Below, one piece after another: positions 1 to 64,000 of a stretch of 64,000 nt of DNA. The notes beneath the pieces were generated by a model. It was not told the DNA's origin. It worked only from the letters and a program-made list of their open reading frames with translations, and did no database searches. The stretch is from Armatimonadetes bacterium Uphvl-Ar2 (GTDB lineage Bacteria > Armatimonadota > Fimbriimonadia > Fimbriimonadales > Fimbriimonadaceae). The position numbers were made by a program, and so were the translations under genes. Location of the stretch: NCBI GenBank assembly GCA_002162095.1, contig CP021424.1:992001-1056000 (forward strand). The letters are read 5' to 3'. The first letter of the stretch is position 1. The number at the start of each line of letters is the position of its first letter.

Positions 1-426
1 ATCGGCAAGTTGGCGATGAACGTGTGGCTGGAGCGCAAGACCGAAGCCTTGATTCAGCTTTCCTCGCTCAATGGATGGAGCTTTGTGGAGTGTGAGCGCA
101 CGGTTTTGGGCTACGACCACGGCCAAGTTGGGGGGCGTATTGCCGAACGCTGGAACCTACCCCTCTCCGTAATTGATTCGGCGCGTTATCACCACGAGCC
201 GGATGCCCGTCCCGACCCCTCCCTGGTTGTGGATGCGGTGCATTTAGGGGACTATCTGGCGTCCGCATTGGGGTTCGGCATGGGGGCCGACGGCCTGCAA
301 TACGCTTTGCAGCCCAATACACTCGTCCGACTTGGTCTTCACCCTCAAGACATCGACCGAATTGCCGACGATTTAGAGCGTGAGCGACGGCTTCAAGCCG
401 AATCGTTCGAGGAGATTGTTGCGTGA
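1..426 (+). CDS. HDOD domain protein, C-terminal part (5' end outside window)
   Basis: The frame is open from base 1, so the true start lies upstream. The visible 141 residues look like the second half of an HDOD domain: a conserved Y-D-H-x-x-V-G segment followed by A-E-R-W-N-L-P and a Y-H-H motif, as in the alpha-helical HDOD/HD-like fold. HDOD proteins act in bacterial signalling, often with chemotaxis or cyclic nucleotide systems; the biochemical activity is usually unknown. Its TGA overlaps the GTG start of cheB (GTGA), so the two are translationally coupled and it belongs to the chemotaxis operon. The domain is clear, the role is inferred from context. Confidence 0.75.
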   Translation: MGKLAMNVWLERKTEALIQLSSLNGWSFVECERTVLGYDHGQVGGRIAERWNLPLSVIDSARYHHEPDARPDPSLVVDAVHLGDYLASALGFGMGADGLQYALQPNTLVRLGLHPQDIDRIADDLERERRLQAESFEEIVA

Positions 427-1484
427 AGCCCCGTGTGGTTGTAATTGATGATTCGCCGTTTGTGCGAAGGCTGATCGTCGATTGGCTCACGGAAGGCGGT
501 GAATTCGAAGTAGTAGGCTCGGCGAACAACGGGCGCGACGGCTTGGTGCTTGTGAAAGAGCAACGGCCCGACCTGGTGACGCTGGACATCGAGATGCCGA
601 TCATGGACGGCCTCACGTGCCTGCGGCACATCATGGCCGAGTGCCCGACCCGGGTCATCATGGTCAGTAGCCTGACTGAATCCGGCGCCACTCCGACGCT
701 GGAAGCTCTGGAAATCGGCGCGTTTGACTACTTTGCCAAGCCGAACGGATCGAGCTCCATCAAGTTTATTGGGTGCCAAGAAGAGCTCATCGCGAAGCTC
801 CAGGCCGCCGTGGGCAGTGCCACCATGCGCCGCCTCACTCCGGCTGCCGCCCCGGCCAAAGCGTTGGTACAAGCTCCCGCCCCTAAGATTTCCATGCCCA
901 AGACGGACCGTGTGGTGCTCTTGGCCAGCTCAACTGGTGGCCCCAAGGCCCTCGCGGCGTTCTGGCGCGACCTCCCCAAAGGCTTTAGTGCCCCGATTTT
1001 GATGGTGCAACACATGCCCGAGAGCTTCATGGCTTCCTTCGCCGCTCGGCTCAACAGCATCGGCACGGTGCCGTGCCAGTTGGCCAAAGCGGGTGACCGC
1101 CCGGTGCCCGGCGTGGCGCTGATGGCACCCGGTGGCAAGCACATGATGATTGATTCTCACGGCGCGATCGTGCTAGACGATGGTCCGAACCTGCACGGCG
1201 TAAAGCCCGCCGCTGACCATCTGTTTTTGACGGCCGCCGCCAAGTGGGGCAACCGCTGCCTAGGCGCCATCTTCACCGGCATGGGCCGGGATGGCACCGA
1301 AGGCGCCAAGGTGATCCGCGGCAAGGGCGGCTACATGATCGGCGAATCGGAAGAAACCTGTGTGGTCTACGGCATGCCCCGGGCCGCCAAGGAAGCCGGC
1401 GGCATTGACCGCGAGCTGCCACTAACCGCTATGGCTCCGGCCCTGGTGACCGCCATTGTGAAGGGGAAGAACATTGCTGCCTAA
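423..1484 (+). CDS. cheB: Chemotaxis response regulator protein-glutamate methylesterase CheB
   Basis: CheB removes methyl groups from (and deamidates) chemoreceptors, allowing adaptation. The 353-residue protein has an N-terminal receiver domain with the D-D pair at residues 9-10 and the phospho-acceptor at D55 (LDIEMP), a linker rich in Ala/Pro, then the methylesterase domain. The catalytic triad is visible: Ser in A-S-S-T-G-G (about residue 170), His in V-Q-H-M-P (197) and Asp in T-G-M-G-R-D-G (290). Length is normal for the family. The GTG start overlaps the stop of the HDOD gene; its own end overlaps cheR by 11 bases. Confidence 0.96.
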   Translation: MKPRVVVIDDSPFVRRLIVDWLTEGGEFEVVGSANNGRDGLVLVKEQRPDLVTLDIEMPIMDGLTCLRHIMAECPTRVIMVSSLTESGATPTLEALEIGAFDYFAKPNGSSSIKFIGCQEELIAKLQAAVGSATMRRLTPAAAPAKALVQAPAPKISMPKTDRVVLLASSTGGPKALAAFWRDLPKGFSAPILMVQHMPESFMASFAARLNSIGTVPCQLAKAGDRPVPGVALMAPGGKHMMIDSHGAIVLDDGPNLHGVKPAADHLFLTAAAKWGNRCLGAIFTGMGRDGTEGAKVIRGKGGYMIGESEETCVVYGMPRAAKEAGGIDRELPLTAMAPALVTAIVKGKNIAA

Positions 1485-2286
1485 CGCCCAAGAATGGCGA
1501 CGGTTTTACGACATCGTCAAGGCGAAGACGGGTGTGGACCTCGACCTTTACCGGTCGAACCAACTTCAGCGCCGCACCGTGAGCATGGTCGAGTCGCTCA
1601 CCCTCAAATCCCTGGACGAGTTCACCAAATGGTTCGGAGAAAGTGCCGTCAATCAGCGCTGGTTCCTCGACAAGATGGCGATCAACGTCTCCGAACTTTT
1701 CCGCAACCCGGAAAAGTGGACGGAGATGATCAACAAGGTCTTGCCGGAACTCGGGGCGGACAAGAAGGGCCTGAAGGTTTGGAGTGCGGGCTGTAGCTAC
1801 GGCGCCGAAGCCCACACGCTGGCCATGATCCTGGACCAAAAGTTCCGGGGTCGCCACCAGATTCTCGGCACTGATATTGACCAAGACGCTCTGGACCAAG
1901 CCAAACGCGGCGAGTTCAGCGAATCGGACGTGCGGTGGGTGCCGCGCGAGTACAAGTCCACTTACCTCCGCCAGGAGGGCACCAAGTGGTTTGCCACCGA
2001 TGTCCTTCGCAGCTACTTGACCTTCCGCAAGGGCAATTTGCTGGCCGACCGATTTGATTCCGGTTACGACCTCATCATGTGCCGCAACGTCGTGATTTAC
2101 TTCACCGACGAAGCGAAAGAAGAGCTCTATCGGAAGTTTTACAACGCTCTCCGCCCCGGCGGCATCCTCTTCGTAGGCAGCACCGAGCGGGTCACCAACT
2201 ACCGCGACCTGGGATTTGATACAGGTCTTCCATTTTTCTACCGAAAACCCTTAGAGGGGAACAACCAATGGCGAAACGCATCCTGA
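1474..2286 (+). CDS. cheR: Chemotaxis protein methyltransferase CheR
   Basis: CheR methylates glutamates on chemoreceptors using S-adenosylmethionine, opposing CheB. The 270-residue protein has the all-helical N-terminal CheR domain, then a Rossmann methyltransferase domain with V-W-S-A-G-C-S-Y-G-A-E (about residues 103-113), close to the family's S-A-G-C-S-x-G-E-E, and the later C-R-N-V-x-I-Y-F motif. The TTG start at 1474 is supported by an AAGGGGAAG ribosome-binding site a few bases upstream, inside the end of cheB. The 3' end overlaps cheY by 19 bases. Confidence 0.95.
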   Translation: MLPNAQEWRRFYDIVKAKTGVDLDLYRSNQLQRRTVSMVESLTLKSLDEFTKWFGESAVNQRWFLDKMAINVSELFRNPEKWTEMINKVLPELGADKKGLKVWSAGCSYGAEAHTLAMILDQKFRGRHQILGTDIDQDALDQAKRGEFSESDVRWVPREYKSTYLRQEGTKWFATDVLRSYLTFRKGNLLADRFDSGYDLIMCRNVVIYFTDEAKEELYRKFYNALRPGGILFVGSTERVTNYRDLGFDTGLPFFYRKPLEGNNQWRNAS

Positions 2287-2630
2287 TCACAGACGACGCA
2301 CTCTTCATGCGGGTTACGCTGAAGAAGATTCTGACGGAAGCTGGCTACGACGTAGTCGGCGAAGCCACCAACGGCGCTGAGGCGGTCAAGCTCTATGAGC
2401 AGCTGAAGCCCGACGTGGTGACGATGGACATCACCATGCCGGAAATGGATGGCATCCAGGCTCTCAAGGAGATCAAGAAGATCGACGCGAATGCCCGGGT
2501 CATCATGTGCACGGCGATGGGACAAAAGACGATGGTGATTGAGGCCGTGCAAAGCGGCGCCAAGGATTTCATCGTCAAGCCGTTCCAGCCCGACCGCGTG
2601 GTCGAAGCCATGAACAAGGTGGCGGCTTAG
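2268..2630 (+). CDS. cheY: Chemotaxis response regulator CheY
   Basis: A single-domain receiver of 120 residues with no output domain, as expected for the diffusible CheY that binds the flagellar or type IV pilus switch. The acidic pair is at residues 9-10, the phospho-acceptor at D54 (T-M-D-I-T-M-P), the switch Thr lies in M-C-T-A-M-G and the invariant Lys in I-V-K-P-F. An AGAGGGG ribosome-binding site sits about 8 bases before the ATG. The next gene encodes a CheX-type phosphatase, a natural partner that would dephosphorylate this protein. Confidence 0.94.
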   Translation: MAKRILITDDALFMRVTLKKILTEAGYDVVGEATNGAEAVKLYEQLKPDVVTMDITMPEMDGIQALKEIKKIDANARVIMCTAMGQKTMVIEAVQSGAKDFIVKPFQPDRVVEAMNKVAA

Positions 2631-2661
2631 CCGTACATGAAAGCTTTTAGAGGGGAGAACG

Positions 2662-3141
2662 ATGAAGGTTGAGTACGTAAGTCCATTTGTGGAGGCGGCG
2701 GTCAAAGTGATGACTGCGCTCCTGCAAGTGACACCAGAGCGCGGGACGCTGAGTGCCCGCCCCCAGGTCTTTACCACCCAACAGGTCAACATTGTTTGTG
2801 GGATCACCGGCGACGTCGAAGGTCAGGTCATTTTTGGCATGAGCATCGTCGCGGCCGACCGAATCGCCTCGCGCATGTTGGGCTCGCCGGTGGTGACGTT
2901 CGATCAGCTCGCGGCTTCGGCCATTGCCGAGCTGGGCAATATGATTAGCGGGAACAGCATGACGCTCCTCCACGGGCAAGGCTTTACCTGCGACATCACG
3001 CCGCCGACGATCATCAAGGGCTCCAACGTGAAGATCAGCACGCTGGACATCCCGGCTCTCGTGATTCCGATGCGCCTCAAGGATATTGGGGAGTTCGAGA
3101 TCAACGTGAGCATCAAAGAACGAACTCGGCGCGCCGCCTAG
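2662..3141 (+). CDS. cheX: CheY-P phosphatase CheX
   Basis: A 159-residue protein of the CheX/CheC/FliY phosphatase fold. The family signature E-x-x-N is seen once, in A-E-L-G-N-M-I-S-G-N (around residues 92-101), which is the single active-site pattern of CheX as known from Thermotoga and Borrelia. It follows cheY by 31 bases and has a good GAGGGGAG ribosome-binding site. It probably terminates the signal by removing phosphate from CheY. No CheZ, CheC or CheD is seen in the window. Confidence 0.9.
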   Translation: MKVEYVSPFVEAAVKVMTALLQVTPERGTLSARPQVFTTQQVNIVCGITGDVEGQVIFGMSIVAADRIASRMLGSPVVTFDQLAASAIAELGNMISGNSMTLLHGQGFTCDITPPTIIKGSNVKISTLDIPALVIPMRLKDIGEFEINVSIKERTRRAA

Positions 3142-3270
3142 TTTGGTCCGTTTCACCGATTCCAGGCTCCTGTTCAATGGCGAACGGGGGCCTGAGATTT
3201 TTTCCGCCAATGGGCCTCTCACGGCCGATTGCAACCGCAAACCCCGATTTTGCCGTTATCTTACAAGTAT

Positions 3271-4131
3271 ATGGATCGAGTCCTTCTCACCGGCTTAACC
3301 TGCGACGCGTTCCAGGCCGAGACTGACCGCAAGGCGTTGGAGGCTCTGCGCCGCCTGCCGCTCGTGCCCGCCGCTGTGCAGAAGTTCTACGAGATTGGGG
3401 CCGACCGCTGGCTCTACTGCTGGAACATGGCCGTGAGCGTACGCGTGGGGCCGGATCAGTATCCAACCCTTTATAGAATTCTGCAAGAGTGCTGTGAGGT
3501 TTTGGACGTGCCCGAACCCGAGCTCTACCTGACCAACCACCCGTTCGCCAACGCCTTTGCGGGCGGCGTGGAGCGGCCGTACATCACCCTGCGCAGTTCC
3601 ATCGTGGATACGCTCAACGATGACGAGCTTTATCACCTCATCGGGCACGAACTCGGGCACATCAAGTGCGGGCATATCCTCTACTTCAGCGTGGCCCGCG
3701 TGCTGATGCCGCTCCTCGAGATGCTGGGGCGACGCACCCTCGGCCTCGGCGATGCCGCGCAAATTGCCGCAATGGCCGCCTTTATGGAATGGAGCCGCAA
3801 TGCTGAACTGAGCGCCGACCGCGCCGGATTGCTGTGCGCGCAGAACTTTGCCACCTCGCTGAGTGCCAACTTGCACCTGTGCGGCGGCCCGCACCGCCTG
3901 CAGGACGAGGGCAACCCCGCCGCGTTCTTGGAGCAAGCCCAGACTTACCAGGACATGAACGCCATGGACTCCTTTGGCAAGCTCATGATTGCGTTCTTCT
4001 ACAGCACGTGGAGCACGCACCCCATGCCGGTACACCGCACCCAGGCTCTGGAACGCTGGCACGCTGCCGGCGAAATGGATCGCATCCTGGAATGGGGACG
4101 GCAACGCAATGCCGCCCCGGTTGTGAACTAG
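3271..4131 (+). CDS. M48-family zinc metallopeptidase
   Basis: The protein carries the M48 zinc motif H-E-L-G-H within L-I-G-H-E-L-G-H-I-K-C-G-H, and the third ligand Glu in N-A-E-L-S-A-D-R-A-G. A hydrophobic stretch follows the motif (F-S-V-A-R-V-L-M-P-L-L), but no clear multi-pass membrane domain is visible, so it may be soluble or peripherally membrane-bound. The open frame extends back to a TTG at 3229; I prefer the ATG at 3271 because a TATCTT box sits 8 bases before it and no ribosome-binding site precedes the TTG. This gives 286 residues. The substrate is unknown. The closeness to the chemotaxis genes may be chance. Confidence 0.85.
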   Translation: MDRVLLTGLTCDAFQAETDRKALEALRRLPLVPAAVQKFYEIGADRWLYCWNMAVSVRVGPDQYPTLYRILQECCEVLDVPEPELYLTNHPFANAFAGGVERPYITLRSSIVDTLNDDELYHLIGHELGHIKCGHILYFSVARVLMPLLEMLGRRTLGLGDAAQIAAMAAFMEWSRNAELSADRAGLLCAQNFATSLSANLHLCGGPHRLQDEGNPAAFLEQAQTYQDMNAMDSFGKLMIAFFYSTWSTHPMPVHRTQALERWHAAGEMDRILEWGRQRNAAPVVN

Positions 4132-4140
4132 CGGCTTGCC

Positions 4141-5124
4141 TTAGACCGACGCGGTCGCGGGGTCCATCACGATCACGCGGCCGGTGTTGGCGCTTTCCTC
4201 GGCCGCCAGGGCCAGCGCGAGCGCGGCTCGGCCTTCCTGGGCGCCTACGGTCGGATCGGCCCCTTGCAGCACCGCGCCGAACATCTTGGCTTGGCCATAG
4301 AACGGGTCGTCGCTGGCGTCGCGGTTCGTCCCGGCGGCCTGCACGGCCCCGGTGACCCGCAAGCCCGCCACGGCGCGGGCATCAAACGAAATGAGCCCCT
4401 CGCTCCCCGCCACCTCAAAGGCGATGTTGAATCCCAGCGGGTCCATCCAGCAGCTCTCGAGGTGGGCGATCGCGCCGCTCTGGAAGGTGATGGTGGCGAG
4501 GGCGTAGTCTCCCGGTACGTCACGGGCTTCGGCCCCCATGCGCACGGAGCGGCAGTAGATCCGCTCCACCGGCCCGAACGTCCACAGCAACCAGTCGAAG
4601 TCATGCACCGCCAGGTCGAGGATGACCCCGCCGCTGCGGGCAAGGTTCTGGAACCAGCCTTCCGTGCCCTGCGGGGCCTTGCCCCCTCGGTACACGCGGA
4701 TGGCGGCGGGGGTGCCCACGGCGCCCTTGTTCACGCGGTCGCGGGCGGCCACGAATTCCGGGAAAAAGCGGCTCACATGGGCCGGCACCAGGTGCACACC
4801 CTTGGCCTGGGCGAGCGCAATGAGTTCATCCGCCTGCTCCAGGGTGCGGGTGATGGGCTTCTCGAGCAAAACGTGCTTGCCCGCTTCCAGGGCTTGGCGG
4901 GCGCAGGCGTAGTGCGCGTCGGTGGGGACGGCAATCACCACCCCGTCCACGGCGGCCAAAAGCTCTTCCGGAGTGGCCACGGCCCGGCCTCCGACCGTGG
5001 CGGCCATCGCTTCGGCGCGCGCCGGGTCCAGGTCGTACATCACCAGTTCGGCCCCGTCCAGACGGGCGAAGTGCCGCGTGTGAGCGCGGGCAATGCCCCC
5101 GGTTCCCCAAATCCCAATGCGCAT
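4141..5124 (-). CDS. Gfo/Idh/MocA-family NAD(P)-dependent oxidoreductase
   Basis: A 327-residue dehydrogenase with an N-terminal Rossmann fold (G-I-W-G-T-G-G-I-A at residues 4-12), the family E-K-P motif (L-L-E-K-P-I-T, near residue 92) and a C-terminal alpha/beta domain with D-L-A-V-H-D-F-D-W that supplies the catalytic His. Family members oxidise or reduce sugars and inositols; the exact substrate cannot be read from the sequence. The ATG is preceded by GATAAT six bases upstream, fitting a leaderless promoter, and it is divergent from the TSUP gene. It ends 9 bases from the convergent M48 gene. Confidence 0.9.
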   Translation of the reverse strand: MRIGIWGTGGIARAHTRHFARLDGAELVMYDLDPARAEAMAATVGGRAVATPEELLAAVDGVVIAVPTDAHYACARQALEAGKHVLLEKPITRTLEQADELIALAQAKGVHLVPAHVSRFFPEFVAARDRVNKGAVGTPAAIRVYRGGKAPQGTEGWFQNLARSGGVILDLAVHDFDWLLWTFGPVERIYCRSVRMGAEARDVPGDYALATITFQSGAIAHLESCWMDPLGFNIAFEVAGSEGLISFDARAVAGLRVTGAVQAAGTNRDASDDPFYGQAKMFGAVLQGADPTVGAQEGRAALALALAAEESANTGRVIVMDPATASV

Positions 5125-5156
5125 GCTTGGATTATCCCCCGCGCCACAATGGAAGG

Positions 5157-5516
5157 ATGACCATTCTGGGCATGATTCTGATCGGGGTAGTGGCGGGCGT
5201 GGCCGGCGGCCTCTTTGGGATTGGCGGCGGCGTCATCATCGTGCCGCTGTTAGTGTTGGCCTTCGGCTTTACGCAGCACAAAGCGCAGGGCACCTCGCTC
5301 GTGGCGCTGCTGGCCCCCGTCGGCCTGCTCGGCCTGATGAACTACTGGAAGGAAAACAACGTGGACCTCGCCAAGGGCCTCTGGATCGCGTTGGGGTTCC
5401 TCGGCGGGGCGTTCTTCGGCTCCAAGATCGCGCTGGGGCTAGACCCCAACACCATGCGCAAGTCGTTTGCCGTCTTCTTGGTGCTGGTGGGCGGCTACAT
5501 GTTCTTCCGCAAGTAA
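5157..5516 (+). CDS. TSUP (TauE/SafE) family membrane protein, single-repeat
   Basis: A 119-residue hydrophobic protein with the TSUP N-terminal signature (G-V-A-G-G-L-F-G-I-G-G-G-V-I-I-V-P) and about four membrane segments. Normal TSUP permeases are about 250 residues with two such repeats, so this is a half-size form that would have to dimerise. No second half is found downstream, where deoB ends at once on the other strand. I chose the ATG at 5157, which has a GGAAGG ribosome-binding site, over an in-frame ATG 30 bases upstream. The transported substrate (sulfite, sulfonate or other organic anion) is unknown. Confidence 0.85.
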   Translation: MTILGMILIGVVAGVAGGLFGIGGGVIIVPLLVLAFGFTQHKAQGTSLVALLAPVGLLGLMNYWKENNVDLAKGLWIALGFLGGAFFGSKIALGLDPNTMRKSFAVFLVLVGGYMFFRK

Positions 5517-5522
5517 GCCGCT

Positions 5523-6611
5523 TTAGACGCCCAGGTGGGCGCGCACCAAGTCGCCCACCACGCTTAGCCCGTCCTCGTCGCCCCGCGCTTGCGGCGGCAG
5601 GCCGATGACCGCCAGGGGCACGTACTCGCGCGTGTGGTCGGTGCTGGCGTCGGTCGGGTCGTTGCCGTGGTCAGCGGTCAGGATCAGGAGATCCTCCGGC
5701 AGCAGGGCCGCCTGGACGCGGGCCAGGGTGTGATCAAACGCCTCCAGGCACTCCGCAAACCCATCAGGGTTGCTACGGTGGCCGTAGAGCATGTCGAAGT
5801 CTTCAAAGTTCGCGAAGATGAAACGCGCATCTTCCGCGGCCATCGCTTCCAGGAGGGCGACCTCGTGCTCGGCGTTGCTCTGGGTGCGGGGAGTCACCTT
5901 AAATCCCCTTCCCGCAAACAGCTCCGGCACCACCCCGATGCCGCGCACGTCTTCAATCACGTCCACCAGGTTGGAGGGCGGCGGGAGCGGGTAGTCCTTG
6001 CGCTGCGTGGTGCGCTGAAAGTTGCCGGGCTCACCAATGAACGGCCGGGCGATCACTCGCTGGACGTTGTGGGGGGCCACACAGATTTCCCGCGCCGTCA
6101 GGCACATGTCGTATAGCCGCCCAATCGGGATGATGTCCTCGTGCGCGGCAATCTGCAGAACGCTATCCGCGCTCGTGTAGAGAATCGGGTGGCCGGTGCG
6201 CATGTGCTCCTCGCCGAGTTCGGCAATGATGGCGGTGCCGCTCGCGGGCTTGTTGCCCAGCACGTCGACGCCTACCTCTCGCGCGAAGGCCTCGAGAATC
6301 TCCGGCGGGAAGCCATTCGGGTAGGTCGGAAAGGCTTCCGTCACCACGGCGCCCATCATCTCCCAGTGCCCCGTCACACTGTCTTTGCCCATGCTGAGCG
6401 GACGCAAGCGCCCGAAGTGAGCGGTGGCTGACGGCGGGTACCCCGCCGAGGCCAAGAATCCCAAAGCCGCGAGGTTCGGGCAGTCCAGGCCTCCTACCGC
6501 TTCACTCACGTGGCGCAGGGTGGCGGGGCCGTGCGCATCACCAAAGTCGGCGGCGTCGGGCGTGGCGCCCGCTCCGCACCCATCTAGGACGACGACGATG
6601 GCACGCTTCAA
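5523..6611 (-). CDS. deoB: Phosphopentomutase DeoB
   Basis: Interconverts ribose- or deoxyribose-1-phosphate and the 5-phosphates in nucleoside salvage. The 362-residue protein belongs to the alkaline-phosphatase/metalloenzyme superfamily: N-terminal V-V-L-D-G-C-G-A-G with the metal-binding Asp, a later T-A-D-H-G-N-D-P-T metal motif, and the family segment N-F-E-D-F-D-M-L-Y-G-H-R. The TTG start at 6611 has a GGAGG site 7 bases upstream and overlaps the stop of the DUF4434 gene by 4 bases (TTGA). A longer frame to 6683 lies wholly inside the upstream gene and is rejected. Confidence 0.95.
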   Translation of the reverse strand: MKRAIVVVLDGCGAGATPDAADFGDAHGPATLRHVSEAVGGLDCPNLAALGFLASAGYPPSATAHFGRLRPLSMGKDSVTGHWEMMGAVVTEAFPTYPNGFPPEILEAFAREVGVDVLGNKPASGTAIIAELGEEHMRTGHPILYTSADSVLQIAAHEDIIPIGRLYDMCLTAREICVAPHNVQRVIARPFIGEPGNFQRTTQRKDYPLPPPSNLVDVIEDVRGIGVVPELFAGRGFKVTPRTQSNAEHEVALLEAMAAEDARFIFANFEDFDMLYGHRSNPDGFAECLEAFDHTLARVQAALLPEDLLILTADHGNDPTDASTDHTREYVPLAVIGLPPQARGDEDGLSVVGDLVRAHLGV

Positions 6612-7522
6612 ATCACGGCCTCCGCGTCGATGCCCACGCGCTCGCAGTAGCGACGGAAGAGGTTGTGCGCCGCCGGATAGCACGAATAGGGGCTCATGAA
6701 GTGCGCAAACTCAAACGTGATGAGCTTCTCCACGATGGGGCTCGCCATGCGCATCTTGAGGTCGAGATAGCGCCAGTCGGCGGGCGGGAATTTGATCGGC
6801 ATATCGCGGTCAAAGGACTCGATGTTGGACCACGTGGTCAGCTGGTACTTGTCGCACAGCGCCTTGATGCCCTTGTGGAACTCCGGCAACTCTTGGTACT
6901 GAATCTGGCCGTCTTGGAACGCGCAGATATCGTACGCCCCCTGGGTGGCGTCAAAAATGCGATCCCAGTGGTCGAACGATTCCTCCAGCGTCATCGTGTC
7001 GCCGGGGCCGAACTGCTTGCTCCCTTGCGGGAACGGGCTGATGAGCACAGGCACATCCTTGGCCGCCTTGCAGTGCCCGCCGATCTGGTTGAACAGTTCG
7101 ATGATGTGAGCGTCGTTGCGGCTGGTTTCGTGGGTGAGATACCAACCGGCAAAGGCCGGTGAACTGCCGTACCGCTCCACCACCTCGTCAATGAAGGCCT
7201 TGTTGAGGTCCACCTCGGTCCACCAGCTACGACGCCACCAATAGCGACCGCTGTCGTAGGTGCCCCAAAAGAGCTTGAGCCCGTGCTTCTCGGCCAAATC
7301 GAGGAACATTCGCCCGAGGTCCACATCGAGCGGGAGCAAGCCCGGGATGCTCTGCGCCGGGAAGATGCACTTGTCGCGATAGCCCGCCCGGATGATGATG
7401 ACGGTGTCAATGCCAATGCGGGAGTAGAGACCGAACTCTCGATCCCACTCCCGCTCGCCCCAATTCTGACTGGGGATGTCATGCGTGATTTCGTCTAGAA
7501 ACGTACCGGTGAGCCGAAGCAC
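6608..7522 (-). CDS. DUF4434 family protein (glycosidase-like TIM barrel)
   Basis: A 304-residue protein that I recognise as DUF4434, a family with a predicted TIM-barrel fold related to glycoside hydrolases. It starts with L-T-G-T-F-L-D-E and contains many aromatic residues, a W-Y-L-T-H-E-T segment and a late W-S-N-I-E segment, where Glu residues could act as catalytic acid/base and nucleophile. No signal peptide is seen from the GTG start, so it may be cytoplasmic. It is coupled to deoB by a 4-base overlap. The function is unproven; a sugar-cleaving or sugar-binding role is inference. Confidence 0.75.
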   Translation of the reverse strand: MLRLTGTFLDEITHDIPSQNWGEREWDREFGLYSRIGIDTVIIIRAGYRDKCIFPAQSIPGLLPLDVDLGRMFLDLAEKHGLKLFWGTYDSGRYWWRRSWWTEVDLNKAFIDEVVERYGSSPAFAGWYLTHETSRNDAHIIELFNQIGGHCKAAKDVPVLISPFPQGSKQFGPGDTMTLEESFDHWDRIFDATQGAYDICAFQDGQIQYQELPEFHKGIKALCDKYQLTTWSNIESFDRDMPIKFPPADWRYLDLKMRMASPIVEKLITFEFAHFMSPYSCYPAAHNLFRRYCERVGIDAEAVI

Positions 7523-7559
7523 CGCCTAGTTTAGACGGAGCCCGGCCCGGACGTCCGGC

Positions 7560-8057
7560 TTAGTTCTCGCCTTCGCCTTCGAAGAACGACTTGGTGGCTT
7601 CCGCCGAAGCGATGAACTTCTTGAAGAAGTTGATCAATTGAGCCGACATGACGCCGCCCTTGATGTCCATATCCTGCTCGGCAAACACCATGCCTTCCAT
7701 CCAGTAGGCGCGGATGTGGCGGCTGATGGCGTTGTACTCGTTCACCTTGGCCAGGTCTTCATCTTCGTAGTCGAAGGAGGCTTGGCAGAAGATGTCCGTC
7801 AGAGGGCCTTCTTCTTCTTCATCGGCGGTGAACACCGAGATCGAATAGGTGAGGCCGTCGGCCGTCCACGTCACAGAGCCTTCTTCCAGCTCGGCATCCT
7901 CGGCGCCGGCTTCCTGCACGTACATCAGCAGGGTTTCCGGGGTCAGTTCGTCAATCACGTCCAGCGTAGCCGGGCGGACAATGGCCTGGGCGACGGTGGC
8001 GGTCATGGTGAGGACGAGAGCGGCCATCAGGGCCGAGAGATTGAGGAGCTTTCGCAT
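7560..8057 (-). CDS. Secreted YbjN domain protein (third copy)
   Basis: A 165-residue protein with a clear signal peptide (M-R-K-L-L-N-L-S-A-L-M-A-A-L, cleavage near A-Q-A) and one YbjN-type domain. It shares with the two YbjN proteins upstream the pattern acidic-x-N-x-x-x-R-x-x-x-x-Y (here E-Y-N-A-I-S-R-H-I-R-A-Y). The ATG at 8057 is chosen because the signal peptide starts there; the longer frame to 8150 has no family support. YbjN is described as a regulator-like fold with type III secretion chaperone similarity; the periplasmic form here has no known job. It lies 112 bases after ruvB. Confidence 0.8.
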   Translation of the reverse strand: MRKLLNLSALMAALVLTMTATVAQAIVRPATLDVIDELTPETLLMYVQEAGAEDAELEEGSVTWTADGLTYSISVFTADEEEEGPLTDIFCQASFDYEDEDLAKVNEYNAISRHIRAYWMEGMVFAEQDMDIKGGVMSAQLINFFKKFIASAEATKSFFEGEGEN

Positions 8058-8076
8058 AAAGAACTCTTTTCTGGGT

Positions 8077-8103
8077 GGGAGGGACCTCTCATCGAGACCT
8101 CCC
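8077..8103 (-). promoter_or_regulatory. Possible 5' leader hairpin before the third YbjN gene
   Basis: GGGAGG at 8077-8082 pairs with CCTCCC at 8098-8103, and an inner TCTC-ATC-GAGA pairs as well, giving an imperfect hairpin between ruvB and the YbjN start. No T-run follows on the minus strand, so it is unlikely to be a plain intrinsic terminator; it may be a leader structure or a processing site. Function unknown. Confidence 0.3.
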
Positions 8104-8169
8104 GTAGTCAGAAGTTTGGCTGTCGCTCGCGTTTCAGCAGATGAGACCAAAGAGATTTGAGGCTATTGC

Positions 8170-9182
8170 CTACGACCTGTTCTCAGTGACCAAAGAGACC
8201 GGATTCCAGGTGAGCCACCGCCGCCGGCGTGGCCTGCCGGCCCCGGGGGTGCGCTGGATGAACCCGATCTGCAGCAGGAAGGGCTCGCACACATCCTCAA
8301 GCGTGCCCACGTCTTCGCCCAGGCTGGCGGCGATGGTGTCGATTCCTACCGGGCCGCCACTGAACTTCTCCACAACCGTGCGGATGTAAAGCCGGTCAAG
8401 CCGGTCGAGGCCGAGTTGGTCCACTTCCAGTTGGGTGAGGGCGCTGGCGGTAGTGGCGCGGTCGATGTGGTTCATCCCCGCCACCTGGGCAAAATCGCGG
8501 ATGCGGCGTAGCAGGCGGTTGGCGATGCGGGGGTACCCCGGCTGCGGCCCGCAATCTCCTCGGCCGCATCGTCATGCAGGTCGTAATCCAGCATCGCCGC
8601 CGAGCGCCGCACAATCTGCTTGAGTTCCGCGGACGTGTAGAACGCCATGTGGAACACGATGCCGAACCGGTCTCGCAGCGGCCCCGCCAGCATTCCCTGG
8701 CGCGTGGTGGCCCCCACCACCGTGAAGGGCGGGACATCGAGGCGAATGGAGCGCGCGGCCGGCCCCTTGCCGATCATGATGTCCACCTTGCGGTCTTCCA
8801 TCGCCGGGTAGAGGATCTCTTCCACGGTGCGGCCCAGACGGTGAATTTCGTCAATGAATAGCACGGCGTGCGGCTCCAGGTTGGTGAGGATGCCGACGAG
8901 GTCACCGGGCCGCTCGATGGCCGGGCCGCTTGTGACGTGCAGCGACGCCCCCATCTCGTGCGCCACGATGTGCGCGAGCGTGGTCTTCCCCAGCCCCGGG
9001 GGGCCGTAGAGCAAAACGTGGTCCAGCGGTTCTTCACGCTGGCGGGCGGCATGGATGAAGACCTGCAGGTTGCGGCAGAGATCCTCTTGGCCAAAGAATT
9101 CACTGAGGCGGCGCGGACGCAGGGCACTATCAAACGGGCGTTCGCCGGGCTGCAGTTCGGCGTCCAGGTCGCGCGGATTCAC
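8170..9182 (-). CDS. ruvB: Holliday junction branch migration ATPase RuvB, interrupted by a one-base frameshift
   Basis: RuvB is the hexameric AAA+ motor that drives branch migration with RuvA. The first frame (9182 down to about 8533) has Walker A (G-P-P-G-L-G-K-T-T), Walker B (F-I-D-E-I-H-R-L), sensor V-G-A-T-T-R and reads up to S-R-G-T-P. The family then continues as R-I-A-N-R-L-L-R-R, which is found in the neighbouring frame and runs to the winged-helix end ([22 protein letters not shown]). The shift falls in a run of five G on the plus strand (8529-8533) where six would restore the frame. Everything else is intact, so a base-calling error is the first suspicion. The GTG start overlaps ruvA by 4 bases. 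Confidence 0.9.
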
Positions 9183-9765
9183 TGGCGTAACCTCTGCAAG
9201 GCGGCGCGCACCTGCGCGGCTTCATCGCCCGAGTCGGCCACCGCGGCGGCGGCGGCTTCGGCTTCGGTACGCCGGTAGCCCAAGGCAATGAGGGCGGAGA
9301 CGACGGCGTTGTCTTCCGGCACGCTCACCGTGGTCGTACGGGGCGAGGAAGCAGCCACGGCCAGGTTGGCCACGGCGTCTCGGAGTTCAATCGCAATGCG
9401 CTCAGCCAAGCGCGGACCCACCCCAGGGGCGCGGGCCAAAGCGCGGTGGTCGCTCTCGCGAATCGCCACCACCACCGACTCCACGCCCAGCGTGGCCAAA
9501 AGGGCGAGACTCGTTTTGGGGCCGCAGCCCTTCACGTCGCGGAGCATGTCAAACAGTTGCCGGTCTTGCGCGGACGCAAAACCGTAAAGAAACATCCCGT
9601 CCTCGCGGACGATATGTCGAATCCATAGACAAACTTCGTCCCCGAGGGCGCCCAAGCTAAAGGCGACCGATTCGGGGACTTGCACATCGTATCCGACCCC
9701 CCGCACTCAATGACGAGGCGGTCGGATAGCTGTTCGATCAAGGTGCCGCGAAGGCGAGCAATCAT
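9179..9765 (-). CDS. ruvA: Holliday junction DNA helicase subunit RuvA, interrupted by a one-base frameshift
   Basis: RuvA binds the four-way junction and loads RuvB. The N-terminus ([12 protein letters not shown]) starts at the ATG at 9765 and reads to I-E-C-G-G; the expected next residues V-G-Y-D-V-Q-V-P lie in another frame that then runs to the end through the helix-hairpin-helix motifs (V-K-G-C-G-P-K-T and [11 protein letters not shown]) and the C-terminal RuvB-binding domain. The shift lies in a run of six G (minus strand, about 9697-9702) where seven are needed. About 195 residues when repaired. The ATG overlaps the upstream YbjN stop by 4 bases. Confidence 0.9.
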
Positions 9766-10610
9766 CCGGCGCGGCGCATGCCTTGGTCAAAGACCGCGTT
9801 CTGCACGTCGGGCACGGTTTCCTCAAGGAAGCGCGTGATCTGATTGACCACGTTCTCCCAAGTGCCTCCGCCCTGGATGTTGATGTCCAGTTCGACGTAC
9901 ACGCTGTTGTCTTCCGGGCTCAGATACGCGCGACCAAAGCGGCTGGCGGCATTCCAGTCGTTGATCGCTTCGATCGTCGTGTTACCCGTCAGTTCCGATT
10001 GGATCATGAAGTCGCCTTCGTCGAAACGGATGAAGTTGTAGATGATCTCATCCTTGGCAAAGGTGAGATCGCCATCTTCGTCTTCGGTCGCTTCAAAGCC
10101 AAGTTCAGCAAAGGCCTCCACCACCATCTCCATGTCGAGGTCGGTAATGACTTCGCCATCGCCACCGGAGCTTCCGCCGCCCGAGAGCACCGCGCTCAGA
10201 GCCATATCGGATTGCTCCATCCAGCGACTGATGCACGACTTGAAGTTGCCCACGGTGATCCCGTCTTGCAGGTCGATGTCGAACTCATAGTTGGCCGTGC
10301 CATCCATGTAGTACACGTGGCCGATGCGGTTCATCAGGTTCCACTCTTGGGCGGCCGCGATCGAGCCACGCCCTTCGCGAGTCGCTTGGAGCATTACGTC
10401 CTTGCCGCGATTGTCGTCTTCCGCAAAGACCACCACGGCCATCGTGGTGTTGCCATCGGTCCACTCCACGCGGTTATCGTTGATCTCCGCTTCGATGTCC
10501 ATGTCGGCCAGGTGGCCCTTCACTTCATCGGTCGAGATGCTGGTGATCACTTGCTGAGCCATCGCCATCATGGAGGTGACCATGAGGGCGGCACTGAGGA
10601 GCCAACGCAT
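9762..10610 (-). CDS. Secreted protein with two tandem YbjN domains
   Basis: A 282-residue protein with an N-terminal signal peptide (M-R-W-L-L-S-A-A-L-M..., cleavage after A-M-A-Q) and two YbjN-like repeats, about residues 20-135 and 150-270, joined by a Gly/Ser linker. Each repeat has the W-N-x-x-x-R-x-x-x-x-Y pattern (E-W-N-L-M-N-R-I-G-H-V-Y and D-W-N-A-A-S-R-F-G-R-A-Y). The protein is acidic. The ATG at 10610 overlaps the stop of the previous YbjN gene by one base, and its own stop overlaps ruvA (ATGA), so it is translationally coupled to ruvA. Function unknown. Confidence 0.8.
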   Translation of the reverse strand: MRWLLSAALMVTSMMAMAQQVITSISTDEVKGHLADMDIEAEINDNRVEWTDGNTTMAVVVFAEDDNRGKDVMLQATREGRGSIAAAQEWNLMNRIGHVYYMDGTANYEFDIDLQDGITVGNFKSCISRWMEQSDMALSAVLSGGGSSGGDGEVITDLDMEMVVEAFAELGFEATEDEDGDLTFAKDEIIYNFIRFDEGDFMIQSELTGNTTIEAINDWNAASRFGRAYLSPEDNSVYVELDINIQGGGTWENVVNQITRFLEETVPDVQNAVFDQGMRRAG

Positions 10611-11110
10611 TAGCCGGCGGCCTCCACTTCGTCCTTCACGGCCTGGGCGCGCTCCAGGAATCGGTTGATAAAGCCCTTGATGGACTTCACCGTCACGCCA
10701 CCCGTGAGGTGCAGGTCGGATTCGAAAACCAGTTCGCCTTCCACGGCGTAGAGACGACCCCAGCGGCTGGCAGCGTTCCAGTTGCTCAGAAACTCGTCGC
10801 TCACGTCGCCGGCGGCCCACCGGACGGAGAGCATGATTTCATCGTAGGGGCCTTCGTTTTCCGGATTGCTCCACAGGCTGGTGAGCGTGTAGTCCATCCC
10901 GTTCTGGCTCCAGTTGAAGTCGGGCTCGCCTTCAATCTGCTCGGCTTCGAGGCGGAGGTCCTTCATGACGCCCACCATCAGGGGAATGTCGACGGCACTG
11001 ACAACTTTTGAATCTTGAACTGCTGGGATCGACGATGCCGCGAAGCTACTCCCCATCAGCGCAAAAATCAAACAGGCGATAACAAGAATTTGTCGCATGA
11101 TGTTCTGCAT
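10610..11110 (-). CDS. Secreted YbjN domain protein (first copy)
   Basis: A 166-residue protein with a signal peptide (cleavage near S-F-A-A-S) and a single YbjN domain bearing N-W-N-A-A-S-R-W-G-R-L-Y. It heads the YbjN-YbjN2-ruvA-ruvB group, where each gene overlaps the next. Two ATG codons are possible, 11110 and 11098; the signal peptide fits either and neither has a clear ribosome-binding site. The periplasmic or surface location differs from the classical cytoplasmic YbjN of enterobacteria. Confidence 0.78.
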   Translation of the reverse strand: MQNIMRQILVIACLIFALMGSSFAASSIPAVQDSKVVSAVDIPLMVGVMKDLRLEAEQIEGEPDFNWSQNGMDYTLTSLWSNPENEGPYDEIMLSVRWAAGDVSDEFLSNWNAASRWGRLYAVEGELVFESDLHLTGGVTVKSIKGFINRFLERAQAVKDEVEAAG

Positions 11111-11165
11111 TCACGGCCAATGCCGCTTGCCTAAGAGACGCGCGGGGCGAGGTGAATGCTTCACC

Positions 11166-11807
11166 CTACCCAAGCGGGTGGGAGAGAAACCAGGTCGGAA
11201 GTTCAGGTTCGGCGTAGGCTTGCAACCAGCTATCGTGCCCCACTCCCGGGTAGATGGTCAGGCGCGGGTTACCACCAGCCTCGCGCACCGCCTTTTCCAC
11301 TTCGGTTGTGCCCGTAGGCGGCACGACGCTATCGGCGTCGCCGTGGAACAGCCACATCGGAATATCCCGCAGGCGCGGGCCGGCGTCCGGGCGGGTGTTC
11401 CACCCGCAAATGGGCGCAATGGCAGCAAAAGACCACGCGAGGGCATCGGCACATTCCATAGTGCCGCGCCCACCCTGACTGAGGCCGGTGAGATACCGCT
11501 GGTGCGGCGAAGTGGGGTAGTGCGCCTCGACTTGCCGCAGAATCTCGTTGAGGGATTCGCGGAGGTCGAACCAGGTGTCCTCCGCTCCCGGCTTTTGCGG
11601 GAAGATCATGAGAAATGGCCAATTCTCGCGCTCGCGAATGGCGCGTTGGCCCGGGCCGTGGATGAGGCAACGGAGCCCGTCGGTGCCGCTTTCGCCACGC
11701 CCGTGTAGGAACAGGAGGGTCGGCCACCCTTCTTTCGGGGCCGGCCCCTTGGGGACGTAAACCACCACCGGCAGCGGCGTGCCTTCGAGCTCTAAGAATC
11801 CCGTCAC
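11166..11807 (-). CDS. Alpha/beta hydrolase, dienelactone hydrolase/esterase-like
   Basis: A 213-residue serine hydrolase of the alpha/beta fold: L-F-L-H-G-R-G-E oxyanion region, nucleophile elbow G-L-S-Q-G-G, catalytic Asp in F-H-G-D-A-D-S-V-V-P and His in G-V-G-H-D-S-W. It resembles the PHB-depolymerase-type/prolyl-oligopeptidase-like esterases used as carboxylesterases. No signal peptide from the chosen start. The GTG at 11807 overlaps the stop of the DUF4127 gene by four bases (GTGA), so the two are co-translated; the longer frame to 11870 is inside that gene. Substrate unknown. Confidence 0.85.
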   Translation of the reverse strand: MTGFLELEGTPLPVVVYVPKGPAPKEGWPTLLFLHGRGESGTDGLRCLIHGPGQRAIRERENWPFLMIFPQKPGAEDTWFDLRESLNEILRQVEAHYPTSPHQRYLTGLSQGGRGTMECADALAWSFAAIAPICGWNTRPDAGPRLRDIPMWLFHGDADSVVPPTGTTEVEKAVREAGGNPRLTIYPGVGHDSWLQAYAEPELPTWFLSHPLG

Positions 11808-13498
11808 GGCTGGGCGACGGGGCGGACGATCAGCCGGAAATCCAGCTGGACTTCGTAAGCGCGCGGCCACGGGAGGGAGATTTCGACATCCTCCAGGGCG
11901 ACGACCTCGTATTGCTGATTGCCCGCAAAGAAACGCGTGCCGAGCATCTGGTTCTTAAACCGCGCATCCAAGCGCTTGCCCAAGTCTTGCTGCACGGTGG
12001 CATTCACCTGGTCAAACTCATCGCCGTAAGTTTCTTCGCGGCTGGCGTTCGGGAAGGCGTCGATCATCGCGTACGCCACCGGGCGGACAAAGTTGTGATA
12101 CTCGAAGTCGTTCACCAAACGGTGGAGGACAAAGGTACGCAGGCCAATCTCGCGCACCAGCGGCTCCACGCGCTGCCGCCGGGCCAGGAGATAGATGTTG
12201 GCGGCGGGGATGGTGGTGCCCATGGTGTTGCCGGCGGTGTTCCACCCGGCGTACGCCAAAAGGCGGGCACTGCGGCCCTCTTTGGTTAGCACATCGAAGA
12301 GGCGGGGGTCGGCAATGCCGCCTTTACCCAGGTTCGTGTCGGCCACCGCCACCGGGAATCCCTGGTCCACTTCGCTCTCTAATGAACCCAGGAAGGCGTC
12401 CAGCGAATATTGGTCGGGGTCCGGCGTGTTCACGTACAGGCTGTAATCGAAGTCTTCGTTCGGCCCCGCCACCGTGGCACCGCTGGCGCGAAGCTGGCTT
12501 TGTAGGCTGTCCTCAATCGGCAGGCTTTCGTAGTTGCCGATGGTGCGGCGGCCGTCTTCATCCGCGTAGACCACCCGCACCCGGGGCGCCCATGCCACCG
12601 AGTCCGACATCGCCCGGCTCACCAAAAGGTTAGCCACTTGGTCAATCCCGGCGGCCATCGTCATCTGATCTTCCTTGAGATTCAGATTCTTGGCCATGTC
12701 GGCGTAGCGCAGGCGTTCGATCTTTTGCGGGCCGGTGGGCTTGCTATCGTCTTCGCCCAAGAGCAGGAAGGTGAACGCGTTTTGTTGCCGCATGCGGATG
12801 AGCTCTTGGTTCACCCGGAAGTTACGGTCGCGAGCGCGCTCGTAGCTTGCCAGGTCGGCGGCGGGCACCCGACGGGCCAAATCCTGCAGGCGATTGCGCT
12901 GGGCGGCGGTGGGTTGGGGGCCGTAATCGGCCTTTTCTTCCGCGTACTTGGCCAGAATGTCGCGCCAATCGCGGTTTTCGCGCGTGCCGGTGGGAGCCAC
13001 GCGCATGATTGCGCCGAAGCCGTAGAACTTGGTCTGCGGAGCGGTGCGGCGGAGCGCCCAGAACTGGCGGATGCGTTGAATCGCGAGGTTGTAGCTGGTG
13101 CGCTCGACCCGGCTGGCAATGAGGCCGCCGTAGGCGATCATGTCCATGCTCACCACCACCGCGTCGTAATCCTTGAGGTTCTGGCTGGCCATCCAGGCCA
13201 TGATCGCCTCGGGCTTGCCGGGCTGGGTAAAGCGTCCGATGAGTTCGCGCGGCGGCGTTTCGATGGTCGCCCCCGCCATCGCCCCAATCATCTGCGGGAA
13301 CTGCGTGACGGCCGGTCGGTCGTCCACCGGGATGAGCAAGATTCGCTGGGGCAGCTCAGGGCCGCTGACCACCCGCACATGCGGGGACGTCGGCTCCGTT
13401 TGCTCCGAGCCGGTGGTCACCTGCGCCGTGGCCAGCATGGCCATCAGCGCCAGCCCCATGGCGGCAAACCACCGCAAGAATCGCCCGTCCTTGGACAT
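11804..13498 (-). CDS. DUF4127 family secreted protein
   Basis: A 564-residue protein of DUF4127, recognised by the start of the domain L-L-I-P-V-D-D-R-P-A-V-T-Q-F-P and the later G-W-N-T-A-G-N-T segment. An N-terminal hydrophobic segment (about residues 8-26) acts as a signal peptide or anchor, so it is probably exported. The family is widespread in bacteria but its function is not established. I chose the ATG at 13498; an upstream ATG at 13525 is in frame, and an AGGGAG site lies between them. It is coupled to a downstream esterase, suggesting a joint role in extracellular substrate use. Confidence 0.78.
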   Translation of the reverse strand: MSKDGRFLRWFAAMGLALMAMLATAQVTTGSEQTEPTSPHVRVVSGPELPQRILLIPVDDRPAVTQFPQMIGAMAGATIETPPRELIGRFTQPGKPEAIMAWMASQNLKDYDAVVVSMDMIAYGGLIASRVERTSYNLAIQRIRQFWALRRTAPQTKFYGFGAIMRVAPTGTRENRDWRDILAKYAEEKADYGPQPTAAQRNRLQDLARRVPAADLASYERARDRNFRVNQELIRMRQQNAFTFLLLGEDDSKPTGPQKIERLRYADMAKNLNLKEDQMTMAAGIDQVANLLVSRAMSDSVAWAPRVRVVYADEDGRRTIGNYESLPIEDSLQSQLRASGATVAGPNEDFDYSLYVNTPDPDQYSLDAFLGSLESEVDQGFPVAVADTNLGKGGIADPRLFDVLTKEGRSARLLAYAGWNTAGNTMGTTIPAANIYLLARRQRVEPLVREIGLRTFVLHRLVNDFEYHNFVRPVAYAMIDAFPNASREETYGDEFDQVNATVQQDLGKRLDARFKNQMLGTRFFAGNQQYEVVALEDVEISLPWPRAYEVQLDFRLIVRPVAQP

Positions 13499-13540
13499 AT
13501 CGCTCAGTTTACTCCCTTCCCTCAAATAGCGTCGGCCAGC

Positions 13541-14944
<1,404 letters not shown>

Positions 14945-15052
14945 AACGTGGGTGGCAGTGTACCGGCCCCCTTCCCGCGCGCCTTGGCCTCTCGGCGGGC
15001 CGAAACCCTGTGGCCCGCAACGTCAGCCCCCCAAACCAAGTAACCTTGAGCC

Positions 15053-15532
15053 ATGAAGGTTCACTTTGGTGTCGCCCTCGCTCTGATGGCGGTTGTCATC
15101 GGCGCGGGTTGCCAGCCCGCCGCCCCTCAAGCCGACCTGACCGGCCGCTGGATGGGGTCCTTTACGCTGGAGCGCAACGAGAACTCGACCGACGCCGAAG
15201 CGGCTGCCGCCAACTTGCTGGGTGCGGGCACCAATGCCCTTGAACTCAAGAGCGACGGCACCTACCGGATGAACCTCGCCATCTTCCCGCTGGAAGGCAA
15301 CTGGAAGCAAACCGGCACCACCGTCACCCTCACTCCCACCAAGGTGCTGGGCAAGGAGATTACCGATGCCGACCGCAAGCGCGATGATTCTCTGACCAAC
15401 CCCTACGTGCTGGAATTCGACGCCAAAGCCGACACCCTGACCATGCGCGAAGCCACCAAACAAGGGACGGGCGTCATGGTTTACAAGCGGGCGGAAACCA
15501 AAACCGACTCCCCAGCGTTGCAAGAAAAGTGA
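15053..15532 (+). CDS. Lipoprotein with a lipocalin-like G-x-W motif (first of a pair)
   Basis: A 159-residue protein with a type II signal peptide and lipobox (V-I-G-A-G-C, Cys about residue 20). The mature part begins L-T-G-R-W-M-G-S, a beta-strand-rich domain reminiscent of lipocalin-like or META-type proteins, but I do not recognise a named family. It shares with the next gene the pattern G-x-W-x-G followed by A-x-x-L-L-G-A, so the two seem to be diverged duplicates. A TAACCT box six bases before the ATG and the absence of a ribosome-binding site suggest a leaderless transcript. Function unknown. Confidence 0.78.
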   Translation: MKVHFGVALALMAVVIGAGCQPAAPQADLTGRWMGSFTLERNENSTDAEAAAANLLGAGTNALELKSDGTYRMNLAIFPLEGNWKQTGTTVTLTPTKVLGKEITDADRKRDDSLTNPYVLEFDAKADTLTMREATKQGTGVMVYKRAETKTDSPALQEK

Positions 15533-15978
15533 AGCGCGCGGCTTGGTTGTTCCCCCTCGCAGTTGTCCCGGCCCTCATGGGTTGCACGTCCCCTCTCAGC
15601 GAAAAGGACATCGTTGGCACCTGGAACGGTGAAGTGGATGTGAAACAGGTGATGGCCACCGCCAAGGTGCCGCCGGCGGCCGCCGCCTTGCTGGGCGCGC
15701 AGGACAAGATTCCGATTTCGATCTCCTTTGACGAAGCCAAGACCTTCAGCTACAGCATGAAGCTCGGCCCCATGGACGTGCCGCTTACGGGCGTGTGGGA
15801 GTTGAAGGACGGCACTGTGGTGATGACCCACCGCACCCTGATGAACCAGCCGGTCGAAAAATCCCCCGGCGGGGCCGACATGGCGAAGCCGCTGGCCATG
15901 AAGGTCGGCGAAGATCGAAAATCGATGGTGCCGCAGCAGTCCGAAGGCTTTGCCGCGGTCACTCTGAGTAAATCCTAA
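15529..15978 (+). CDS. Lipoprotein with a lipocalin-like G-x-W motif (second of a pair)
   Basis: A 149-residue lipoprotein (lipobox A-L-M-G-C, Cys about residue 19) whose mature part starts with D-I-V-G-T-W-N-G-E, matching the G-x-W-x-G pattern of the preceding gene. The GTG start overlaps the previous stop by four bases, so they are translated together and likely sit side by side on the outer membrane. Its end overlaps the convergent prmC gene by 4 bases. No catalytic motif is visible. Confidence 0.75.
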   Translation: MKRAAWLFPLAVVPALMGCTSPLSEKDIVGTWNGEVDVKQVMATAKVPPAAAALLGAQDKIPISISFDEAKTFSYSMKLGPMDVPLTGVWELKDGTVVMTHRTLMNQPVEKSPGGADMAKPLAMKVGEDRKSMVPQQSEGFAAVTLSKS

Positions 15979-16784
15979 AGGGACAGCACCCACACGCGGG
16001 GCCGGCCATCTAGGTCGGCCACCACGTCCCTTGTAGTCCAATCCAGGGCATTCCAAACCTCTTGCCCGCCCTCAAGACGGCCATCACCGATCTCGACCAG
16101 CAGGCAACCCCCGGGGTTCAGCCAGTCGGGGGCGCGGCGGGCTAGCATGCGGTAGAAATCCAGGCCGTCGTCGCCCGAATACAGGGCGAGATGCGGCTCG
16201 TAATCGTGAATTTCGGTGGGCAACGGCTCGGTCGGGGCGATATAGGGCGGGTTCGAGACGATCAAGTCAAACGGCTCGGCGGGGTGCCAGCGGAAGGCGT
16301 CCGCGTGGTGCCAAGTGACTCGTTCTCCGTCGGGATTGAGTTCGGCGTCGTTCTTTTTGGCCCATACCAGGGCCTCTTCGGAGACATCGAGCCCATGCAC
16401 GTCAGAGCCGGGGCGCTCGGCGGCCAAAGTCAGAGCGAGGCACCCGGTACCCGTTCCCACATCCAGCGCAGTGCGCCAGTTGAGTTTGAGGGCTTCGTTG
16501 ATGAGGGTCTCCGTCTCGTGGCGCGGGATGAGGGCCCCCGGCCCCACTCGAAACATTCGCCCGTAGAACTCGCGCACCCCCGTGATGTAGGCCAGCGGCT
16601 CCCCGTTCAGGCGCTGTGCCAGCAGATCATCTGCTTGGCCCGGTTCATCCAGGTTGGCCAAGAGCGAAGCCCGCGTCACCCCGAGGTGGTGGGCCAAGAG
16701 CACCTGCGCTTCCAATCGCGCGGCATCAACTCCGGCGGATGCCAATTGCACCTCGGCCGCCACCAGCCACTCGCGGCGCGTCAT
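15975..16784 (-). CDS. prmC: Peptide chain release factor N5-glutamine methyltransferase PrmC (HemK)
   Basis: Methylates the Gln of the GGQ motif in release factors RF1/RF2. The 269-residue protein has the N-terminal helical PrmC domain, the SAM-binding motif A-L-D-V-G-T-G-T-G-C-L-A-L-T and the N-P-P-Y motif (I-V-S-N-P-P-Y-I-A) that positions the glutamine amide. The C-terminus is standard. Its ATG overlaps the hflX stop by four bases, forming an hflX-prmC unit. Confidence 0.95.
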   Translation of the reverse strand: MTRREWLVAAEVQLASAGVDAARLEAQVLLAHHLGVTRASLLANLDEPGQADDLLAQRLNGEPLAYITGVREFYGRMFRVGPGALIPRHETETLINEALKLNWRTALDVGTGTGCLALTLAAERPGSDVHGLDVSEEALVWAKKNDAELNPDGERVTWHHADAFRWHPAEPFDLIVSNPPYIAPTEPLPTEIHDYEPHLALYSGDDGLDFYRMLARRAPDWLNPGGCLLVEIGDGRLEGGQEVWNALDWTTRDVVADLDGRPRVWVLSL

Positions 16785-18049
16785 TCCTCTTCGGCCACGG
16801 CGTAGGGCCGCACCCGGGCGGAGTGGGCGGCATCCAGCTCGGCTTCAATGTAGATGCCATCGTCGCGGTAATCCAGCGTCTTCACCTGCCCGTGGCGATA
16901 GCACCCTTCCACCAGCCCCGTTTGGTCGTAGGGTAGCAACGCCGTAATGCGCGTGAGCCGGGAGCGCAGAGCCTCCAGAATCCGGTGCTGAAGTTCCTCC
17001 AGTCCCTCACCCTTTAGCGCCGAAACCGCCACCGCCGGCGCCCACTCGGCCACCGCCCGGGTGACCTCGCTGCGGTCGACCTGGTCAATCTTGTTGAACA
17101 CCGTCAGGCGCGGCACTTCGTCCGCATCCAGTTGCTTCAGCGTGTCCAGCACGGTGTCGCGGTGGGTCTCCCAGGCCGGGTCGGCGAGGTCAATGATGTG
17201 CAAAAGCAGGTCGGCCTGCTTCACTTCTTCCAGCGTGGCGCGGAAGGCGGCCACCAAGAACGTCGGCAATTGCCGAATAAATCCCACCGTGTCAGTGAGG
17301 AAGAACGAGTACCCGTCGGCAAAATTGACCTGGCGCGTGGTGGGGTCCAGCGTGGCAAACGGCATCGCATCGGCCAGCAGGTCGGTACCGCACATGGCGT
17401 TCATCAGCGTGCTCTTACCCGCGGAGGTGTAGCCCACCAAGGAGACGGACGGGTGGTCTTGACGCGCCCGGCCCGAGCGTTGCACCTCGCGGTGGCGGCG
17501 CACGCCGTCAATCTCGCGCTTGAGGTACGCCAGCCGATCTTGGATCATCCGGCGGTCGGATTCGAGCTTAGTTTCCCCCGGACCGCGCATCCCAATGCCC
17601 CCGCGTTGGCGTTCGAACTTGGTGTAAACGCTCATCAGCCGGGGCAAGCGGTAGTTGAGCTGGGCGTACTCGACTTGGAGCTGACCTTCGCGGGTGCGGG
17701 CACGCCGCGCAAAGATATCGAGAATGAGCGAGGTGCGGTCAATGACCCGGCGCTCGGTGGCTTCTTCCAGGTTGCGAATCTGAATCCCGCTCAGTTCGCT
17801 GTCCACCACGATGAAGTCGGCTTCTAGTTCGGCCGCCGCGGCCGTGACCTCTTCCACCTTCCCTTTGCCCAGGTAGGTGGCTTTGTAAGGGCGTTCAATG
17901 CGCTGGCGGGTCCAGCCCGCGACTTCGCCTTCGGCGGCCTCGACGAGCCCTTCGAGTTCTTCCTCGACCAGACGATCATCCGCATCATCGGGATTGACGA
18001 AAACCAGAAAGGCCTTTTCCTTCTGTTCTTGCGTCAATCCCGGATTCAT
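16781..18049 (-). CDS. hflX: GTPase HflX
   Basis: A ribosome-associated GTPase of 422 residues that splits stalled or stress-inactivated ribosomes. The N-terminal HflX domain (with Y-L-G-K-G-K-V-E-E-V, then F-I-V-V-D-S-E-L-S-G-I-Q-I-R-N-L-E) is followed by a coiled-coil linker and the G domain: G1 G-Y-T-S-A-G-K-S-T-L, G3 D-T-V-G-F, G4 N-K-I-D. It starts 6 bases after the stop of the outer-membrane-like gene and lacks a clear ribosome-binding site. Confidence 0.95.
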   Translation of the reverse strand: MNPGLTQEQKEKAFLVFVNPDDADDRLVEEELEGLVEAAEGEVAGWTRQRIERPYKATYLGKGKVEEVTAAAAELEADFIVVDSELSGIQIRNLEEATERRVIDRTSLILDIFARRARTREGQLQVEYAQLNYRLPRLMSVYTKFERQRGGIGMRGPGETKLESDRRMIQDRLAYLKREIDGVRRHREVQRSGRARQDHPSVSLVGYTSAGKSTLMNAMCGTDLLADAMPFATLDPTTRQVNFADGYSFFLTDTVGFIRQLPTFLVAAFRATLEEVKQADLLLHIIDLADPAWETHRDTVLDTLKQLDADEVPRLTVFNKIDQVDRSEVTRAVAEWAPAVAVSALKGEGLEELQHRILEALRSRLTRITALLPYDQTGLVEGCYRHGQVKTLDYRDDGIYIEAELDAAHSARVRPYAVAEEE

Positions 18050-18055
18050 GCGTGT

Positions 18056-18586
18056 TTAGAAGGAGACGACCGTGTACTTGAGCCCGATCGTAGCGCCGCT
18101 GAAGTTAAAGCCGCGCGTTTCGGTCATCAGGTCGTACCGGAGAGAGAGGTTAAGGTTCTTCCCGAACGTCATGCCCAGTTCGGCATTGGCGTTCAGCAGC
18201 ACCGGGCTGGCATCCACGGCGCCGATGCGGTAGTCCGCATAGGTCAGACCGCCACGCACGGCAAAGTACGGGGCGGTGCCGCTGGCACGCTGACCGCGAG
18301 CCCAACCATTACCGAACGGCTGCAGAAGACCGTAGCTGAGGGTGCCCATGAACAGGCGGTTACCGCTGCTTTCGCGGGAAACGAACTCGATATCCGCACC
18401 CATGCGGCGGCCATCGGCTTGCTCGACCGCCCCGAAGGAGAAGCCGTAGGAAAGCCAGGTATCACCCAAGGCGTTCTTGACGGCACTATCCGTGGGGAAG
18501 TAGCCACCAACCTTGAAACCGACGTTGTTTTGCGCAAACGCAGAGACGGAGAGGACAGAGATGACGGCAATCGTAGCCAGTCGCAT
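18056..18586 (-). CDS. Probable outer-membrane beta-barrel protein
   Basis: A 176-residue protein with a signal peptide (cleavage after A-F-A-Q) and alternating hydrophobic/polar strands rich in Gly and aromatics (G-F-K-V-G-G-Y-F, L-S-Y-G-F-S-F-G, L-N-L-S-L-R-Y-D-L). It ends in Y-T-V-V-S-F, a C-terminal Phe typical of barrels inserted by the BAM complex. This supports a two-membrane envelope. The ATG at 18586 fits the signal peptide; the longer frame is rejected. Family not recognised. Confidence 0.72.
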   Translation of the reverse strand: MRLATIAVISVLSVSAFAQNNVGFKVGGYFPTDSAVKNALGDTWLSYGFSFGAVEQADGRRMGADIEFVSRESSGNRLFMGTLSYGLLQPFGNGWARGQRASGTAPYFAVRGGLTYADYRIGAVDASPVLLNANAELGMTFGKNLNLSLRYDLMTETRGFNFSGATIGLKYTVVSF

Positions 18587-18611
18587 GTTGCGACTGTACC
18601 TAAACCTCACG

Positions 18612-19358
18612 TTAAAGCGAAACGAAGGACACACCGGCGCGGGCTTGGCGCACCCAATCGGTCGCCCCGGCCACAGCGGAATCAAATAGCCTTTGCCCCG
18701 TGGCGGCGGTGCCCCGGGTGGCTTCGCCGAAGCTGCCGTTCTCGGTGACTTCATCAAAGTTGGAAATCGCGCCGAGGAAGCCGCCGTCCGGTTCCAGCCC
18801 GTCGTCGCGTAGCTTGTCCGCGCGCACCAGCTCGGGGGCGAGGTGCATCATCAGGCTGGTTTCGGCCTCGCAGGCGTGGCGAATTCCTTTGATGCGCCCC
18901 GTGAGGCACTCATCGAGGAGCGCCTGCGGCCAAAAGTCAATGTAGGTGGCGTGGGCAAGGAAGAGGTTGGGGCGAGCGGCCTTGAGAGCGCGCAGAGTCA
19001 CCTTGTTGGGGTCGATGTTGCCGCCGTGGCCGTTGATGACCAGGAACTTGTGGAACCCGTGGCCGACCATCGCCTCCACCACATCGGTGAGCGTGGTTTG
19101 GTAGGTGCCCATGGTGGCCGAAAGCGTGCCGGCAAACGGCAAATGGTGGTGGCTGGCCCCGTGCCAGATCGTGGGCGTGACGAGCACATCCCCAGGGAGA
19201 GCCTTTTCGACGGCTTCCGCCACCCGGGTCACCACTAACGAGTCGGTGATGAGCGGCAAGTGCGCGCCGTGTTGCTCAATCGCGCCGGTGGGGATCAGCA
19301 CCGGGATGTTGCGGTCCAGCGCCTCGATTTCGGGCCAGGTCAGGTGGGCAAGAATCAT
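18612..19358 (-). CDS. Creatininase (creatinine amidohydrolase) family protein
   Basis: A 248-residue metal-dependent amidohydrolase with the family's N-terminal G-A-I-E-Q-H-G-A-H-L-P-L-x-T-D motif (Glu, His and Asp metal ligands) and the later N-G-H-G-G-N motif. Members include creatininase, MftE-like peptidases and enzymes of riboflavin or F420 pathways, so the true substrate is open. It ends 25 bases before the barrel gene and starts 6 bases after the dnaA stop on the same strand, so it may be read through from dnaA. Confidence 0.88.
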   Translation of the reverse strand: MILAHLTWPEIEALDRNIPVLIPTGAIEQHGAHLPLITDSLVVTRVAEAVEKALPGDVLVTPTIWHGASHHHLPFAGTLSATMGTYQTTLTDVVEAMVGHGFHKFLVINGHGGNIDPNKVTLRALKAARPNLFLAHATYIDFWPQALLDECLTGRIKGIRHACEAETSLMMHLAPELVRADKLRDDGLEPDGGFLGAISNFDEVTENGSFGEATRGTAATGQRLFDSAVAGATDWVRQARAGVSFVSL

Positions 19359-19364
19359 GCGGCG

Positions 19365-20744
19365 TTAGAGTGTGTTGGCGCGGGACATGAGCTTGTTGAT
19401 CGTGTCGTTGAGGTCACGATCCTTGTCCATCTGCGTGTGAATCTTGCGGAACCCGTGCAGCACCGTCGTGTGGTCGCGGTGCCCCATTTGCACCCCAATC
19501 TGCTTCCACGAGCCGTTGGTGATCTGCTTGATGAGGAAGATCGCCACGTGGCGCGCCTGCGCAATGTGCGCCCGGCGGCTGGGGCCCTTGAGTTCTTCCA
19601 CGCTCACCTCAAAGAAGTCGCTGACAAGCTCCAGAATCTGGTCCACCCGGGGGACACCGCCCAGGGTGCCGCGCACGGCCTGGACGGCCCGCTCGGCCAT
19701 CGACTGCGTGATGACGTTTTCTTGCACCATCGCTTCGGCTTGCGCGGTGATGAGCGCGCCCTCCAGGCGGCGCACGCTGCCGGCCAGTTGCGTAGCCAGG
19801 TACTCGTCTACGCCGTCGGCGAACTCCACCTGGCGCTCCTGCGCCTTCATGCGGAGGATCGCGATCCGGGTTTCGGTATCGGGCGGGGCGATGTCGGCCA
19901 CCAAGCCGGACTCCAGCCGGGTGCGCAGACGGTCGCTGAACGACATCAGCTCACGCGGCGGACGATCCGAGCACAACACGATCTGCTTCGCGTTTTGGTA
20001 CAGCCAGTTGAAGGTGTGGAACACCTCTTCCTGCGTTTTGTCTTTGCCCATGATGAGCTGGATATCGTCCAGCAGCCACATGCCCACGTTGCGGTGAGAG
20101 CGGCGGAAGGCATCTACCCGTCCGTGCTGCAGGGCATGGACGAACTGCTCGAGGAACGACTGCGCGTTGATGTAAAGCACCGGGAAGCGCGGGTCGCGGT
20201 CCAGCACTTCGTTGGCGATGGCGTGCAGCAGGTGGGTCTTACCCAATCCGCTGGGGCCATAAATGAAAAGAGGGTTGAAGCGGCGGCCGGGCTCGGAGGC
20301 CACATTCTTGGCACCGGCGAGGGCGAGCTGGTTGTTGCTGCCGCCGATGAAGTTGTCGAATCGGTAGCGGAGGTCGCGTTGGAAGCGCGGGGCTTCGGTG
20401 GTGGAGACATCCTTGCGGATCGTCGCGGTGGCCGTGGCCACTCCCACGCGGGGCGTATCGCGGATCTCAGCCTCGATCTCGATGCGCACCGGCGTCTCCA
20501 GGGCCTCGCTCATCCAGGCATCCAGGTCGCGGCCGTATTTCTCGCGCACCCACTCGGCCACGAAGAGGCTGCTGGCGCGGAATCGGGCCACGCCACCCTC
20601 AAACTGAACCGGCTCCAGAGACCCCAAAAATCGCTTGATCGAAACTTCCCCGTAGGCACTGCGGGCATGGCCCATCACCTGTTGCCAAGCAGTGCGGAGA
20701 GCGACGACATCGCCTTGGTCTTCGAAGGAATACTGGTCCGACAT
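19365..20744 (-). CDS. dnaA: Chromosomal replication initiator protein DnaA
   Basis: The 459-residue initiator has domain I (helical N-terminus), a short linker, the AAA+ domain with Walker A G-P-S-G-L-G-K-T-H and Walker B W-L-L-D-D-I-Q-L-I, and domain IV with the DnaA signature G-x-R-D-H-T-T-V-L-H (here G-H-R-D-H-T-T-V-L-H) for DnaA-box binding. I chose the ATG at 20744 (M-S-D-Q-Y) over a codon four residues upstream. dnaN is not adjacent; the neighbour upstream is thiamine pyrophosphokinase, divergent. A TATAGT box lies about 40 bases upstream of the ATG. Confidence 0.96.
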   Translation of the reverse strand: MSDQYSFEDQGDVVALRTAWQQVMGHARSAYGEVSIKRFLGSLEPVQFEGGVARFRASSLFVAEWVREKYGRDLDAWMSEALETPVRIEIEAEIRDTPRVGVATATATIRKDVSTTEAPRFQRDLRYRFDNFIGGSNNQLALAGAKNVASEPGRRFNPLFIYGPSGLGKTHLLHAIANEVLDRDPRFPVLYINAQSFLEQFVHALQHGRVDAFRRSHRNVGMWLLDDIQLIMGKDKTQEEVFHTFNWLYQNAKQIVLCSDRPPRELMSFSDRLRTRLESGLVADIAPPDTETRIAILRMKAQERQVEFADGVDEYLATQLAGSVRRLEGALITAQAEAMVQENVITQSMAERAVQAVRGTLGGVPRVDQILELVSDFFEVSVEELKGPSRRAHIAQARHVAIFLIKQITNGSWKQIGVQMGHRDHTTVLHGFRKIHTQMDKDRDLNDTINKLMSRANTL

Positions 20745-20785
20745 TTCTCGCGTCAAAGCCGCCCCACTCGGGCGACCACAGACGG

Positions 20786-20791
20786 ACTATA
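20786..20791 (-). promoter_or_regulatory. Candidate -10 box for dnaA
   Basis: TATAGT on the minus strand, 41 bases upstream of the dnaA ATG, in the AT-richer 195-base gap between dnaA and thiamine pyrophosphokinase. No convincing -35 hexamer was found at standard spacing. No TTATCCACA box is present in this gap. Confidence 0.35.
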
Positions 20792-20951
20792 GCATCCAAA
20801 CGATTCACGAATCACCTCAATTTTCGCGAAGATTCGCAAGTTCTCTTGAAGTGAAGCGAAGGCGTTCAAGTTGGTGATAATTGACCTAAACACCACAAGA
20901 AATGACCAGTGCCCGGTTTCATCCGAACTCATGACACCAAAATGAGCAGGA

Positions 20952-21590
20952 ATGAGCCGGGTGCTGGGATTGCTGGCGGGTGGGGACCTTTCATTGGCCG
21001 AACTTGAACGTTGGGCGCGGGGGGCCGATGCGCTTTACGCGGCCGATTCGGCGGGCCTTCGGCTGGTGGGATTAGGCTTCCGACCTACCCTGGTCGGCGA
21101 CTTTGACTCTTGGCCCGATCCCCCCGCACATTTACGGTGCATCCAGGTGCCCGATCAGAACTCCTCGGATGCCGACAAAATGCTGGCCCTGGCCGCCACC
21201 GATGGCCACGCCCGGCTGGCCCTCATGGGGCTGGAAGGCGACGACCCCGGCCACGTGCTGGGGACTCTGCACAGCGTGGCCCGCGCGGGCTACCCCGTGG
21301 ACTTGATTTATCGGCGCTTTGCCGGGCGGTTGGTGCGCGGCGGCGAGGAGATCGCCCTGGACATCCCCGCAGGCCGAAAGCTCTCGCTTTTGCCGTTGGC
21401 TGAGTGCCGGGGCGTCACCCTGAGCGGCACCGCCTGGCCGCTGGCGCATGCCACCCTGAGCCCCGATGGACACGGGTCCCTCAGCAACCAGGTGACGGGT
21501 CCGATGCGGGTCACAATGGAGTCCGGGCTGGCGCATTTGAGCTGGTCGCGCGAAGGTGATGCCCCGTGGACGTCGTACGAATCCAACTAA
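20952..21590 (+). CDS. Thiamine pyrophosphokinase
   Basis: Transfers pyrophosphate from ATP to thiamine to make TPP. The 212-residue protein shows A-A-D-S-A-G at residues 31-36, the catalytic V-G-D-F-D-S (about residues 48-53) and the D-Q-N-S-S-D-A-D-K-M-L segment, which match the active site of the TPK catalytic domain; the C-terminal beta domain has the N-Q (S-L-S-N-Q) motif that binds thiamine. It is divergent from dnaA. A CAAAAT box lies 8 bases before the ATG. The 3' end overlaps the symporter gene by 35 bases. Confidence 0.9.
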   Translation: MSRVLGLLAGGDLSLAELERWARGADALYAADSAGLRLVGLGFRPTLVGDFDSWPDPPAHLRCIQVPDQNSSDADKMLALAATDGHARLALMGLEGDDPGHVLGTLHSVARAGYPVDLIYRRFAGRLVRGGEEIALDIPAGRKLSLLPLAECRGVTLSGTAWPLAHATLSPDGHGSLSNQVTGPMRVTMESGLAHLSWSREGDAPWTSYESN

Positions 21591-22986
21591 CCCTCCCGAC
21601 CAGATCATCATCGGCCTCTTTGGGGTGGCGGTGCTGGCCCTGGGGTTCTCGGCGCGGGCTGGTTCGGGGGTGCTTGGGTTTCTTTCGGCCGGGCGGCTAC
21701 TCACATTGCCTGCGTTTGTGGCCACGCTGGTGTGCACCTGGTACGGCGGCATCCTCGGCATCGCGGAGTCGGTTTCGTTTTACGGTGTGGGGGCGTGGCT
21801 TCTCATTGGGGTGCCGTACTACGTTTTTGGCGCGCTTTACGCGGCCTACATGGCGCGGCGGGTGCGCACGGAGGATGCGCTTAGCATCCCGGACCGGTTG
21901 CTGGCGACGGGCGGGCGCGGCCCGGCGGTGATGGCCGGGGGATTGCTCTTTTTGCTCGGGATTCCGGCGGCGCATATTCTCATGTTGGCGGTGCTGATGG
22001 TGGCGATCTTCGGCGGGGGGCTGCTGCCGGCGATTTTCGTTTGTACGCTGATCGTAGGGGCGCTGACGTACAAGGGTGGCTTGATGGCCGACGTGCGGGT
22101 GTCGTTGCTGGCCTTCGTGTTGATGTTCACGGGGTTCGGGATTGCCTCCGCTCAAGCCTTGTCCACGGGCTCCCTCACTGGGTTTTGGAACGATGCGATG
22201 CTCAAGCCCGGGAACTGGACCGGCAACCAAGGGCCGATTGGAATCCTAAGCTTCTTCCTGCTCGGGGCGTGGACCTTCGCTGACCCCGGCTTCCACCAGC
22301 GCGTTGCGAGCGCCCGTGATACCGAGACCGCCGAGCGCGGCGTGTGGGTGAGCGTGCTGTGCTGGATGATCTTCGACTTCCTTTCGATCACGAGCGCACT
22401 TTATGCGCTTTCGATCTATTCTCATTTGCCGGACCCCAGCACGGTGCCGGGTCTCATGCTGCTCCCCCTTCTGGCTAACAGCGGGCTGGAACCCGGCTGG
22501 CGCGGCATGTTCGTGGTTGGCATGGCGGGCACCATCCTCTCGGCGGGGGTCGGCTACGCCCTGGTGAGCGGATCGAGCCTTGGCCGCGACCTCGTCGCCA
22601 AGTTCCGACAGACCGAAGACGACGCCACCCAGGTCAAGTGGATGCGCGCCGGCGTGATCTTGGCACTGGTGGCAGCGGCGGCGCTAGCCGCCTCGCTCCA
22701 GAGCGTGGTCGCCATCTGGTACCTGTGGGCGGGCGCCATCGTGGGGGCGCTCCTGGTTCCCACCGCGCTGGCCTACCTGCGCCCGCAGGCCTGGACCGGG
22801 CGCGCCCAACTGGCCGCTCTCATCGCCGGTTCCGTGGTGGGCTTTGGCCTGCTCATCTTCGGGCAGATGAAGGGCGATCCTTACGTCACCGTGCAACTTG
22901 GTTCGGAGGCCGTCGGTTTAGGTACTCTCGTGCCTGCACTCGTGGCGAGTTCGCTGGCCGGATTCGTCGCCAATCGAAGGAACTAA
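21556..22986 (+). CDS. Sodium:solute symporter (SSS) family transporter
   Basis: A 476-residue, about 12-segment membrane protein with the SSS pattern: early G-F-S-A-R-A-G, an L-x-C-T-W-Y-G-G-I region, R-V-R-T-E-D-A-L-S-I-P-D-R at the cytoplasmic loop and F-A-D-P-G-F-H-Q-R in the middle. Family members import sugars, amino acids or organic acids with sodium. Because it overlaps the end of a thiamine pyrophosphokinase gene, thiamine or a precursor is an attractive substrate, but this is inference from position. The start (GTG 21556 or the ATG directly after) is not certain. Confidence 0.85.
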   Translation: MMPRGRRTNPTNPPDQIIIGLFGVAVLALGFSARAGSGVLGFLSAGRLLTLPAFVATLVCTWYGGILGIAESVSFYGVGAWLLIGVPYYVFGALYAAYMARRVRTEDALSIPDRLLATGGRGPAVMAGGLLFLLGIPAAHILMLAVLMVAIFGGGLLPAIFVCTLIVGALTYKGGLMADVRVSLLAFVLMFTGFGIASAQALSTGSLTGFWNDAMLKPGNWTGNQGPIGILSFFLLGAWTFADPGFHQRVASARDTETAERGVWVSVLCWMIFDFLSITSALYALSIYSHLPDPSTVPGLMLLPLLANSGLEPGWRGMFVVGMAGTILSAGVGYALVSGSSLGRDLVAKFRQTEDDATQVKWMRAGVILALVAAAALAASLQSVVAIWYLWAGAIVGALLVPTALAYLRPQAWTGRAQLAALIAGSVVGFGLLIFGQMKGDPYVTVQLGSEAVGLGTLVPALVASSLAGFVANRRN

Positions 22987-22987
22987 G

Positions 22988-23458
22988 ATGAGCCAATCCC
23001 CTGCTGCGCGCTTGAGGGCCCTGCGCCCCGCTGACGGAAGCGACGGAGTCTTCCCGCTCGATCCGCCCACCGTGGTGGGCCGCTTTGATCCGGATTCCGG
23101 CCCCATCGGCGTGGACCTGGGCGGCCTCCCGGATGGCAGCTACGTCAGCCGCAAGCACGCGCGCATTGAATTCGGCGACCACGGCTGGACGGTGCAAGAC
23201 CTGGGCAGCAGCAACGGCACCTGGATGAAGCAGCAAGGCGAGTGGGTGCGCCTGGACCCCGACACCTCCATGAGCCTCGCGGACGGCGACCACATCTCGT
23301 TTGGCCAGGCGCAAGTGGCGTTTGAATTGGCCGACGCGGCTACCGCTGCCGAAGAAGAGAGCGCCGAAGAGGACGCGACCGAAGCCACGGATGAAACCGC
23401 TGAAGAACCCGCTGAAGAGCCCGCTGACGGGGAGAATGCGGAAGAGAAAAGCGAGTGA
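22988..23458 (+). CDS. FHA domain protein with acidic tail
   Basis: A 156-residue protein with one forkhead-associated domain (about residues 10-115): V-V-G-R-F, Y-V-S-R-K-H-A-R-I and D-L-G-S-S-N-G-T-W, the residues that bind phosphothreonine. The last 40 residues are almost only Glu, Ala, Asp, Thr and Pro and are probably disordered. It starts one base after the symporter stop with an AAGGA ribosome-binding site. Its TGA overlaps the 3' end of the convergent tRNA-Lys by two bases. The partner kinase is not in the window. Confidence 0.9.
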   Translation: MSQSPAARLRALRPADGSDGVFPLDPPTVVGRFDPDSGPIGVDLGGLPDGSYVSRKHARIEFGDHGWTVQDLGSSNGTWMKQQGEWVRLDPDTSMSLADGDHISFGQAQVAFELADAATAAEEESAEEDATEATDETAEEPAEEPADGENAEEKSE

Positions 23459-23528
23459 GCCGGCTGGGGCTCGAACCCAGGACCCGCGGCTTAAAAGGCC
23501 GCTGCTCTACCTACTGAGCTACCGACTC
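23457..23528 (-). tRNA. tRNA-Lys (anticodon TTT)
   Basis: On the minus strand a full cloverleaf reads 5'-GAGTCGG acceptor, D-arm with AGCTCAGTAGGTAGAGC, anticodon arm GCGGC-CTTTTAA-GCCGC with anticodon TTT, T-arm with GGTTCGAGCC, and the pairing CCGGCTC. The acceptor has seven pairs, one of them a G-T wobble. The 3' CCA is not encoded, unlike the tRNA-Ala in this window. Its 3' end runs into the stop codon of the FHA gene. Confidence 0.95.
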
Positions 23529-23584
23529 GTGCCCTCCGTTGTACCCGTTGGCACAGGGGCCGCTGGGGGGTAACGTCCCGTCTG

Positions 23585-24622
23585 ATGGCAGATGAATCGA
23601 TGACGTACGCCCAGGCGGGCGTGGATATTGACGCGGCGACCACCGCCCTAAAGAACGTCGGGGACGCCATCCGCGCCAGCCACAACGACCGCGTGATTGG
23701 CGGCATTGGCTCGTTCGGAGCACTCTTTGATGCGCGCTTCCCAGAGATGGAGCGGCCCGTGCTGGTCTCCAGCATTGACGGCGTTGGCACCAAAACCAAG
23801 ATCGCGGCGATGGTCGGCGATTATTCCGGCATTGGCCACGACATCGTCAATCACTGCATCAACGACATCCTTTGCCAAGGCGCGCGCCCGCTCTTCTTCC
23901 TTGATTACTTTGGTTGTGCGCGACTACAGCCGGACGCCTTCCAGCAAGTGGTGGCCGGAGCGGCGGCGGCTTGCGCGGCCCAGGGTTGCGCCCTCATTGG
24001 CGGCGAAACCGCCGAGATGCCGGGGGTTTACAACGATGACGAAGTGGACGTGGTGGGCGCGATTGTCGGCATTGTGGACGACGCCCAGCGGCTACCCTCG
24101 GCGGGGATTGACTCCGGCGACGTGCTGATTGGCCTGGCCAGCAGTGGCCTGCACACCAACGGCTACTCCATGGCCCGCCGCGCGTTCTTTGATGTGCAAT
24201 CGCTTTCGGTGCGCGACGCCCTGCCCGGCGGCATGGGGGAAACAGTGGGCGAAGCCCTGCTGGCCCCGCACCGGTGCTACGCGGCCTCCTTGCTGCCGTT
24301 GGTGCGCGAAGGGCACATCAAGGGCCTGGCTCACATCACGGGCGGCGGGCTGGTGGACAACCTGCCGCGCATCCTGCCTGGCAATGTCGAAGCTTTGATC
24401 CACCGCGACCGCTGGACGGTGCCGCGCCTATTCCAGGCCATCGCTGAGATCGGTCAGGTTTCGCACCAAGAGATGTTCCGCACCTTCAATATGGGTATTG
24501 GTATGGTGGCGGTGGTTTCGGCCAGCCACGCCGCGCATGTGCGCGAACGCTTGCTGGCGGCCGGCGAAGAAGCCGTGGTCATCGGCGAACTGCGCCCGGG
24601 TAGTGGCGTCCAGATCGTCTAA
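23585..24622 (+). CDS. purM: Phosphoribosylformylglycinamidine cyclo-ligase PurM (AIR synthetase)
   Basis: Closes the imidazole ring to form AIR in purine synthesis, using ATP. The 345-residue protein starts with M-T-Y-A-Q-A-G-V-D-I, and shows S-S-I-D-G-V-G-T-K-T-K, H-D-I-V-N-H-C-I-N-D-I and G-G-E-T-A-E-M-P, all diagnostic of PurM rather than PurL. Length is normal. A TAACGT box lies 8 bases before the ATG with no ribosome-binding site, so the message may be leaderless. It overlaps the convergent GH2 gene by 4 bases. Confidence 0.97.
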   Translation: MADESMTYAQAGVDIDAATTALKNVGDAIRASHNDRVIGGIGSFGALFDARFPEMERPVLVSSIDGVGTKTKIAAMVGDYSGIGHDIVNHCINDILCQGARPLFFLDYFGCARLQPDAFQQVVAGAAAACAAQGCALIGGETAEMPGVYNDDEVDVVGAIVGIVDDAQRLPSAGIDSGDVLIGLASSGLHTNGYSMARRAFFDVQSLSVRDALPGGMGETVGEALLAPHRCYAASLLPLVREGHIKGLAHITGGGLVDNLPRILPGNVEALIHRDRWTVPRLFQAIAEIGQVSHQEMFRTFNMGIGMVAVVSASHAAHVRERLLAAGEEAVVIGELRPGSGVQIV

Positions 24623-26805
24623 GACTGCGTAAGGGTGGCGATCATCCGGCGCAGCAGGTGCCAGCCCGCCGGGTTGTGTTTGAGCCCGGGGGGTTGATCG
24701 CCGAGGCCGCCTTCGGGCCTCAGCGTGGTGATAAGTGCCTGGCCGTGCCGCACCAGATAGGGGGCGCGGCGGTAGGTGCGGGTGTCGATACGGGTGATCA
24801 AGGACTTTCCGGCGCTAGCCCACATGGGGTCAAGCGTGGCATCCCCGCCCACGCCCCACAGCCATGACCACGGGCACTCTAGCGTTTCGTAGAGCCACGC
24901 TCCCGTTTGGATGCACTCCCGCCAGAAGGGCATGCGGTTCGCGGGCTCACCCAGGTCACAAGCGAGAACCGGGCGGCCTTCGCCGATGGCCATGACGGTG
25001 ATGGCATCGAGGGAGCTACTGAGGAGGATTTCGCCGCCGTCCCCTTCGAGACCCGGCCAACGGCCGAGGGGGTCGTGTACGGTGACTCCCTTGAGGGTTT
25101 CGGGCGGGGCTTCGACGTGGATTTCGGTGCGCCACTCGCCGCCGCCCCAGCGGAACCACGCCGGATAACAGCCGGGGCTCAAATGATCGATGACGATCTC
25201 TCCAACGAGGCCGGGTTGCGGGGCGTCCAGGCGTACGGGCGCGCAGGTGCCGCTGAACTCGCCCACCTGCCACTCCAGCTGGCTCCTTTGCTCCCCTTGC
25301 AAGGCGCGGGCGCCGATTTGCAGGGAAACCTGCCCCGCAAAGTGCCAAAACGGGTCGCGGAAACCCGGGCGGTTGCCGCCATTCACCCAGGGTGGCAGGC
25401 GGTACGGAATCGGGAACAGCACCACCGGTGCGTTCAGTTCCTGCCATGCCTCGGCCCCGCCGACAAGCTGGTCGTGGTCATCCACGATCCCGGCCGTGCT
25501 GATACCGGTGTCCCGTTCGCCGGTGATCACATAGCCCGCGATGTCCGGTGTGGCGATCATCTCCCGGGCCACCCGTGTTCGGAGATACTTCCCCTTTTGG
25601 ATGCTCTCCTGGCGCAGTCGGGCTTCTTCGTCCGCGCTCGGCACGGGGCCGGCCAGCACCTCCGGCAAATCGAACTGCCAGCGCACGCCCTGGTCATTGA
25701 GGGCGGGATCGGCGGACGCCCAGAACGGCGGATTCGCCTGCAATGGGCCAAGCGCGCGGTAGTGGTCGAAGTCGTTGGTTTCGCCCAGCAGGATGGGCAC
25801 CGCCGGACGTGGACCATGCTGCAGGCTGCGCAAGACACTGGCAAAGAAGGGGCCGTCGCAATAGGGGTGGAAATCCGCGAAGGTGCCGTACTCGCGCGGT
25901 TCGCCCCCGTACATCTCCGCCCCGCCGCTGTTGTCTTTCACCAGCGGGCAACCGGTGGTCGCCTTGACGTATTCGGTCAGGTCGGCACGGAACGAAGCCG
26001 GGGTTTCGTGGCTCAGCTCACAGCCCACCGTCCATGCGATGATGCGGTCGTGGCGGCGGTATTGCCGCACGATGCGTTTGACCTCGTCCGCCATCGCGGC
26101 CTGGTGGTCGGGGTCGGCGCTGGGCATCCATAGCGGGAGCTCGAGCCACGCCCACAAGCCTTCCTCAGCCAGCCGCTCCAGCACCTCATGCGGGGGAACC
26201 CATAGGCAGAATTTGACGGTGTTGAACCCGGCTTCCCGAAACCGGCGGAGCTGGGCTCGCGCCCGTTCTTCACTCGGGTAGGGGTGCGGCACGGTCGGGT
26301 CCCACCCCCAGGTCAGCACACCTTGCATGAAGAAAGGCTTCCCATCCACCCACAGGTGCGTCGCCTCCACCTTCACGCGCGGGGCAGCGGCAGGGGGCTC
26401 CAGATCGGGTTCTTCCGCACTCAGCCACACCCGGCCGGGCACGCCGCCCCAGGTGTGAAAGACGTAAGGATAAAACCCGCTGGCGACCTGCTTCACCGGG
26501 TAGCTCGGCCCGCCATTCTTCGTGACTCTGAGCTCAACTTGGTGCTCACCCACCGGCACCGGCACGCTCCACGCGTCCCACAGACCGTGGTGGGTGGCCA
26601 CGAGATCCCCATTCAGGAACAACTCCGCCGCGTAGGCCGTGCGCTCAAAAGTCAGCCACGCGCCCCCTTCTGGCACGCTCAGGCTCGTGCGGTAGATCGC
26701 GGGGCCTTCCCAGCGCACATCCACGCCTCCCCACAAGTGCGGCATCTCGCAGGGCACCGGCCCGACCCCGAAGTCCACCGTCCAGCCCTCGACGGCTTGC
26801 CTCAT
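24619..26805 (-). CDS. Glycoside hydrolase family 2-like protein
   Basis: A 728-residue protein with the GH2 layout: an N-terminal sugar-binding jelly roll (to about residue 130), a short immunoglobulin-like part, then a TIM barrel beginning V-D-G-K-P-F-F-M-Q-G-V and containing R-F-R-E-A-G-F-N-T-V-K. The candidate nucleophile Glu is in I-L-L-G-E-T-N. The acid/base position reads W-T-V-G-C-E-L, so the usual Asn before the Glu is Cys. No signal peptide is seen, so it would act in the cytoplasm on imported oligosaccharide. Specificity (galactosidase, glucuronidase, mannosidase) cannot be told. It begins 3 bases after the RtcA-like gene. Confidence 0.82.
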   Translation of the reverse strand: MRQAVEGWTVDFGVGPVPCEMPHLWGGVDVRWEGPAIYRTSLSVPEGGAWLTFERTAYAAELFLNGDLVATHHGLWDAWSVPVPVGEHQVELRVTKNGGPSYPVKQVASGFYPYVFHTWGGVPGRVWLSAEEPDLEPPAAAPRVKVEATHLWVDGKPFFMQGVLTWGWDPTVPHPYPSEERARAQLRRFREAGFNTVKFCLWVPPHEVLERLAEEGLWAWLELPLWMPSADPDHQAAMADEVKRIVRQYRRHDRIIAWTVGCELSHETPASFRADLTEYVKATTGCPLVKDNSGGAEMYGGEPREYGTFADFHPYCDGPFFASVLRSLQHGPRPAVPILLGETNDFDHYRALGPLQANPPFWASADPALNDQGVRWQFDLPEVLAGPVPSADEEARLRQESIQKGKYLRTRVAREMIATPDIAGYVITGERDTGISTAGIVDDHDQLVGGAEAWQELNAPVVLFPIPYRLPPWVNGGNRPGFRDPFWHFAGQVSLQIGARALQGEQRSQLEWQVGEFSGTCAPVRLDAPQPGLVGEIVIDHLSPGCYPAWFRWGGGEWRTEIHVEAPPETLKGVTVHDPLGRWPGLEGDGGEILLSSSLDAITVMAIGEGRPVLACDLGEPANRMPFWRECIQTGAWLYETLECPWSWLWGVGGDATLDPMWASAGKSLITRIDTRTYRRAPYLVRHGQALITTLRPEGGLGDQPPGLKHNPAGWHLLRRMIATLTQS

Positions 26806-26808
26806 GCC

Positions 26809-27912
26809 TTACCCCGACCCGCGCTGGATGGTGATGGTGCCCGGTCCGCCTTCGGTGCCCCGAATGGTGATCGGGATCGGGATGAACTGCTTGATCGCCC
26901 ACGCCATGGTCTGCAGGCGGCGAGTGATTTGGGGCGTGGTGAAGGTGCTATCGCCCACCGCCAGCACCGCCGGGAGGAGGAGTTGGTCGGCCAAGAACAT
27001 ATCCACCGTCGCGTCGCTCTCGTACCACTCGGCAAAGCCCGCCATGGCTTGGTCCACTACGTGTTCAATTCGCGTGCCCCGTCGTCCGGCCGCCTGGGCG
27101 CTGCCAAACCCGGGCTGGCAATCGGCGTACACCGTCACGTGGATGCCGGGCTCGCGGGTGGCCACTTGCACGATCTCTACGTCCACGTTCTCGCCGTACT
27201 TTTGAAGTTGGGCTTCGAGGCGCGCTTGGGCGCGCTCGGCAATGCCGTCTTCGAGTTCGCCGTAGGTGACCGTAGCCCCGAGACGGATGTCCGACCCCCG
27301 CTTGGCCCAGTGCACGCCTTCGATGCGGCCGGGCTCAATATCGGCGAGGATTTCTCCGTGGTTGCCGGCCCCGAATCCCGCCCGCTTCAGCACCGGGATC
27401 GAAACCAGCCCCATGCGCCGCCACGCGGCAAAGAGTGAACGCTCCATCGCGTCGAACGAGATCATGTTGGCCCCGTGGGTTTCGCCTACGAGATGGAGTT
27501 CGGAATAACCCAAGGCCCGCCCCAGCACCGGCGCGATGCCAGCAAGCAGAACGCAGGCACTCCCGCTCGGGCTACCCTTCTCAAAGGTGCCGACGTCGAC
27601 GCTGGTCGTGGTGCCCTTGGGAAGCCGTCGGGGAGCGAACAGTAGGGTGTCGTCGCCCAGATTGACCTCGGGCATCTCCGTCAGCGTGCAATCGCACACG
27701 AGCTTAAGGAAGGCCAGGTCTTCGGCATTCAGCCCCGGCTTGCGGAGGCCGCCTCGGATGCGGTCGATCTGCACCGGGCGTTGAGTCAGCGCGGAAAGCG
27801 CAAGAACCGTACGAAACAAAGCCCCGCCGCCTTCGCCGTAGCTTCCGTTGATGCGGACGGCGGCCGGGCCGGAGGAGCCGTTAGTTTCGGTGCGAGAAGA
27901 ACGTGAATTCAA
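26809..27912 (-). CDS. RNA 3'-terminal phosphate cyclase (RtcA)-like protein, probable catalytic His replaced
   Basis: The RtcA fold is recognisable from I-N-G-S-Y-G-E-G-G-G-A-L-F-R-T near the N-terminus, R-K-P-G-L, the S-G-S-A-C-V-L-L segment and F-L-A-D-Q-L-L-L-P-A-V-L-A. In E. coli RtcA the AMP-accepting His lies in the segment F-T-V-A-H-P-S-C-H before N-I-A-V-V-E-R-F-L-P; here the matching ungapped stretch is F-T-T-P-Q-I-T-R-R and the His position is Arg. The enzyme may thus not be a cyclase. The start is uncertain: a TTG at 27912 gives 367 residues and overlaps the upstream gene by 32 bases; the conserved domain starts about 18 residues later. Confidence 0.78.
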   Translation of the reverse strand: MNSRSSRTETNGSSGPAAVRINGSYGEGGGALFRTVLALSALTQRPVQIDRIRGGLRKPGLNAEDLAFLKLVCDCTLTEMPEVNLGDDTLLFAPRRLPKGTTTSVDVGTFEKGSPSGSACVLLAGIAPVLGRALGYSELHLVGETHGANMISFDAMERSLFAAWRRMGLVSIPVLKRAGFGAGNHGEILADIEPGRIEGVHWAKRGSDIRLGATVTYGELEDGIAERAQARLEAQLQKYGENVDVEIVQVATREPGIHVTVYADCQPGFGSAQAAGRRGTRIEHVVDQAMAGFAEWYESDATVDMFLADQLLLPAVLAVGDSTFTTPQITRRLQTMAWAIKQFIPIPITIRGTEGGPGTITIQRGSG

Positions 27913-28990
27913 TGAACCGCACTCCGTACGCAAAGACCATGATGACGACCGCAAGGAGCGCAATCTCGTGGAACGGAATGGAGCCATCGAGGGCGGAGGT
28001 GCGCGAAGCATCGAAGGTGGCCGAACGCACCGAGCGCTCTGCCCCCAGCAAGAGGTTCTTCATCCCCTGGGCCAGCGGTTCGCGCATCAGCAGATACACC
28101 GCCGCTACCACGATCATCCATACGGGCATCGCCACCTTGAACTGGTGTTTGAGGTGCTCGTTGTAGATCACGCACTGGCGGCATCGTTCCAGCTTCTGCT
28201 TGGCCGTCAGGCGGTTGTTCTGCGGGATGTACTTGCCCGAGAGGAGTTGCTCCTTCGTCAGTTTAGGCCCGGTGGCGACGACCTTGCCCGAGGCCACCAG
28301 ATCCGGATCCTGGGGTTCCTCGTTCTTGCCCTTCATCGCATTGCCGATGATGGCTTCCTCGCACATGCACCCCACGCGCTCCTTCCAGCAGGTGGTCTTT
28401 GCATGATAAATCGGACACTGTTCGCGGATGAACTTGCGGCAATAGGGTAGCTGCCAGCACTTGCCGAGGAAGACGTTTTGGTAGTCGCGCTCTTCCTTCA
28501 GTCCCTGGCCGAGTTTGAGTTTGTCGGCGCGGGCACCTTCACGGGCCCGAGTGCGAACCCGGCTCCCCATGTCGTAGAGAATCAGGAACACCCCGCCGCC
28601 CAGAATGGGAATCCCCACCTGCGAGATGGCATTGAGCACGCGCGCGCTCACGTCGCCGGTTGGTCCTCCCATCTGCGGGAAGACCGATGGCGCAAACATG
28701 AGCAGCCCCCCGACAATCGCCGTGATCACCCCAGCGGTCTCTTCCTCCAGCATGATCCACGAACCCGAGACGGCCACCGCAATCGCGCCCAGCATGGCGA
28801 TGGGCATGAAGCGATTGATGTTGGCGTCGATGGCGGCTTCGGGCTGTGAGCCCGAGCCAAAGTAGCTCATGATGAGGAAGCCCGTGCCGATGGCAAAGGC
28901 GGCCAGGCCCACATAGAGCACTATGCGGGCAAGGTTATCAAGGGCTCCTAAGAACCCTTCTCGGATGTCTCGTCCTCGATCTGGCTTCAT
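27881..28990 (-). CDS. Membrane protein with a Cys-rich 'CW...CP...CW' cytoplasmic domain
   Basis: A 369-residue protein with about four membrane segments in the first 140 residues, a soluble loop, and two more segments near residues 290-310 and 340-360. The loop has a cysteine cluster: G-K-C-W-Q-L-P-Y-C, then E-Q-C-P-I-Y-H, T-T-C-W, G-C-M-C, and later R-C-R-Q-C. This spacing resembles the two-CW motif seen in bacterial signalling proteins, which probably binds a metal or an iron-sulfur cluster. The stop overlaps the RtcA-like gene if that uses its TTG. I do not recognise a named full-length family; a redox- or metal-sensing role is inference. Confidence 0.7.
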   Translation of the reverse strand: MKPDRGRDIREGFLGALDNLARIVLYVGLAAFAIGTGFLIMSYFGSGSQPEAAIDANINRFMPIAMLGAIAVAVSGSWIMLEEETAGVITAIVGGLLMFAPSVFPQMGGPTGDVSARVLNAISQVGIPILGGGVFLILYDMGSRVRTRAREGARADKLKLGQGLKEERDYQNVFLGKCWQLPYCRKFIREQCPIYHAKTTCWKERVGCMCEEAIIGNAMKGKNEEPQDPDLVASGKVVATGPKLTKEQLLSGKYIPQNNRLTAKQKLERCRQCVIYNEHLKHQFKVAMPVWMIVVAAVYLLMREPLAQGMKNLLLGAERSVRSATFDASRTSALDGSIPFHEIALLAVVIMVFAYGVRFIEFTFFSHRN

Positions 28991-29016
28991 GGCTCCGGCG
29001 TGGTCCGAACGGTCGG

Positions 29017-29589
29017 TTACTTCTTCGAGACGCGTTCGAGATAAGAACCAGTACGGGTATCTACCTTCAAAACGTCACCAATGTTGATGTGGAACGGCAC
29101 CTGAATCACGGCACCGCTTTCCAGCGTGGCCGGCTTGGTAGCGCCACCGCTCACCGTGTCCCCGCGCACACCCGGGTCGGTTTGCGTCACTTCGTATTCG
29201 CCGAAGGCCGGCACTTCGTAGCCCAGCACTTCGCCGTTGGCCGTGAGGGCCAGCACTTCCATGTCGTCCTTCAAGAAGTCGGCTTGGTCACCCAGGAGGC
29301 TGACCGCCACTTCGACCTGTTCGTAGGTGTCCAGGTCCATGAAGGTGAGGTTGTCGCCGGTGCGCATCAGGTACTGGAACTTCACGCGCTCCAGGAAGAC
29401 GTCCTCAAACTTTTCGCCCGAGCGGAAGGTCTTTTCGATGGTTGCCCCGGACTTGAGTCGGCGCAGTTTGGTCCGCACGAAGGCTCCCCCTTTGCCCGGT
29501 TTGACATGCTGAAACTCAACGATCTGACAGATTTCTCCGTCCACAATCATCGCAATACCGTTCTTAAAATCGCTCGTATCAATCGCCAC
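29017..29589 (-). CDS. efp: Elongation factor P
   Basis: Relieves ribosome stalling at polyproline. The 190-residue protein has the KOW-like N-terminal domain with the tip H-V-K-P-G-K-G-G-A-F, where the Lys is the usual site of modification, and two OB domains ending in I-N-I-G-D-V-L-K-V-D-T-R-T-G-S-Y-L-E-R. Start is GTG at 29589, with GAGG about 12 bases upstream. No EpmA or other modifying enzyme is seen in this window. Confidence 0.97.
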   Translation of the reverse strand: MAIDTSDFKNGIAMIVDGEICQIVEFQHVKPGKGGAFVRTKLRRLKSGATIEKTFRSGEKFEDVFLERVKFQYLMRTGDNLTFMDLDTYEQVEVAVSLLGDQADFLKDDMEVLALTANGEVLGYEVPAFGEYEVTQTDPGVRGDTVSGGATKPATLESGAVIQVPFHINIGDVLKVDTRTGSYLERVSKK

Positions 29590-29651
29590 TCTGTGAATAA
29601 ACCTCGGTGAGAAACCTTAGTTTAGCCGATGCAGAGCCCTGGGCGCGTGCG

Positions 29652-30785
29652 TTAGAGGTAAGAAGCCGGGTTCACCGGGCGACCGTTGATGCGGATTTCG
29701 AAGTGCAAGTGCGGTCCGGTGCTCAGGCCCGTCGACCCCACCGCCGCAATGCGATCGCCTTGGTTCACGCGCTGGCCAGCCCGCACGAACAGCCGCGAGC
29801 AGTGACCATAAAGGGTGCTGAAGCCGCCGCCGTGGTCGATAACGACCGTGTTTCCGTAGCCGCGCATGGAGGTGGCCGTAACCACCGTGCCGCTGGCCGA
29901 AGCTCGAATGGCGGTGCCAGTGGGGGCGGCAATATCGATTCCATTGTGCATACGCGTGGTACCGAGCACGGGGTGGCGGCGCATTCCGAACCCACTGGAT
30001 CGCCGGCCACTGGCCGGAACAATGAAGCGACCCGCAAAGGGGACATATCGACCCGATGAGCGTTGAGTATTCGTAAGCGCGGCGAGGCGCGACTCAAGTT
30101 TGTTGCTTTCGGCGTCGAAGGCGTCGTACTCCGCCTGGAGCTTGGCCTTATCGGCATTGACGACCTTAAGAATGGCCTGCTTCTTGGCCTTGGCTTCTTC
30201 CAGTCGCTCCTTCTCTTCGGCGAGCTTGACGCGTAGCACCTTGATATCGGCCACGACTTCGTCCTGCTCCTTCTTCATGGATTGCACCTTGCGTTGGAGT
30301 TCCAAGGTTTCTTTGAAGAGCTTGCGGTCAGCGGCCATGATGCGCTCCATCACGCCTTGGCGCTCGGCAATCTCGCCCATGTCACGCGCCCCGACGATCA
30401 CGGAGATCATGTTCTGGTCGTCGTTGACGAACATCGCGCGGAGCCGGACTTTGACCATCTCGCGGCGCTTGGTGAGTTCGGCATTGGCCTTGCGGAGTTC
30501 AAGCTCCAGGGTGGCTTGGCGCTTGACTTGGCGATTCAGGTCGTTCGCGGTTTTGGCAAGGGCATCATCCATGCGGTCCGACCACTGGTCGGCATAACGG
30601 ATTTCCCACGAATACTTGGCCGCTTCTTGGCGCTTGCGCAGCAGGCGCGTCCGGACTTCCTTCTTCTTGGCTTCGACCTTCTTCAAGTCTTGCTTGAGAG
30701 CGGTCGTATTCGTTCGCGACTGGCCGAAGGCCATCACCGTACAAGCGGCAATCACGATTGCGATGAACGATCCCCACGTCTTCAT
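29652..30785 (-). CDS. EnvC-like M23-family murein hydrolase / amidase activator
   Basis: A 377-residue exported protein: signal peptide (cleavage near A-F-G-Q), a long coiled coil of about 220 residues rich in Lys/Glu/Arg, and a C-terminal LytM/M23 domain with H-N-G-I-D-I-A-A-P-T-G and T-G-P-H-L-H-F-E. The H and D of H-x-x-x-D and the H-x-H are kept, so it could be an active endopeptidase, unlike E. coli EnvC, which is degenerate. Its ATG overlaps the ftsX stop by four bases, which fits the known FtsEX-EnvC partnership in cell separation. Confidence 0.92.
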   Translation of the reverse strand: MKTWGSFIAIVIAACTVMAFGQSRTNTTALKQDLKKVEAKKKEVRTRLLRKRQEAAKYSWEIRYADQWSDRMDDALAKTANDLNRQVKRQATLELELRKANAELTKRREMVKVRLRAMFVNDDQNMISVIVGARDMGEIAERQGVMERIMAADRKLFKETLELQRKVQSMKKEQDEVVADIKVLRVKLAEEKERLEEAKAKKQAILKVVNADKAKLQAEYDAFDAESNKLESRLAALTNTQRSSGRYVPFAGRFIVPASGRRSSGFGMRRHPVLGTTRMHNGIDIAAPTGTAIRASASGTVVTATSMRGYGNTVVIDHGGGFSTLYGHCSRLFVRAGQRVNQGDRIAAVGSTGLSTGPHLHFEIRINGRPVNPASYL

Positions 30786-31663
30786 CCAATAGCTCCTTTC
30801 AGGGTCTTCCCGCGCACTGCAAGCAGGCTGCAGATCAACCCGTAAACTCCACCGGCGGCCACAAAGCCGAACAGCGAGCTTGTGATGGGAAACACTTCCG
30901 TGCCCCCCACTTGTAAGGTACTGATCATCAGCGCCCTTACGACGGCAAAGCTACCCCAGAATGCGAAAAACGCGATCAGACCACCCAGTAACCCTTGTAC
31001 AAATCCCTCGAGGAGCAGAGGCAAAGCGATGGTGGCTTGGTTCGCGCCCACCAGGTGCATGATGCGGTGTTCGCGGCGGCGGGCGACCACCGTCAGGCGG
31101 ATCGCATTGTAAATCAGCACCCCGCTGGTGATGAGCATCAGGCCACCCAGCGCAAGACCCAGCAGGCGCACGGCGCCGAGGGCGGTGGTGAGAAGTTCTT
31201 GCTCTTTGGCGAGGTATTTCACGTTCTCGCCGCCAATTTCGGGCTTCTTGGCCAGTTCCTTGGCCACGTTCGGCGCGGCCGCCAGGTCTTTGAGGCGAAT
31301 GCGCATACTGTCGGGCAGCGGGTTCGGGATGCCCTGAGTGAGTTCGGGCTGTTCCTTCTTGAGAACCTCCCATTGCACGTCCTTGGGCAAGAACCGCACG
31401 CTGTCCACGCCTTGCATCTTCAGGGTCTCGGCCACCACACGCTTGGCGTCATCGGCGGGCACCTTATCACGGAAGAAGACACTGATCTCGAACTTGCTCG
31501 GCAGCGACTGCGCGAACTGGTCAATCTTCATGTAAGCAAAGCCCAGCCCGCCGAGGAGCAGGAGCGCCATGGCGCAGGTGGTGACGGCCGCGAAGGTCAT
31601 CCACTTGTTGCGGCCCAGTGAGACGAACGCCTCGGAGAGCAAGAACTCAATGCGGTCAAGCAC
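30782..31663 (-). CDS. ftsX: Cell division protein FtsX
   Basis: The permease-like partner of FtsE. It has 293 residues with the N-terminal membrane segment (about residues 22-44), a periplasmic domain of about 120 residues with F-E-I-S-V-F-F-R-D, and three C-terminal segments with R-R-E-H-R-I-M-H-L-V-G-A, the FtsX cytoplasmic loop. The GTG start at 31663 has a GAGGAGG site 9 bases upstream inside ftsE and overlaps its end by 8 bases; the longer frame to 31873 is the ftsE antiphase and is rejected. Coupled to the M23 gene below. Confidence 0.94.
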   Translation of the reverse strand: MLDRIEFLLSEAFVSLGRNKWMTFAAVTTCAMALLLLGGLGFAYMKIDQFAQSLPSKFEISVFFRDKVPADDAKRVVAETLKMQGVDSVRFLPKDVQWEVLKKEQPELTQGIPNPLPDSMRIRLKDLAAAPNVAKELAKKPEIGGENVKYLAKEQELLTTALGAVRLLGLALGGLMLITSGVLIYNAIRLTVVARRREHRIMHLVGANQATIALPLLLEGFVQGLLGGLIAFFAFWGSFAVVRALMISTLQVGGTEVFPITSSLFGFVAAGGVYGLICSLLAVRGKTLKGAIG

Positions 31664-32528
31664 GCGGGGTTTCCTCCTCGTGGGTGGGCTCGCCGGTTTC
31701 TTCGGCGGCCGCTTCCGGACTGGGTTCTTCCAGATAGATTTCGAACTCCTCGCCGTCGAACTGGTAATCCGTCTCCTTCTCTTCGAAGGTGGTGTATTCG
31801 GCCGAAGAGATGTTCGGCGACCACGTTTCGCCCGCAGCGGTGTCGCCCACAATGGTTCCGAATTCGAGTTCAACCACCCGCTGCTGCAGGCGCTGGACGA
31901 TGGGGATATCGTGGGTGGCCACGATGATGGTGGTGCCCTGTTCGTTCAGGCGCGAGAGCAAAGCCATGATCTCAGCCGAGTGGGTGGGGTCCAGGTTGCC
32001 GGTCGGTTCGTCGGCAATGAGGAGCGGCGGGTCGTTGATCAGCGCCCGGGCGATAGCGACGCGTTGCTGCTCTCCGCCGCTAAGTTCGTAGGGGAACGCG
32101 TCCGCGCGGTGCATGATGTTCACCTGCTCCAGGATCTGCGGCACCTTGGCGCGCACTTCGCGTTTGCTGCGATTCACGGCGCGCATGGCATAAGCCACGT
32201 TCTCCCAGACCTTTTTGTTCGGGAGCAAGCCGTAATCTTGGGGCACGATGCCCATTTGCCGCCGGAGGTAGGGGATTTCCCGGTCGGGGAGTTGGCCAAG
32301 GTCCCGGCCCAGAAGAGAAACCTGCCCCTTCGTCTCTCGCACCTCGCGCGTGATGAGCTTGAGAAGGGTGGATTTGCCCGACCCGGTCTGGCCGCAGAGG
32401 AAAACGAATTCGCCGCGCTCAATGGAAAGACTGACTCCTTTGAGACCCGCAACGAGCGCCGAGTAGTAAACTTCCACGCGGTCAAACGCCAGGTGCGGCG
32501 GCCCGTTTTCGGCCTTCGCCATGGACAT
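31656..32528 (-). CDS. ftsE: Cell division ATP-binding protein FtsE
   Basis: ABC-type ATPase that drives FtsX to activate peptidoglycan hydrolases at the septum. Walker A G-Q-T-G-S-G-K-S-T, Q-loop P-Q-D-Y-G-L-L, ABC signature L-S-G-G-E-Q-Q-R and Walker B L-L-I-A-D-E-P-T-G-N-L-D are present. The protein is 290 residues, longer than the usual 225, because of an acidic Glu-rich tail of about 65 residues after the ATPase core. Two ATGs six bases apart (32528, 32522) could start it. Confidence 0.93.
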   Translation of the reverse strand: MSMAKAENGPPHLAFDRVEVYYSALVAGLKGVSLSIERGEFVFLCGQTGSGKSTLLKLITREVRETKGQVSLLGRDLGQLPDREIPYLRRQMGIVPQDYGLLPNKKVWENVAYAMRAVNRSKREVRAKVPQILEQVNIMHRADAFPYELSGGEQQRVAIARALINDPPLLIADEPTGNLDPTHSAEIMALLSRLNEQGTTIIVATHDIPIVQRLQQRVVELEFGTIVGDTAAGETWSPNISSAEYTTFEEKETDYQFDGEEFEIYLEEPSPEAAAEETGEPTHEEETPRA

Positions 32529-32592
32529 ATAAAGACACTGTACCTTTGGCTCCTTGAACAAGTTGCAGACCCCCAGAGGAGAATTACCCCCC

Positions 32593-34329
32593 ATGCTCGC
32601 GCGCTCTCTTTCCTTCACCGCCGCCGTTCTTGGTGCTAGCATGATGCTGATGCCGATGGCCGATGCTCAATCGAGCCCCGTTATGCCGGGAGTCATGATC
32701 CGCTTCGAAGCCGACCGAGACGCTCTCCTGCGCACCTTCCGTGTGCCGCAAAGCCGCATCCGAAATGAGCGGTTGACGAAGTTCTATAACGACTTCGAAA
32801 AGGAACTGGGGAACCTGAACTTCGAGGCCATGGGGGCCGAAGACCGGGCGGACTGGGTGCTCCTGCGCGACCGCGCGCGCAACGAACGGGAGGCTCTCGC
32901 CTTTGGCCAGCAGCGGTTTGCCGAAGCCCGCGCCTTGCTCCCTTATTGGGATGAGCTTTGCGCCTTCCATGAGGAGCGCATCAGCAAGCGCACGGCCGAC
33001 GGAGCCGGATCGGCGGATCGGCTGACATCGCTCAACAAGGCGGTGAACGAAGCCAGCCGCAGCCTGCCCGATGTGACCGAGCCCGTGGCCCGCCGCGCCT
33101 ACCTAGCCCTGCAGGATGGCATCCGAGCCCTGGATGACTGGTACGACCACTTTGCGGGCTACGACCCGCTCTTCACCTGGTGGACGGAACGCCCGAACCG
33201 AGATGCCGTGGCCGCCCTGAATCGCCACCGCGAGCTTATGGAGGCGAAGTGGCCGGCTTTCCGCAATGCCGATGGCACGGCCATTGTCGGTGACCCGGTG
33301 GGCGAAGACGCGCTGAAGCGTGACCTCGCCCGCGAATACATCCCCTATACACCGCAAGAATTGATCGCCATTGGCGAGCGAGAGCTAGCCTGGTGCGATG
33401 CGGAACTCGCCCGCGCCGCCCAGGAGATGGGCGTGAAAACCTGGCAGGAGGCCATGGAAATGGTGAAACAACGGCACGTGGCCCCGGGCGAGCAACCCCA
33501 AATGGTGCTGGACCTGGCCAACGAAGCCGTGGACTACCTGGAAAATCACAACCTCGTCACCATCCCCGAACTGGCCAAGGAGACCTGGCGGCTGAACATG
33601 ATGCCGCCGGAACGCCAGCTGGTGGCCCCCTTCTTCCTGGGGGGCGAGACGATCATGGTCAGCTTCCCGACCAACACCATGACCCACGCGCAGAAGGAGA
33701 TGAGCCTGCGCGCGAACAACATTCACTTCGCCCGCGCCACGGTTCACCACGAACTCATTCCGGGCCACCACCTGCAGCAGTTCATGAATTCACGGCACTC
33801 GACTCACAGAAGTGGCGTGACAGGCACCCCGTTTTGGATAGAGGGTTGGGCGCTTTACTGGGAGTTCTTGTTCTACAAGCAGGGTTTCATCACTACGCCT
33901 GAGGACCGCGTAGGCTTCCTGTTTTGGCGACGCCATCGGGCGGTGCGGATCATCTTCTCGCTCAAGTACCACCTCGGGCAGATGACCGAAGACGAGTGCG
34001 TGCGGATGCTGATTGACGTGGCCGGGCACGAACCCGCCACGGCCGAAGGCGAAGTGCGCCGTTCCTTCAATGGGGATTACCCGCCGCTCTACCAGGTGGC
34101 GTATATGATCGGGGCCTTGCAGATGCAAGACATCCGCCGTGAACTCGTGGACACTGGCCGGATGGGCGAACGCGACTTCCACGACGCCATCATGCGGCTC
34201 AACAACATGCCGTGGGCGATGGTGCGGGCCCTGCTGAGCGGGACGAAGATCGAGAAGGACTTCCGCACGGACTGGCGTTTCGATCAAGGTCGCCCGGCGG
34301 GTGACATCTTCGGGATTCGCGGCGGCTAA
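32593..34329 (+). CDS. DUF885 family secreted protein, probable metallopeptidase
   Basis: A 578-residue protein with a signal peptide (cleavage near A-D-A-Q) and the DUF885 motif V-H-H-E-L-I-P-G-H-H-L-Q, which resembles a zinc-binding H-E-x-x-x-x-H site; a later E-G-W-A-L-Y segment supplies another conserved Glu. The family is treated as peptidase-like but biochemical data are scarce. The ATG at 32593 follows a GAGGAGAA ribosome-binding site; the frame's earlier ATG at 32554 would overlap the ftsE promoter region. It is divergent from ftsE and precedes an MFS transporter by 3 bases. Confidence 0.88.
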   Translation: MLARSLSFTAAVLGASMMLMPMADAQSSPVMPGVMIRFEADRDALLRTFRVPQSRIRNERLTKFYNDFEKELGNLNFEAMGAEDRADWVLLRDRARNEREALAFGQQRFAEARALLPYWDELCAFHEERISKRTADGAGSADRLTSLNKAVNEASRSLPDVTEPVARRAYLALQDGIRALDDWYDHFAGYDPLFTWWTERPNRDAVAALNRHRELMEAKWPAFRNADGTAIVGDPVGEDALKRDLAREYIPYTPQELIAIGERELAWCDAELARAAQEMGVKTWQEAMEMVKQRHVAPGEQPQMVLDLANEAVDYLENHNLVTIPELAKETWRLNMMPPERQLVAPFFLGGETIMVSFPTNTMTHAQKEMSLRANNIHFARATVHHELIPGHHLQQFMNSRHSTHRSGVTGTPFWIEGWALYWEFLFYKQGFITTPEDRVGFLFWRRHRAVRIIFSLKYHLGQMTEDECVRMLIDVAGHEPATAEGEVRRSFNGDYPPLYQVAYMIGALQMQDIRRELVDTGRMGERDFHDAIMRLNNMPWAMVRALLSGTKIEKDFRTDWRFDQGRPAGDIFGIRGG

Positions 34330-34332
34330 GGA

Positions 34333-35580
34333 TTGACGAATCTGCCTGCCGTTCCCGCCTACGTGGGCCTCTGCGCCCTCATGGGCATGGCGCACTCCAC
34401 GGCCTGGACGCAGTACTTGCTGTTCCAGGAGAACGTGGCGGGGCTGCAACCAGCCCACTTGGTGCTGATGGGGACGGTGAGCGAGATCACCATTACGCTG
34501 TGCGAAGTGCCGACGGGCATGGTGGCCGACACCGTCTCGCGGCGGCTTTCCTTTGTCATTGGGCTCCTCATCCTGGGGCTGGGATTCCTGATCCAGGGGC
34601 TCTTCCCGGTGTTTGGGGTGGTGGTGGCCTGTTCGGTGCTGTGGGGGCTAGGAGAGACCTTTATCAGCGGGGCGCGGGAAGCCTGGATTGCCGATGAAAT
34701 CCCTCATAGCCCGACGCCGGAACGGCACGCTGGAGATGTTTTTGCCCAGGGCAACACGGCACGGCTGCTGGGGATGTTTGTGGGCATCTGGATGAGTGCC
34801 GGGTTTGGCCTTCAGGGGTTGCAGACGCCCATCATCGCCTCGGGGGTGATCTTCTTGGTGCTGGCCGGGGCGGCATTGTTGTTGCTGCCCGAGCGCGGTT
34901 TTCACCGGGCTTCGGAGAGGGAGCGCGCCTCGTGGAAGCAGTTTGTGGACACCGGTCGAAACGGCTTTCGCATTGCGCGGGGCTCGGCGGCCCTGGGGGC
35001 CATCATGCTGATGGTGTTCTTCACCGGCATTGCCAGTGAGGGCTTTGACCGGCTCTTTGCCAACCACCTCAATGACAATCTGGGCTTCCCGGTGAACTTG
35101 CCGCCGGTGGTGTGGATGGCGATTTTGGCCAGCATCCCCACCCTGGTGGCGGCTTGGGCAACGGTTTACATTCGCCGGGCGCGGGTGGTGTACGACACTC
35201 GACGAACTGTGCGAGTCTTGACCTGGATGCACATGGGAGTGATGGCTTCGGTGTTGCTCTTTGCGCTGGCGCCGAACTTTGCCATCGGTGTGGTGGGCTT
35301 GATGATGGGCCGGGTTCTACGCCGGATTGATACGCCGCTGATTCAGAGCTGGACCAACCAGCACGCCACCAGCGAGGTCCGGGCGACGATCCTCTCGTTC
35401 CAGAGCCAAGCCCACGGATTCGGCGAGATTCTCGGTGGCCCCATCTCGGCGACGATTGCGGCCGTGGTCGGGGTACGGGCGGCGCTGACCTCGGCGGGAG
35501 TGCTGGTGCTGCCGACGGTGCTGACGTTGCTGCGGGCGAGACGGCTAGAATCCGGGGAACCTGCTGTGGAGGCCGCATGA
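34333..35580 (+). CDS. Major facilitator superfamily transporter
   Basis: A 415-residue protein with about 12 membrane segments and the MFS loop motif between segments 2 and 3 (here V-P-T-G-M-V-A-D-T-V-S-R-R, matching G-x-x-x-D-x-x-x-R-R). Closest in pattern to the uncharacterised drug-export-like group. The TTG start lies 3 bases after the DUF885 stop and the end overlaps plsC by 4 bases, so the three genes form an operon. Substrate unknown. Confidence 0.88.
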   Translation: MTNLPAVPAYVGLCALMGMAHSTAWTQYLLFQENVAGLQPAHLVLMGTVSEITITLCEVPTGMVADTVSRRLSFVIGLLILGLGFLIQGLFPVFGVVVACSVLWGLGETFISGAREAWIADEIPHSPTPERHAGDVFAQGNTARLLGMFVGIWMSAGFGLQGLQTPIIASGVIFLVLAGAALLLLPERGFHRASERERASWKQFVDTGRNGFRIARGSAALGAIMLMVFFTGIASEGFDRLFANHLNDNLGFPVNLPPVVWMAILASIPTLVAAWATVYIRRARVVYDTRRTVRVLTWMHMGVMASVLLFALAPNFAIGVVGLMMGRVLRRIDTPLIQSWTNQHATSEVRATILSFQSQAHGFGEILGGPISATIAAVVGVRAALTSAGVLVLPTVLTLLRARRLESGEPAVEAA

Positions 35581-36212
35581 GCAAGGAATCCCTGGACCAC
35601 CCGCTGAGCGTGCGATTGGCCTTCCCTTTCATCCGGGCGGCGCTGAAGGCATTTCTCTTGTTCCTGGGGCCACTACGAACGACGGGCCGCAAACACGTGC
35701 CGCGAGAGGGATCGCTCCTCATCATTGCTAACCACCTTAGCTATCTCGATCCGCCGGCGGTGCAACTGGCCAGCCCCCGGCTCATTCACTTTATGGCCGG
35801 GATCGAGCTATTTGAACGCGGCGATCGCATCACGCAGTTTGTGAGGTGGTGGCGCGCCTTCCCCGTGAAGCGCGGAGCCAGCGACCGCCGCGCCCTTGCC
35901 CATGCCCTGATGCTGTTGAAGGCCGGGGAGTGCGTCTGCCTCTTCCCCGAAGGCAATCTCAGCGAAGATGGTCAGCTGATGCCCCTTCAACCGGGGTGGT
36001 TTATGCTCGCCCGTAAAACCGGGGCGCGGGTGGTGGCGGCCCGGGTGGACGGCACCCAATACGTGGTGCCCCCGGGGATTGAAAAGTTTCAGAAAGGGAA
36101 AGGCCCAGTGACGGTGCAATGGAGCGAGCCGATCACGATCCCCGAGGGGGATGAACAAGAAATCGCCCAGGCCATGGAAGCCTGGGCGATTGAGCAGCTC
36201 TCGCCGCGCTAG
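35577..36212 (+). CDS. 1-acyl-sn-glycerol-3-phosphate acyltransferase (PlsC-like)
   Basis: A 211-residue acyltransferase with motif I N-H-L-S-Y-L-D (NHx4D), the motif containing V-K-R-G, motif III F-P-E-G-N-L-S, and motif IV V-V-A-A-R-V-D-G. A hydrophobic N-terminal helix would place it on the inner membrane. It acylates lysophosphatidate or a related acceptor in lipid synthesis; the family also has lyso-lipid and ornithine-lipid members, so the acceptor is not certain. The ATG overlaps the MFS stop (ATGA). It ends tail to tail with the oxidase operon. Confidence 0.88.
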   Translation: MSKESLDHPLSVRLAFPFIRAALKAFLLFLGPLRTTGRKHVPREGSLLIIANHLSYLDPPAVQLASPRLIHFMAGIELFERGDRITQFVRWWRAFPVKRGASDRRALAHALMLLKAGECVCLFPEGNLSEDGQLMPLQPGWFMLARKTGARVVAARVDGTQYVVPPGIEKFQKGKGPVTVQWSEPITIPEGDEQEIAQAMEAWAIEQLSPR

Positions 36213-36222
36213 ATCAGCGCGG
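36204..36222. terminator. Palindromic hairpin between convergent plsC and oxidase subunit IV
   Basis: CCGCGCT at 36204-36210 and AGCGCGG at 36216-36222 form a perfect 7-base-pair stem with a 5-base loop. The two opposing stop codons (TAG at 36210-36212 and TGA read on the other strand at 36214-36216) sit on the loop. It could stop transcription from both sides, but no T-run follows on either strand, so an intrinsic terminator is uncertain. Confidence 0.4.
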
Positions 36223-36627
36223 GAGGGCGGACTCGGCGACCGGCTCCCAGCCCTGCACCGGTTCCAGCTGTCGGGTGGCGTAGTCAAACAGCGTCACGCC
36301 CAAAAGTGTGACCCAGAAGAACCCGCCGTAGGCGTAGAGCTTGGTGAGCTTGGTGCTGTACTTGACGCCCATAAAGATCTGGACGACGAGGCCCGCCTTC
36401 CAGAAGGCGATACCGAGCAAAACCAGCCACGCGATGGCCGAGGGGATGCCCTTCACGCCGCCCTCGTAGGGCAGTCGCGCCGCCACGACGGTGGCGATCA
36501 TGAGGCCCATGAGGACGAAGAACGTTTGCAGGAGCTTGGCCTGCGGGATGACGTGGTGCCCGCTGTGGCCGTGATCCCCGTGCCCGTGGTCGCCGTGCCC
36601 GTTGGTGGTGGAAGTATGTTCAGACAT
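36214..36627 (-). CDS. Cytochrome c oxidase subunit IV (caa3-type)
   Basis: A 137-residue protein with a His/Gly/Asp-rich N-terminus (residues 9-27) and three membrane segments starting at K-L-L-Q-T-F-F-V-L-M. The prokaryotic subunit IV family (COX4-pro) has the same three-helix plan. It is the last gene of the respiratory operon, 16 bases after subunit III. The His-rich head could bind metal, which is speculation. Confidence 0.85.
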   Translation of the reverse strand: MSEHTSTTNGHGDHGHGDHGHSGHHVIPQAKLLQTFFVLMGLMIATVVAARLPYEGGVKGIPSAIAWLVLLGIAFWKAGLVVQIFMGVKYSTKLTKLYAYGGFFWVTLLGVTLFDYATRQLEPVQGWEPVAESALPR

Positions 36628-36643
36628 GATTCAAGAGCCTCCT

Positions 36644-37339
36644 TTACTTGGGCATCAGATAGAACAAGGGGAAGAGGAAGATCCACACCAAGTCCACAAA
36701 GTGCCAGTACAGCCCCACCATTTCGGTCGGGACGTAGTCGGTGATGACATCCGGGCGCTTCTTGATGAGCCGGATGAGCCAAACGAAGATGAGAACGCCA
36801 ATCAGGACGTGCAATGCGTGCAGCCCCGTGATGGCGAAGTACATGCTAAAGAACAGCCGGGCCACGTCCACGTTGGTGTCCGCGCCGTAATAGGCGAGGT
36901 AACGCGACTGGAAGCCGGGGTTCGGGAAGAGCCCGTGGCTGAACTTAGGCGCCCACTCAAATATGAGCTTGATGGCGAGGAACAGTGTCCCGCAGACGGC
37001 CGCCCCCCACAGCATGTTGCACACCTTCTTCAGTTGATTCTTTTGATGGTAGTGCACGGCCATGGCCACCATCCAGCTACTGATGAGCAGGATCGTGGTG
37101 TTCAGCGCCCCGATCTTGTAATCGAGGTGGTGCGAAGTCACGTAGAAGACCGCGTTGTGCTTCCAGGCGTATAGCCCGTAGATGAAGAACAGCGGCCCGA
37201 AGAACATGACTTCGTTGACCAGGAACGCCCACATCCCTACGATGTAGGTTTCCTGCTGTTGATCAATATCCTCGAACTGAGGATAGACCTCCGGCATATC
37301 CGGAGACCTCAGGTGCCCGTCGTGTGCGTGTGCAGCCAT
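36644..37339 (-). CDS. ctaE: Cytochrome c oxidase subunit III
   Basis: A 231-residue integral membrane protein with about seven segments expected for subunit III; it has the E-V-M-F-F segment near residue 40 and the H-A-L-H-V-L-I-G motif, followed by [14 protein letters not shown] at the end, which are typical of the family. It stabilises the oxidase core. It starts one base after the ctaD stop. Confidence 0.93.
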
Positions 37340-37340
37340 G

Positions 37341-39029
37341 TTACTTCGTCACCTTTTCCTTCATTTCGCGGCGGTAGCTTTCGGAATCTTCGATCGCGTC
37401 GTAGTTGTAAACCGGGCCCACCACCTTCGGCATGCCTTCAAAGTTGAGGGTGATCGGCGGCGAGGAGGCCGCTTCCCACTCGAGGCCGGTAGCGCCCCAC
37501 GGGTTCGGACCGGCAATCGGGCCACTCTTGAGCGACTTGAGCAGATAGAACACCGGCATCAAGAAGCCAATCCCAAGTACGGTGGAACCGGCCGTGGAGA
37601 GCACGTTGTAGATCTGCCACTCCGGCGCGATGTAGTAGTAGTGGTAGCGGCGCGGCATGCCCAGGTAACCGAGGATGAACTGCGGGAAGAACGTGAAGTT
37701 AAACCCGACGAACACCACGATGGCGCTGACGCGACCCCAGAACTCGGAGTACATGCGACCGAACATCTTGGGCCACCAGAAGTGGAGGCCACCCAGGAAC
37801 GCCATAACCGTCCCGCCCACCATGACGTAGTGGAAGTGCGCGACGATGAAGTACGTACCCGTGAGGTGGATGTCAGTGCCGATGGCGGAGAGGTACAGAC
37901 CGGTGAGACCCCCGATCGTGAACAGACCGAGGAAGCCGAGCGCGTAGATCATCGGCGTCGAGAAGATCACCGAGCCCTTCCACATCGTCAAGCTCCAGTT
38001 GAAGACCTTGATGGCGGACGGCACCGCAACCAAGAACGAGATGAGCGAGAAGATGATGCCTTGGTACACGCTCTGAGAGCTAACGTACATGTGGTGGCCC
38101 CAGACCAAGAAGCCGAGACCGGCAATGGCCATGGAGCTGAACGCCACGAACTTATAGCCGAAGACCGGGCGGCGGCTAAAGCACGCCATGATCTCGCTGA
38201 TGATGCCCATGCCGGGCAGCAGCATGATGTAGACCGCCGGGTGGCTATAGAACCAGAACATGTGCTGGAACAGCACCGGGTCGCCCCCGAGTTCCGGACT
38301 AAAGATGCCGATGCGTAGACCGCGTTCCAGCGCCACCAAAAGCAGCGTGATGGCCACCACCGGCGTGCCGAGGATGACGATGATGCTGGTGGCGTAGTGC
38401 GACCATACGTAGAGCGGCAACCGGAACCAGGTCATGCCCGGGGCGCGCATCTTGTGAATGGTGGCGATGAAGTTGACCCCCGTCATGATCGAGCTAAAAC
38501 CGGCGAGGAACAGGCCGACCAGCGCGAGCGTGATTTGAGTCTGAGAATAGAGAGAGCTGAGAGGCGTGTAGAACGTCCAGCCCGCATCGACGCCGCCCAT
38601 GATGAGGGCGATGATGAAGAGCAGGCCACCCAGCATGAAGACGTACCAGGAGGCGAGGTTCAACCTGGGGAACGCCAAGTCACGCGCCCCGATCATCAAG
38701 GGGATCAGGAAGTTGCCTAGCACCGCCGGAATGGCCGCGACCAGGAAGAAGAAGATCATGATGATCCCGTGGGCGCTGAACATCTTGTTGTAGGTTTCGC
38801 TGTTCAGCAACGTCCCCATCGGCGAGGTCAGTTCGGCGCGGATAAACGCGGCCGCCAACCCGCCCAAGAAGAAGAAGAACGTGACGCTGATGAGATACAG
38901 CACCGCGATCCGCTTGTGGTCGCCCGTAAGCAACCACGATTTGATCGTGTGGTCTGCGTTCAGATAGTTCTTCTTAGGTGCGGCGGGCTCTTCTCTCTCC
39001 ACCGCTTGTTCAATCACAGTACTGCTCAT
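37341..39029 (-). CDS. ctaD: Cytochrome c oxidase subunit I (caa3-type, A2 class)
   Basis: The 562-residue catalytic subunit has 12 or more membrane segments and binds heme a, heme a3 and CuB. The CuB/heme region includes [16 protein letters not shown] and H-F-H-Y-V, holding the His ligands. The Y-S-H-P-x-V version in place of the Glu-bearing G-H-P-E-V marks the A2 class of heme-copper oxidases, as in Rhodothermus marinus caa3, where a Tyr-Ser pair replaces the D-channel Glu. It is four bases overlapped with ctaC, giving coupled translation. Confidence 0.96.
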
Positions 39030-40111
39030 GGGTTGTTCCTCAGATCGTGGGCCTGCGAAGCACCGGCAGAACCGCGCTCATTGGCGATATCCACCGGGTC
39101 CTTACGTCCCACCGGAAAGTCTCGACCGGTCTTCTCCGGTTGCTCGTATTCGCCCTTAACGGGGCTGGTGCCGCCTTGGCCCAGGCTCTTCATGTAGGCG
39201 ACCAGGTTCAGAACCTGCTCCTCGCTCAGCACGCCGTCGTAGGCTTGCATCGTGCGCTCATAGCCTTCGGTCAGCCGGTTCCAGGGGCGGAGAATGCTCT
39301 CGCGGAGGTAGTCCTCGTTGGCCACGGCCGTCGTGCCATCGGCCAGCTTGCGGGTGGAGCCATAGATGCCCACCACGCTCGGGGCGCGCTCATTGTCCAG
39401 GGTCTGGTGGCAGTTGCCGCAGCCCTTGTCATCCCAAATCTGCTTGCCCGCTTCGGCCATTGTCAGGTTCGTCTTGGCGTAGCGGTTGCCACCGTTGGCC
39501 ATCCAGGCATCGAACTCGGCTTGCGGCAAGACGTGAACGTAGCCGACCATTTCGGAGTGCTGCGTGCCGCAGTGAATGGCGCAGAACATCTTGTACGTGC
39601 CGGGCTTGGTGGCCGTGAAGTGCAGCTGCGTGTAGCGGCCCGGCACCACGTGGTATTGCGCGCGAAAATCGGGCAGGTACATGGCGTGGACCACGTCTTG
39701 GCTGATCATGGTGAGCTTCACCGGCGCGCCTAGGGGCACGGTGATCTCGTTGTTTTCGCGAATGCCATTCATGTGCTGGGCATGCCACATCCAGCGCTTA
39801 CCGATGACAAAGATTTCTTGAGCTTCCTTCGGCATGGTGCGGGCCTCGATGAACAAAACGGCCGACCAGACGAAGATGACCATCCCCAGGATCGTCGGGA
39901 CACCCATAAGCAACATTTCTAGCTTGGTGTTGTGGCTCGACGGATTACTGCGATCAGCGTTTGACCCGCGCTTGTACTTACTCGCAAGGGCGAGAATCAG
40001 GACTGCCACCATGATCGTGAAGATCACGGTGAGGCCACTGATCACCCAAAAGAGGGCGTCGTATCTCGGGGCAAACTCGCTGGCTTGCGGTGGCATGAGG
40101 GGGAAGTTCAT
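39026..40111 (-). CDS. ctaC: Cytochrome c oxidase subunit II with fused cytochrome c domain
   Basis: A 361-residue subunit with two N-terminal membrane helices, the CuA cupredoxin domain (H in V-V-H-A-M-Y and [12 protein letters not shown]) and a C-terminal cytochrome c domain (C-G-N-C-H, residues about 245-249, plus a distal Met candidate in E-R-T-M-Q-A-Y). This layout defines a caa3-type oxidase. In CuA the usual Glu in C-x-E-x-C is Ile here; the Glu normally contributes only a backbone carbonyl, so the centre may still form. Confidence 0.94.
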
Positions 40112-40117
40112 CGTTTC

Positions 40118-40975
40118 TTACTCGGTTCCGCGCTTGAGGGCACGGCGCTCCTTAATCAGTGAAGTCGTGATGAACAGCGCCAGGGAGAGGACCGTCAGGA
40201 GTCCAAACACCTTGAGCGTGTTCATGATGTTGAGGGACCGCGCTCCCGTGAGCGGGTCAATGTCAATGCAGGCGAGATAGAAGGGGCGCTCGTCGCGCGG
40301 GCCCATCCGGCCTTCGTTTGCGGTGGCCAGGGCCTCCCGGATCATAAAGGCGCTGTACTCAGTGGTGACGAAGTAGCGCGACACGTTGCCTGCCGGGCTA
40401 AGAACAATGATCCCCGCCGGGTGCACCACGTTGTCGCTCTTGGCGTCGTAGGTGTACTTGAACCCCACGGCATCGGCGAGGCGGCGCACTTCCTTTTCTT
40501 CACCCACCAAGAAATGCCAGCCGTCCTCCGTCATCGCGGTGCGACGGTTGGCCGGATACCCCTCGAGGGTGCGAATCTTGGCCGACCGGGCGTGGGCCGG
40601 GGTCTCGGAGGGCTTGATGCTGATGGTGATGACGCGGTACTCGCGCCCAATCTCCTGCGTCTTGAGGCCCTTCAGCTCCTTCGTCAGGTTGAAGAGGATA
40701 TCCAAGCAGACGCTGGTGCAATCGTAGAAAACGAAGGTGAGAATCGTTGGCTTCTTGCCGAGGAGTTCTTCCAGTCGCACCGTGCGTCCTTCCTCGTTGA
40801 CGAGGCGGACGTCCTTCGGCACCATAGCACCCAGCTTCTGCTCAATGCGCATATCGCCCGCAGCCTCCGCCGGCACCCGGGATTGACCCGGAATCGGCTG
40901 ATCCTTATAGCCATAGAATTGAGCCGCGCTGAGCGCGGTGATCAAGACCAGGATAGCGGTGACGAAATGTCGCAT
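40118..40975 (-). CDS. SCO1/SenC-family copper chaperone with C-terminal membrane anchor
   Basis: A thioredoxin-like protein of 285 residues that delivers copper to the CuA site of subunit II. The copper motif is C-T-S-V-C (CxxxC) with the distant His in N-V-V-H-P-A-G. The N-terminus has a signal peptide, and unusually there is also a C-terminal membrane helix (about residues 252-274), so it would be a tail-anchored periplasmic protein. It lies directly between the ACIII genes and ctaC. Confidence 0.9.
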   Translation of the reverse strand: MRHFVTAILVLITALSAAQFYGYKDQPIPGQSRVPAEAAGDMRIEQKLGAMVPKDVRLVNEEGRTVRLEELLGKKPTILTFVFYDCTSVCLDILFNLTKELKGLKTQEIGREYRVITISIKPSETPAHARSAKIRTLEGYPANRRTAMTEDGWHFLVGEEKEVRRLADAVGFKYTYDAKSDNVVHPAGIIVLSPAGNVSRYFVTTEYSAFMIREALATANEGRMGPRDERPFYLACIDIDPLTGARSLNIMNTLKVFGLLTVLSLALFITTSLIKERRALKRGTE

Positions 40976-40984
40976 GAATTGTCC

Positions 40985-41476
40985 TTAGCGGGTTGCGGGG
41001 GTTGGGTTCTCAGCCGTGGTGGTCGGGGCCGGCGTGGTGGGAGCCCAGCGCGGCAGCTTGCCCTGAGAGGCAACCACGGCCATGGCATCCACGACGGGAA
41101 TCTTGGCGGCGGTCTTCTCCTTGTTCGCCCACCCGTAGGTGGCCAGCTTGTCGGCTTCCTTCTTCCGGAGGTCCGAAGTGTCCTTACTGGCCGTGACGTT
41201 GCTTTGCAGCAACGGAGCCGGAGCTTCGGGCATGCGGCGGCGGACATCCGGTTGGTTCGCGGTTTGGAACTTGCCCTCGCGGAACCACGGAATGAAGTCC
41301 GGACCCATGAAAATCAACGAGATGAACGCGAGGATAAAGAACCCGGTGGTGACTCCGAAGAACCAGACCGTGCCCTTCGGCGCCTGGTCCACGTCGAAGT
41401 CGCGGGTTTCGTAATTCATCTCCTCCAGGAGGTTGAGATCCTGGGGGTGTTCGTCGTGATCGTGATGATTAGCCAT
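40985..41476 (-). CDS. Small single-pass membrane protein of the ACIII-oxidase operon
   Basis: A 163-residue protein with a His/Asp-rich N-terminus, one membrane helix (about residues 35-57) and a Pro/Thr/Ala-rich tail. I recognise no family. It overlaps actF by 8 bases and lies 9 bases before the SCO gene, so it is clearly part of the operon. By position it could be the extra small subunit (ActG-like) reported in some alternative complex III enzymes or an assembly factor; this is inference. Confidence 0.72.
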   Translation of the reverse strand: MANHHDHDEHPQDLNLLEEMNYETRDFDVDQAPKGTVWFFGVTTGFFILAFISLIFMGPDFIPWFREGKFQTANQPDVRRRMPEAPAPLLQSNVTASKDTSDLRKKEADKLATYGWANKEKTAAKIPVVDAMAVVASQGKLPRWAPTTPAPTTTAENPTPATR

Positions 41477-42665
41477 GGTTTGCCGCCAGTTGGTAGTCGG
41501 AGCCGTTCACAAGTTCCGGTCGGGACTTGTATTGCAGGGCGAAGACGAGGAGCCACAGGCCACCCATGGCGAACAAGCCCCCGATGAGTGTGAGCGCATT
41601 CGGCGAGGTCAAGTGCAAGCTGGGAACGACCACGTAGTAGAAGTCGAACATCCGCACCGAGAACACCCAGCCCCCCAGGGCGGCAAAGACCGCCGGGTTG
41701 CGGCGCGAGGCCGGCTGGAGAAGCACGATGAACGGAATGAGGAACTGCGCGAACATGCCCATGCCGGCCAGAGTGCTGTACGGCTGGACCGAGCGATCCA
41801 CAAACCACACCGTGAACTCGGGCAAGTTCCCGCTCCAGGTGATGAGGAACTGGCTGAACGTGAAGTACGCCCAAAGCAGGGTGAACGCCAGAGTCAGCAC
41901 CCCGATGTCGTAGGTGAACTTCTCGTTGATGATGCCCACGAACGGAGCGCGCTTGTGCTGCGTGCCGACGGTCATGCCGGTGAAGGCGAGACCGGCCAGC
42001 GCGAAGCCCACCATCAGCCACACCCCATAGATGGTGCTGAACCAGTGCGCGTCGAGGCTCATGAGAACGCTGGTGTAGAAGAAGTTGAGCAGCAGAACGA
42101 AGAAGAGCAATCCCGGTGGCGCCCACACGGCCCGCTTGTCGGCGTAGCTCTTGTCCCCGGTGGCGTCTTCCTTGCGTTGGAGCGCCTGAAGCTGGTAGCT
42201 CCAGAAGATCATGAACGCGAAGAACCCGAACGTGGTGATGTAGAACACGGTGGGGTTTAGATAGAACGCCTTGTTCTGCAGGATCTTGTCGACCGCCACG
42301 ACTTCCGGCTTCATCCACTTGTAGATGAGCTTGAGGTTCATGGCGATGGGCAGGAACGCGACCGCCTGAATCACCAGCATGAGCGGCGAACAAGCCGATT
42401 CCCAGATGCGAAGCACCGGGCGGCTCCACCGCGCGCGAATGGTGTGGTGCAGCAACATCAGACCGAAGCAGCCGATGGTCATGCCGGACCAAAACATGTA
42501 GCCGTAGAGGTAGCTGCGGAGCATGTTTTCCATGCCCGCGCCCATCCCGGTGGCAGCAAAGAGGCCCCCGCCGACCAACAAGAGCAACACCCCAAGGATG
42601 GAGTAGTTGGTACCGATCGTATTCTTCGGCGCGGATTCATGCATGGTCGTTTCGGTATCGCTCAT
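41469..42665 (-). CDS. actF: Alternative complex III subunit ActF
   Basis: A 398-residue polytopic membrane protein with about 10 helices; it belongs to the ActF family (quinol:cytochrome c oxidoreductase, quinone-associated subunit), paralogous to the NrfD-like ActC but shorter. It contains H-T-I-R-A-R-W-S-R-P near residue 75 and a W-A-Y-F-T-F-S-Q-F region. It overlaps the next small gene, and its start overlaps the stop of actE by one base. Confidence 0.9.
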   Translation of the reverse strand: MSDTETTMHESAPKNTIGTNYSILGVLLLLVGGGLFAATGMGAGMENMLRSYLYGYMFWSGMTIGCFGLMLLHHTIRARWSRPVLRIWESACSPLMLVIQAVAFLPIAMNLKLIYKWMKPEVVAVDKILQNKAFYLNPTVFYITTFGFFAFMIFWSYQLQALQRKEDATGDKSYADKRAVWAPPGLLFFVLLLNFFYTSVLMSLDAHWFSTIYGVWLMVGFALAGLAFTGMTVGTQHKRAPFVGIINEKFTYDIGVLTLAFTLLWAYFTFSQFLITWSGNLPEFTVWFVDRSVQPYSTLAGMGMFAQFLIPFIVLLQPASRRNPAVFAALGGWVFSVRMFDFYYVVVPSLHLTSPNALTLIGGLFAMGGLWLLVFALQYKSRPELVNGSDYQLAANHG

Positions 42666-43321
42666 TAGTGGGCGCCTCCTGCGCTATGGTCTTCGCCCTT
42701 GCCGTGCTTGCCCTCCGGCTTTTGCTGCGAGGGAAGCGGCGGCGGGTTGTCCACCTTGGCGCGCATATCGGCCGGGAGTGCACTGGCCGGCGCGAACTGG
42801 CTGTACTGCAGCGTGCGGATGTACGCCACGATCGCCCAGCGGTCATTCGGATCCGGCAAGCGGTCGGAGAACGGATACATCGTCCCGAAGCCGTTGGTGA
42901 TCACGTCGAAGATGTGACCGTCCGGCAGTTCGCGCAGACGATCCGTGTGGTAGCTCGCCACCGGCTGGGCCAGGGTGAGCCCGCGCTGAGCGATCATGCC
43001 TTCGCCGTCGCCCACCGCGCCGTGGCAGTGCGTACAGAAGATTTGGTACCGCTCCTTGCCTCGGGCGATCAGCTCCTTGGTGACGGCCATCGGGATCTCG
43101 CGCACCAACTTGCCGTTGGCGTCGTAACCCGTGCGGACCGGCCGCGTTAGACCGACGTCCTCGGTGGCCACGGTGCCCGGCACGTTCGGCCGCGAAGAAA
43201 GGCCATCCGCAAAGAAGTCACTCTCGCGGTTCACCTTCGCCTTGGGTTGCAGCCACATATCGCGGTGGCAACCGCCAGCCAGCAAGCTCAGCAGAGCCAA
43301 CGCCCACAACGACTTTTTCAT
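42665..43321 (-). CDS. actE: Alternative complex III subunit ActE, monoheme cytochrome c lipoprotein
   Basis: A 218-residue lipoprotein (lipobox L-A-G-G-C, Cys about residue 18) with a single heme c motif C-T-H-C-H and a Met in F-G-T-M-Y-P that may be the sixth ligand. ActE is one of the two electron-exit cytochromes of the complex. The tail is rich in His, Lys and Gly. The ATG at 43321 fits the signal peptide; the frame's longer N-terminal part lies within actD and is rejected. Confidence 0.92.
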   Translation of the reverse strand: MKKSLWALALLSLLAGGCHRDMWLQPKAKVNRESDFFADGLSSRPNVPGTVATEDVGLTRPVRTGYDANGKLVREIPMAVTKELIARGKERYQIFCTHCHGAVGDGEGMIAQRGLTLAQPVASYHTDRLRELPDGHIFDVITNGFGTMYPFSDRLPDPNDRWAIVAYIRTLQYSQFAPASALPADMRAKVDNPPPLPSQQKPEGKHGKGEDHSAGGAH

Positions 43322-43920
43322 TAGTAGCCCTCCGAGGTCATCACGTGCTCCACGCTTTCGGCGCCCATTTCGTGCATCAGGCTGGCCACTTGGTCCGGCG
43401 CGTAGCGCGGGTCGGTGGCTTCGACGCAGAGGAAGTAGCGATCCTGGGAGGCCCGGTGGAACGCTTCGGCGTTGAAGATCGGGTGGTGCGGCTTCGGCAG
43501 CCCGCAAAGCGCGAACAGCCCGCCCACCACGGCAAAGGCCGTGAGGAGGATCGTGCACTCGAACATGACCGGGATAAACATGGGCCAGCTGAAGATGGGC
43601 TTGCCGCCGGTGTTGTGCGCGTATTGCCACATGGCCGGCAGCTCGATGCCAATGCGATTGAGCGCGCCGCCGGTGATGGCCTGCAGGCCCATACCCACGA
43701 CGGCCCCCGTGAGACCGCCCGCCAACGCACCGTAGTGCAGGCGGAAGTCCTTGAAGTTCATGACATCCGCCAGCCCGTGCACCGGCACCGGCGAATAGGC
43801 ATCCAGCTTCTTGTAGCCCGCGTTCACCACCGCTTGGGTGGCCGCCAGCAGTTCATCCGCCGTGGCAAACCCAGCGACAGTGCCGTAAGGCTTCGGTGCG
43901 GTATCTCGACCGTGACTCAT
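43321..43920 (-). CDS. actD: Alternative complex III subunit ActD (DUF3341)
   Basis: A 199-residue protein with the DUF3341 plan: N-terminal soluble part, two membrane helices (about residues 65-85 and 112-140) and a short soluble C-terminus with D-R-Y-F-L-C-V-E-A. Typical ActD features are the P-Y-G-T-V-A-G-F start and the Y-S-P-V-P-V-H-G segment. It lies 18 bases after actC and overlaps actE by one base. Confidence 0.92.
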   Translation of the reverse strand: MSHGRDTAPKPYGTVAGFATADELLAATQAVVNAGYKKLDAYSPVPVHGLADVMNFKDFRLHYGALAGGLTGAVVGMGLQAITGGALNRIGIELPAMWQYAHNTGGKPIFSWPMFIPVMFECTILLTAFAVVGGLFALCGLPKPHHPIFNAEAFHRASQDRYFLCVEATDPRYAPDQVASLMHEMGAESVEHVMTSEGY

Positions 43921-43938
43921 TTTGGGTCTCCGTGCGGC

Positions 43939-45432
43939 TTAGTGAGCCGGGGCGGCCTCCGGATCCGCGCCGTGTCCGTGACCATGCTCGGCGTGCGCCT
44001 CGTGGTCGAGCTGATGCTTAAGCTCCTTGATTTCGAAGATGTTGATCATGGGCAGGAACCGGATGAACAGCAGAAGGAGGAAGACGAACAACCCCATGGT
44101 GCCGAAGAACATGGCGAAGTCCCATCCCGTCGGCGTGTAGTAGCCGTAGCTACTGGGCAGGTAGTCGCGGGTGAGCGAGATCGGGATGATCACGTACCGT
44201 TCGAACCACATCCCCACGCTGACGCTGGCAGAGACCAGCATGAGCACGGTCAGGTTCTGGCGCATCTTTGGAATCCAGAGGATCTGCGGAATGATGCCGT
44301 TGAACAAGATGAGGAGCCAGAACGCCCACGAATACGGAGCCTGGAGAATCTCCCAGCGGTTGTGGAAGAGGCTGAGTTCCCAGGGCACGCCACTGTAGAT
44401 GGCGTAGAAGATTTCCATCGCGTACCCGTAGACCACGATGAGACCCGTCGCCAGCATGACCTTGGCCATCCAGTCGAAGTGCTTCATGGTGACGAAGGCT
44501 TCGAGCTTGTACCACTTGCGGATGGGAATCATCAGCGTGATCACCATGGCGAACCCGGCAAACACGGCGCCCGCCACGAAGTACGGCGGGAAGATGGTGA
44601 CGTTCCAGCCGGGGACGATCCCCATGGCAAAGTCGAACGACACGATGGTGTGCACCGAGAGAACGAGCGGAGTGGAAATCCCGGCCAGGATCAGCGAGGC
44701 GTGCTCGTAGCGCACCCAGTCCTTGGCGGAACCCTTCCAACCCATCGAAGCCACCCCGAACGCCACCCGGGCAATCTTGCCCTTGGCGCGGTCGCGGAGC
44801 GTCGCGAAGTCAGGGATGAGACCGACGAACCAGAAGAGGATCGAAACGGTCATGTACGTGCTCACCGCAAAGACGTCCCAGACGAGCGGCGAGCGGAAGT
44901 TCGGCCACATCCCGAGAACGTTCGGGTAGGGGAACAGCCAGTACGCCACCCACGGGCGGCCGGTGTGCAGGAGCGGGTAGATCCCCGCGCACATAACAGC
45001 GAAGATCGTCATCGCTTCCGCGAAGCGGTTAATGGAGTTGCGCCACTTTTGGCGGAGCAGCAAGAGAATGGCGGAGATCAGGGTGCCGGCGTGGCCGATC
45101 CCGATCCACCAAACAAAGTTGATGATGTCGAAGCCCCAACCGACCGGCTGGTTGTTTCCCCAAATCCCGATCCCGGTGAAGACCAGGACGGCAATGGAGA
45201 CCAGCAGGATGTTGACGAACAAGAACCCGATCCCCATAAAGAGGAACCAGGGGCTGTTGTAGCCTTCCGGCGCCGGAATCTTGACGTTCAGCTTGCCGAG
45301 CTTAAGGTGATTGATGGCCGGCTGGGTATGCGTCTTCGGATCGAGGACGATATCGGCGATCGCGGCGTCAATAGACGCCTCTGTATGCTCGCCTTCCAGC
45401 AGGCTCTTATCAATGGATGGTTCGTATGCCAT
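43939..45432 (-). CDS. actC: Alternative complex III subunit ActC (NrfD/PsrC-like quinol-binding)
   Basis: A 497-residue integral membrane protein of the NrfD family with about 10 helices and a His-rich C-terminus (A-H-A-E-H-G-H-G-H-G). It is the quinol-binding membrane subunit. Segments such as W-W-I-G-I-G-H-A-G-T-L-I-S-A and H-A-S-L-I-L-A-G-I-S-T-P-L-V are characteristic. Its start overlaps the stop of actB by one base. Confidence 0.93.
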   Translation of the reverse strand: MAYEPSIDKSLLEGEHTEASIDAAIADIVLDPKTHTQPAINHLKLGKLNVKIPAPEGYNSPWFLFMGIGFLFVNILLVSIAVLVFTGIGIWGNNQPVGWGFDIINFVWWIGIGHAGTLISAILLLLRQKWRNSINRFAEAMTIFAVMCAGIYPLLHTGRPWVAYWLFPYPNVLGMWPNFRSPLVWDVFAVSTYMTVSILFWFVGLIPDFATLRDRAKGKIARVAFGVASMGWKGSAKDWVRYEHASLILAGISTPLVLSVHTIVSFDFAMGIVPGWNVTIFPPYFVAGAVFAGFAMVITLMIPIRKWYKLEAFVTMKHFDWMAKVMLATGLIVVYGYAMEIFYAIYSGVPWELSLFHNRWEILQAPYSWAFWLLILFNGIIPQILWIPKMRQNLTVLMLVSASVSVGMWFERYVIIPISLTRDYLPSSYGYYTPTGWDFAMFFGTMGLFVFLLLLFIRFLPMINIFEIKELKHQLDHEAHAEHGHGHGADPEAAPAH

Positions 45433-48400
45433 TAGGCCTTCACCTCAGGGTTCGGGTTGTGGACGCGTCCGAGATACGTCGTGCGGGGCCGTGTGTTCGT
45501 GACCTCCAGCAGGATGTAGTTGCGCTTGCTGGCGCGAGACTTGCTCACGGCCGAGTTCTTGTCGCTCATGTTGCCGAAGACGATGGCCTGCGCGGGGCAC
45601 GCCTGCTGGCACGCCGTCACGATTTCGCCGTCTTGGACTTCCTTGCCCTCGACCTTTGCGTTGATGCGCTTTTCGTTGATGCGCTGGACGCAGTAGGTGC
45701 ACTTCTCCATCACACCGCGGGTGCGGACCGTGACGTCGGGGTTCTGGAGCAGCTTCAGCACCGGCAGATCGTGTACGGGCTTGGTGAAGTGCAAGAAGTT
45801 GAACCGCCGCACCTTATAGGGGCAGTTGTTGCTGCAGTAGCGGGTGCCCACGCAGCGGTTGTAGACCATCTGGTTCAGGCCTTCGCTGCTGTGCACGGTG
45901 GCCGCGACCGGGCAGACCGGTTCACACGGCGCTTGCTCGCACTGCACACAGGCGAGAGGCTGGAAGTAGATCGGCGGGTTGTCGTAGTTGAGGCTGGAGC
46001 CGTTCCCCTTGTAGTACCGGTCAATGCGAATCCAGTGCATTTCGCGGCCGCGCATCACTTCGCGCTTGCCTACGGTGGGGATATTGTTTTCGCTTTGGCA
46101 GGCCACGACACAGGCGTTGCAGCCGGTGCAGAGGTTGAGGTCCACCGTCATCGCCCACTGCATGTTTTGGGCGTACAGGTCCTTGTAGTCCGAGCCGTCG
46201 TAGAGGTTCAGGTCCTTGCCATCACCGCCGGCGTCGGTGCCGCCCGTCGGGGCTGCGCCTGCACCTTCGGAGTGCGCATCGGTGTGGCCACCTTGGCCTT
46301 CCAAGCCGTTGTGCAGCTTATCGCCGCCGTGTTCGGCCTCCGCGCCGCCGCCATGACCCTTGCTCGCAAAGATCATCGGGTTGGCCTTGTAATCGGCCAG
46401 GTTCGCGTGGCGAATGATGTCGCGGTCGGTGTCGATCTCTTCGACTTCGAGCGTGTTGTGGAACTGGGTGTTGGCCAGTTCGTAGCCCCCGGAGGTCTTC
46501 TCGACCACCGCATCGGCCACGATCCACGGGGATTGGCTGCTGCGGAGCGGATAGATGTTGAACCCGCCGCCGTGCCAGCGGTCGTCACCCTTGTTGCCGA
46601 CCTTGCCGACGCGGGTGCGGCCGTAGCCCATGCGCACCACCACGGTGTCATCGGCCATGCCCAGGTTGACGTAAACCGGCATCTCCACCGACTTGCCGCC
46701 CACGGTGACCTTCACCATCGGAGCCGGCCCCGCGCCCGGGATCAGGCCCAGGTGCTTGTACGGCCCGGCCACGCCAAGTTGAGAGGCGAGCTTGTGCCCC
46801 ATTTCCACCGCGTTGTCCCAGGTGAGGTTCGTCAGCGGGCGCGGCAGCTCTTGCAGCCAAGGGTTGTTGGAATAGGAACCGTCGTGGATCGCTTGGTCCG
46901 GGGCGAAGCGGAGTTCAATGCCCTTCGTCGAAGCGTCCGGGATTGCCGCCATCAGGTTCGGCTTCAGCGCCGGCGGAGCTTCCTGAGTGGACACCGACAT
47001 CATCACACCGTTGGCCAGCACGGACCGCCAGGTTTCGCTGTTCAGGTCCATCTGGTGGAACTTCGAAATGGTCTCGAGGTCGTCTTGGGAGCGGTTGTTC
47101 AGCGCCTCCATGACTTGCAGGGCCGAGCGGCTTTCGTACAGCGGCTTGATGAGCGGCTGCTGGATGCTGACCGTGCCATCGAACGCCACGTGGTCGCCCC
47201 AGGCTTCCAGGTAGTGCGATTGGGGAAGCTGGAACTGGCACTTCTCACCAGTCTCGTCATCGTATAGGCTGAGTTGCGCGGTGAACGGCACCGTGCCGAC
47301 CAGCGTGCCAAAGTCTAGATCGGCCGGAGCGTCGTAAACCGGATTCACGCCGAGCAGAAGGAGCGTGTGCACCTTGTTGCCCTTGATGGCTTCGGCCAGC
47401 GAGCGAATGCTTTCCCCATTGTGGGTCGCCCAAGTCGCGCTCGGCCGGAGCGTCACCGTGGCGCCGAGGTTGCCCAGCGCTTCGTTCAGCGCGTAGACCG
47501 CCGCTTGCACCGCCGGGGGCAAGTGACCGCCGGCCACCACCACACAGCGCCCGCGATGAGCCTGCAGGTCGCGCACCATGGCATCCACCAGTTGGGCATC
47601 GGCCCCGGTGGCACCCGGCGCGGTCACGCCCGGCATGCCGAGCTTTGCACCCAAAGCCCGCACCAGCGCGCCCATTTGGGAAGCGCGCACCGGCGAGCGG
47701 TGGTCGGCCAGCGCCCCAAACGTTGTGGGGGCACTTTCGAAGGCGTAAAGGCGGCTCATTTCGCCGTCGGGATTCCGCTTCGCGGCAATGTTGCGCGCGT
47801 GGGCGGTGGCACCCGGCAGCTCGTTGAAGACGTCGCAGTCAATGCTGACCACCACGTCGGCGCGGCTAAAGTCGTAGACCGGTCGCACGGCCTGGCCCGT
47901 GGCCAGCATTCCCGCCTCGTGCATCAGGTCGCGGTGGCAGGCTTCCCACTGATACCAAGTGGCATTGGGGTGCTTGCCGAGGAAATCTTCAATGGACTTC
48001 GCCAGGGCGGGCGAGGTCACGTTCGGCGTGACGATGGCGACGCCGCCGTTCTTCAGCGAGGCGCGAACATTCTTGAGGAAGTTCGGCCAGTTGTCCATAT
48101 CGCCCTTGTACTTGACCCCATCGAGGCGATCCGGATCGTACAGGCCGTGGATACTGGCGAGTTGCTTGGCATCCAAACCACCCAGACTGGCGGGGTGCTT
48201 GGGGTTGCCTTCCAGCTTGACCGGGCGGCCTTCGTGGCTGCGCACCAGCATGCCGACGACTTCACCGGCGATGCTGGCCGTGGTGGCAAAGTGCTTGCTA
48301 ATCCCGGAAACCCGGTTCTCGGGGGCTTGCACATAGCCGATGATCTTCTCTTGCGGCATGATGAGCGAGCGGCAGCCCGAACCGGCAATCCCGGCCATGG

Positions 48401-48581
48401 CCATGGCGCCCCCCATCAGCTTGAGGACATTGCGGCGATCAATCTCGGCAATCGACTTGCGGTGCGGGAACTCGTCCCCTTGCCACACGCGGGCCTCTGG
48501 TTCACCCCGATGGTCGGCCGGCCCCTTATAAAAGCGAGACGGCGCGGTCGGTTGTTCTTCGTTCTTCGGTTCGTGGCCCAT
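45432..48581 (-). CDS. actB: Alternative complex III subunit ActB (molybdopterin-oxidoreductase-like plus Fe-S domain)
   Basis: A 1049-residue fusion of a B1 part related to molybdopterin oxidoreductases (without bound cofactor in known ACIII) and a B2 iron-sulfur part. The N-terminus has a Tat-like signal D-R-R-N-V-L-K-L-M-G-G followed by a lipobox-like A-G-S-G-C. The C-terminal part has four cysteine groups: C-T-G-C-N-A-C-V-V-A-C, C-V-Q-C-E-Q-A-P-C-E-P-V-C-P, C-V-G-T-R-Y-C-S-N-N-C-P and C-T-Y-C...C-Q-Q-A-C-P, fitting three or four clusters. A Gly/Asp/Ala-rich linker of about 60 residues (around 760-830) precedes them. Confidence 0.94.
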   Translation of the reverse strand: MGHEPKNEEQPTAPSRFYKGPADHRGEPEARVWQGDEFPHRKSIAEIDRRNVLKLMGGAMAMAGIAGSGCRSLIMPQEKIIGYVQAPENRVSGISKHFATTASIAGEVVGMLVRSHEGRPVKLEGNPKHPASLGGLDAKQLASIHGLYDPDRLDGVKYKGDMDNWPNFLKNVRASLKNGGVAIVTPNVTSPALAKSIEDFLGKHPNATWYQWEACHRDLMHEAGMLATGQAVRPVYDFSRADVVVSIDCDVFNELPGATAHARNIAAKRNPDGEMSRLYAFESAPTTFGALADHRSPVRASQMGALVRALGAKLGMPGVTAPGATGADAQLVDAMVRDLQAHRGRCVVVAGGHLPPAVQAAVYALNEALGNLGATVTLRPSATWATHNGESIRSLAEAIKGNKVHTLLLLGVNPVYDAPADLDFGTLVGTVPFTAQLSLYDDETGEKCQFQLPQSHYLEAWGDHVAFDGTVSIQQPLIKPLYESRSALQVMEALNNRSQDDLETISKFHQMDLNSETWRSVLANGVMMSVSTQEAPPALKPNLMAAIPDASTKGIELRFAPDQAIHDGSYSNNPWLQELPRPLTNLTWDNAVEMGHKLASQLGVAGPYKHLGLIPGAGPAPMVKVTVGGKSVEMPVYVNLGMADDTVVVRMGYGRTRVGKVGNKGDDRWHGGGFNIYPLRSSQSPWIVADAVVEKTSGGYELANTQFHNTLEVEEIDTDRDIIRHANLADYKANPMIFASKGHGGGAEAEHGGDKLHNGLEGQGGHTDAHSEGAGAAPTGGTDAGGDGKDLNLYDGSDYKDLYAQNMQWAMTVDLNLCTGCNACVVACQSENNIPTVGKREVMRGREMHWIRIDRYYKGNGSSLNYDNPPIYFQPLACVQCEQAPCEPVCPVAATVHSSEGLNQMVYNRCVGTRYCSNNCPYKVRRFNFLHFTKPVHDLPVLKLLQNPDVTVRTRGVMEKCTYCVQRINEKRINAKVEGKEVQDGEIVTACQQACPAQAIVFGNMSDKNSAVSKSRASKRNYILLEVTNTRPRTTYLGRVHNPNPEVKA

Positions 48582-49324
48582 TAGCGGTGACAGATGTAGC
48601 AGTCCTTTAGCTGCGATTTGTTGATCTTGCGCTCTTCGACCAAGCGCACGCCTTCGTGAATCTTGTCCTTGGGAACACGCTGGGGCAAGCCGCTCACCAG
48701 CTTCTCTTCCGCCCCGGTCAGCACTTCGCCGGCCGAGATCTTGCGGTAGACCTCAAAGACTTGCTCGCGCGGAGACAGGTTCAGCTCCGGCGAAACGTGG
48801 GTCATAAACTTTTCGGGGTTCTGGTGGCACTCCAGACACCAGACCATGTGGAACGCCTGGCCCTTCCAGGTGATCTCCATCTCGTGCACCTGGCCGTGGC
48901 ACGTGTTACAAGAGATGCCGCGAGCGATGTGGATGGCGTGGTTGAAGTAGACAAAGTCCGGCGCGCGGTTGACCAGGTTCCATTCCACCGGGGTGTTGGT
49001 GGCCCAGCTGGAGCGGATCGGCTCGATCATCGGGCTGTTCGTCCAGATCTGGCTGTGGCACGTCATACAGACTTCCGTGCTCGGGATGCCCGCACTGGCC
49101 GACTTCTCGACACTGGTGTGGCAGAACCGACAGTCAATCCCTAGCTCCTTTGCATGGTGCTTGTGGCTGAACGGGGCCGGCTGATTGATAGGCACCGTCA
49201 CCTTGGTGTTGGCGGGAGACCGAGAGATCTCACTCACCCCTACCAAGAGGAACGGCACGCCCGCCAGCGCGAAGAGGCTGGCAGTTGCAATAGTGTTTGC
49301 CGCGGGTCCAAAGATTTGCGCCAT
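48581..49324 (-). CDS. actA: Alternative complex III subunit ActA, pentaheme cytochrome c
   Basis: A 247-residue protein with one N-terminal membrane helix and five heme c motifs: C-R-F-C-H, C-M-T-C-H, C-N-T-C-H, C-L-E-C-H and C-Y-I-C-H. ActA of known ACIII is a pentaheme protein of this size that passes electrons to the monoheme cytochrome. It overlaps actB by one base and starts 24 bases after the ctaAB fusion. The last heme motif lies at the very C-terminus. Confidence 0.94.
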   Translation of the reverse strand: MAQIFGPAANTIATASLFALAGVPFLLVGVSEISRSPANTKVTVPINQPAPFSHKHHAKELGIDCRFCHTSVEKSASAGIPSTEVCMTCHSQIWTNSPMIEPIRSSWATNTPVEWNLVNRAPDFVYFNHAIHIARGISCNTCHGQVHEMEITWKGQAFHMVWCLECHQNPEKFMTHVSPELNLSPREQVFEVYRKISAGEVLTGAEEKLVSGLPQRVPKDKIHEGVRLVEERKINKSQLKDCYICHR

Positions 49325-49348
49325 AGTTGCTGCTCTAAATGAATGCTC

Positions 49349-51208
49349 CTAGATTGCCCGGTCCACCGCTACGACGAGGAAGAACAGGGCGAGATAAACC
49401 ATCGAATATTTGAAAAGGGACTTGGCTTTCGGCCGGGTCGTGCTGCGAAGCAGACCCAGGCTTTGGGCCAGGAGCCCGACGTTGAGAAGAACCACCAGCC
49501 CGAGGGTGATGGAGTTGAATCCGTTGCCGGCCAGCGGAATGATACTGACCACCGCCGTGAGAATGGCGTAAATGACGATCTGCACCGCCGTCACGTGCTC
49601 GCCGTGCACCACGGGGAGCATCGGCACCCCGGCCTTGGCGTAGTCGTCTTTGATGAGGATGGCCAGCGCCCAGAAGTGCACCGGCGTCCAGAGGAACACG
49701 ACGGCAAAGAGCAGCCAAGCGAACCAGTTGAGGTCGCCCGTCACGGCCGCCCAACCCACCAGAGGCGGGAAAGCCCCCGCCGCGCCCCCGATGACAATGT
49801 TCTGCCAGGTGCGGCGCTTCAGGAGGAGCGTATAGATAAAGACGTAGAACAGCAGCCCGGCAAAGGCCAGCAGCGCGGCCAGCACGTTGGAGACGGCGGT
49901 GATCATCCCGAAAGAGATGACCGTGAGCGCCAAGGCGAACAGGAAGGCGTTGCCCGAGGAGACGTAGTGCGTGACCGTCGGGCGGCTGGCGGTGCGTTCC
50001 ATCGCCACATCGAGGTCGCGCTCCACGATCATGTTGATCGTGTTCGCGGCGCCCGCCATCATGTAGCCGCCCAGGGCCACACAAATCGTCATGAGGAACG
50101 GAGGCCACCCCTGGTTCGCCATCACCATCGCCGCCACGGTGGTGAACAGCAAAAGCGAGATGACGCGGGGCTTGGTGAGGGCCACGTAGGCCCGAATCTG
50201 CGCGGAAAGTCGCTCGCGCGGCGTGAGGCCCGCGAAGGGATCCTCGGTGCTGGGCGTGTACTCCGGGTAGGCCAGCGTGTAGGTGCCCATCTTGACGAAG
50301 CTCACCCAGGTGACCAAGGCCAGCAAGAGGTGGCCCATCTGCATCCAGGCCGGGGCGCTCATCAGGAGGTTGGCCAGGCCGAAGAGCATCTGGGCGGTGA
50401 GCCCGATGGAAAGATAGCGGCTCCACTGCTGCACGCCCGGTTCCGGACGCGACTTGGAAAGTTGATTGCCCGCCCAGAGCATAAGGGCGAAGAGCGAGGT
50501 CGCCAACAGCGGGTGCGCCACGCCACCCTTGAGGATGGGGCTGGCGGCCGCGCCGATGTGCATGTTCAGGCGATCGGAAAGCGTCTGGGCGGCCTGGAGT
50601 TCCGGCCCGTACGCCGTCTTGCCCATGGCGCTGATGGCACCCGTGATGCCGAGAACGAGTTGGGAAACGCCACTGGCCAAGAGCAGCATGAGCGGACCGC
50701 GATCCGGCCGGCGGAGCGGCGCGCCACCCCGGCTGTACCAGTCGGCCAGTACGAGCGCGCCCATTAGGAAATAGTTGTTGACCAGGTGGACGGGCATGAA
50801 GATCGCCCGCGCCAGCGATTTGTCGTGCACCACCAGCCCTTGCCGCACCAGCACCGCTCCGATGAGCGCGCTGATGACACACGCCAGCACCGAGAACCCA
50901 ATGGCCCGGCGCATCGGCGAACCCTTCGGCTCCGCCCGGCGGGCGGCAATCCAAAGACCACCCAGAAGGAGACCAAGTAACCCAGAGGTGACCCGGTGCG
51001 TTAACTCAATGAGAGTCTTGACATTCGACGTATCGGGCAGGATGGCCCCGCCGCAGTTCGGCCAAGAAACCCCGCATCCATCCCCGGAAAGCGAGGCCCG
51101 CACCCATGCGCCAAAAAGGATGACCAGCGCCGCGTAAACGAGGCTTAGTCTCATCCATGGTCGAAAGTCGGCGCGCGTCACAGGTGGGAAATCCGTCTCC
51201 AAGCCCAA
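49349..51208 (-). CDS. CtaA-CtaB fusion: heme A synthase / protoheme IX farnesyltransferase
   Basis: A 619-residue membrane protein. Residues about 15-310 form heme A synthase: L-F-G-A-W-V-R, the Cys pair of C-G-V-S-W-P-N-C and conserved His (L-T-H-R; P-V-H-L-V-N-N-Y; M-H; G-H-L-L). Residues about 330-615 form the UbiA-type heme O synthase with N-T-I-N-M-I-V-E-R-D-L-D-V-A-M-E-R-T and the second Asp motif in K-D-D-Y-A-K-A-G. Together they make heme O then heme A for the oxidase encoded downstream. Fusions exist in other phyla (for example Thermus). Start TTG 51208 or GTG 51181 are both possible. Confidence 0.93.
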   Translation of the reverse strand: MGLETDFPPVTRADFRPWMRLSLVYAALVILFGAWVRASLSGDGCGVSWPNCGGAILPDTSNVKTLIELTHRVTSGLLGLLLGGLWIAARRAEPKGSPMRRAIGFSVLACVISALIGAVLVRQGLVVHDKSLARAIFMPVHLVNNYFLMGALVLADWYSRGGAPLRRPDRGPLMLLLASGVSQLVLGITGAISAMGKTAYGPELQAAQTLSDRLNMHIGAAASPILKGGVAHPLLATSLFALMLWAGNQLSKSRPEPGVQQWSRYLSIGLTAQMLFGLANLLMSAPAWMQMGHLLLALVTWVSFVKMGTYTLAYPEYTPSTEDPFAGLTPRERLSAQIRAYVALTKPRVISLLLFTTVAAMVMANQGWPPFLMTICVALGGYMMAGAANTINMIVERDLDVAMERTASRPTVTHYVSSGNAFLFALALTVISFGMITAVSNVLAALLAFAGLLFYVFIYTLLLKRRTWQNIVIGGAAGAFPPLVGWAAVTGDLNWFAWLLFAVVFLWTPVHFWALAILIKDDYAKAGVPMLPVVHGEHVTAVQIVIYAILTAVVSIIPLAGNGFNSITLGLVVLLNVGLLAQSLGLLRSTTRPKAKSLFKYSMVYLALFFLVVAVDRAI

Positions 51209-51227
51209 GGATGAACGAGTGGACCCC

Positions 51228-51274
51228 CTTCTGTCAATGTTAAAACGAGGTCTAAGGGGACTTCTGTCAGTGTT
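51228..51274 (-). promoter_or_regulatory. Pair of 14-base direct repeats upstream of the respiratory operon
   Basis: On the minus strand AACATTGACAGAAG and AACACTGACAGAAG occur 33 bases apart, about three helical turns, just upstream of the ctaAB start. Each contains a TTGACA- or CTGACA-like hexamer, so they may be tandem -35 elements or binding sites for a regulator of the operon. No convincing -10 was found at 17 bases. Confidence 0.4.
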
Positions 51275-51369
51275 TTGCGAAAGCGGGAAAACTACACAAA
51301 ATTATCCAATATTGAACCTAAGAGGCCGCGCTTGTTACATTTGAGTGCCTTTCTAGCCTCGGGCTTGGC

Positions 51370-51375
51370 TAAAAT
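51370..51375 (+). promoter_or_regulatory. TAAAAT -10 box for leaderless NAGPA-like gene
   Basis: TAAAAT ends 8 bases before the ATG at 51384 and no ribosome-binding site intervenes. This is one of several TANNNT boxes seen 6-8 bases before starts in this window (see the finding on leaderless genes). Confidence 0.45.
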
Positions 51376-51383
51376 GCCGCAAC

Positions 51384-52196
51384 ATGACTAAGGAAACACG
51401 CGTAAAAAGATGGTTTTCCCTGCTCGCCCTGACGAGTGCGGCCGCTTTGGGGCTTAGCGCGCCCGAAATCCGTAGCGTTGGTTCCTTCCAGGTCGTGGTG
51501 TTCGATTTGACCAAGGGCGACTACGCCCCGCGCGTGGTGCTGGAAGAGCGGCTGGTGAGCGTGCGCGAACTGCTCGGCCCCGAGCCCCCCGCCGCCGCCA
51601 TCACGGGCACCTTCTTCGCCTGGGAAAACGGCCGGCCCGTGGGCGAAGTGGTGATTGACGGCGATGTGGTGGCGGATGGTGCCCGGGGCAGCGCGATTGG
51701 CGTGGACTGGTACGGCCGGGTGCACATTTTTGACACCGAAGTGCGGGGATGGCAGGATTGGTTCCCCTACCGCTATGGCCTGCGCGCCGGGGTCCGCATT
51801 GTGCGCGAGGGCGTGGTGGACCCCAAGCCGTGGACGCAAGGATTCCGAGACCGCAGCATTTGGGGATCGGCGGCCCGCACGGCCGTGGGCACCACCCCCG
51901 GTGGCAAGCTGGTGATGATGGCGACCCGGAGTTCGGTGACACTTTCCACCCTCGGCCGACAGATGACCGCGCTGGGCGTAACCAACGCCGTGGCTCTGGA
52001 TGGCGGCGGCAGCACCATGCTTTACGCCAAGGACCGCTATCTGATCAGCACCTCGCGGCGGCTGAACAACCTCTTCATCGTGGAAGAGAAGAGCCCGCTG
52101 GATGACACCTTCCGGGCGCACCTGCAGCGGCTGGCCCGCAACCAAACGGACGGCGTGGCGAACGGGGTTTCGGGCACCGGGGCTGCGAATCCCTAA
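51384..52196 (+). CDS. Phosphodiester glycosidase (NAGPA/DUF2233) family protein
   Basis: A 270-residue protein with a signal peptide (cleavage near L-S-A-P) and the NAGPA-type catalytic core: N-terminal A-A-I-T-G-T-F-F, A-A-R-T-A-V-G, and the strongly conserved A-V-A-L-D-G-G-G-S-T-M-L motif. The family includes human uncovering enzyme and bacterial exopolysaccharide enzymes that cleave sugar phosphodiesters. An extracellular polysaccharide role is likely but the substrate is unknown. It has a TAAAAT box 8 bases before the ATG. Confidence 0.88.
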   Translation: MTKETRVKRWFSLLALTSAAALGLSAPEIRSVGSFQVVVFDLTKGDYAPRVVLEERLVSVRELLGPEPPAAAITGTFFAWENGRPVGEVVIDGDVVADGARGSAIGVDWYGRVHIFDTEVRGWQDWFPYRYGLRAGVRIVREGVVDPKPWTQGFRDRSIWGSAARTAVGTTPGGKLVMMATRSSVTLSTLGRQMTALGVTNAVALDGGGSTMLYAKDRYLISTSRRLNNLFIVEEKSPLDDTFRAHLQRLARNQTDGVANGVSGTGAANP

Positions 52197-52220
52197 CCGG
52201 GCTGGTATCCTCGGGTCCGC

Positions 52221-52967
52221 TTGCCGCGTCCTCACCTCGCGATCATCATTCCCGCTTACAACGAGCAAGAGCGACTCGGGCCTACCCTTGCCCGCATCGC
52301 GGAATACGCGCGTACCCTGGATTTCGACACCGAGATCTGGGTGGTGAATGACGGCAGCGCCGACGACACCGCCAAGCTGGTGAAATGCGTGGCCGAAAGC
52401 GAGCCCCTGGTGCACCTGCTGGACTGCGAGCAGAACCAGGGCAAAGGCGCAGCCGTGCGTCGGGGCATGCTGGAAATTGATGCCGAGTGGCTGCTGATGA
52501 GCGACGCCGACCTGGCCACGCCCATCGAAGAGCTGGACAAGCTGTGGCCCCACGTGGGCGAAGCGACCCCCATTGCCATTGGCAGCCGCCCGCTGAAGGA
52601 GAGCGAACTGGAAGTGCGGCAACCCTGGTACCGCGAGATGATGGGGCGAGCCTTTAATTTGGCCGTGCGCACCCTGGGCATCAAGGGGATTGCGGATACG
52701 CAGTGCGGGTTCAAGCTCTACCGGCAGGATGTGGCCCGCGACATCTTTTCGCGGAGCAAAATTGACGGCTTCGGGTTCGATTTTGAGGTGCTAATGATTG
52801 CCCGCGACCTGGGCTACAACATCGCCGAAGTGCCGATCCGCTGGCAGCACAAGGAAGGCAGCAAGGTGAACCTGCTGCGCGACGGCGTGCGAATGCTGCG
52901 CGAACTGATGCTGCTGCGCCTGGCGGGGCGGGCGCGGCGAATTTCCCCCCGGACGAGGGGGCAGTGA
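52221..52967 (+). CDS. Family 2 glycosyltransferase (dolichyl-phosphate mannosyltransferase-like)
   Basis: A 248-residue GT-A enzyme with I-I-I-P-A-Y-N-E-Q-E at the N-terminus, V-V-N-D-G-S-A-D-D-T, and the metal-binding D-A-D-L-A-T motif. The pattern D-T-Q-C-G-F-K-L-Y and a final I-R-W-Q-H-K-E-G-S-K-V are typical of DPM-like synthases that move sugar from a nucleotide donor to a polyprenyl phosphate. No membrane helices, so a cytoplasmic-face enzyme. TTG start; coupled to the methyltransferase by a GTGA overlap. Confidence 0.9.
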   Translation: MPRPHLAIIIPAYNEQERLGPTLARIAEYARTLDFDTEIWVVNDGSADDTAKLVKCVAESEPLVHLLDCEQNQGKGAAVRRGMLEIDAEWLLMSDADLATPIEELDKLWPHVGEATPIAIGSRPLKESELEVRQPWYREMMGRAFNLAVRTLGIKGIADTQCGFKLYRQDVARDIFSRSKIDGFGFDFEVLMIARDLGYNIAEVPIRWQHKEGSKVNLLRDGVRMLRELMLLRLAGRARRISPRTRGQ

Positions 52968-53686
52968 ATCCCGAAGAATACGAAAAGATGCGCCGCCTGG
53001 AGGACCACTACTGGTGGTTTGTGGCGCGGCGCACCCTCTGCATCGAACTCTGGCGACGCCACGCCCCCCGGGGCCTGGTGCTGGACGTGGGGTGCGGCAC
53101 CGGCGCGGTGGCCCAAGAACTGAGCCGCGAAACCGAGGTGGTGGGGCTGGATTTCACCCACCTGGCCTTGCGGCACGCCCAGGGGCGGGGGCTCACCCGC
53201 TTGATCCAGGCCGATGGGGCCAAGCTGCCGGTGCGCGATGCGAGCGTGGCCGGGGTGGTGGCACTGGACATTTTTGAGCACATTGAGGACGATACGGCGG
53301 CCTTTGCCGAAGCGGCGCGCGTCCTGCAGCCGGGGGGCGTGCTGGTGCTGAGCGTGCCCGCCTACAAGTGGCTGTGGGGTCCGCACGACGTGGCGCTGCA
53401 TCATTTTCGGCGGCACACGCGGCGCTCGGTGCGGCGGCAGTTGGAGGCAGCGGGGCTGGAACCGGTGCTGGTGTCGTATTCGGTGTTTTGGCTGTTCCCG
53501 CTGGTGCTGGCGGAGCGACTGGTGGGCAAGTTTCGGCGGGGACCGGCGCGGGCGAGCCTTCCTCCGGTGCCGGGCGGCCTGAACCGGGCGCTGGTGGCGC
53601 TGATGGCGGCGGAAGGGCGCGCCCTGCGGACCGTGCGCTGGCCGTGGGGGAGCAGCGTGGTGGCGGTGGCCCGCCGACCCGAGTGA
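52964..53686 (+). CDS. Class I SAM-dependent methyltransferase
   Basis: A 240-residue protein with a Rossmann SAM site (L-V-L-D-V-G-C-G-T-G, residues about 34-43), a D-F-T-H acidic loop and the later V-V-A-L-D-I-F-E-H-I-E segment. The N-terminus has paired tryptophans (Y-W-W-F-V-A-R-R). The C-terminus has a hydrophobic segment (F-W-L-F-P-L-V-L) that could touch the membrane. Partnered with the GT2 gene, it may modify a glycolipid, but the acceptor is unknown. Confidence 0.88.
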   Translation: MNPEEYEKMRRLEDHYWWFVARRTLCIELWRRHAPRGLVLDVGCGTGAVAQELSRETEVVGLDFTHLALRHAQGRGLTRLIQADGAKLPVRDASVAGVVALDIFEHIEDDTAAFAEAARVLQPGGVLVLSVPAYKWLWGPHDVALHHFRRHTRRSVRRQLEAAGLEPVLVSYSVFWLFPLVLAERLVGKFRRGPARASLPPVPGGLNRALVALMAAEGRALRTVRWPWGSSVVAVARRPE

Positions 53687-53736
53687 CCGCGCCGGTTGGC
53701 CTAGGCGGATGTTGAAGTGCGCACGGTGCGCCGAGG

Positions 53737-53742
53737 TATGAT
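53737..53742 (+). promoter_or_regulatory. Candidate -10 box of tRNA-Ala
   Basis: TATGAT lies 12 bases before the tRNA start, and TTGAAG at 53712-53717 could serve as a -35 with a long (19-base) spacer. Confidence 0.35.
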
Positions 53743-53754
53743 GGAAGGCCGCGT

Positions 53755-53830
53755 GGGGATATAGCTCAGCTGGGAGAGCGCTGCAATCGCACTGCAGAGG
53801 CCAGGGGTTCGAATCCCCTTATCTCCACCA
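53755..53830 (+). tRNA. tRNA-Ala (anticodon CGC)
   Basis: Complete cloverleaf: acceptor GGGGATA pairs TATCTCC (one G-T), D-arm AGCTCAGCTGGGAGAGC, anticodon arm CTGCA-ATCGCAC-TGCAG with anticodon CGC reading GCG alanine codons, T-arm AGGGG-TTCGAAT-CCCCT, discriminator A and encoded CCA. The 3' part from 53797 is repeated at 54421 (see the repeat and finding), suggesting the gene has served as an insertion or duplication end point. Confidence 0.96.
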
Positions 53831-53868
53831 TTCCGGGTTCACTTTTTCCTTACTTGGGCATGACGGTG
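53797..53868 (+). repeat. Direct repeat copy 1: tRNA-Ala 3' end plus flank
   Basis: 72 bases running from the tRNA T-arm across its 3' end and into the 3' end of the DUF2199 gene. About 90 percent identical by eye to copy 2 (54421-54491), with one single-base gap. The core GAGGCCAGGGGTTCGAATCC is identical in both. Confidence 0.85.
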
Positions 53869-54374
53869 TCCACGATGGCGTGGTACTTGGCCTCGTCAAT
53901 CCCGTGGCGCTGGTCGATGGCCAGCGGGTGGTTGTGGTCTTCGGCGCAATAGAAGAAGGGGCGCTGGTGCCCCGGCCCGAACTGCACCCGGAGCGGCAGC
54001 CCCATGGAATCCGGGTAGCCCGGGATCTCGCAGGCCAGGGTGCCGGGTTCCGGGGGGAGATGGGAGCCGTCGGTGTCTTTGAGTTCCCAAAGCGTGCGGG
54101 CGGTGGATTCGCTGACCTCGGCCCAGCACCCCCAGCCCCACCGGCCGTCGCTGAAGGTGAAGGGGAGATACAGAACGCCCCGGATGAACCAGCGGCCCTC
54201 GTGGCAGCAGGCTTCGGTCCACCAATCCAGGTGGGCCTGGCGGGCTTCTTCGTCCAGCGCCCAGACCTCGTCCGGCAGCCGCCAGCCGTAGTCGGTAGGG
54301 AGGCCGGTGTGCGTGCCGCCGCAGTGCGGGCACACCCATTCGGGCGGCGGAGGGGTGCGCTTTTTGCCCCACAT
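53850..54374 (-). CDS. DUF2199 family protein
   Basis: A 174-residue protein recognised as DUF2199, with an N-terminal C-P-H-C-G-G-T-H motif (possible zinc-binding site, with later Cys residues) and W-A-L-D-E-E-A. The ATG at 54374 is conserved in the broken second copy, where the same start and upstream bases recur at 55377. The longer frame to 54494 runs into the repeat and is rejected. Its stop is 19 bases beyond the tRNA-Ala. Family function unknown; it is often found beside immunity-type genes. Confidence 0.8.
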   Translation of the reverse strand: MWGKKRTPPPPEWVCPHCGGTHTGLPTDYGWRLPDEVWALDEEARQAHLDWWTEACCHEGRWFIRGVLYLPFTFSDGRWGWGCWAEVSESTARTLWELKDTDGSHLPPEPGTLACEIPGYPDSMGLPLRVQFGPGHQRPFFYCAEDHNHPLAIDQRHGIDEAKYHAIVDTVMPK

Positions 54375-54420
54375 GGTGCGGAGTTTACTTTGGCTTCGGC
54401 GGCGCAAACTCAGCAGGGCT

Positions 54421-54491
54421 GAGGCCAGGGGTTCGAATCCCCTGATCTCCCCCATTCCGGATTCTCTTTTCCTTATTTGGGCGTGACGGTG
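54421..54491 (+). repeat. Direct repeat copy 2: tRNA-Ala 3' fragment plus DUF2199 3' remnant
   Basis: Copy of 53797-53868. It starts with the T-arm of tRNA-Ala (TTCGAAT loop and CCCCT stem), continues with the acceptor 3' strand and the flank, then bases that correspond to the last codons of DUF2199 on the minus strand (reading T-V-T-P-K then stop). The tRNA 5' half is absent, so it is not a functional tRNA. Confidence 0.85.
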
Positions 54492-54536
54492 CAAACAACG
54501 CCACGCCCCGCACCCTCAACGGTAAGCGCGATGCGC

Positions 54537-55166
54537 CTAATCGTGGAGGTACTGGTTTGGCATCCACTGGTACTCAGTTTTGCCATCCGCGTATCTCGTG
54601 TGGCCACCAATTTCATCCAAGTGCTCCGCATCCACGCGGGCTAATGCATTCACGAACTCCTCGAAGTTGCTTCCCCGTTCGATGAACACATAGCCATCAT
54701 GGTCAAAGGTATAGACCTTGCCGCGATTATTGCCGACCAGCGGCATCAGGAAGTAATTGCCAGATTCTGGGATTTCGCCGACCACCACATACTCCGTGAT
54801 CCAATCCGGCAGGAGCTCCCGGGCTTCATCCTCGCTCAGATCATCAAACCAGCTTTGAGCCCCGTCGCGGAGCTCGCCCCACTCATCCGGGGGAGCGATG
54901 TAATAGGCAGACGCCCTGCCGATCCATTGATCCTCGATGGAATCGCGGAACAAGCGCACGCTGCCATAGCGTTCATAGAACGCGAGGAGATGCGGAAGGT
55001 CGCCCACCTGCTGGCGCAGATCGGCCAGCGCGTTGGCGTCCAGGCCCGGCGTCAACACGTGATCGATATGCGCGATGTGTTCGCCGGCATTGGGCTTGTC
55101 ACCCGCCGCCTCGCAGACAAAGCGGGGGTTACGGTGTTGAAGTAACTGCTGCAGTTGCTGAAACAT
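54537..55166 (-). CDS. SMI1/KNR4 (SUKH) family protein
   Basis: A 209-residue protein with the SUKH-1 pattern L-P-D-W-I-T-E-Y, V-G-E-I-P-E-S-G-N-Y-F-L-M-P and G-K-V-Y-T-F-D-H-D-G-Y-V-F-I. SUKH proteins commonly act as immunity proteins against contact-dependent and polymorphic toxins. The ATG at 55166 (M-F-Q-Q-L) is preferred; the earlier frame to 55238 has no domain support. No toxin partner is visible. It occupies the place where the body of a second DUF2199 gene would be. Confidence 0.82.
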   Translation of the reverse strand: MFQQLQQLLQHRNPRFVCEAAGDKPNAGEHIAHIDHVLTPGLDANALADLRQQVGDLPHLLAFYERYGSVRLFRDSIEDQWIGRASAYYIAPPDEWGELRDGAQSWFDDLSEDEARELLPDWITEYVVVGEIPESGNYFLMPLVGNNRGKVYTFDHDGYVFIERGSNFEEFVNALARVDAEHLDEIGGHTRYADGKTEYQWMPNQYLHD

Positions 55167-55275
55167 GAGATTCCCTCCGGTGATGAACTCCTGAGTGATT
55201 CGAATTATGCTCCTTGCGGGTTCCCGACCGCTAGCCACCTCGTTCGGCGTTGTTAGCCGGTTTGGTCGCTTACCC

Positions 55276-55395
55276 CGGCAGCCGCTAGTCCTGGTCGGTG
55301 GGGAGGCCGGAGTGCGTGCTGCCGCACTGCGGACACACCCATTCGGGCGGCGGAGGGGTGCGCTTCTTGCCCCACATGGCGCGGAGTTTACTTTG
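55276..55395 (-). pseudogene. 5' remnant of a second DUF2199 gene
   Basis: Bases 55276-55395 match about 54281-54395, the upstream region, start codon and first about 30 codons of the intact DUF2199 gene, at roughly 90 percent identity. Reading from the ATG at 55377 gives M-W-G-K-K-R-T-P-P-P-P-E-W-V-C-P-Q-C-G-S and then an early TAG, so it is dead. Its 3' counterpart is the remnant at 54464-54491. The rest of the 317-base gap 55167-55483 shows no gene. Confidence 0.8.
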
Positions 55396-55463
55396 GCGCG
55401 GCATTTGAACTAAAGCGGCAAGCAACTCCGATCCACTCGCATTCAACACAGCCAAAACTCATA

Positions 55464-55469
55464 TATACT
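55464..55469 (+). promoter_or_regulatory. Candidate -10 box of the SAP-domain gene
   Basis: TATACT within an AT-rich stretch 14 bases before the GTG start. A GGAG ribosome-binding site at 55471-55474 follows it, 9 bases before the GTG. No clear -35 was found. Confidence 0.35.
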
Positions 55470-55483
55470 CGGAGAACGAGGAA

Positions 55484-56485
55484 GTGCCAACCTCACTTTC
55501 ACCGGAGTGCTTGCACCACTGCTTGCATGGGGAGCCACATTTGACTGACATCGAACGATTCTTGATATCACTCTTTCTTAAGCCGCGATTACGAAATTCG
55601 ATCGTTGCCCCAGGTTGGTCAGACCATTGGGCATCACTGCTTGGGACTGCACCAGATGAGGTACTCACTAACTTCCAACGCATTGGCTTATTGCGGCATC
55701 CGGACATCTCAGGACAGCTCTCCGTGAAGTTCCGAGTGCCTGAACTGGCCGACCTATGCAGGTCTTATGATCTTCATCCAAGAGGCAAGAAGGACGAGCT
55801 AGTCTCTAGACTAGTAGACAAGGTTGAAACCTCTTTGTTGCAGCGGCACATAGGTACTGTTGATGCCCTTGAATGTACCGAACTTGGACGCGAAATAGGA
55901 GAATCATTCAGATCAGAAGCAAACAGCAAAAGAGCGACCGCTGAAAGGGCGGTCCTAGACGCTCTTACTAACAGAAATCTTCTCGATGCATGCAAGATCA
56001 TGTTTGAATACGAAGCCAAGCAGCCCTGGCCTCGAGCGATTGGAGCCGATTGGACACGACCAGACAAGTCACGAGAACTTGCATTACTTAGAGAGCTTTT
56101 CAGTCAACCTTCAGTGAGTGAACTGGAGCTATTAGCTGCTGGACAGGCTCTATTGTGGGGAAAGGAGCCAGCCGAGTTTCTACCAAAGCGGAGTGGACCG
56201 AGGCGGAGTAAGACTGCTGAAGAGAGAGCAGTAGAAATTGAGGCGCGGAAGCAAGCTACAATCGCTTCGCAACGTATAACATTGCGTGGCTATCTCTCAA
56301 ATCAAGATATATTGCTTGGGGTGAGTATCCTCGCCGGCTCCTGCTGCGAGCATTGCAAGTCCTTGTCCGGCAATTATACTTTCGATGAAGTGCCGCAATT
56401 GCCGCATGAAGGTTGCACCAATCCTAAGGGATGCCGATGTTGCTATGCACCGTTGACATCACTGTCTTTTAAGCATTTGACCTGA
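55484..56485 (+). CDS. SAP-domain protein with Cys-rich C-terminus
   Basis: A 333-residue protein with a SAP-like DNA-binding helix-extended-helix (about residues 84-113: V-P-E-L-A-D-L-C-R-S-Y and G-K-K-D-E-L-V-S-R-L), a charged middle, and a C-terminal Cys cluster (C-C-E-H-C-K-S-L-S-G, then H-E-G-C, K-G-C-R-C-C) that resembles the CxxC...HxxCxC ends of phage head-morphogenesis proteins. Codon use and base composition are AT-richer than the rest of the window, so it was probably transferred. GTG start with GGAG. No phage genes accompany it. Function unknown. Confidence 0.68.
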   Translation: MPTSLSPECLHHCLHGEPHLTDIERFLISLFLKPRLRNSIVAPGWSDHWASLLGTAPDEVLTNFQRIGLLRHPDISGQLSVKFRVPELADLCRSYDLHPRGKKDELVSRLVDKVETSLLQRHIGTVDALECTELGREIGESFRSEANSKRATAERAVLDALTNRNLLDACKIMFEYEAKQPWPRAIGADWTRPDKSRELALLRELFSQPSVSELELLAAGQALLWGKEPAEFLPKRSGPRRSKTAEERAVEIEARKQATIASQRITLRGYLSNQDILLGVSILAGSCCEHCKSLSGNYTFDEVPQLPHEGCTNPKGCRCCYAPLTSLSFKHLT

Positions 56486-56527
56486 TGATCTTCTTAGGCT
56501 TGAAACCGTAAGATAAAAAACAGATTC

Positions 56528-57358
56528 TCAGCTCTCAGAGTGGCCCGTGGAGCCAGGAGGTCTTTGGTCGACATGAAACATAAGGAGATCGTCTATGACG
56601 GCGTCAATAGCGTCCTTGCTAAAGCTGTCGAATCTTGCGCGTTTGTTCAGATATTGAATAGCATGTATGAGCCGATCGCGCGTTCTGATGCTTTCCTCGT
56701 CGTACGGATCCTTTGGCATTCGGATCAAACTACTTATACCGATGCACAGATCCCGTATTGCAAACTGGCTAATCCGAAAATCAGCATTACCCGCAGTCGA
56801 CATCTGACGACTAATTTCTAGGATTTCTTCTAACACCTCTCTGTCGGAGCGCTTTTGACCCACAGATCGCGGTGACTCATTTTGGATGTGAAGTATATCT
56901 TGCTCCAGATCGGGCCACCATTTCTCAAATCCCAGCTTAAGTTGCATTTCAGTAAGGGCGTTTGCTTGGGAATGGCAATTGATTGACTGTACGACCTTAT
57001 ACATTTCCTCCTTCGTAAAGAGTGCTGCCTGAAACTGTGCGAGAGGACCTTCAATGTCTGCAAGCTGCAAATCATAAAATAGAATAGGACACACACGAGA
57101 GTGCTCGAAGCTCTTCGACAGCGCACCTGCTTCAAACAATAGCCACCGCGCGTCCTTATTTTTCGGAGACACGACGATAAGTCCAAAAGAAGTTGCTTCT
57201 AGTTCAGACGAGATGTCGTAAAGCCATCTAGTCCCTTTAGAAGAATCATCGTTGCTAATGAATGGCTTAATTGACTGCATGACGTTGGGGAGCCAACCTG
57301 CTAGCGCTTCTGCGATTCGCCTAGTTTCTTCTCCCGACCAACTAATGAAGACTTTCAT
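56528..57358 (-). CDS. TIR-domain protein, putative defence NADase
   Basis: A 276-residue protein whose first about 150 residues form a bacterial TIR domain: M-K-V-F-I-S-W-S-G-E at the start (strand A and box 1 region), L-I-V-V-S-P-K-N, and R-W-L-L-F-E-A-G-A-L-S-K, where the Glu (about residue 76) is the expected catalytic residue of TIR NADases. The remaining 120 residues are helical with no recognised domain. It is convergent with the SAP protein (42 bases between stops) and equally AT-rich. An antiviral role is inferred from family knowledge. Confidence 0.78.
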   Translation of the reverse strand: MKVFISWSGEETRRIAEALAGWLPNVMQSIKPFISNDDSSKGTRWLYDISSELEATSFGLIVVSPKNKDARWLLFEAGALSKSFEHSRVCPILFYDLQLADIEGPLAQFQAALFTKEEMYKVVQSINCHSQANALTEMQLKLGFEKWWPDLEQDILHIQNESPRSVGQKRSDREVLEEILEISRQMSTAGNADFRISQFAIRDLCIGISSLIRMPKDPYDEESIRTRDRLIHAIQYLNKRARFDSFSKDAIDAVIDDLLMFHVDQRPPGSTGHSES

Positions 57359-57474
57359 TTCGAGCCACTATCGCCATTATACTCTCTTCGCCCGCGGCGA
57401 GGCAGGCGAGTTTCGATTTTTTCGTAGTGGTGCTCCCTTGGATCAGGACAATAAGCGACATTGCCACCACCCAG

Positions 57475-57480
57475 TAAACT
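57475..57480 (+). promoter_or_regulatory. TAAACT -10 box for leaderless GH29 gene
   Basis: TAAACT is followed by exactly six bases and the GTG at 57487, with no Shine-Dalgarno. It marks the return to GC-rich, host-like sequence after the accessory region. Confidence 0.45.
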
Positions 57481-57486
57481 CCCGGC

Positions 57487-58800
57487 GTGGCCGAAGATCG
57501 ACTTGACGTCATTGCACACTCCACCGCGCTCACCCACGCCAAGCCCGAGTGGCTCCGCCAGCGCCTGGAGTGGTTCCAAGACCAAAAGTTTGGGCTGCTG
57601 CTGCACTGGGGCCCCTACTCGCTGTGGGATTGCTGCGAATCCTGGCCCCTCTCCCCCGGCGACGACTGGGCGCGCAACGACAACATGGAGTGCTGGACCC
57701 GCCGGGGCAAGGACCTCGCCCGGTTCCAGCGCGACTACTGGGCGCTCAACCGCGAGTTCCACCCCCACCGCTACGACCCCGAAGCCTGGGCCGAAGCCGT
57801 GGCCGATGCGGGCATCCGCTACGTCTCCCTCACCGCCAAGCACCACGACGGCTTTTGCATGTGGGACACGCAAGAAACCGACTACAAGATCACCGGCCCG
57901 GAAAGCCCCTACCCCGTGGATGTCTACAAGGGGTTCTGCGAGGCCATGCAACGGCGCGGGCTCGGGATTTCGGTGTATTTCTCCAAGGCGGATTGGCACT
58001 CCCCCGCCTATTGGTCGCCCGATGCCCCGGTGACCACGCGCCAGGCCAACACCCGCGGCACCCCGCAGTGGGACGAATTTGTGCGGTTTACGCACGCCCA
58101 AATCCGCGAGCTGATGACCGGCTACGGCCCGGTGGACGTGCTGTGGCTGGATGCGGGCTGGGTGAAGGCCGAGAGCGGCGAGGACATTGACATGCCCGGG
58201 ATGATTGGCATGGCGCGGGAGCTGCAACCCGGCCTGATTGTGGCCAACCGCACGGTGGGCGACGAATTTGAAGACTTCATCACCCCGGAACACCAGATCC
58301 CCGATGCGCCCCTGGACCAGCCGTGGGAAAGCTGCCTGTGCATGGGCACGAGCTGGAAGTATGCGGGGCCGGAAGTGTTCCGGCCGGTGGGCGAAATCCT
58401 GCGGATGCTGATTGAGATTGTCTCGAAAGGGGGGAATTTCTTGATCGGGTTTGGCCCGACGCCGGAAGGCGAGTTCCCCGAAGGGGCGCGGGAGCGGCTG
58501 CGAGAGATTGGCGCGTGGATGCGGGTGAATGGGGAGGCGATATATGGCTCGCGGGCCATTGCCCCCTACGGCGAGGAAGGCGTGCGGTTTACGCAGCGGG
58601 AGGGGCAGTGCTTTGCGTTCCCGTGCGATGAAGGGGCGGACCGGCTGCGGGTGTTGCGGCCTGCGCTGGGGGCGGAATTGCGGCTGCTAGGGTGCGAGGC
58701 GCCGGTGCCGTGGCGCGAGGAAGACGGGGCGTGCGTGTTTGCCCTGCCGGCGGGGGCGGAGGAGCTTGCCCGCCCGCTGGTGTTGGCGTTTGAATTGTGA
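57487..58800 (+). CDS. Alpha-L-fucosidase, glycoside hydrolase family 29
   Basis: A 437-residue GH29 enzyme with the family start F-G-L-L-L-H-W-G-P-Y-S, the Y-V-S-L-T-A-K-H-H-D-G-F segment and V-L-W-L-D-A-G-W, where the Asp is the retaining nucleophile. A C-terminal beta domain follows from about residue 350. No signal peptide, so it would cleave fucosides inside the cell or after uptake. A GH95 fucosidase lies about 0.6 kb further on, on the opposite strand, pointing to use of fucosylated glycans. Confidence 0.92.
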   Translation: MAEDRLDVIAHSTALTHAKPEWLRQRLEWFQDQKFGLLLHWGPYSLWDCCESWPLSPGDDWARNDNMECWTRRGKDLARFQRDYWALNREFHPHRYDPEAWAEAVADAGIRYVSLTAKHHDGFCMWDTQETDYKITGPESPYPVDVYKGFCEAMQRRGLGISVYFSKADWHSPAYWSPDAPVTTRQANTRGTPQWDEFVRFTHAQIRELMTGYGPVDVLWLDAGWVKAESGEDIDMPGMIGMARELQPGLIVANRTVGDEFEDFITPEHQIPDAPLDQPWESCLCMGTSWKYAGPEVFRPVGEILRMLIEIVSKGGNFLIGFGPTPEGEFPEGARERLREIGAWMRVNGEAIYGSRAIAPYGEEGVRFTQREGQCFAFPCDEGADRLRVLRPALGAELRLLGCEAPVPWREEDGACVFALPAGAEELARPLVLAFEL

Positions 58801-58804
58801 GGGT

Positions 58805-59380
58805 TCAATCTTCATCCGCTGGAGTCAGCGGATGGTGTTGCCACTGGCAGTATTGGAATAGCTCTTGCTCGGGCTGGCCTGAGGCGGGGTAGCCGTGCCC
58901 ATGGGGTACCGGAAAGGAGAACTCCTGCTCCAAAAAGCCCCTGGATGCGAGGATGTGAGTATAAGCCACGAGGGGGCCATACGCGTAGATGACGTTGTGG
59001 CGATCGTAGACGAGAAGACCATCGTTGTTCGGCGTTCCGATCCAGATATGGTGCCGACCATCACCTTCTAAGAAGTCCTGGAACTTGAGGAAGAAGTCTT
59101 CGAATTGCTTATAGGATTCAAAGAGCGGGGACTGGTATCGCCCTTGATCCGCGCCGGTTTTTGAGATCAAGAGGACATACAGCACATAGAACTCTTGGGT
59201 TGGAAAAGTCTTCGCGAGCGCGAGAAGCAGATCTACATGATTCCGAGATGGTCCAATGACAAGCCTCTCGCGGTTGCCGGACGGTACGCGATAGTAGATG
59301 TTGCCGTAGTCGTGCGGCGCCCCTTCGATGTTCACGTCGTACGACATGAACTTGCTTGGCTTATCCACAAATCCCTCCAT
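58805..59380 (-). CDS. Conserved hypothetical protein
   Basis: A 191-residue acidic/aromatic protein with G-N-I-Y-Y-R-V-P-S-G, R-L-V-I-G-P-S-R-N-H-V-D-L-L-L and D-G-R-H-H-I-W-I-G-T segments. No signal peptide or membrane helix. I believe related proteins occur in other bacteria but cannot name a family; the fold could be of the small immunity-protein kind (speculation). It follows the GH95 gene by 9 bases with GGAG inside the GH95 end, so it may be co-transcribed. Confidence 0.65.
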   Translation of the reverse strand: MEGFVDKPSKFMSYDVNIEGAPHDYGNIYYRVPSGNRERLVIGPSRNHVDLLLALAKTFPTQEFYVLYVLLISKTGADQGRYQSPLFESYKQFEDFFLKFQDFLEGDGRHHIWIGTPNNDGLLVYDRHNVIYAYGPLVAYTHILASRGFLEQEFSFPVPHGHGYPASGQPEQELFQYCQWQHHPLTPADED

Positions 59381-59389
59381 TTGATGAAA

Positions 59390-61599
59390 TCACTCCACAA
59401 TCTTCCCGTCGCGCCAGCGGAAGCTCACCTCGCGGCCACCCCGCACCCGCAGCCCGCGCACCGACCCTTCCTTCGCCCACGCCCGGGGCAGCGCCGGCAG
59501 AACCTGCGTCTCCCCATCGTGGCTCTGCACCAGCATCTCCGCGATGCCCGCCGTCACCCCAAAGTTGCCGTCAATCTGGAACGGCGGGTGCGCGCAAAAC
59601 AGGTTGGGATACACCCCGCCGCCCGTGCTGTAATCGAAGCCCTGCTCCCCCGTGGGGCGCGAATAGTTGCGCAGGAGCTTGTACGCCCGCTCGCCATCCT
59701 GCAGGCGCGCCCAGAAGCACACCTTCCACGCCAATGACCAGCCGGTGCCGGCGTCGCCACGGCCTTCCAGCGTCTTGCGGGCGGCGGTGGCCAGGTCCGG
59801 GTTGCGGCGCGGCGAAATCTGGTTCCCCGGGTGCAGACCGTAGAGGTGCGAGACGTGGCGGTGCGTCGGCTCGGGCTCCTCGTAGGGTTCTAGCCACTCC
59901 TGCAGGCGTCCGTCCGGGCCGATCTGGTGGGGTGCCAGGCGGGCCAGCGTGGCCTCCAGTTGCTGTTGGAACTCCGCATCCACGCCCAGGGTGCGCGCGG
60001 CCTCGCGGGTGTTGGTAAAGAGCTCCCGCACAATCTGCTGGTCCATGGTCGGGCCCATCACGGTATTCAGGTTGCGCCCGTTCAACCGGTAGGTGTTCTC
60101 GGGGCTGTTGCTGGGGGCCGTCACCAGCCACTTGTTCCTTGGTTCTTCAATCAGCATGGCCAAGAAGAATTCGCTGGCCCCTTTCAGCACCGGATAAATC
60201 TCGCGGAGGGTGCGGGGGTTGGGGTTAAAGGCGTAATGCTCCCACAAGTGGCCGCACAGCCACGCCCCGCCGGTGCAGGTGGAGCCCCAACTGGCGCCCT
60301 CGCCGGGGGAGGTGAAGTTCCAGGGGTTGGTGATGACGTGGGCCACCCACCCCGGCGCGTTGTAATTGGCGCGGGCGGTCTTGGCCCCGTTGGGGGGCAG
60401 CCCCGCGATGAACCGCACCAGGGGGCGGGCGCAATCGGCCAGGCCGGTCGTTTCCGCCAGCCAGTAGTTCATCTGCAGGTTGATGTTGATGTGGAAATCG
60501 CCATTCCAGGGGGTTTGCAGCTCTTCCGCCCAGATGCCCTGGAGGTTGGCGGGCAGCGGGCTATCCGGCCGCGAGGAGGAGATGAGGAGATACCGCCCGT
60601 AGTGGAAGATCAGCGCATCGTAGGCCGGGTCGGCCTCGCCCAGGGCCACGCGCCGGGTGCGCTGCGGAGTGGGCAGGGCGCTGAGGGCGGTGGTGGGCAG
60701 CACCAGTTCGCATCGGCGGTAGAACTCTTGGTGGTCGCGCTCGTGGCGGCGACGGAGTTCGGCAAAGCCCTGCTTGGCGCCGGTTTCGACGTGCCGCTGG
60801 GTGCGGGCCGCGAATTCTGGATCGAACATGCTGGTACCCGCCGAGAAAATGAGAAGCACCTGCCGCCCCGCCGGGATGGAGATTTGGCCATCTTGCGGCG
60901 GCACCACCCGGCCATCCACCACCGCGCGCAGGCGGGCTTCGTAGCGCACGCCGCCTTGCCCGGGGAAGCCGCTGGCCAGGGCCCCGAACATGCGCAGATC
61001 CGGCCCGGCCGCCTGCACGGTGGCGCGCTCGGCGCGACGGAGGGAGACGGCCATGCGGATGGGCTGGCTGGCCGTGATGCGCGAGACCACCACCTGGCCG
61101 GGGCGGAGACGAAGGTTTCGCGCTCGATGCGGACCCCGTTTTGGGTGTAGGCCACGCGGGCGGAAGCGCGGTCCAGATCCAGCGTGCGGGTGTAATCCGT
61201 GGCGGTGCCCCGCGGGAGTTCGATCACCATGTCGCCCAGGGTTTGGTAGCACCCGAACGGGACATCCTTGCCGTTGCCGTGCCCGGAACCCGCGCCCTTG
61301 GCCACAAATTCGCGCTGCAGAATCTCTTGCGCGGCGGCGTTGTCTCCGGCCAGGAGTCGCTCACGGATGGCGCCGAGGAACTGGTGGGCGTTTTCGCGGT
61401 CGGCATCGTGCGGCGAACCTGACCACATGGTGGATTCGTTGAGGACGATGCGCTCGGTTTCCACCCCGCCGAAGACCATGGCGCCCAGGCGGCCGTTGCC
61501 GAGGGGCAGGCTTTCGGTGAAGTGCGCGGCCGGTTGCTCGAAGAAGAGGCTGTGGGCGGGGTTGAGCGCCGCAACCGAGAGCGCCAGCGGAGTGAGCAT
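59390..61599 (-). CDS. GH95-family alpha-L-fucosidase, interrupted by a one-base frameshift
   Basis: About 736 residues once repaired. The first frame (61599 to about 61104) has a signal-like N-terminus and the GH95 start [17 protein letters not shown] and [10 protein letters not shown]. It then reads F-V-S-A-P and fails. The other frame continues with [24 protein letters not shown] and the catalytic S-N-S-P-E-N motif. The break lies in a run of four G on the plus strand (61100-61103) where five restore the frame. A TAGAGT box lies 7 bases before the ATG. The rest is intact, so a base-calling error is plausible. Confidence 0.88.
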
Positions 61600-61650
61600 G
61601 GAGGGGACTCTACCCAGTGCGCCGGGGGCGGGAGGGGTGGATTTGTTGGT

Positions 61651-61656
61651 TATAAT
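61651..61656 (+). promoter_or_regulatory. TATAAT -10 box upstream of the paralogous pair
   Basis: A consensus TATAAT sits 41 bases before the TTG at 61698, in the divergent gap with GH95. Unlike the leaderless cases, an AAGGAG site follows at 61684-61689, so this gene has a normal 5' leader. Confidence 0.45.
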
Positions 61657-61697
61657 GAGGGGGCGAGGTTTGGCTTCCGCGTTAAGGAGTGAAAAGG

Positions 61698-63158
61698 TTG
61701 AAACACGGACCTCGGAAGAAGTGGCTAGTGTGGACGCTCGTTGGCGTCGCTCTCGCCGTTCCCGCTCTTGTCATCCTTTCCCTCACGACATTTGCCAGCA
61801 TGAACTTGCCCAAGTTCGTGACTTCGCGAGTGACGCAGTTTCAATACGACCAGGCGATCAAGGAGTTACCCGCCGCCGAAGCAGAAGCGGTAAAGCTTGG
61901 TCTCCCCCTGGTAGGGGCGGACATGTTGCCCAAGCCGCCTGTACGCCCGGAGGAAAACGCAGCGCCGATTCTCAGAGAAGCCTTCAAGGCCATGGAGACT
62001 GCGGCCGCCCAGGATCAGGATTGGCACTACCACATCAACATTGCTCTGGCCGAGCCAACGCCGGACAGAACCGAGACCGCCACGGTTGCGATAGGCAGGG
62101 TTTCCCCTGCGCTTGACCTCGCCGTGAAGGCCTCTCGGCGACCTCGCATTGATTTCGAAAGGCCCTGGCTCACCGAGTATCCCACTTCGGTCAAGTTCCC
62201 TGAATCCTCGCAGACCAAGCAGCTCATCTTGGGCTTGGCCAGCCGCGGCATGTGGCGCACAAAGTTCGGTCAAACCGAATTGGCAGCAGAAGACTTTCGT
62301 GCTGGCCTTGCGCTGGCAAGGTTCGCCGGCGAGGAACCAACTCTGATCTTTGCCTTCGTGCAATTAGCTTACGAGTCTTTCATTTACTTCGCAATCCAGT
62401 CTGCCCTTTCATTTCGCCCCGAGGATATTGAATTCATCAGTCGCCTAGACCGGATCGCAGCCGAGTACTCCAGCTCCCCCATAGACATGTTCAAGGCCCT
62501 GCGAGGGGATGCCTATATGGGTATCGCCTCCGCCGAACTCCAGCTGGGTTCTCACAATCGGTATGCGGAATTGAAACGAGATACGACCGGACGCGTGGTG
62601 CTAGACGGCAAGCTCGACCCGGCCTCCCACAAGCTCTACTTAGGGTCGCGCACGCGAGTCCTACAAGCTTGGAATGAAGCCTACCGAGAGGCAGGCTCCA
62701 TCAAAGACCCCATAGTTCAGGCCGAGCGTCTGACGAAAATCTTTGACTGGCATAGTCGGGATGGCGACCGCACCCGATTGCACAATGTCATTGTTCTTCC
62801 CATTGTAAATCCAGGCTCGGGGAACATTGCCGACCAGCCCGTCCGCTGGCAAGCTCTGCGGGGCTTGCTTGCCGCTTTAAGATTCCGAGCGAATCAAGGC
62901 CACTCTCCGAACTCACTCGAAGAAGCCGGATTTCGTGAAGTCGATCGATTTGCCGATTCGCCTTTTCGGTTCAACGTTGATGGCGATGCGATTGTGGTCT
63001 ACAGCGTTGGACGAGACCGGGTGGATCACAACGCGCAAGAGAGGGTGGAAGATGCCCAGGGCGAGAGGATTGGCGGGGATGTGGTGGCACGTGTGCCTCG
63101 TAAAGTCGCCGTGCCTCCGCGTGCTTCCATGGCAAAAGATAAGCCGGAAGCGCGATAA
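61698..63158 (+). CDS. Membrane-anchored protein of unknown function (paralogue 1)
   Basis: A 486-residue protein with one N-terminal membrane helix (about residues 9-32) and a large soluble, probably extracytoplasmic helical region. Signature segments are L-P-A-A-E-A-E-A-V-K-L-G-L-P-L, E-N-A-A-P-I-L-R-E-A, D-F-E-R-P-W and A-A-E-D-F-R-A-G-L-A-L-A-R-F-A-G, all also found in the next gene. The C-terminal part (S-L-E-E-A-G-F, V-Y-S-V-G-R-D) looks like a short beta domain similar to type II secretion pseudopilin-like tails. I chose TTG at 61698, 8 bases after AAGGAG, over a GTG at 61689 that is too close to that site. Confidence 0.72.
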   Translation: MKHGPRKKWLVWTLVGVALAVPALVILSLTTFASMNLPKFVTSRVTQFQYDQAIKELPAAEAEAVKLGLPLVGADMLPKPPVRPEENAAPILREAFKAMETAAAQDQDWHYHINIALAEPTPDRTETATVAIGRVSPALDLAVKASRRPRIDFERPWLTEYPTSVKFPESSQTKQLILGLASRGMWRTKFGQTELAAEDFRAGLALARFAGEEPTLIFAFVQLAYESFIYFAIQSALSFRPEDIEFISRLDRIAAEYSSSPIDMFKALRGDAYMGIASAELQLGSHNRYAELKRDTTGRVVLDGKLDPASHKLYLGSRTRVLQAWNEAYREAGSIKDPIVQAERLTKIFDWHSRDGDRTRLHNVIVLPIVNPGSGNIADQPVRWQALRGLLAALRFRANQGHSPNSLEEAGFREVDRFADSPFRFNVDGDAIVVYSVGRDRVDHNAQERVEDAQGERIGGDVVARVPRKVAVPPRASMAKDKPEAR

Positions 63159-63178
63159 GTTAGCGTTACAATGCAGGC

Positions 63179-64000
63179 ATGAGGAAGCGGAAGCTGACCG
63201 TGGCTTTAGGCCTTGCGGGGCTGGCGGCGCTGATTGCCCTGGCGGTTTACCGGAACCCGACCCGGCTAGCCTTTGAGCGGGCGGCGGCTGATTTGCCTGC
63301 GGCGGAAGCAGAGGCCCGGCGCTTAGGATTGCCCCTGACTAGCGCCGACTTGAGACCGAAGACGCCCATCATGCCAAGTGAGAATGCGGCGCCCTTGATA
63401 CGCAAAGCAGGAAAGCAAATCGAGACCCTTACCAAAAAGCATCCGATCTTGAACGAGTTATCCTTTAGAGGGCTTGCGAGTCTATCCCCTGAGAAACGAA
63501 CGCAGATGGATTCGGTCTTTGCTGATTGCGCACCGATTCTCGAGGTTGCCATCCTGGCCTCAGCAAAGCCGGAATGTGACTTTGAACGCCCGTGGGATAC
63601 CAAGCCCATGTGGGAAATGCTCTTTCCTGAGCACGCCCAACTTAAGAGGCTCACTTCCGTCCTGAGAAATCGTGGATTATGGCTCATGGAAAAGGGTGAC
63701 ATCTCAAGCGCAATTCGAGACTTTCGTGCAGCGCTGGCTCTTGCACGCTTCGCGGGTAGCGACGGAGATGCGTTCGGGGCGACTGTTCAAATGAATTTGG
63801 AAACGAGCGGAATCGTCGCCATCGAGCAGGCCGCAACACTACGCCCCCGCGATGCTGCGTTCATTGATCAGCTTGATGCGCTCTTAGCAGAAGTGGAATC
63901 TCACCCCGTTCGAAATCAACGGATACTTGGTGCCGAGGTTGTTAATTCATTGTTGATGGTCAACTACCCCCCGGATAAGTTGGCAAGCGCAGTTTTCAAT
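63179..64000 (+). CDS. Membrane-anchored protein of unknown function (paralogue 2, 3' end outside window)
   Basis: An open frame from the ATG at 63179 runs without a stop to the window end (274 codons). It has an N-terminal membrane helix (A-L-G-L-A-G-L-A-A-L-I-A-L-A) and the same signatures as its neighbour: L-P-A-A-E-A-E-A-R-R-L-G-L-P-L, E-N-A-A-P-L-I-R-K-A, D-F-E-R-P-W and D-F-R-A-A-L-A-L-A-R-F-A-G. A TACAAT box ends exactly six bases before the ATG and there is no ribosome-binding site, so it is probably transcribed separately as a leaderless message. Confidence 0.75.
   Translation, partial: MRKRKLTVALGLAGLAALIALAVYRNPTRLAFERAAADLPAAEAEARRLGLPLTSADLRPKTPIMPSENAAPLIRKAGKQIETLTKKHPILNELSFRGLASLSPEKRTQMDSVFADCAPILEVAILASAKPECDFERPWDTKPMWEMLFPEHAQLKRLTSVLRNRGLWLMEKGDISSAIRDFRAALALARFAGSDGDAFGATVQMNLETSGIVAIEQAATLRPRDAAFIDQLDALLAEVESHPVRNQRILGAEVVNSLLMVNYPPDKLASAVFN

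Follow-up and report, generated by a model that had tools for sequence, protein, structure and literature searches.

The 64-kb stretch of DNA analysed here (hereafter the window), from an uncultured bacterium of the Armatimonadota, carries on its forward strand an intact tRNA-Ala(CGC) gene (T, 53755–53830; detected with ARAGORN), preceded by a methyltransferase gene, a pairing that is also found in the sister genome G001 and in several other relatives. A spacer of 19 bp (x, 53831–53849), which recurs past a second tRNA tail, separates the tRNA gene from the stop codon of an intact reverse-strand gene (53850–54374) coding for a protein of 174 amino acids. This protein matches the DUF2199 family (Pfam PF09965) with 94.5 bits against a cut-off of 25.7 (E = 8e-27), and its structural model is confident (pLDDT 87). 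Neither profile searches nor Foldseek found a relative of solved structure, VIA-align gave weak similarities with Z below 4, and there was no match to PADLOC or NCBIfam. DUF2199 is not mentioned in the accessible parts of the open-access literature searched.

The upstream region of the DUF2199 gene (54375–54409) contains the left copy of an intergenic region, i, and ends in GGCGCAAAC. It is followed by a 6-bp hairpin (CTCAGC-AGG-GCTGAG, 54409–54423) at the left edge of a second, decayed copy of the tRNA-Ala 3' half (T', 54418–54454, forward strand), which is 92% identical to T over nucleotides 40–76. Next come a copy of spacer x and the last codons of a DUF2199 gene (Dc', 54455–54491), joined to the left flank of a further gene in a stretch that holds the junction and the right copy of region i (54476–54536). 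The gene itself (54537–55166, reverse strand) is an intact SUKH (SMI1/KNR4) gene of 209 codons (Pfam PF09346), whose product scores just above the cut-off of the SMI1_KNR4 profile (27.5 bits against 25.4, E = 5e-6). On its other side lies Dn' (55275–55397, reverse strand), a pseudogene made of the N-terminal part of a DUF2199 gene and 20 bp of upstream sequence, 91% identical to 54272–54394. The initial annotation had thus correctly described an intact DUF2199 gene behind the first tRNA end and a SUKH gene between the fragments of a second copy.

Both repeats are real. Local alignment of 53794–53868 (the 3' half of the tRNA gene and 38 bp of flank) with 54418–54491 gave 89.3% identity over 75 columns with one gap and a score of 108, where 500 shuffles reached 23 at most (BLAST E = 8e-21); the repeat of 54272–54394 at 55275–55397 is ungapped and 91.1% identical over 123 bp (E = 5e-43). 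The similarity of the two arms is therefore significant, and the mapped breakpoints lie within about 3 bp of those first proposed. The proposed duplication of a tRNA-end/DUF2199 unit is supported. The tRNA end recurs as claimed, with the correction that the second copy begins at about nucleotide 40 and holds the 3' half only. T and T' are 588 bp apart, and stems of at least 6 bp at positions like that of the hairpin occur at about 0.7% of background positions. Dn' is non-coding as a whole, with one TAG and one TAA inside, and over its 123 bp it has accumulated six private changes against three and three in the intact copies of the window and of G001. The approximately equal divergence of the two fragments (89 and 91%), together with this excess of private changes, points to old, decaying copies. 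No further copy of either repeat was detected in the whole 2.63-Mb genome, the other three matches being Ala-tRNA-like sequences, and there is no third tail or right attachment site in the window or the whole genome.

The sister genome G001 (Chthonomonas sp. UBA2785; phylum Armatimonadota according to NCBI) is 95–96% identical on both sides of the locus. Its gene order is the tRNA, a gene of 681 codons without Pfam match, DUF2199, SUKH, DUF4287/DUF5655, AHSA1, ArsR and hydrolase genes, and a fucosidase gene. G001 has a single intact DUF2199 gene with the SUKH gene directly behind it in the same orientation, and its locus contains neither a second tRNA tail nor a DUF2199 fragment. Of the 85 family genomes, these two alone have both DUF2199 and SUKH, and this SUKH gene was found in none of the others. 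The two DUF2199 proteins are 87% identical (dN/dS about 0.36) and the SUKH proteins 91%. Synonymous divergence (dS 0.21 for DUF2199 and 0.23 for SUKH) equals or slightly exceeds the values of the flanking genes (0.10–0.21), whereas dN (0.075 and 0.042) is higher than in those genes (0–0.02). The restriction of the pair to two genomes and a dS close to that of the flanking genes are consistent with shared ancestry.

Further to the right the window contains a SAP-domain ORF of 333 codons (55484–56485, forward strand; G+C 0.50) and a TIR-domain gene of 276 codons (56528–57358, reverse strand; Pfam TIR_2; G+C 0.47), both low in G+C and absent from G001 at this place. The TIR-domain gene matches TIR-TM of PADLOC (E = 3e-68), and it and the adjoining SAP-domain ORF are possible defence genes in a low-G+C stretch. 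The alpha-L-fucosidase gene (57464–58800, forward strand) forms the conserved right border, DNA identity to G001 being 95% from 57464. Since the two genomes differ in gene content between the tRNA and the fucosidase gene, this interval is variable among close relatives. The repeated cargo exchange postulated in the initial annotation thus applies to the interval as a whole; for the DUF2199/SUKH pair it is conjectural. Beyond the border, at 58805–59380 and 61689–63158, single genes without Pfam match are swapped or missing in G001, which is more single-gene turnover near the locus.

The junctions around the SUKH gene bear directly on how the pair came about. The sequence behind the intact DUF2199 gene (54380–54409) matches the DUF2199–SUKH intergenic region i of G001 at 27 of 31 positions, and the left flank of the SUKH gene (54476–54560) matches region i and the adjoining SUKH sequence of G001 at 74 of 86 (86%). 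The DUF2199 upstream region is therefore present a second time, as the left flank of SUKH, which argues that SUKH arrived alongside a DUF2199 copy. A different course of events had been proposed: after the duplication of one tRNA-end/DUF2199 unit, an incoming SUKH gene took the place of the body of the second DUF2199 gene. This would explain why the two DUF2199 ends stand on either side of SUKH in their proper order and orientation. However, in G001 SUKH lies directly beside an intact DUF2199 gene, and a copied DUF2199 upstream region would be unexpected on a foreign insert; we consider such a replacement unlikely. The presence of region i twice in the window, together with the DUF2199–SUKH adjacency in G001, speaks against a one-step swap. 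Judging from these alignments, SUKH would most simply have stood for a long time next to a DUF2199 copy that has lost its body, and would not be a recent replacement of that body.

Short repeats at the same junctions allow another scenario. The tail block with the last DUF2199 codons is bounded by GGCGCAAAC (54401–54409) and GGTGCAAAC (54489–54497); these flanking repeats have the form GGYGCAAAC, and GYGCAAAC occurs only five times in the 64 kb, both strands counted. They could represent a 9-bp duplication made when a 79-bp piece of tail and DUF2199 end was inserted between DUF2199 and SUKH, an N-terminal piece of DUF2199 being inserted separately behind SUKH, and the order of G001 would then simply be ancestral. 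Yet two independent captures from the same neighbouring gene would be needed, and the right repeat can also be explained by a short homology between Dc' and region i, so that we regard the two insertions as improbable. At the point of fusion, the last DUF2199 codons and region i have TTA(C/T)TTGGGC...GGTG in common, and the short homology TTATTTGGGC...GGTG sits at the Dc'/i junction.

The 3' ends of tRNA genes are classic landing sites of integrase islands. Comparison of the same locus in relatives demonstrated that the tRNA-Ala(CGC) gene is a real insertion hot spot. The motif formed by its nucleotides 32–76 is present in 55 of the 85 family genomes, ten of which have two to six copies (these ten include G016, with two whole tRNA genes, and G026 and G099, with copies on different contigs). 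In most of the ten, the additional copies follow the tRNA on its own strand, at distances of up to 86 kb, and in five genomes (G008, G011, G093, G094 and G038) a tyrosine integrase gene lies directly beside a tail. Arrays of four to six tails extend over 48–86 kb in G008 (2256134–2342467), G011 (575366–623573) and G093 (859820–908213), covered by loci L066, L067, L129–L131, L135 and L136. Those modules adjoining the tRNA that were read contain genes for resistance to copper and other metals but no integrase of their own, the integrase being located at a later tail. The tail-adjacent integrases of G011 (L129, 9476–10693) and G038 (L072, 11685–12902), two genomes from separate families within the order, are 98.8% identical, an indication that the element was transferred recently.

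These arrays, and the integrase-free metal-resistance modules between their tails, raise the question of whether the window holds what is left of a tyrosine-integrase element. The second tail would then be a former attR, and DUF2199 would be the cargo, reduced in size, of an element mobilisable in cis. The geometry of the tails argues against such an origin. The integrase-linked tails (class A) start at nucleotides 27–32 of the tRNA and most then carry the conserved arms TTCAAATGAACC..GGTTCCTAA, whereas the tail of the window starts at about nucleotide 40, lacks the GGTTCCTAA arms and has another flank. T and T' are, moreover, only 588 bp apart, and there is no gene with the integrase domain PF00589 within 500 kb of the locus, in agreement with the initial observation that no integrase is visible. 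The genome has four PF00589 genes, and its two long integrases (at 485 and 508 kb in the genome) are only distant kin of the tail-adjacent integrases of the relatives. A degraded integrase element is therefore quite unlikely.

A second kind of tail offers a closer parallel. In G107 (L154, 1504–1900) a solo GIY-YIG ORF (Pfam E = 2e-16) stands behind a tRNA-Ala(TGC) gene, with a second tRNA tail after it. Relatives of this gene were found in 31 of the 85 family genomes, a few of the weakest matches being no more than tRNA read-through; of 26 solo GIY-YIG loci examined, 15 are no farther than 300 bp from a tRNA gene. A tail is present at seven loci (L162, L163, L164, L165, L169, L174 and L176). 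The tails mostly start at nucleotides 39–45, about 247–294 bp away, and are often preceded by a TCCCG..CGGGA hairpin. Such units occupy tRNA-Ala(GGC), tRNA-Ala(TGC), tRNA-Val(CAC) and tRNA-Pro(CGG), two of them standing in tandem at tRNA-Pro in L174. By their arrangement they look like tiny homing units that restore the tRNA tail; within the titles and abstracts of the open-access literature searched, none describes solo GIY-YIG/tRNA-tail units in bacteria. Small units also occur at tRNA-Ala(CGC) itself, where a PNPOx gene lies between tails in G073 (L103) and short non-coding tandem units end in a tRNA 3' tail in G070 (L101) and G077 (L106). For L106, L101 and L103 the figures are an 89-bp unit repeated at 98% and spacings of roughly 150 and 300 bp.

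As far as its geometry can tell, the tail of the window resembles these units (class B) rather than the integrase elements. Its start at nucleotide 40 falls within the range of 39–45, and its distance of 588 bp is below one kilobase, yet twice that of the GIY-YIG units; it is preceded by a hairpin, of 6 bp and with the 0.7% background frequency given above, whose sequence is unlike the TCCCG..CGGGA type. The genome of the window has no solo GIY-YIG gene, its sole GIY-YIG gene being a 625-codon ORF of UvrC size. Together with the lack of an integrase near the locus, this would also fit a chance tandem duplication of the tRNA end with the gene beside it, an ordinary event for which no mobile element or other special machinery is needed. 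Such an accident seems very unlikely to us, given that the break falls within the tRNA, a feature shared by many relatives, and that DUF2199, a rare gene in the phylum (nine of 291 genomes), occurs directly behind tRNA-Ala(TGC) in another genus (G103; L075, reverse strand 5799–6522). The close relative G102 lacks at this site the roughly 716 bp that hold DUF2199 in G103, where the far end of the gene has no tRNA tail.

The observed repeats with their boundaries, the intergenic region present twice, the arrangement in G001 and the hot spot are best explained by eroded tandem repeats of units made of DUF2199 and a tRNA-Ala 3' tail behind tRNA-Ala(CGC), a reading to which we give about an even chance. 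A unit consisting of spacer x, DUF2199, region i and the tail would have been duplicated behind the tRNA, SUKH lying next to a DUF2199 copy farther downstream. This copy would then have lost its body between TTA(C/T)TTGGGC...GGTG at the end of the gene and a similar sequence just upstream of its start, a short-homology deletion that would fuse the last DUF2199 codons to the SUKH flank, and a further copy to the right of SUKH would have been trimmed to its first codons. In G001, recombination between DUF2199 copies may have collapsed the array to a single DUF2199–SUKH pair, or the array may never have been present there. We infer the number of units, the order of these events and the first arrival of the units from the arrangement that is left.

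The tandem array draws support from the tandem tail units of relatives (those of L174, G070 and G077, and the tails of G073 with PNPOx between them). Several considerations count against it. Only one close sister is available to polarise the events, several unseen deletions are required, and none of the genomes compared shows an intermediate that has two whole DUF2199 copies. At its right end the first unit resembles Dn' only as far as about 54394/55397, and the sequences past the two DUF2199 5' ends (54393–54417 and 55396–55425) align no better than chance (p = 0.17), so that no right end of the second unit can be made out. Independent insertion of the 79-bp and 123-bp fragments of the DUF2199 locus into an ancestral DUF2199–SUKH pair would, furthermore, produce the same sequence. 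A more specific version supposes that DUF2199 units are integrase-free single-gene tail units that insert behind tRNA-Ala by the nuclease-driven, tail-restoring route of the GIY-YIG units, with the nuclease acting in trans or lost, the window then holding a tandem non-autonomous array; we advance it as a speculation that is rather unlikely to be correct.

Several known systems share features with the locus. The tRNA islands of the Islander collection (PMC4383910), as described there, likewise combine an intact tRNA gene with a same-strand 3' fragment downstream and foreign genes beyond it, but they are defined by an integrase gene and a length of 2–200 kb, whereas the window has no integrase and 588 bp. 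The ssrA islands and cis-mobilisable elements of Dehalococcoides (PMC3146451; Pavlovic 2004, cited there) are reported to have tandem RNA-gene 3' ends, some units being without an integration module; they are, however, of kilobase size and moved by a serine recombinase, in contrast to the single-gene unit, decayed repeats and missing recombinase of the window. Homing elements with a partial copy of the host gene, described for fungal mitochondria (PMC7315562), also involve a duplicated fragment of the interrupted gene, but they are introns in protein genes, and the window is without a nuclease. The published account of SUKH immunity and polyimmunity loci (PMC3482391) includes solitary SUKH genes near a small gene of the same orientation; in its accessible part DUF2199 is not mentioned, and no toxin gene is seen at the locus of the window. 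The family's own solo GIY-YIG units have the same succession of a tRNA, one small gene and a tail, and tandem copies of them occur; they differ in having a nuclease gene on the tRNA strand and a length of about 250–295 bp, against DUF2199 on the opposite strand, 588 bp and another hairpin sequence in the window.

Thus, the sequence comparisons indicate that the locus probably represents a decayed small repeated unit at a spot that collects foreign genes, and not a fresh gene swap. As a decayed relic, the DUF2199/SUKH arrangement itself is of modest interest. Behind its tRNA genes the family has two distinct kinds of tails, one associated with tyrosine integrases and kilobase-sized metal-resistance modules and the other with sub-kilobase units and solo GIY-YIG genes. 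If the DUF2199 locus is of the second kind, very small genes would gather at tRNA ends without an integrase, by a mechanism that would be directly testable.
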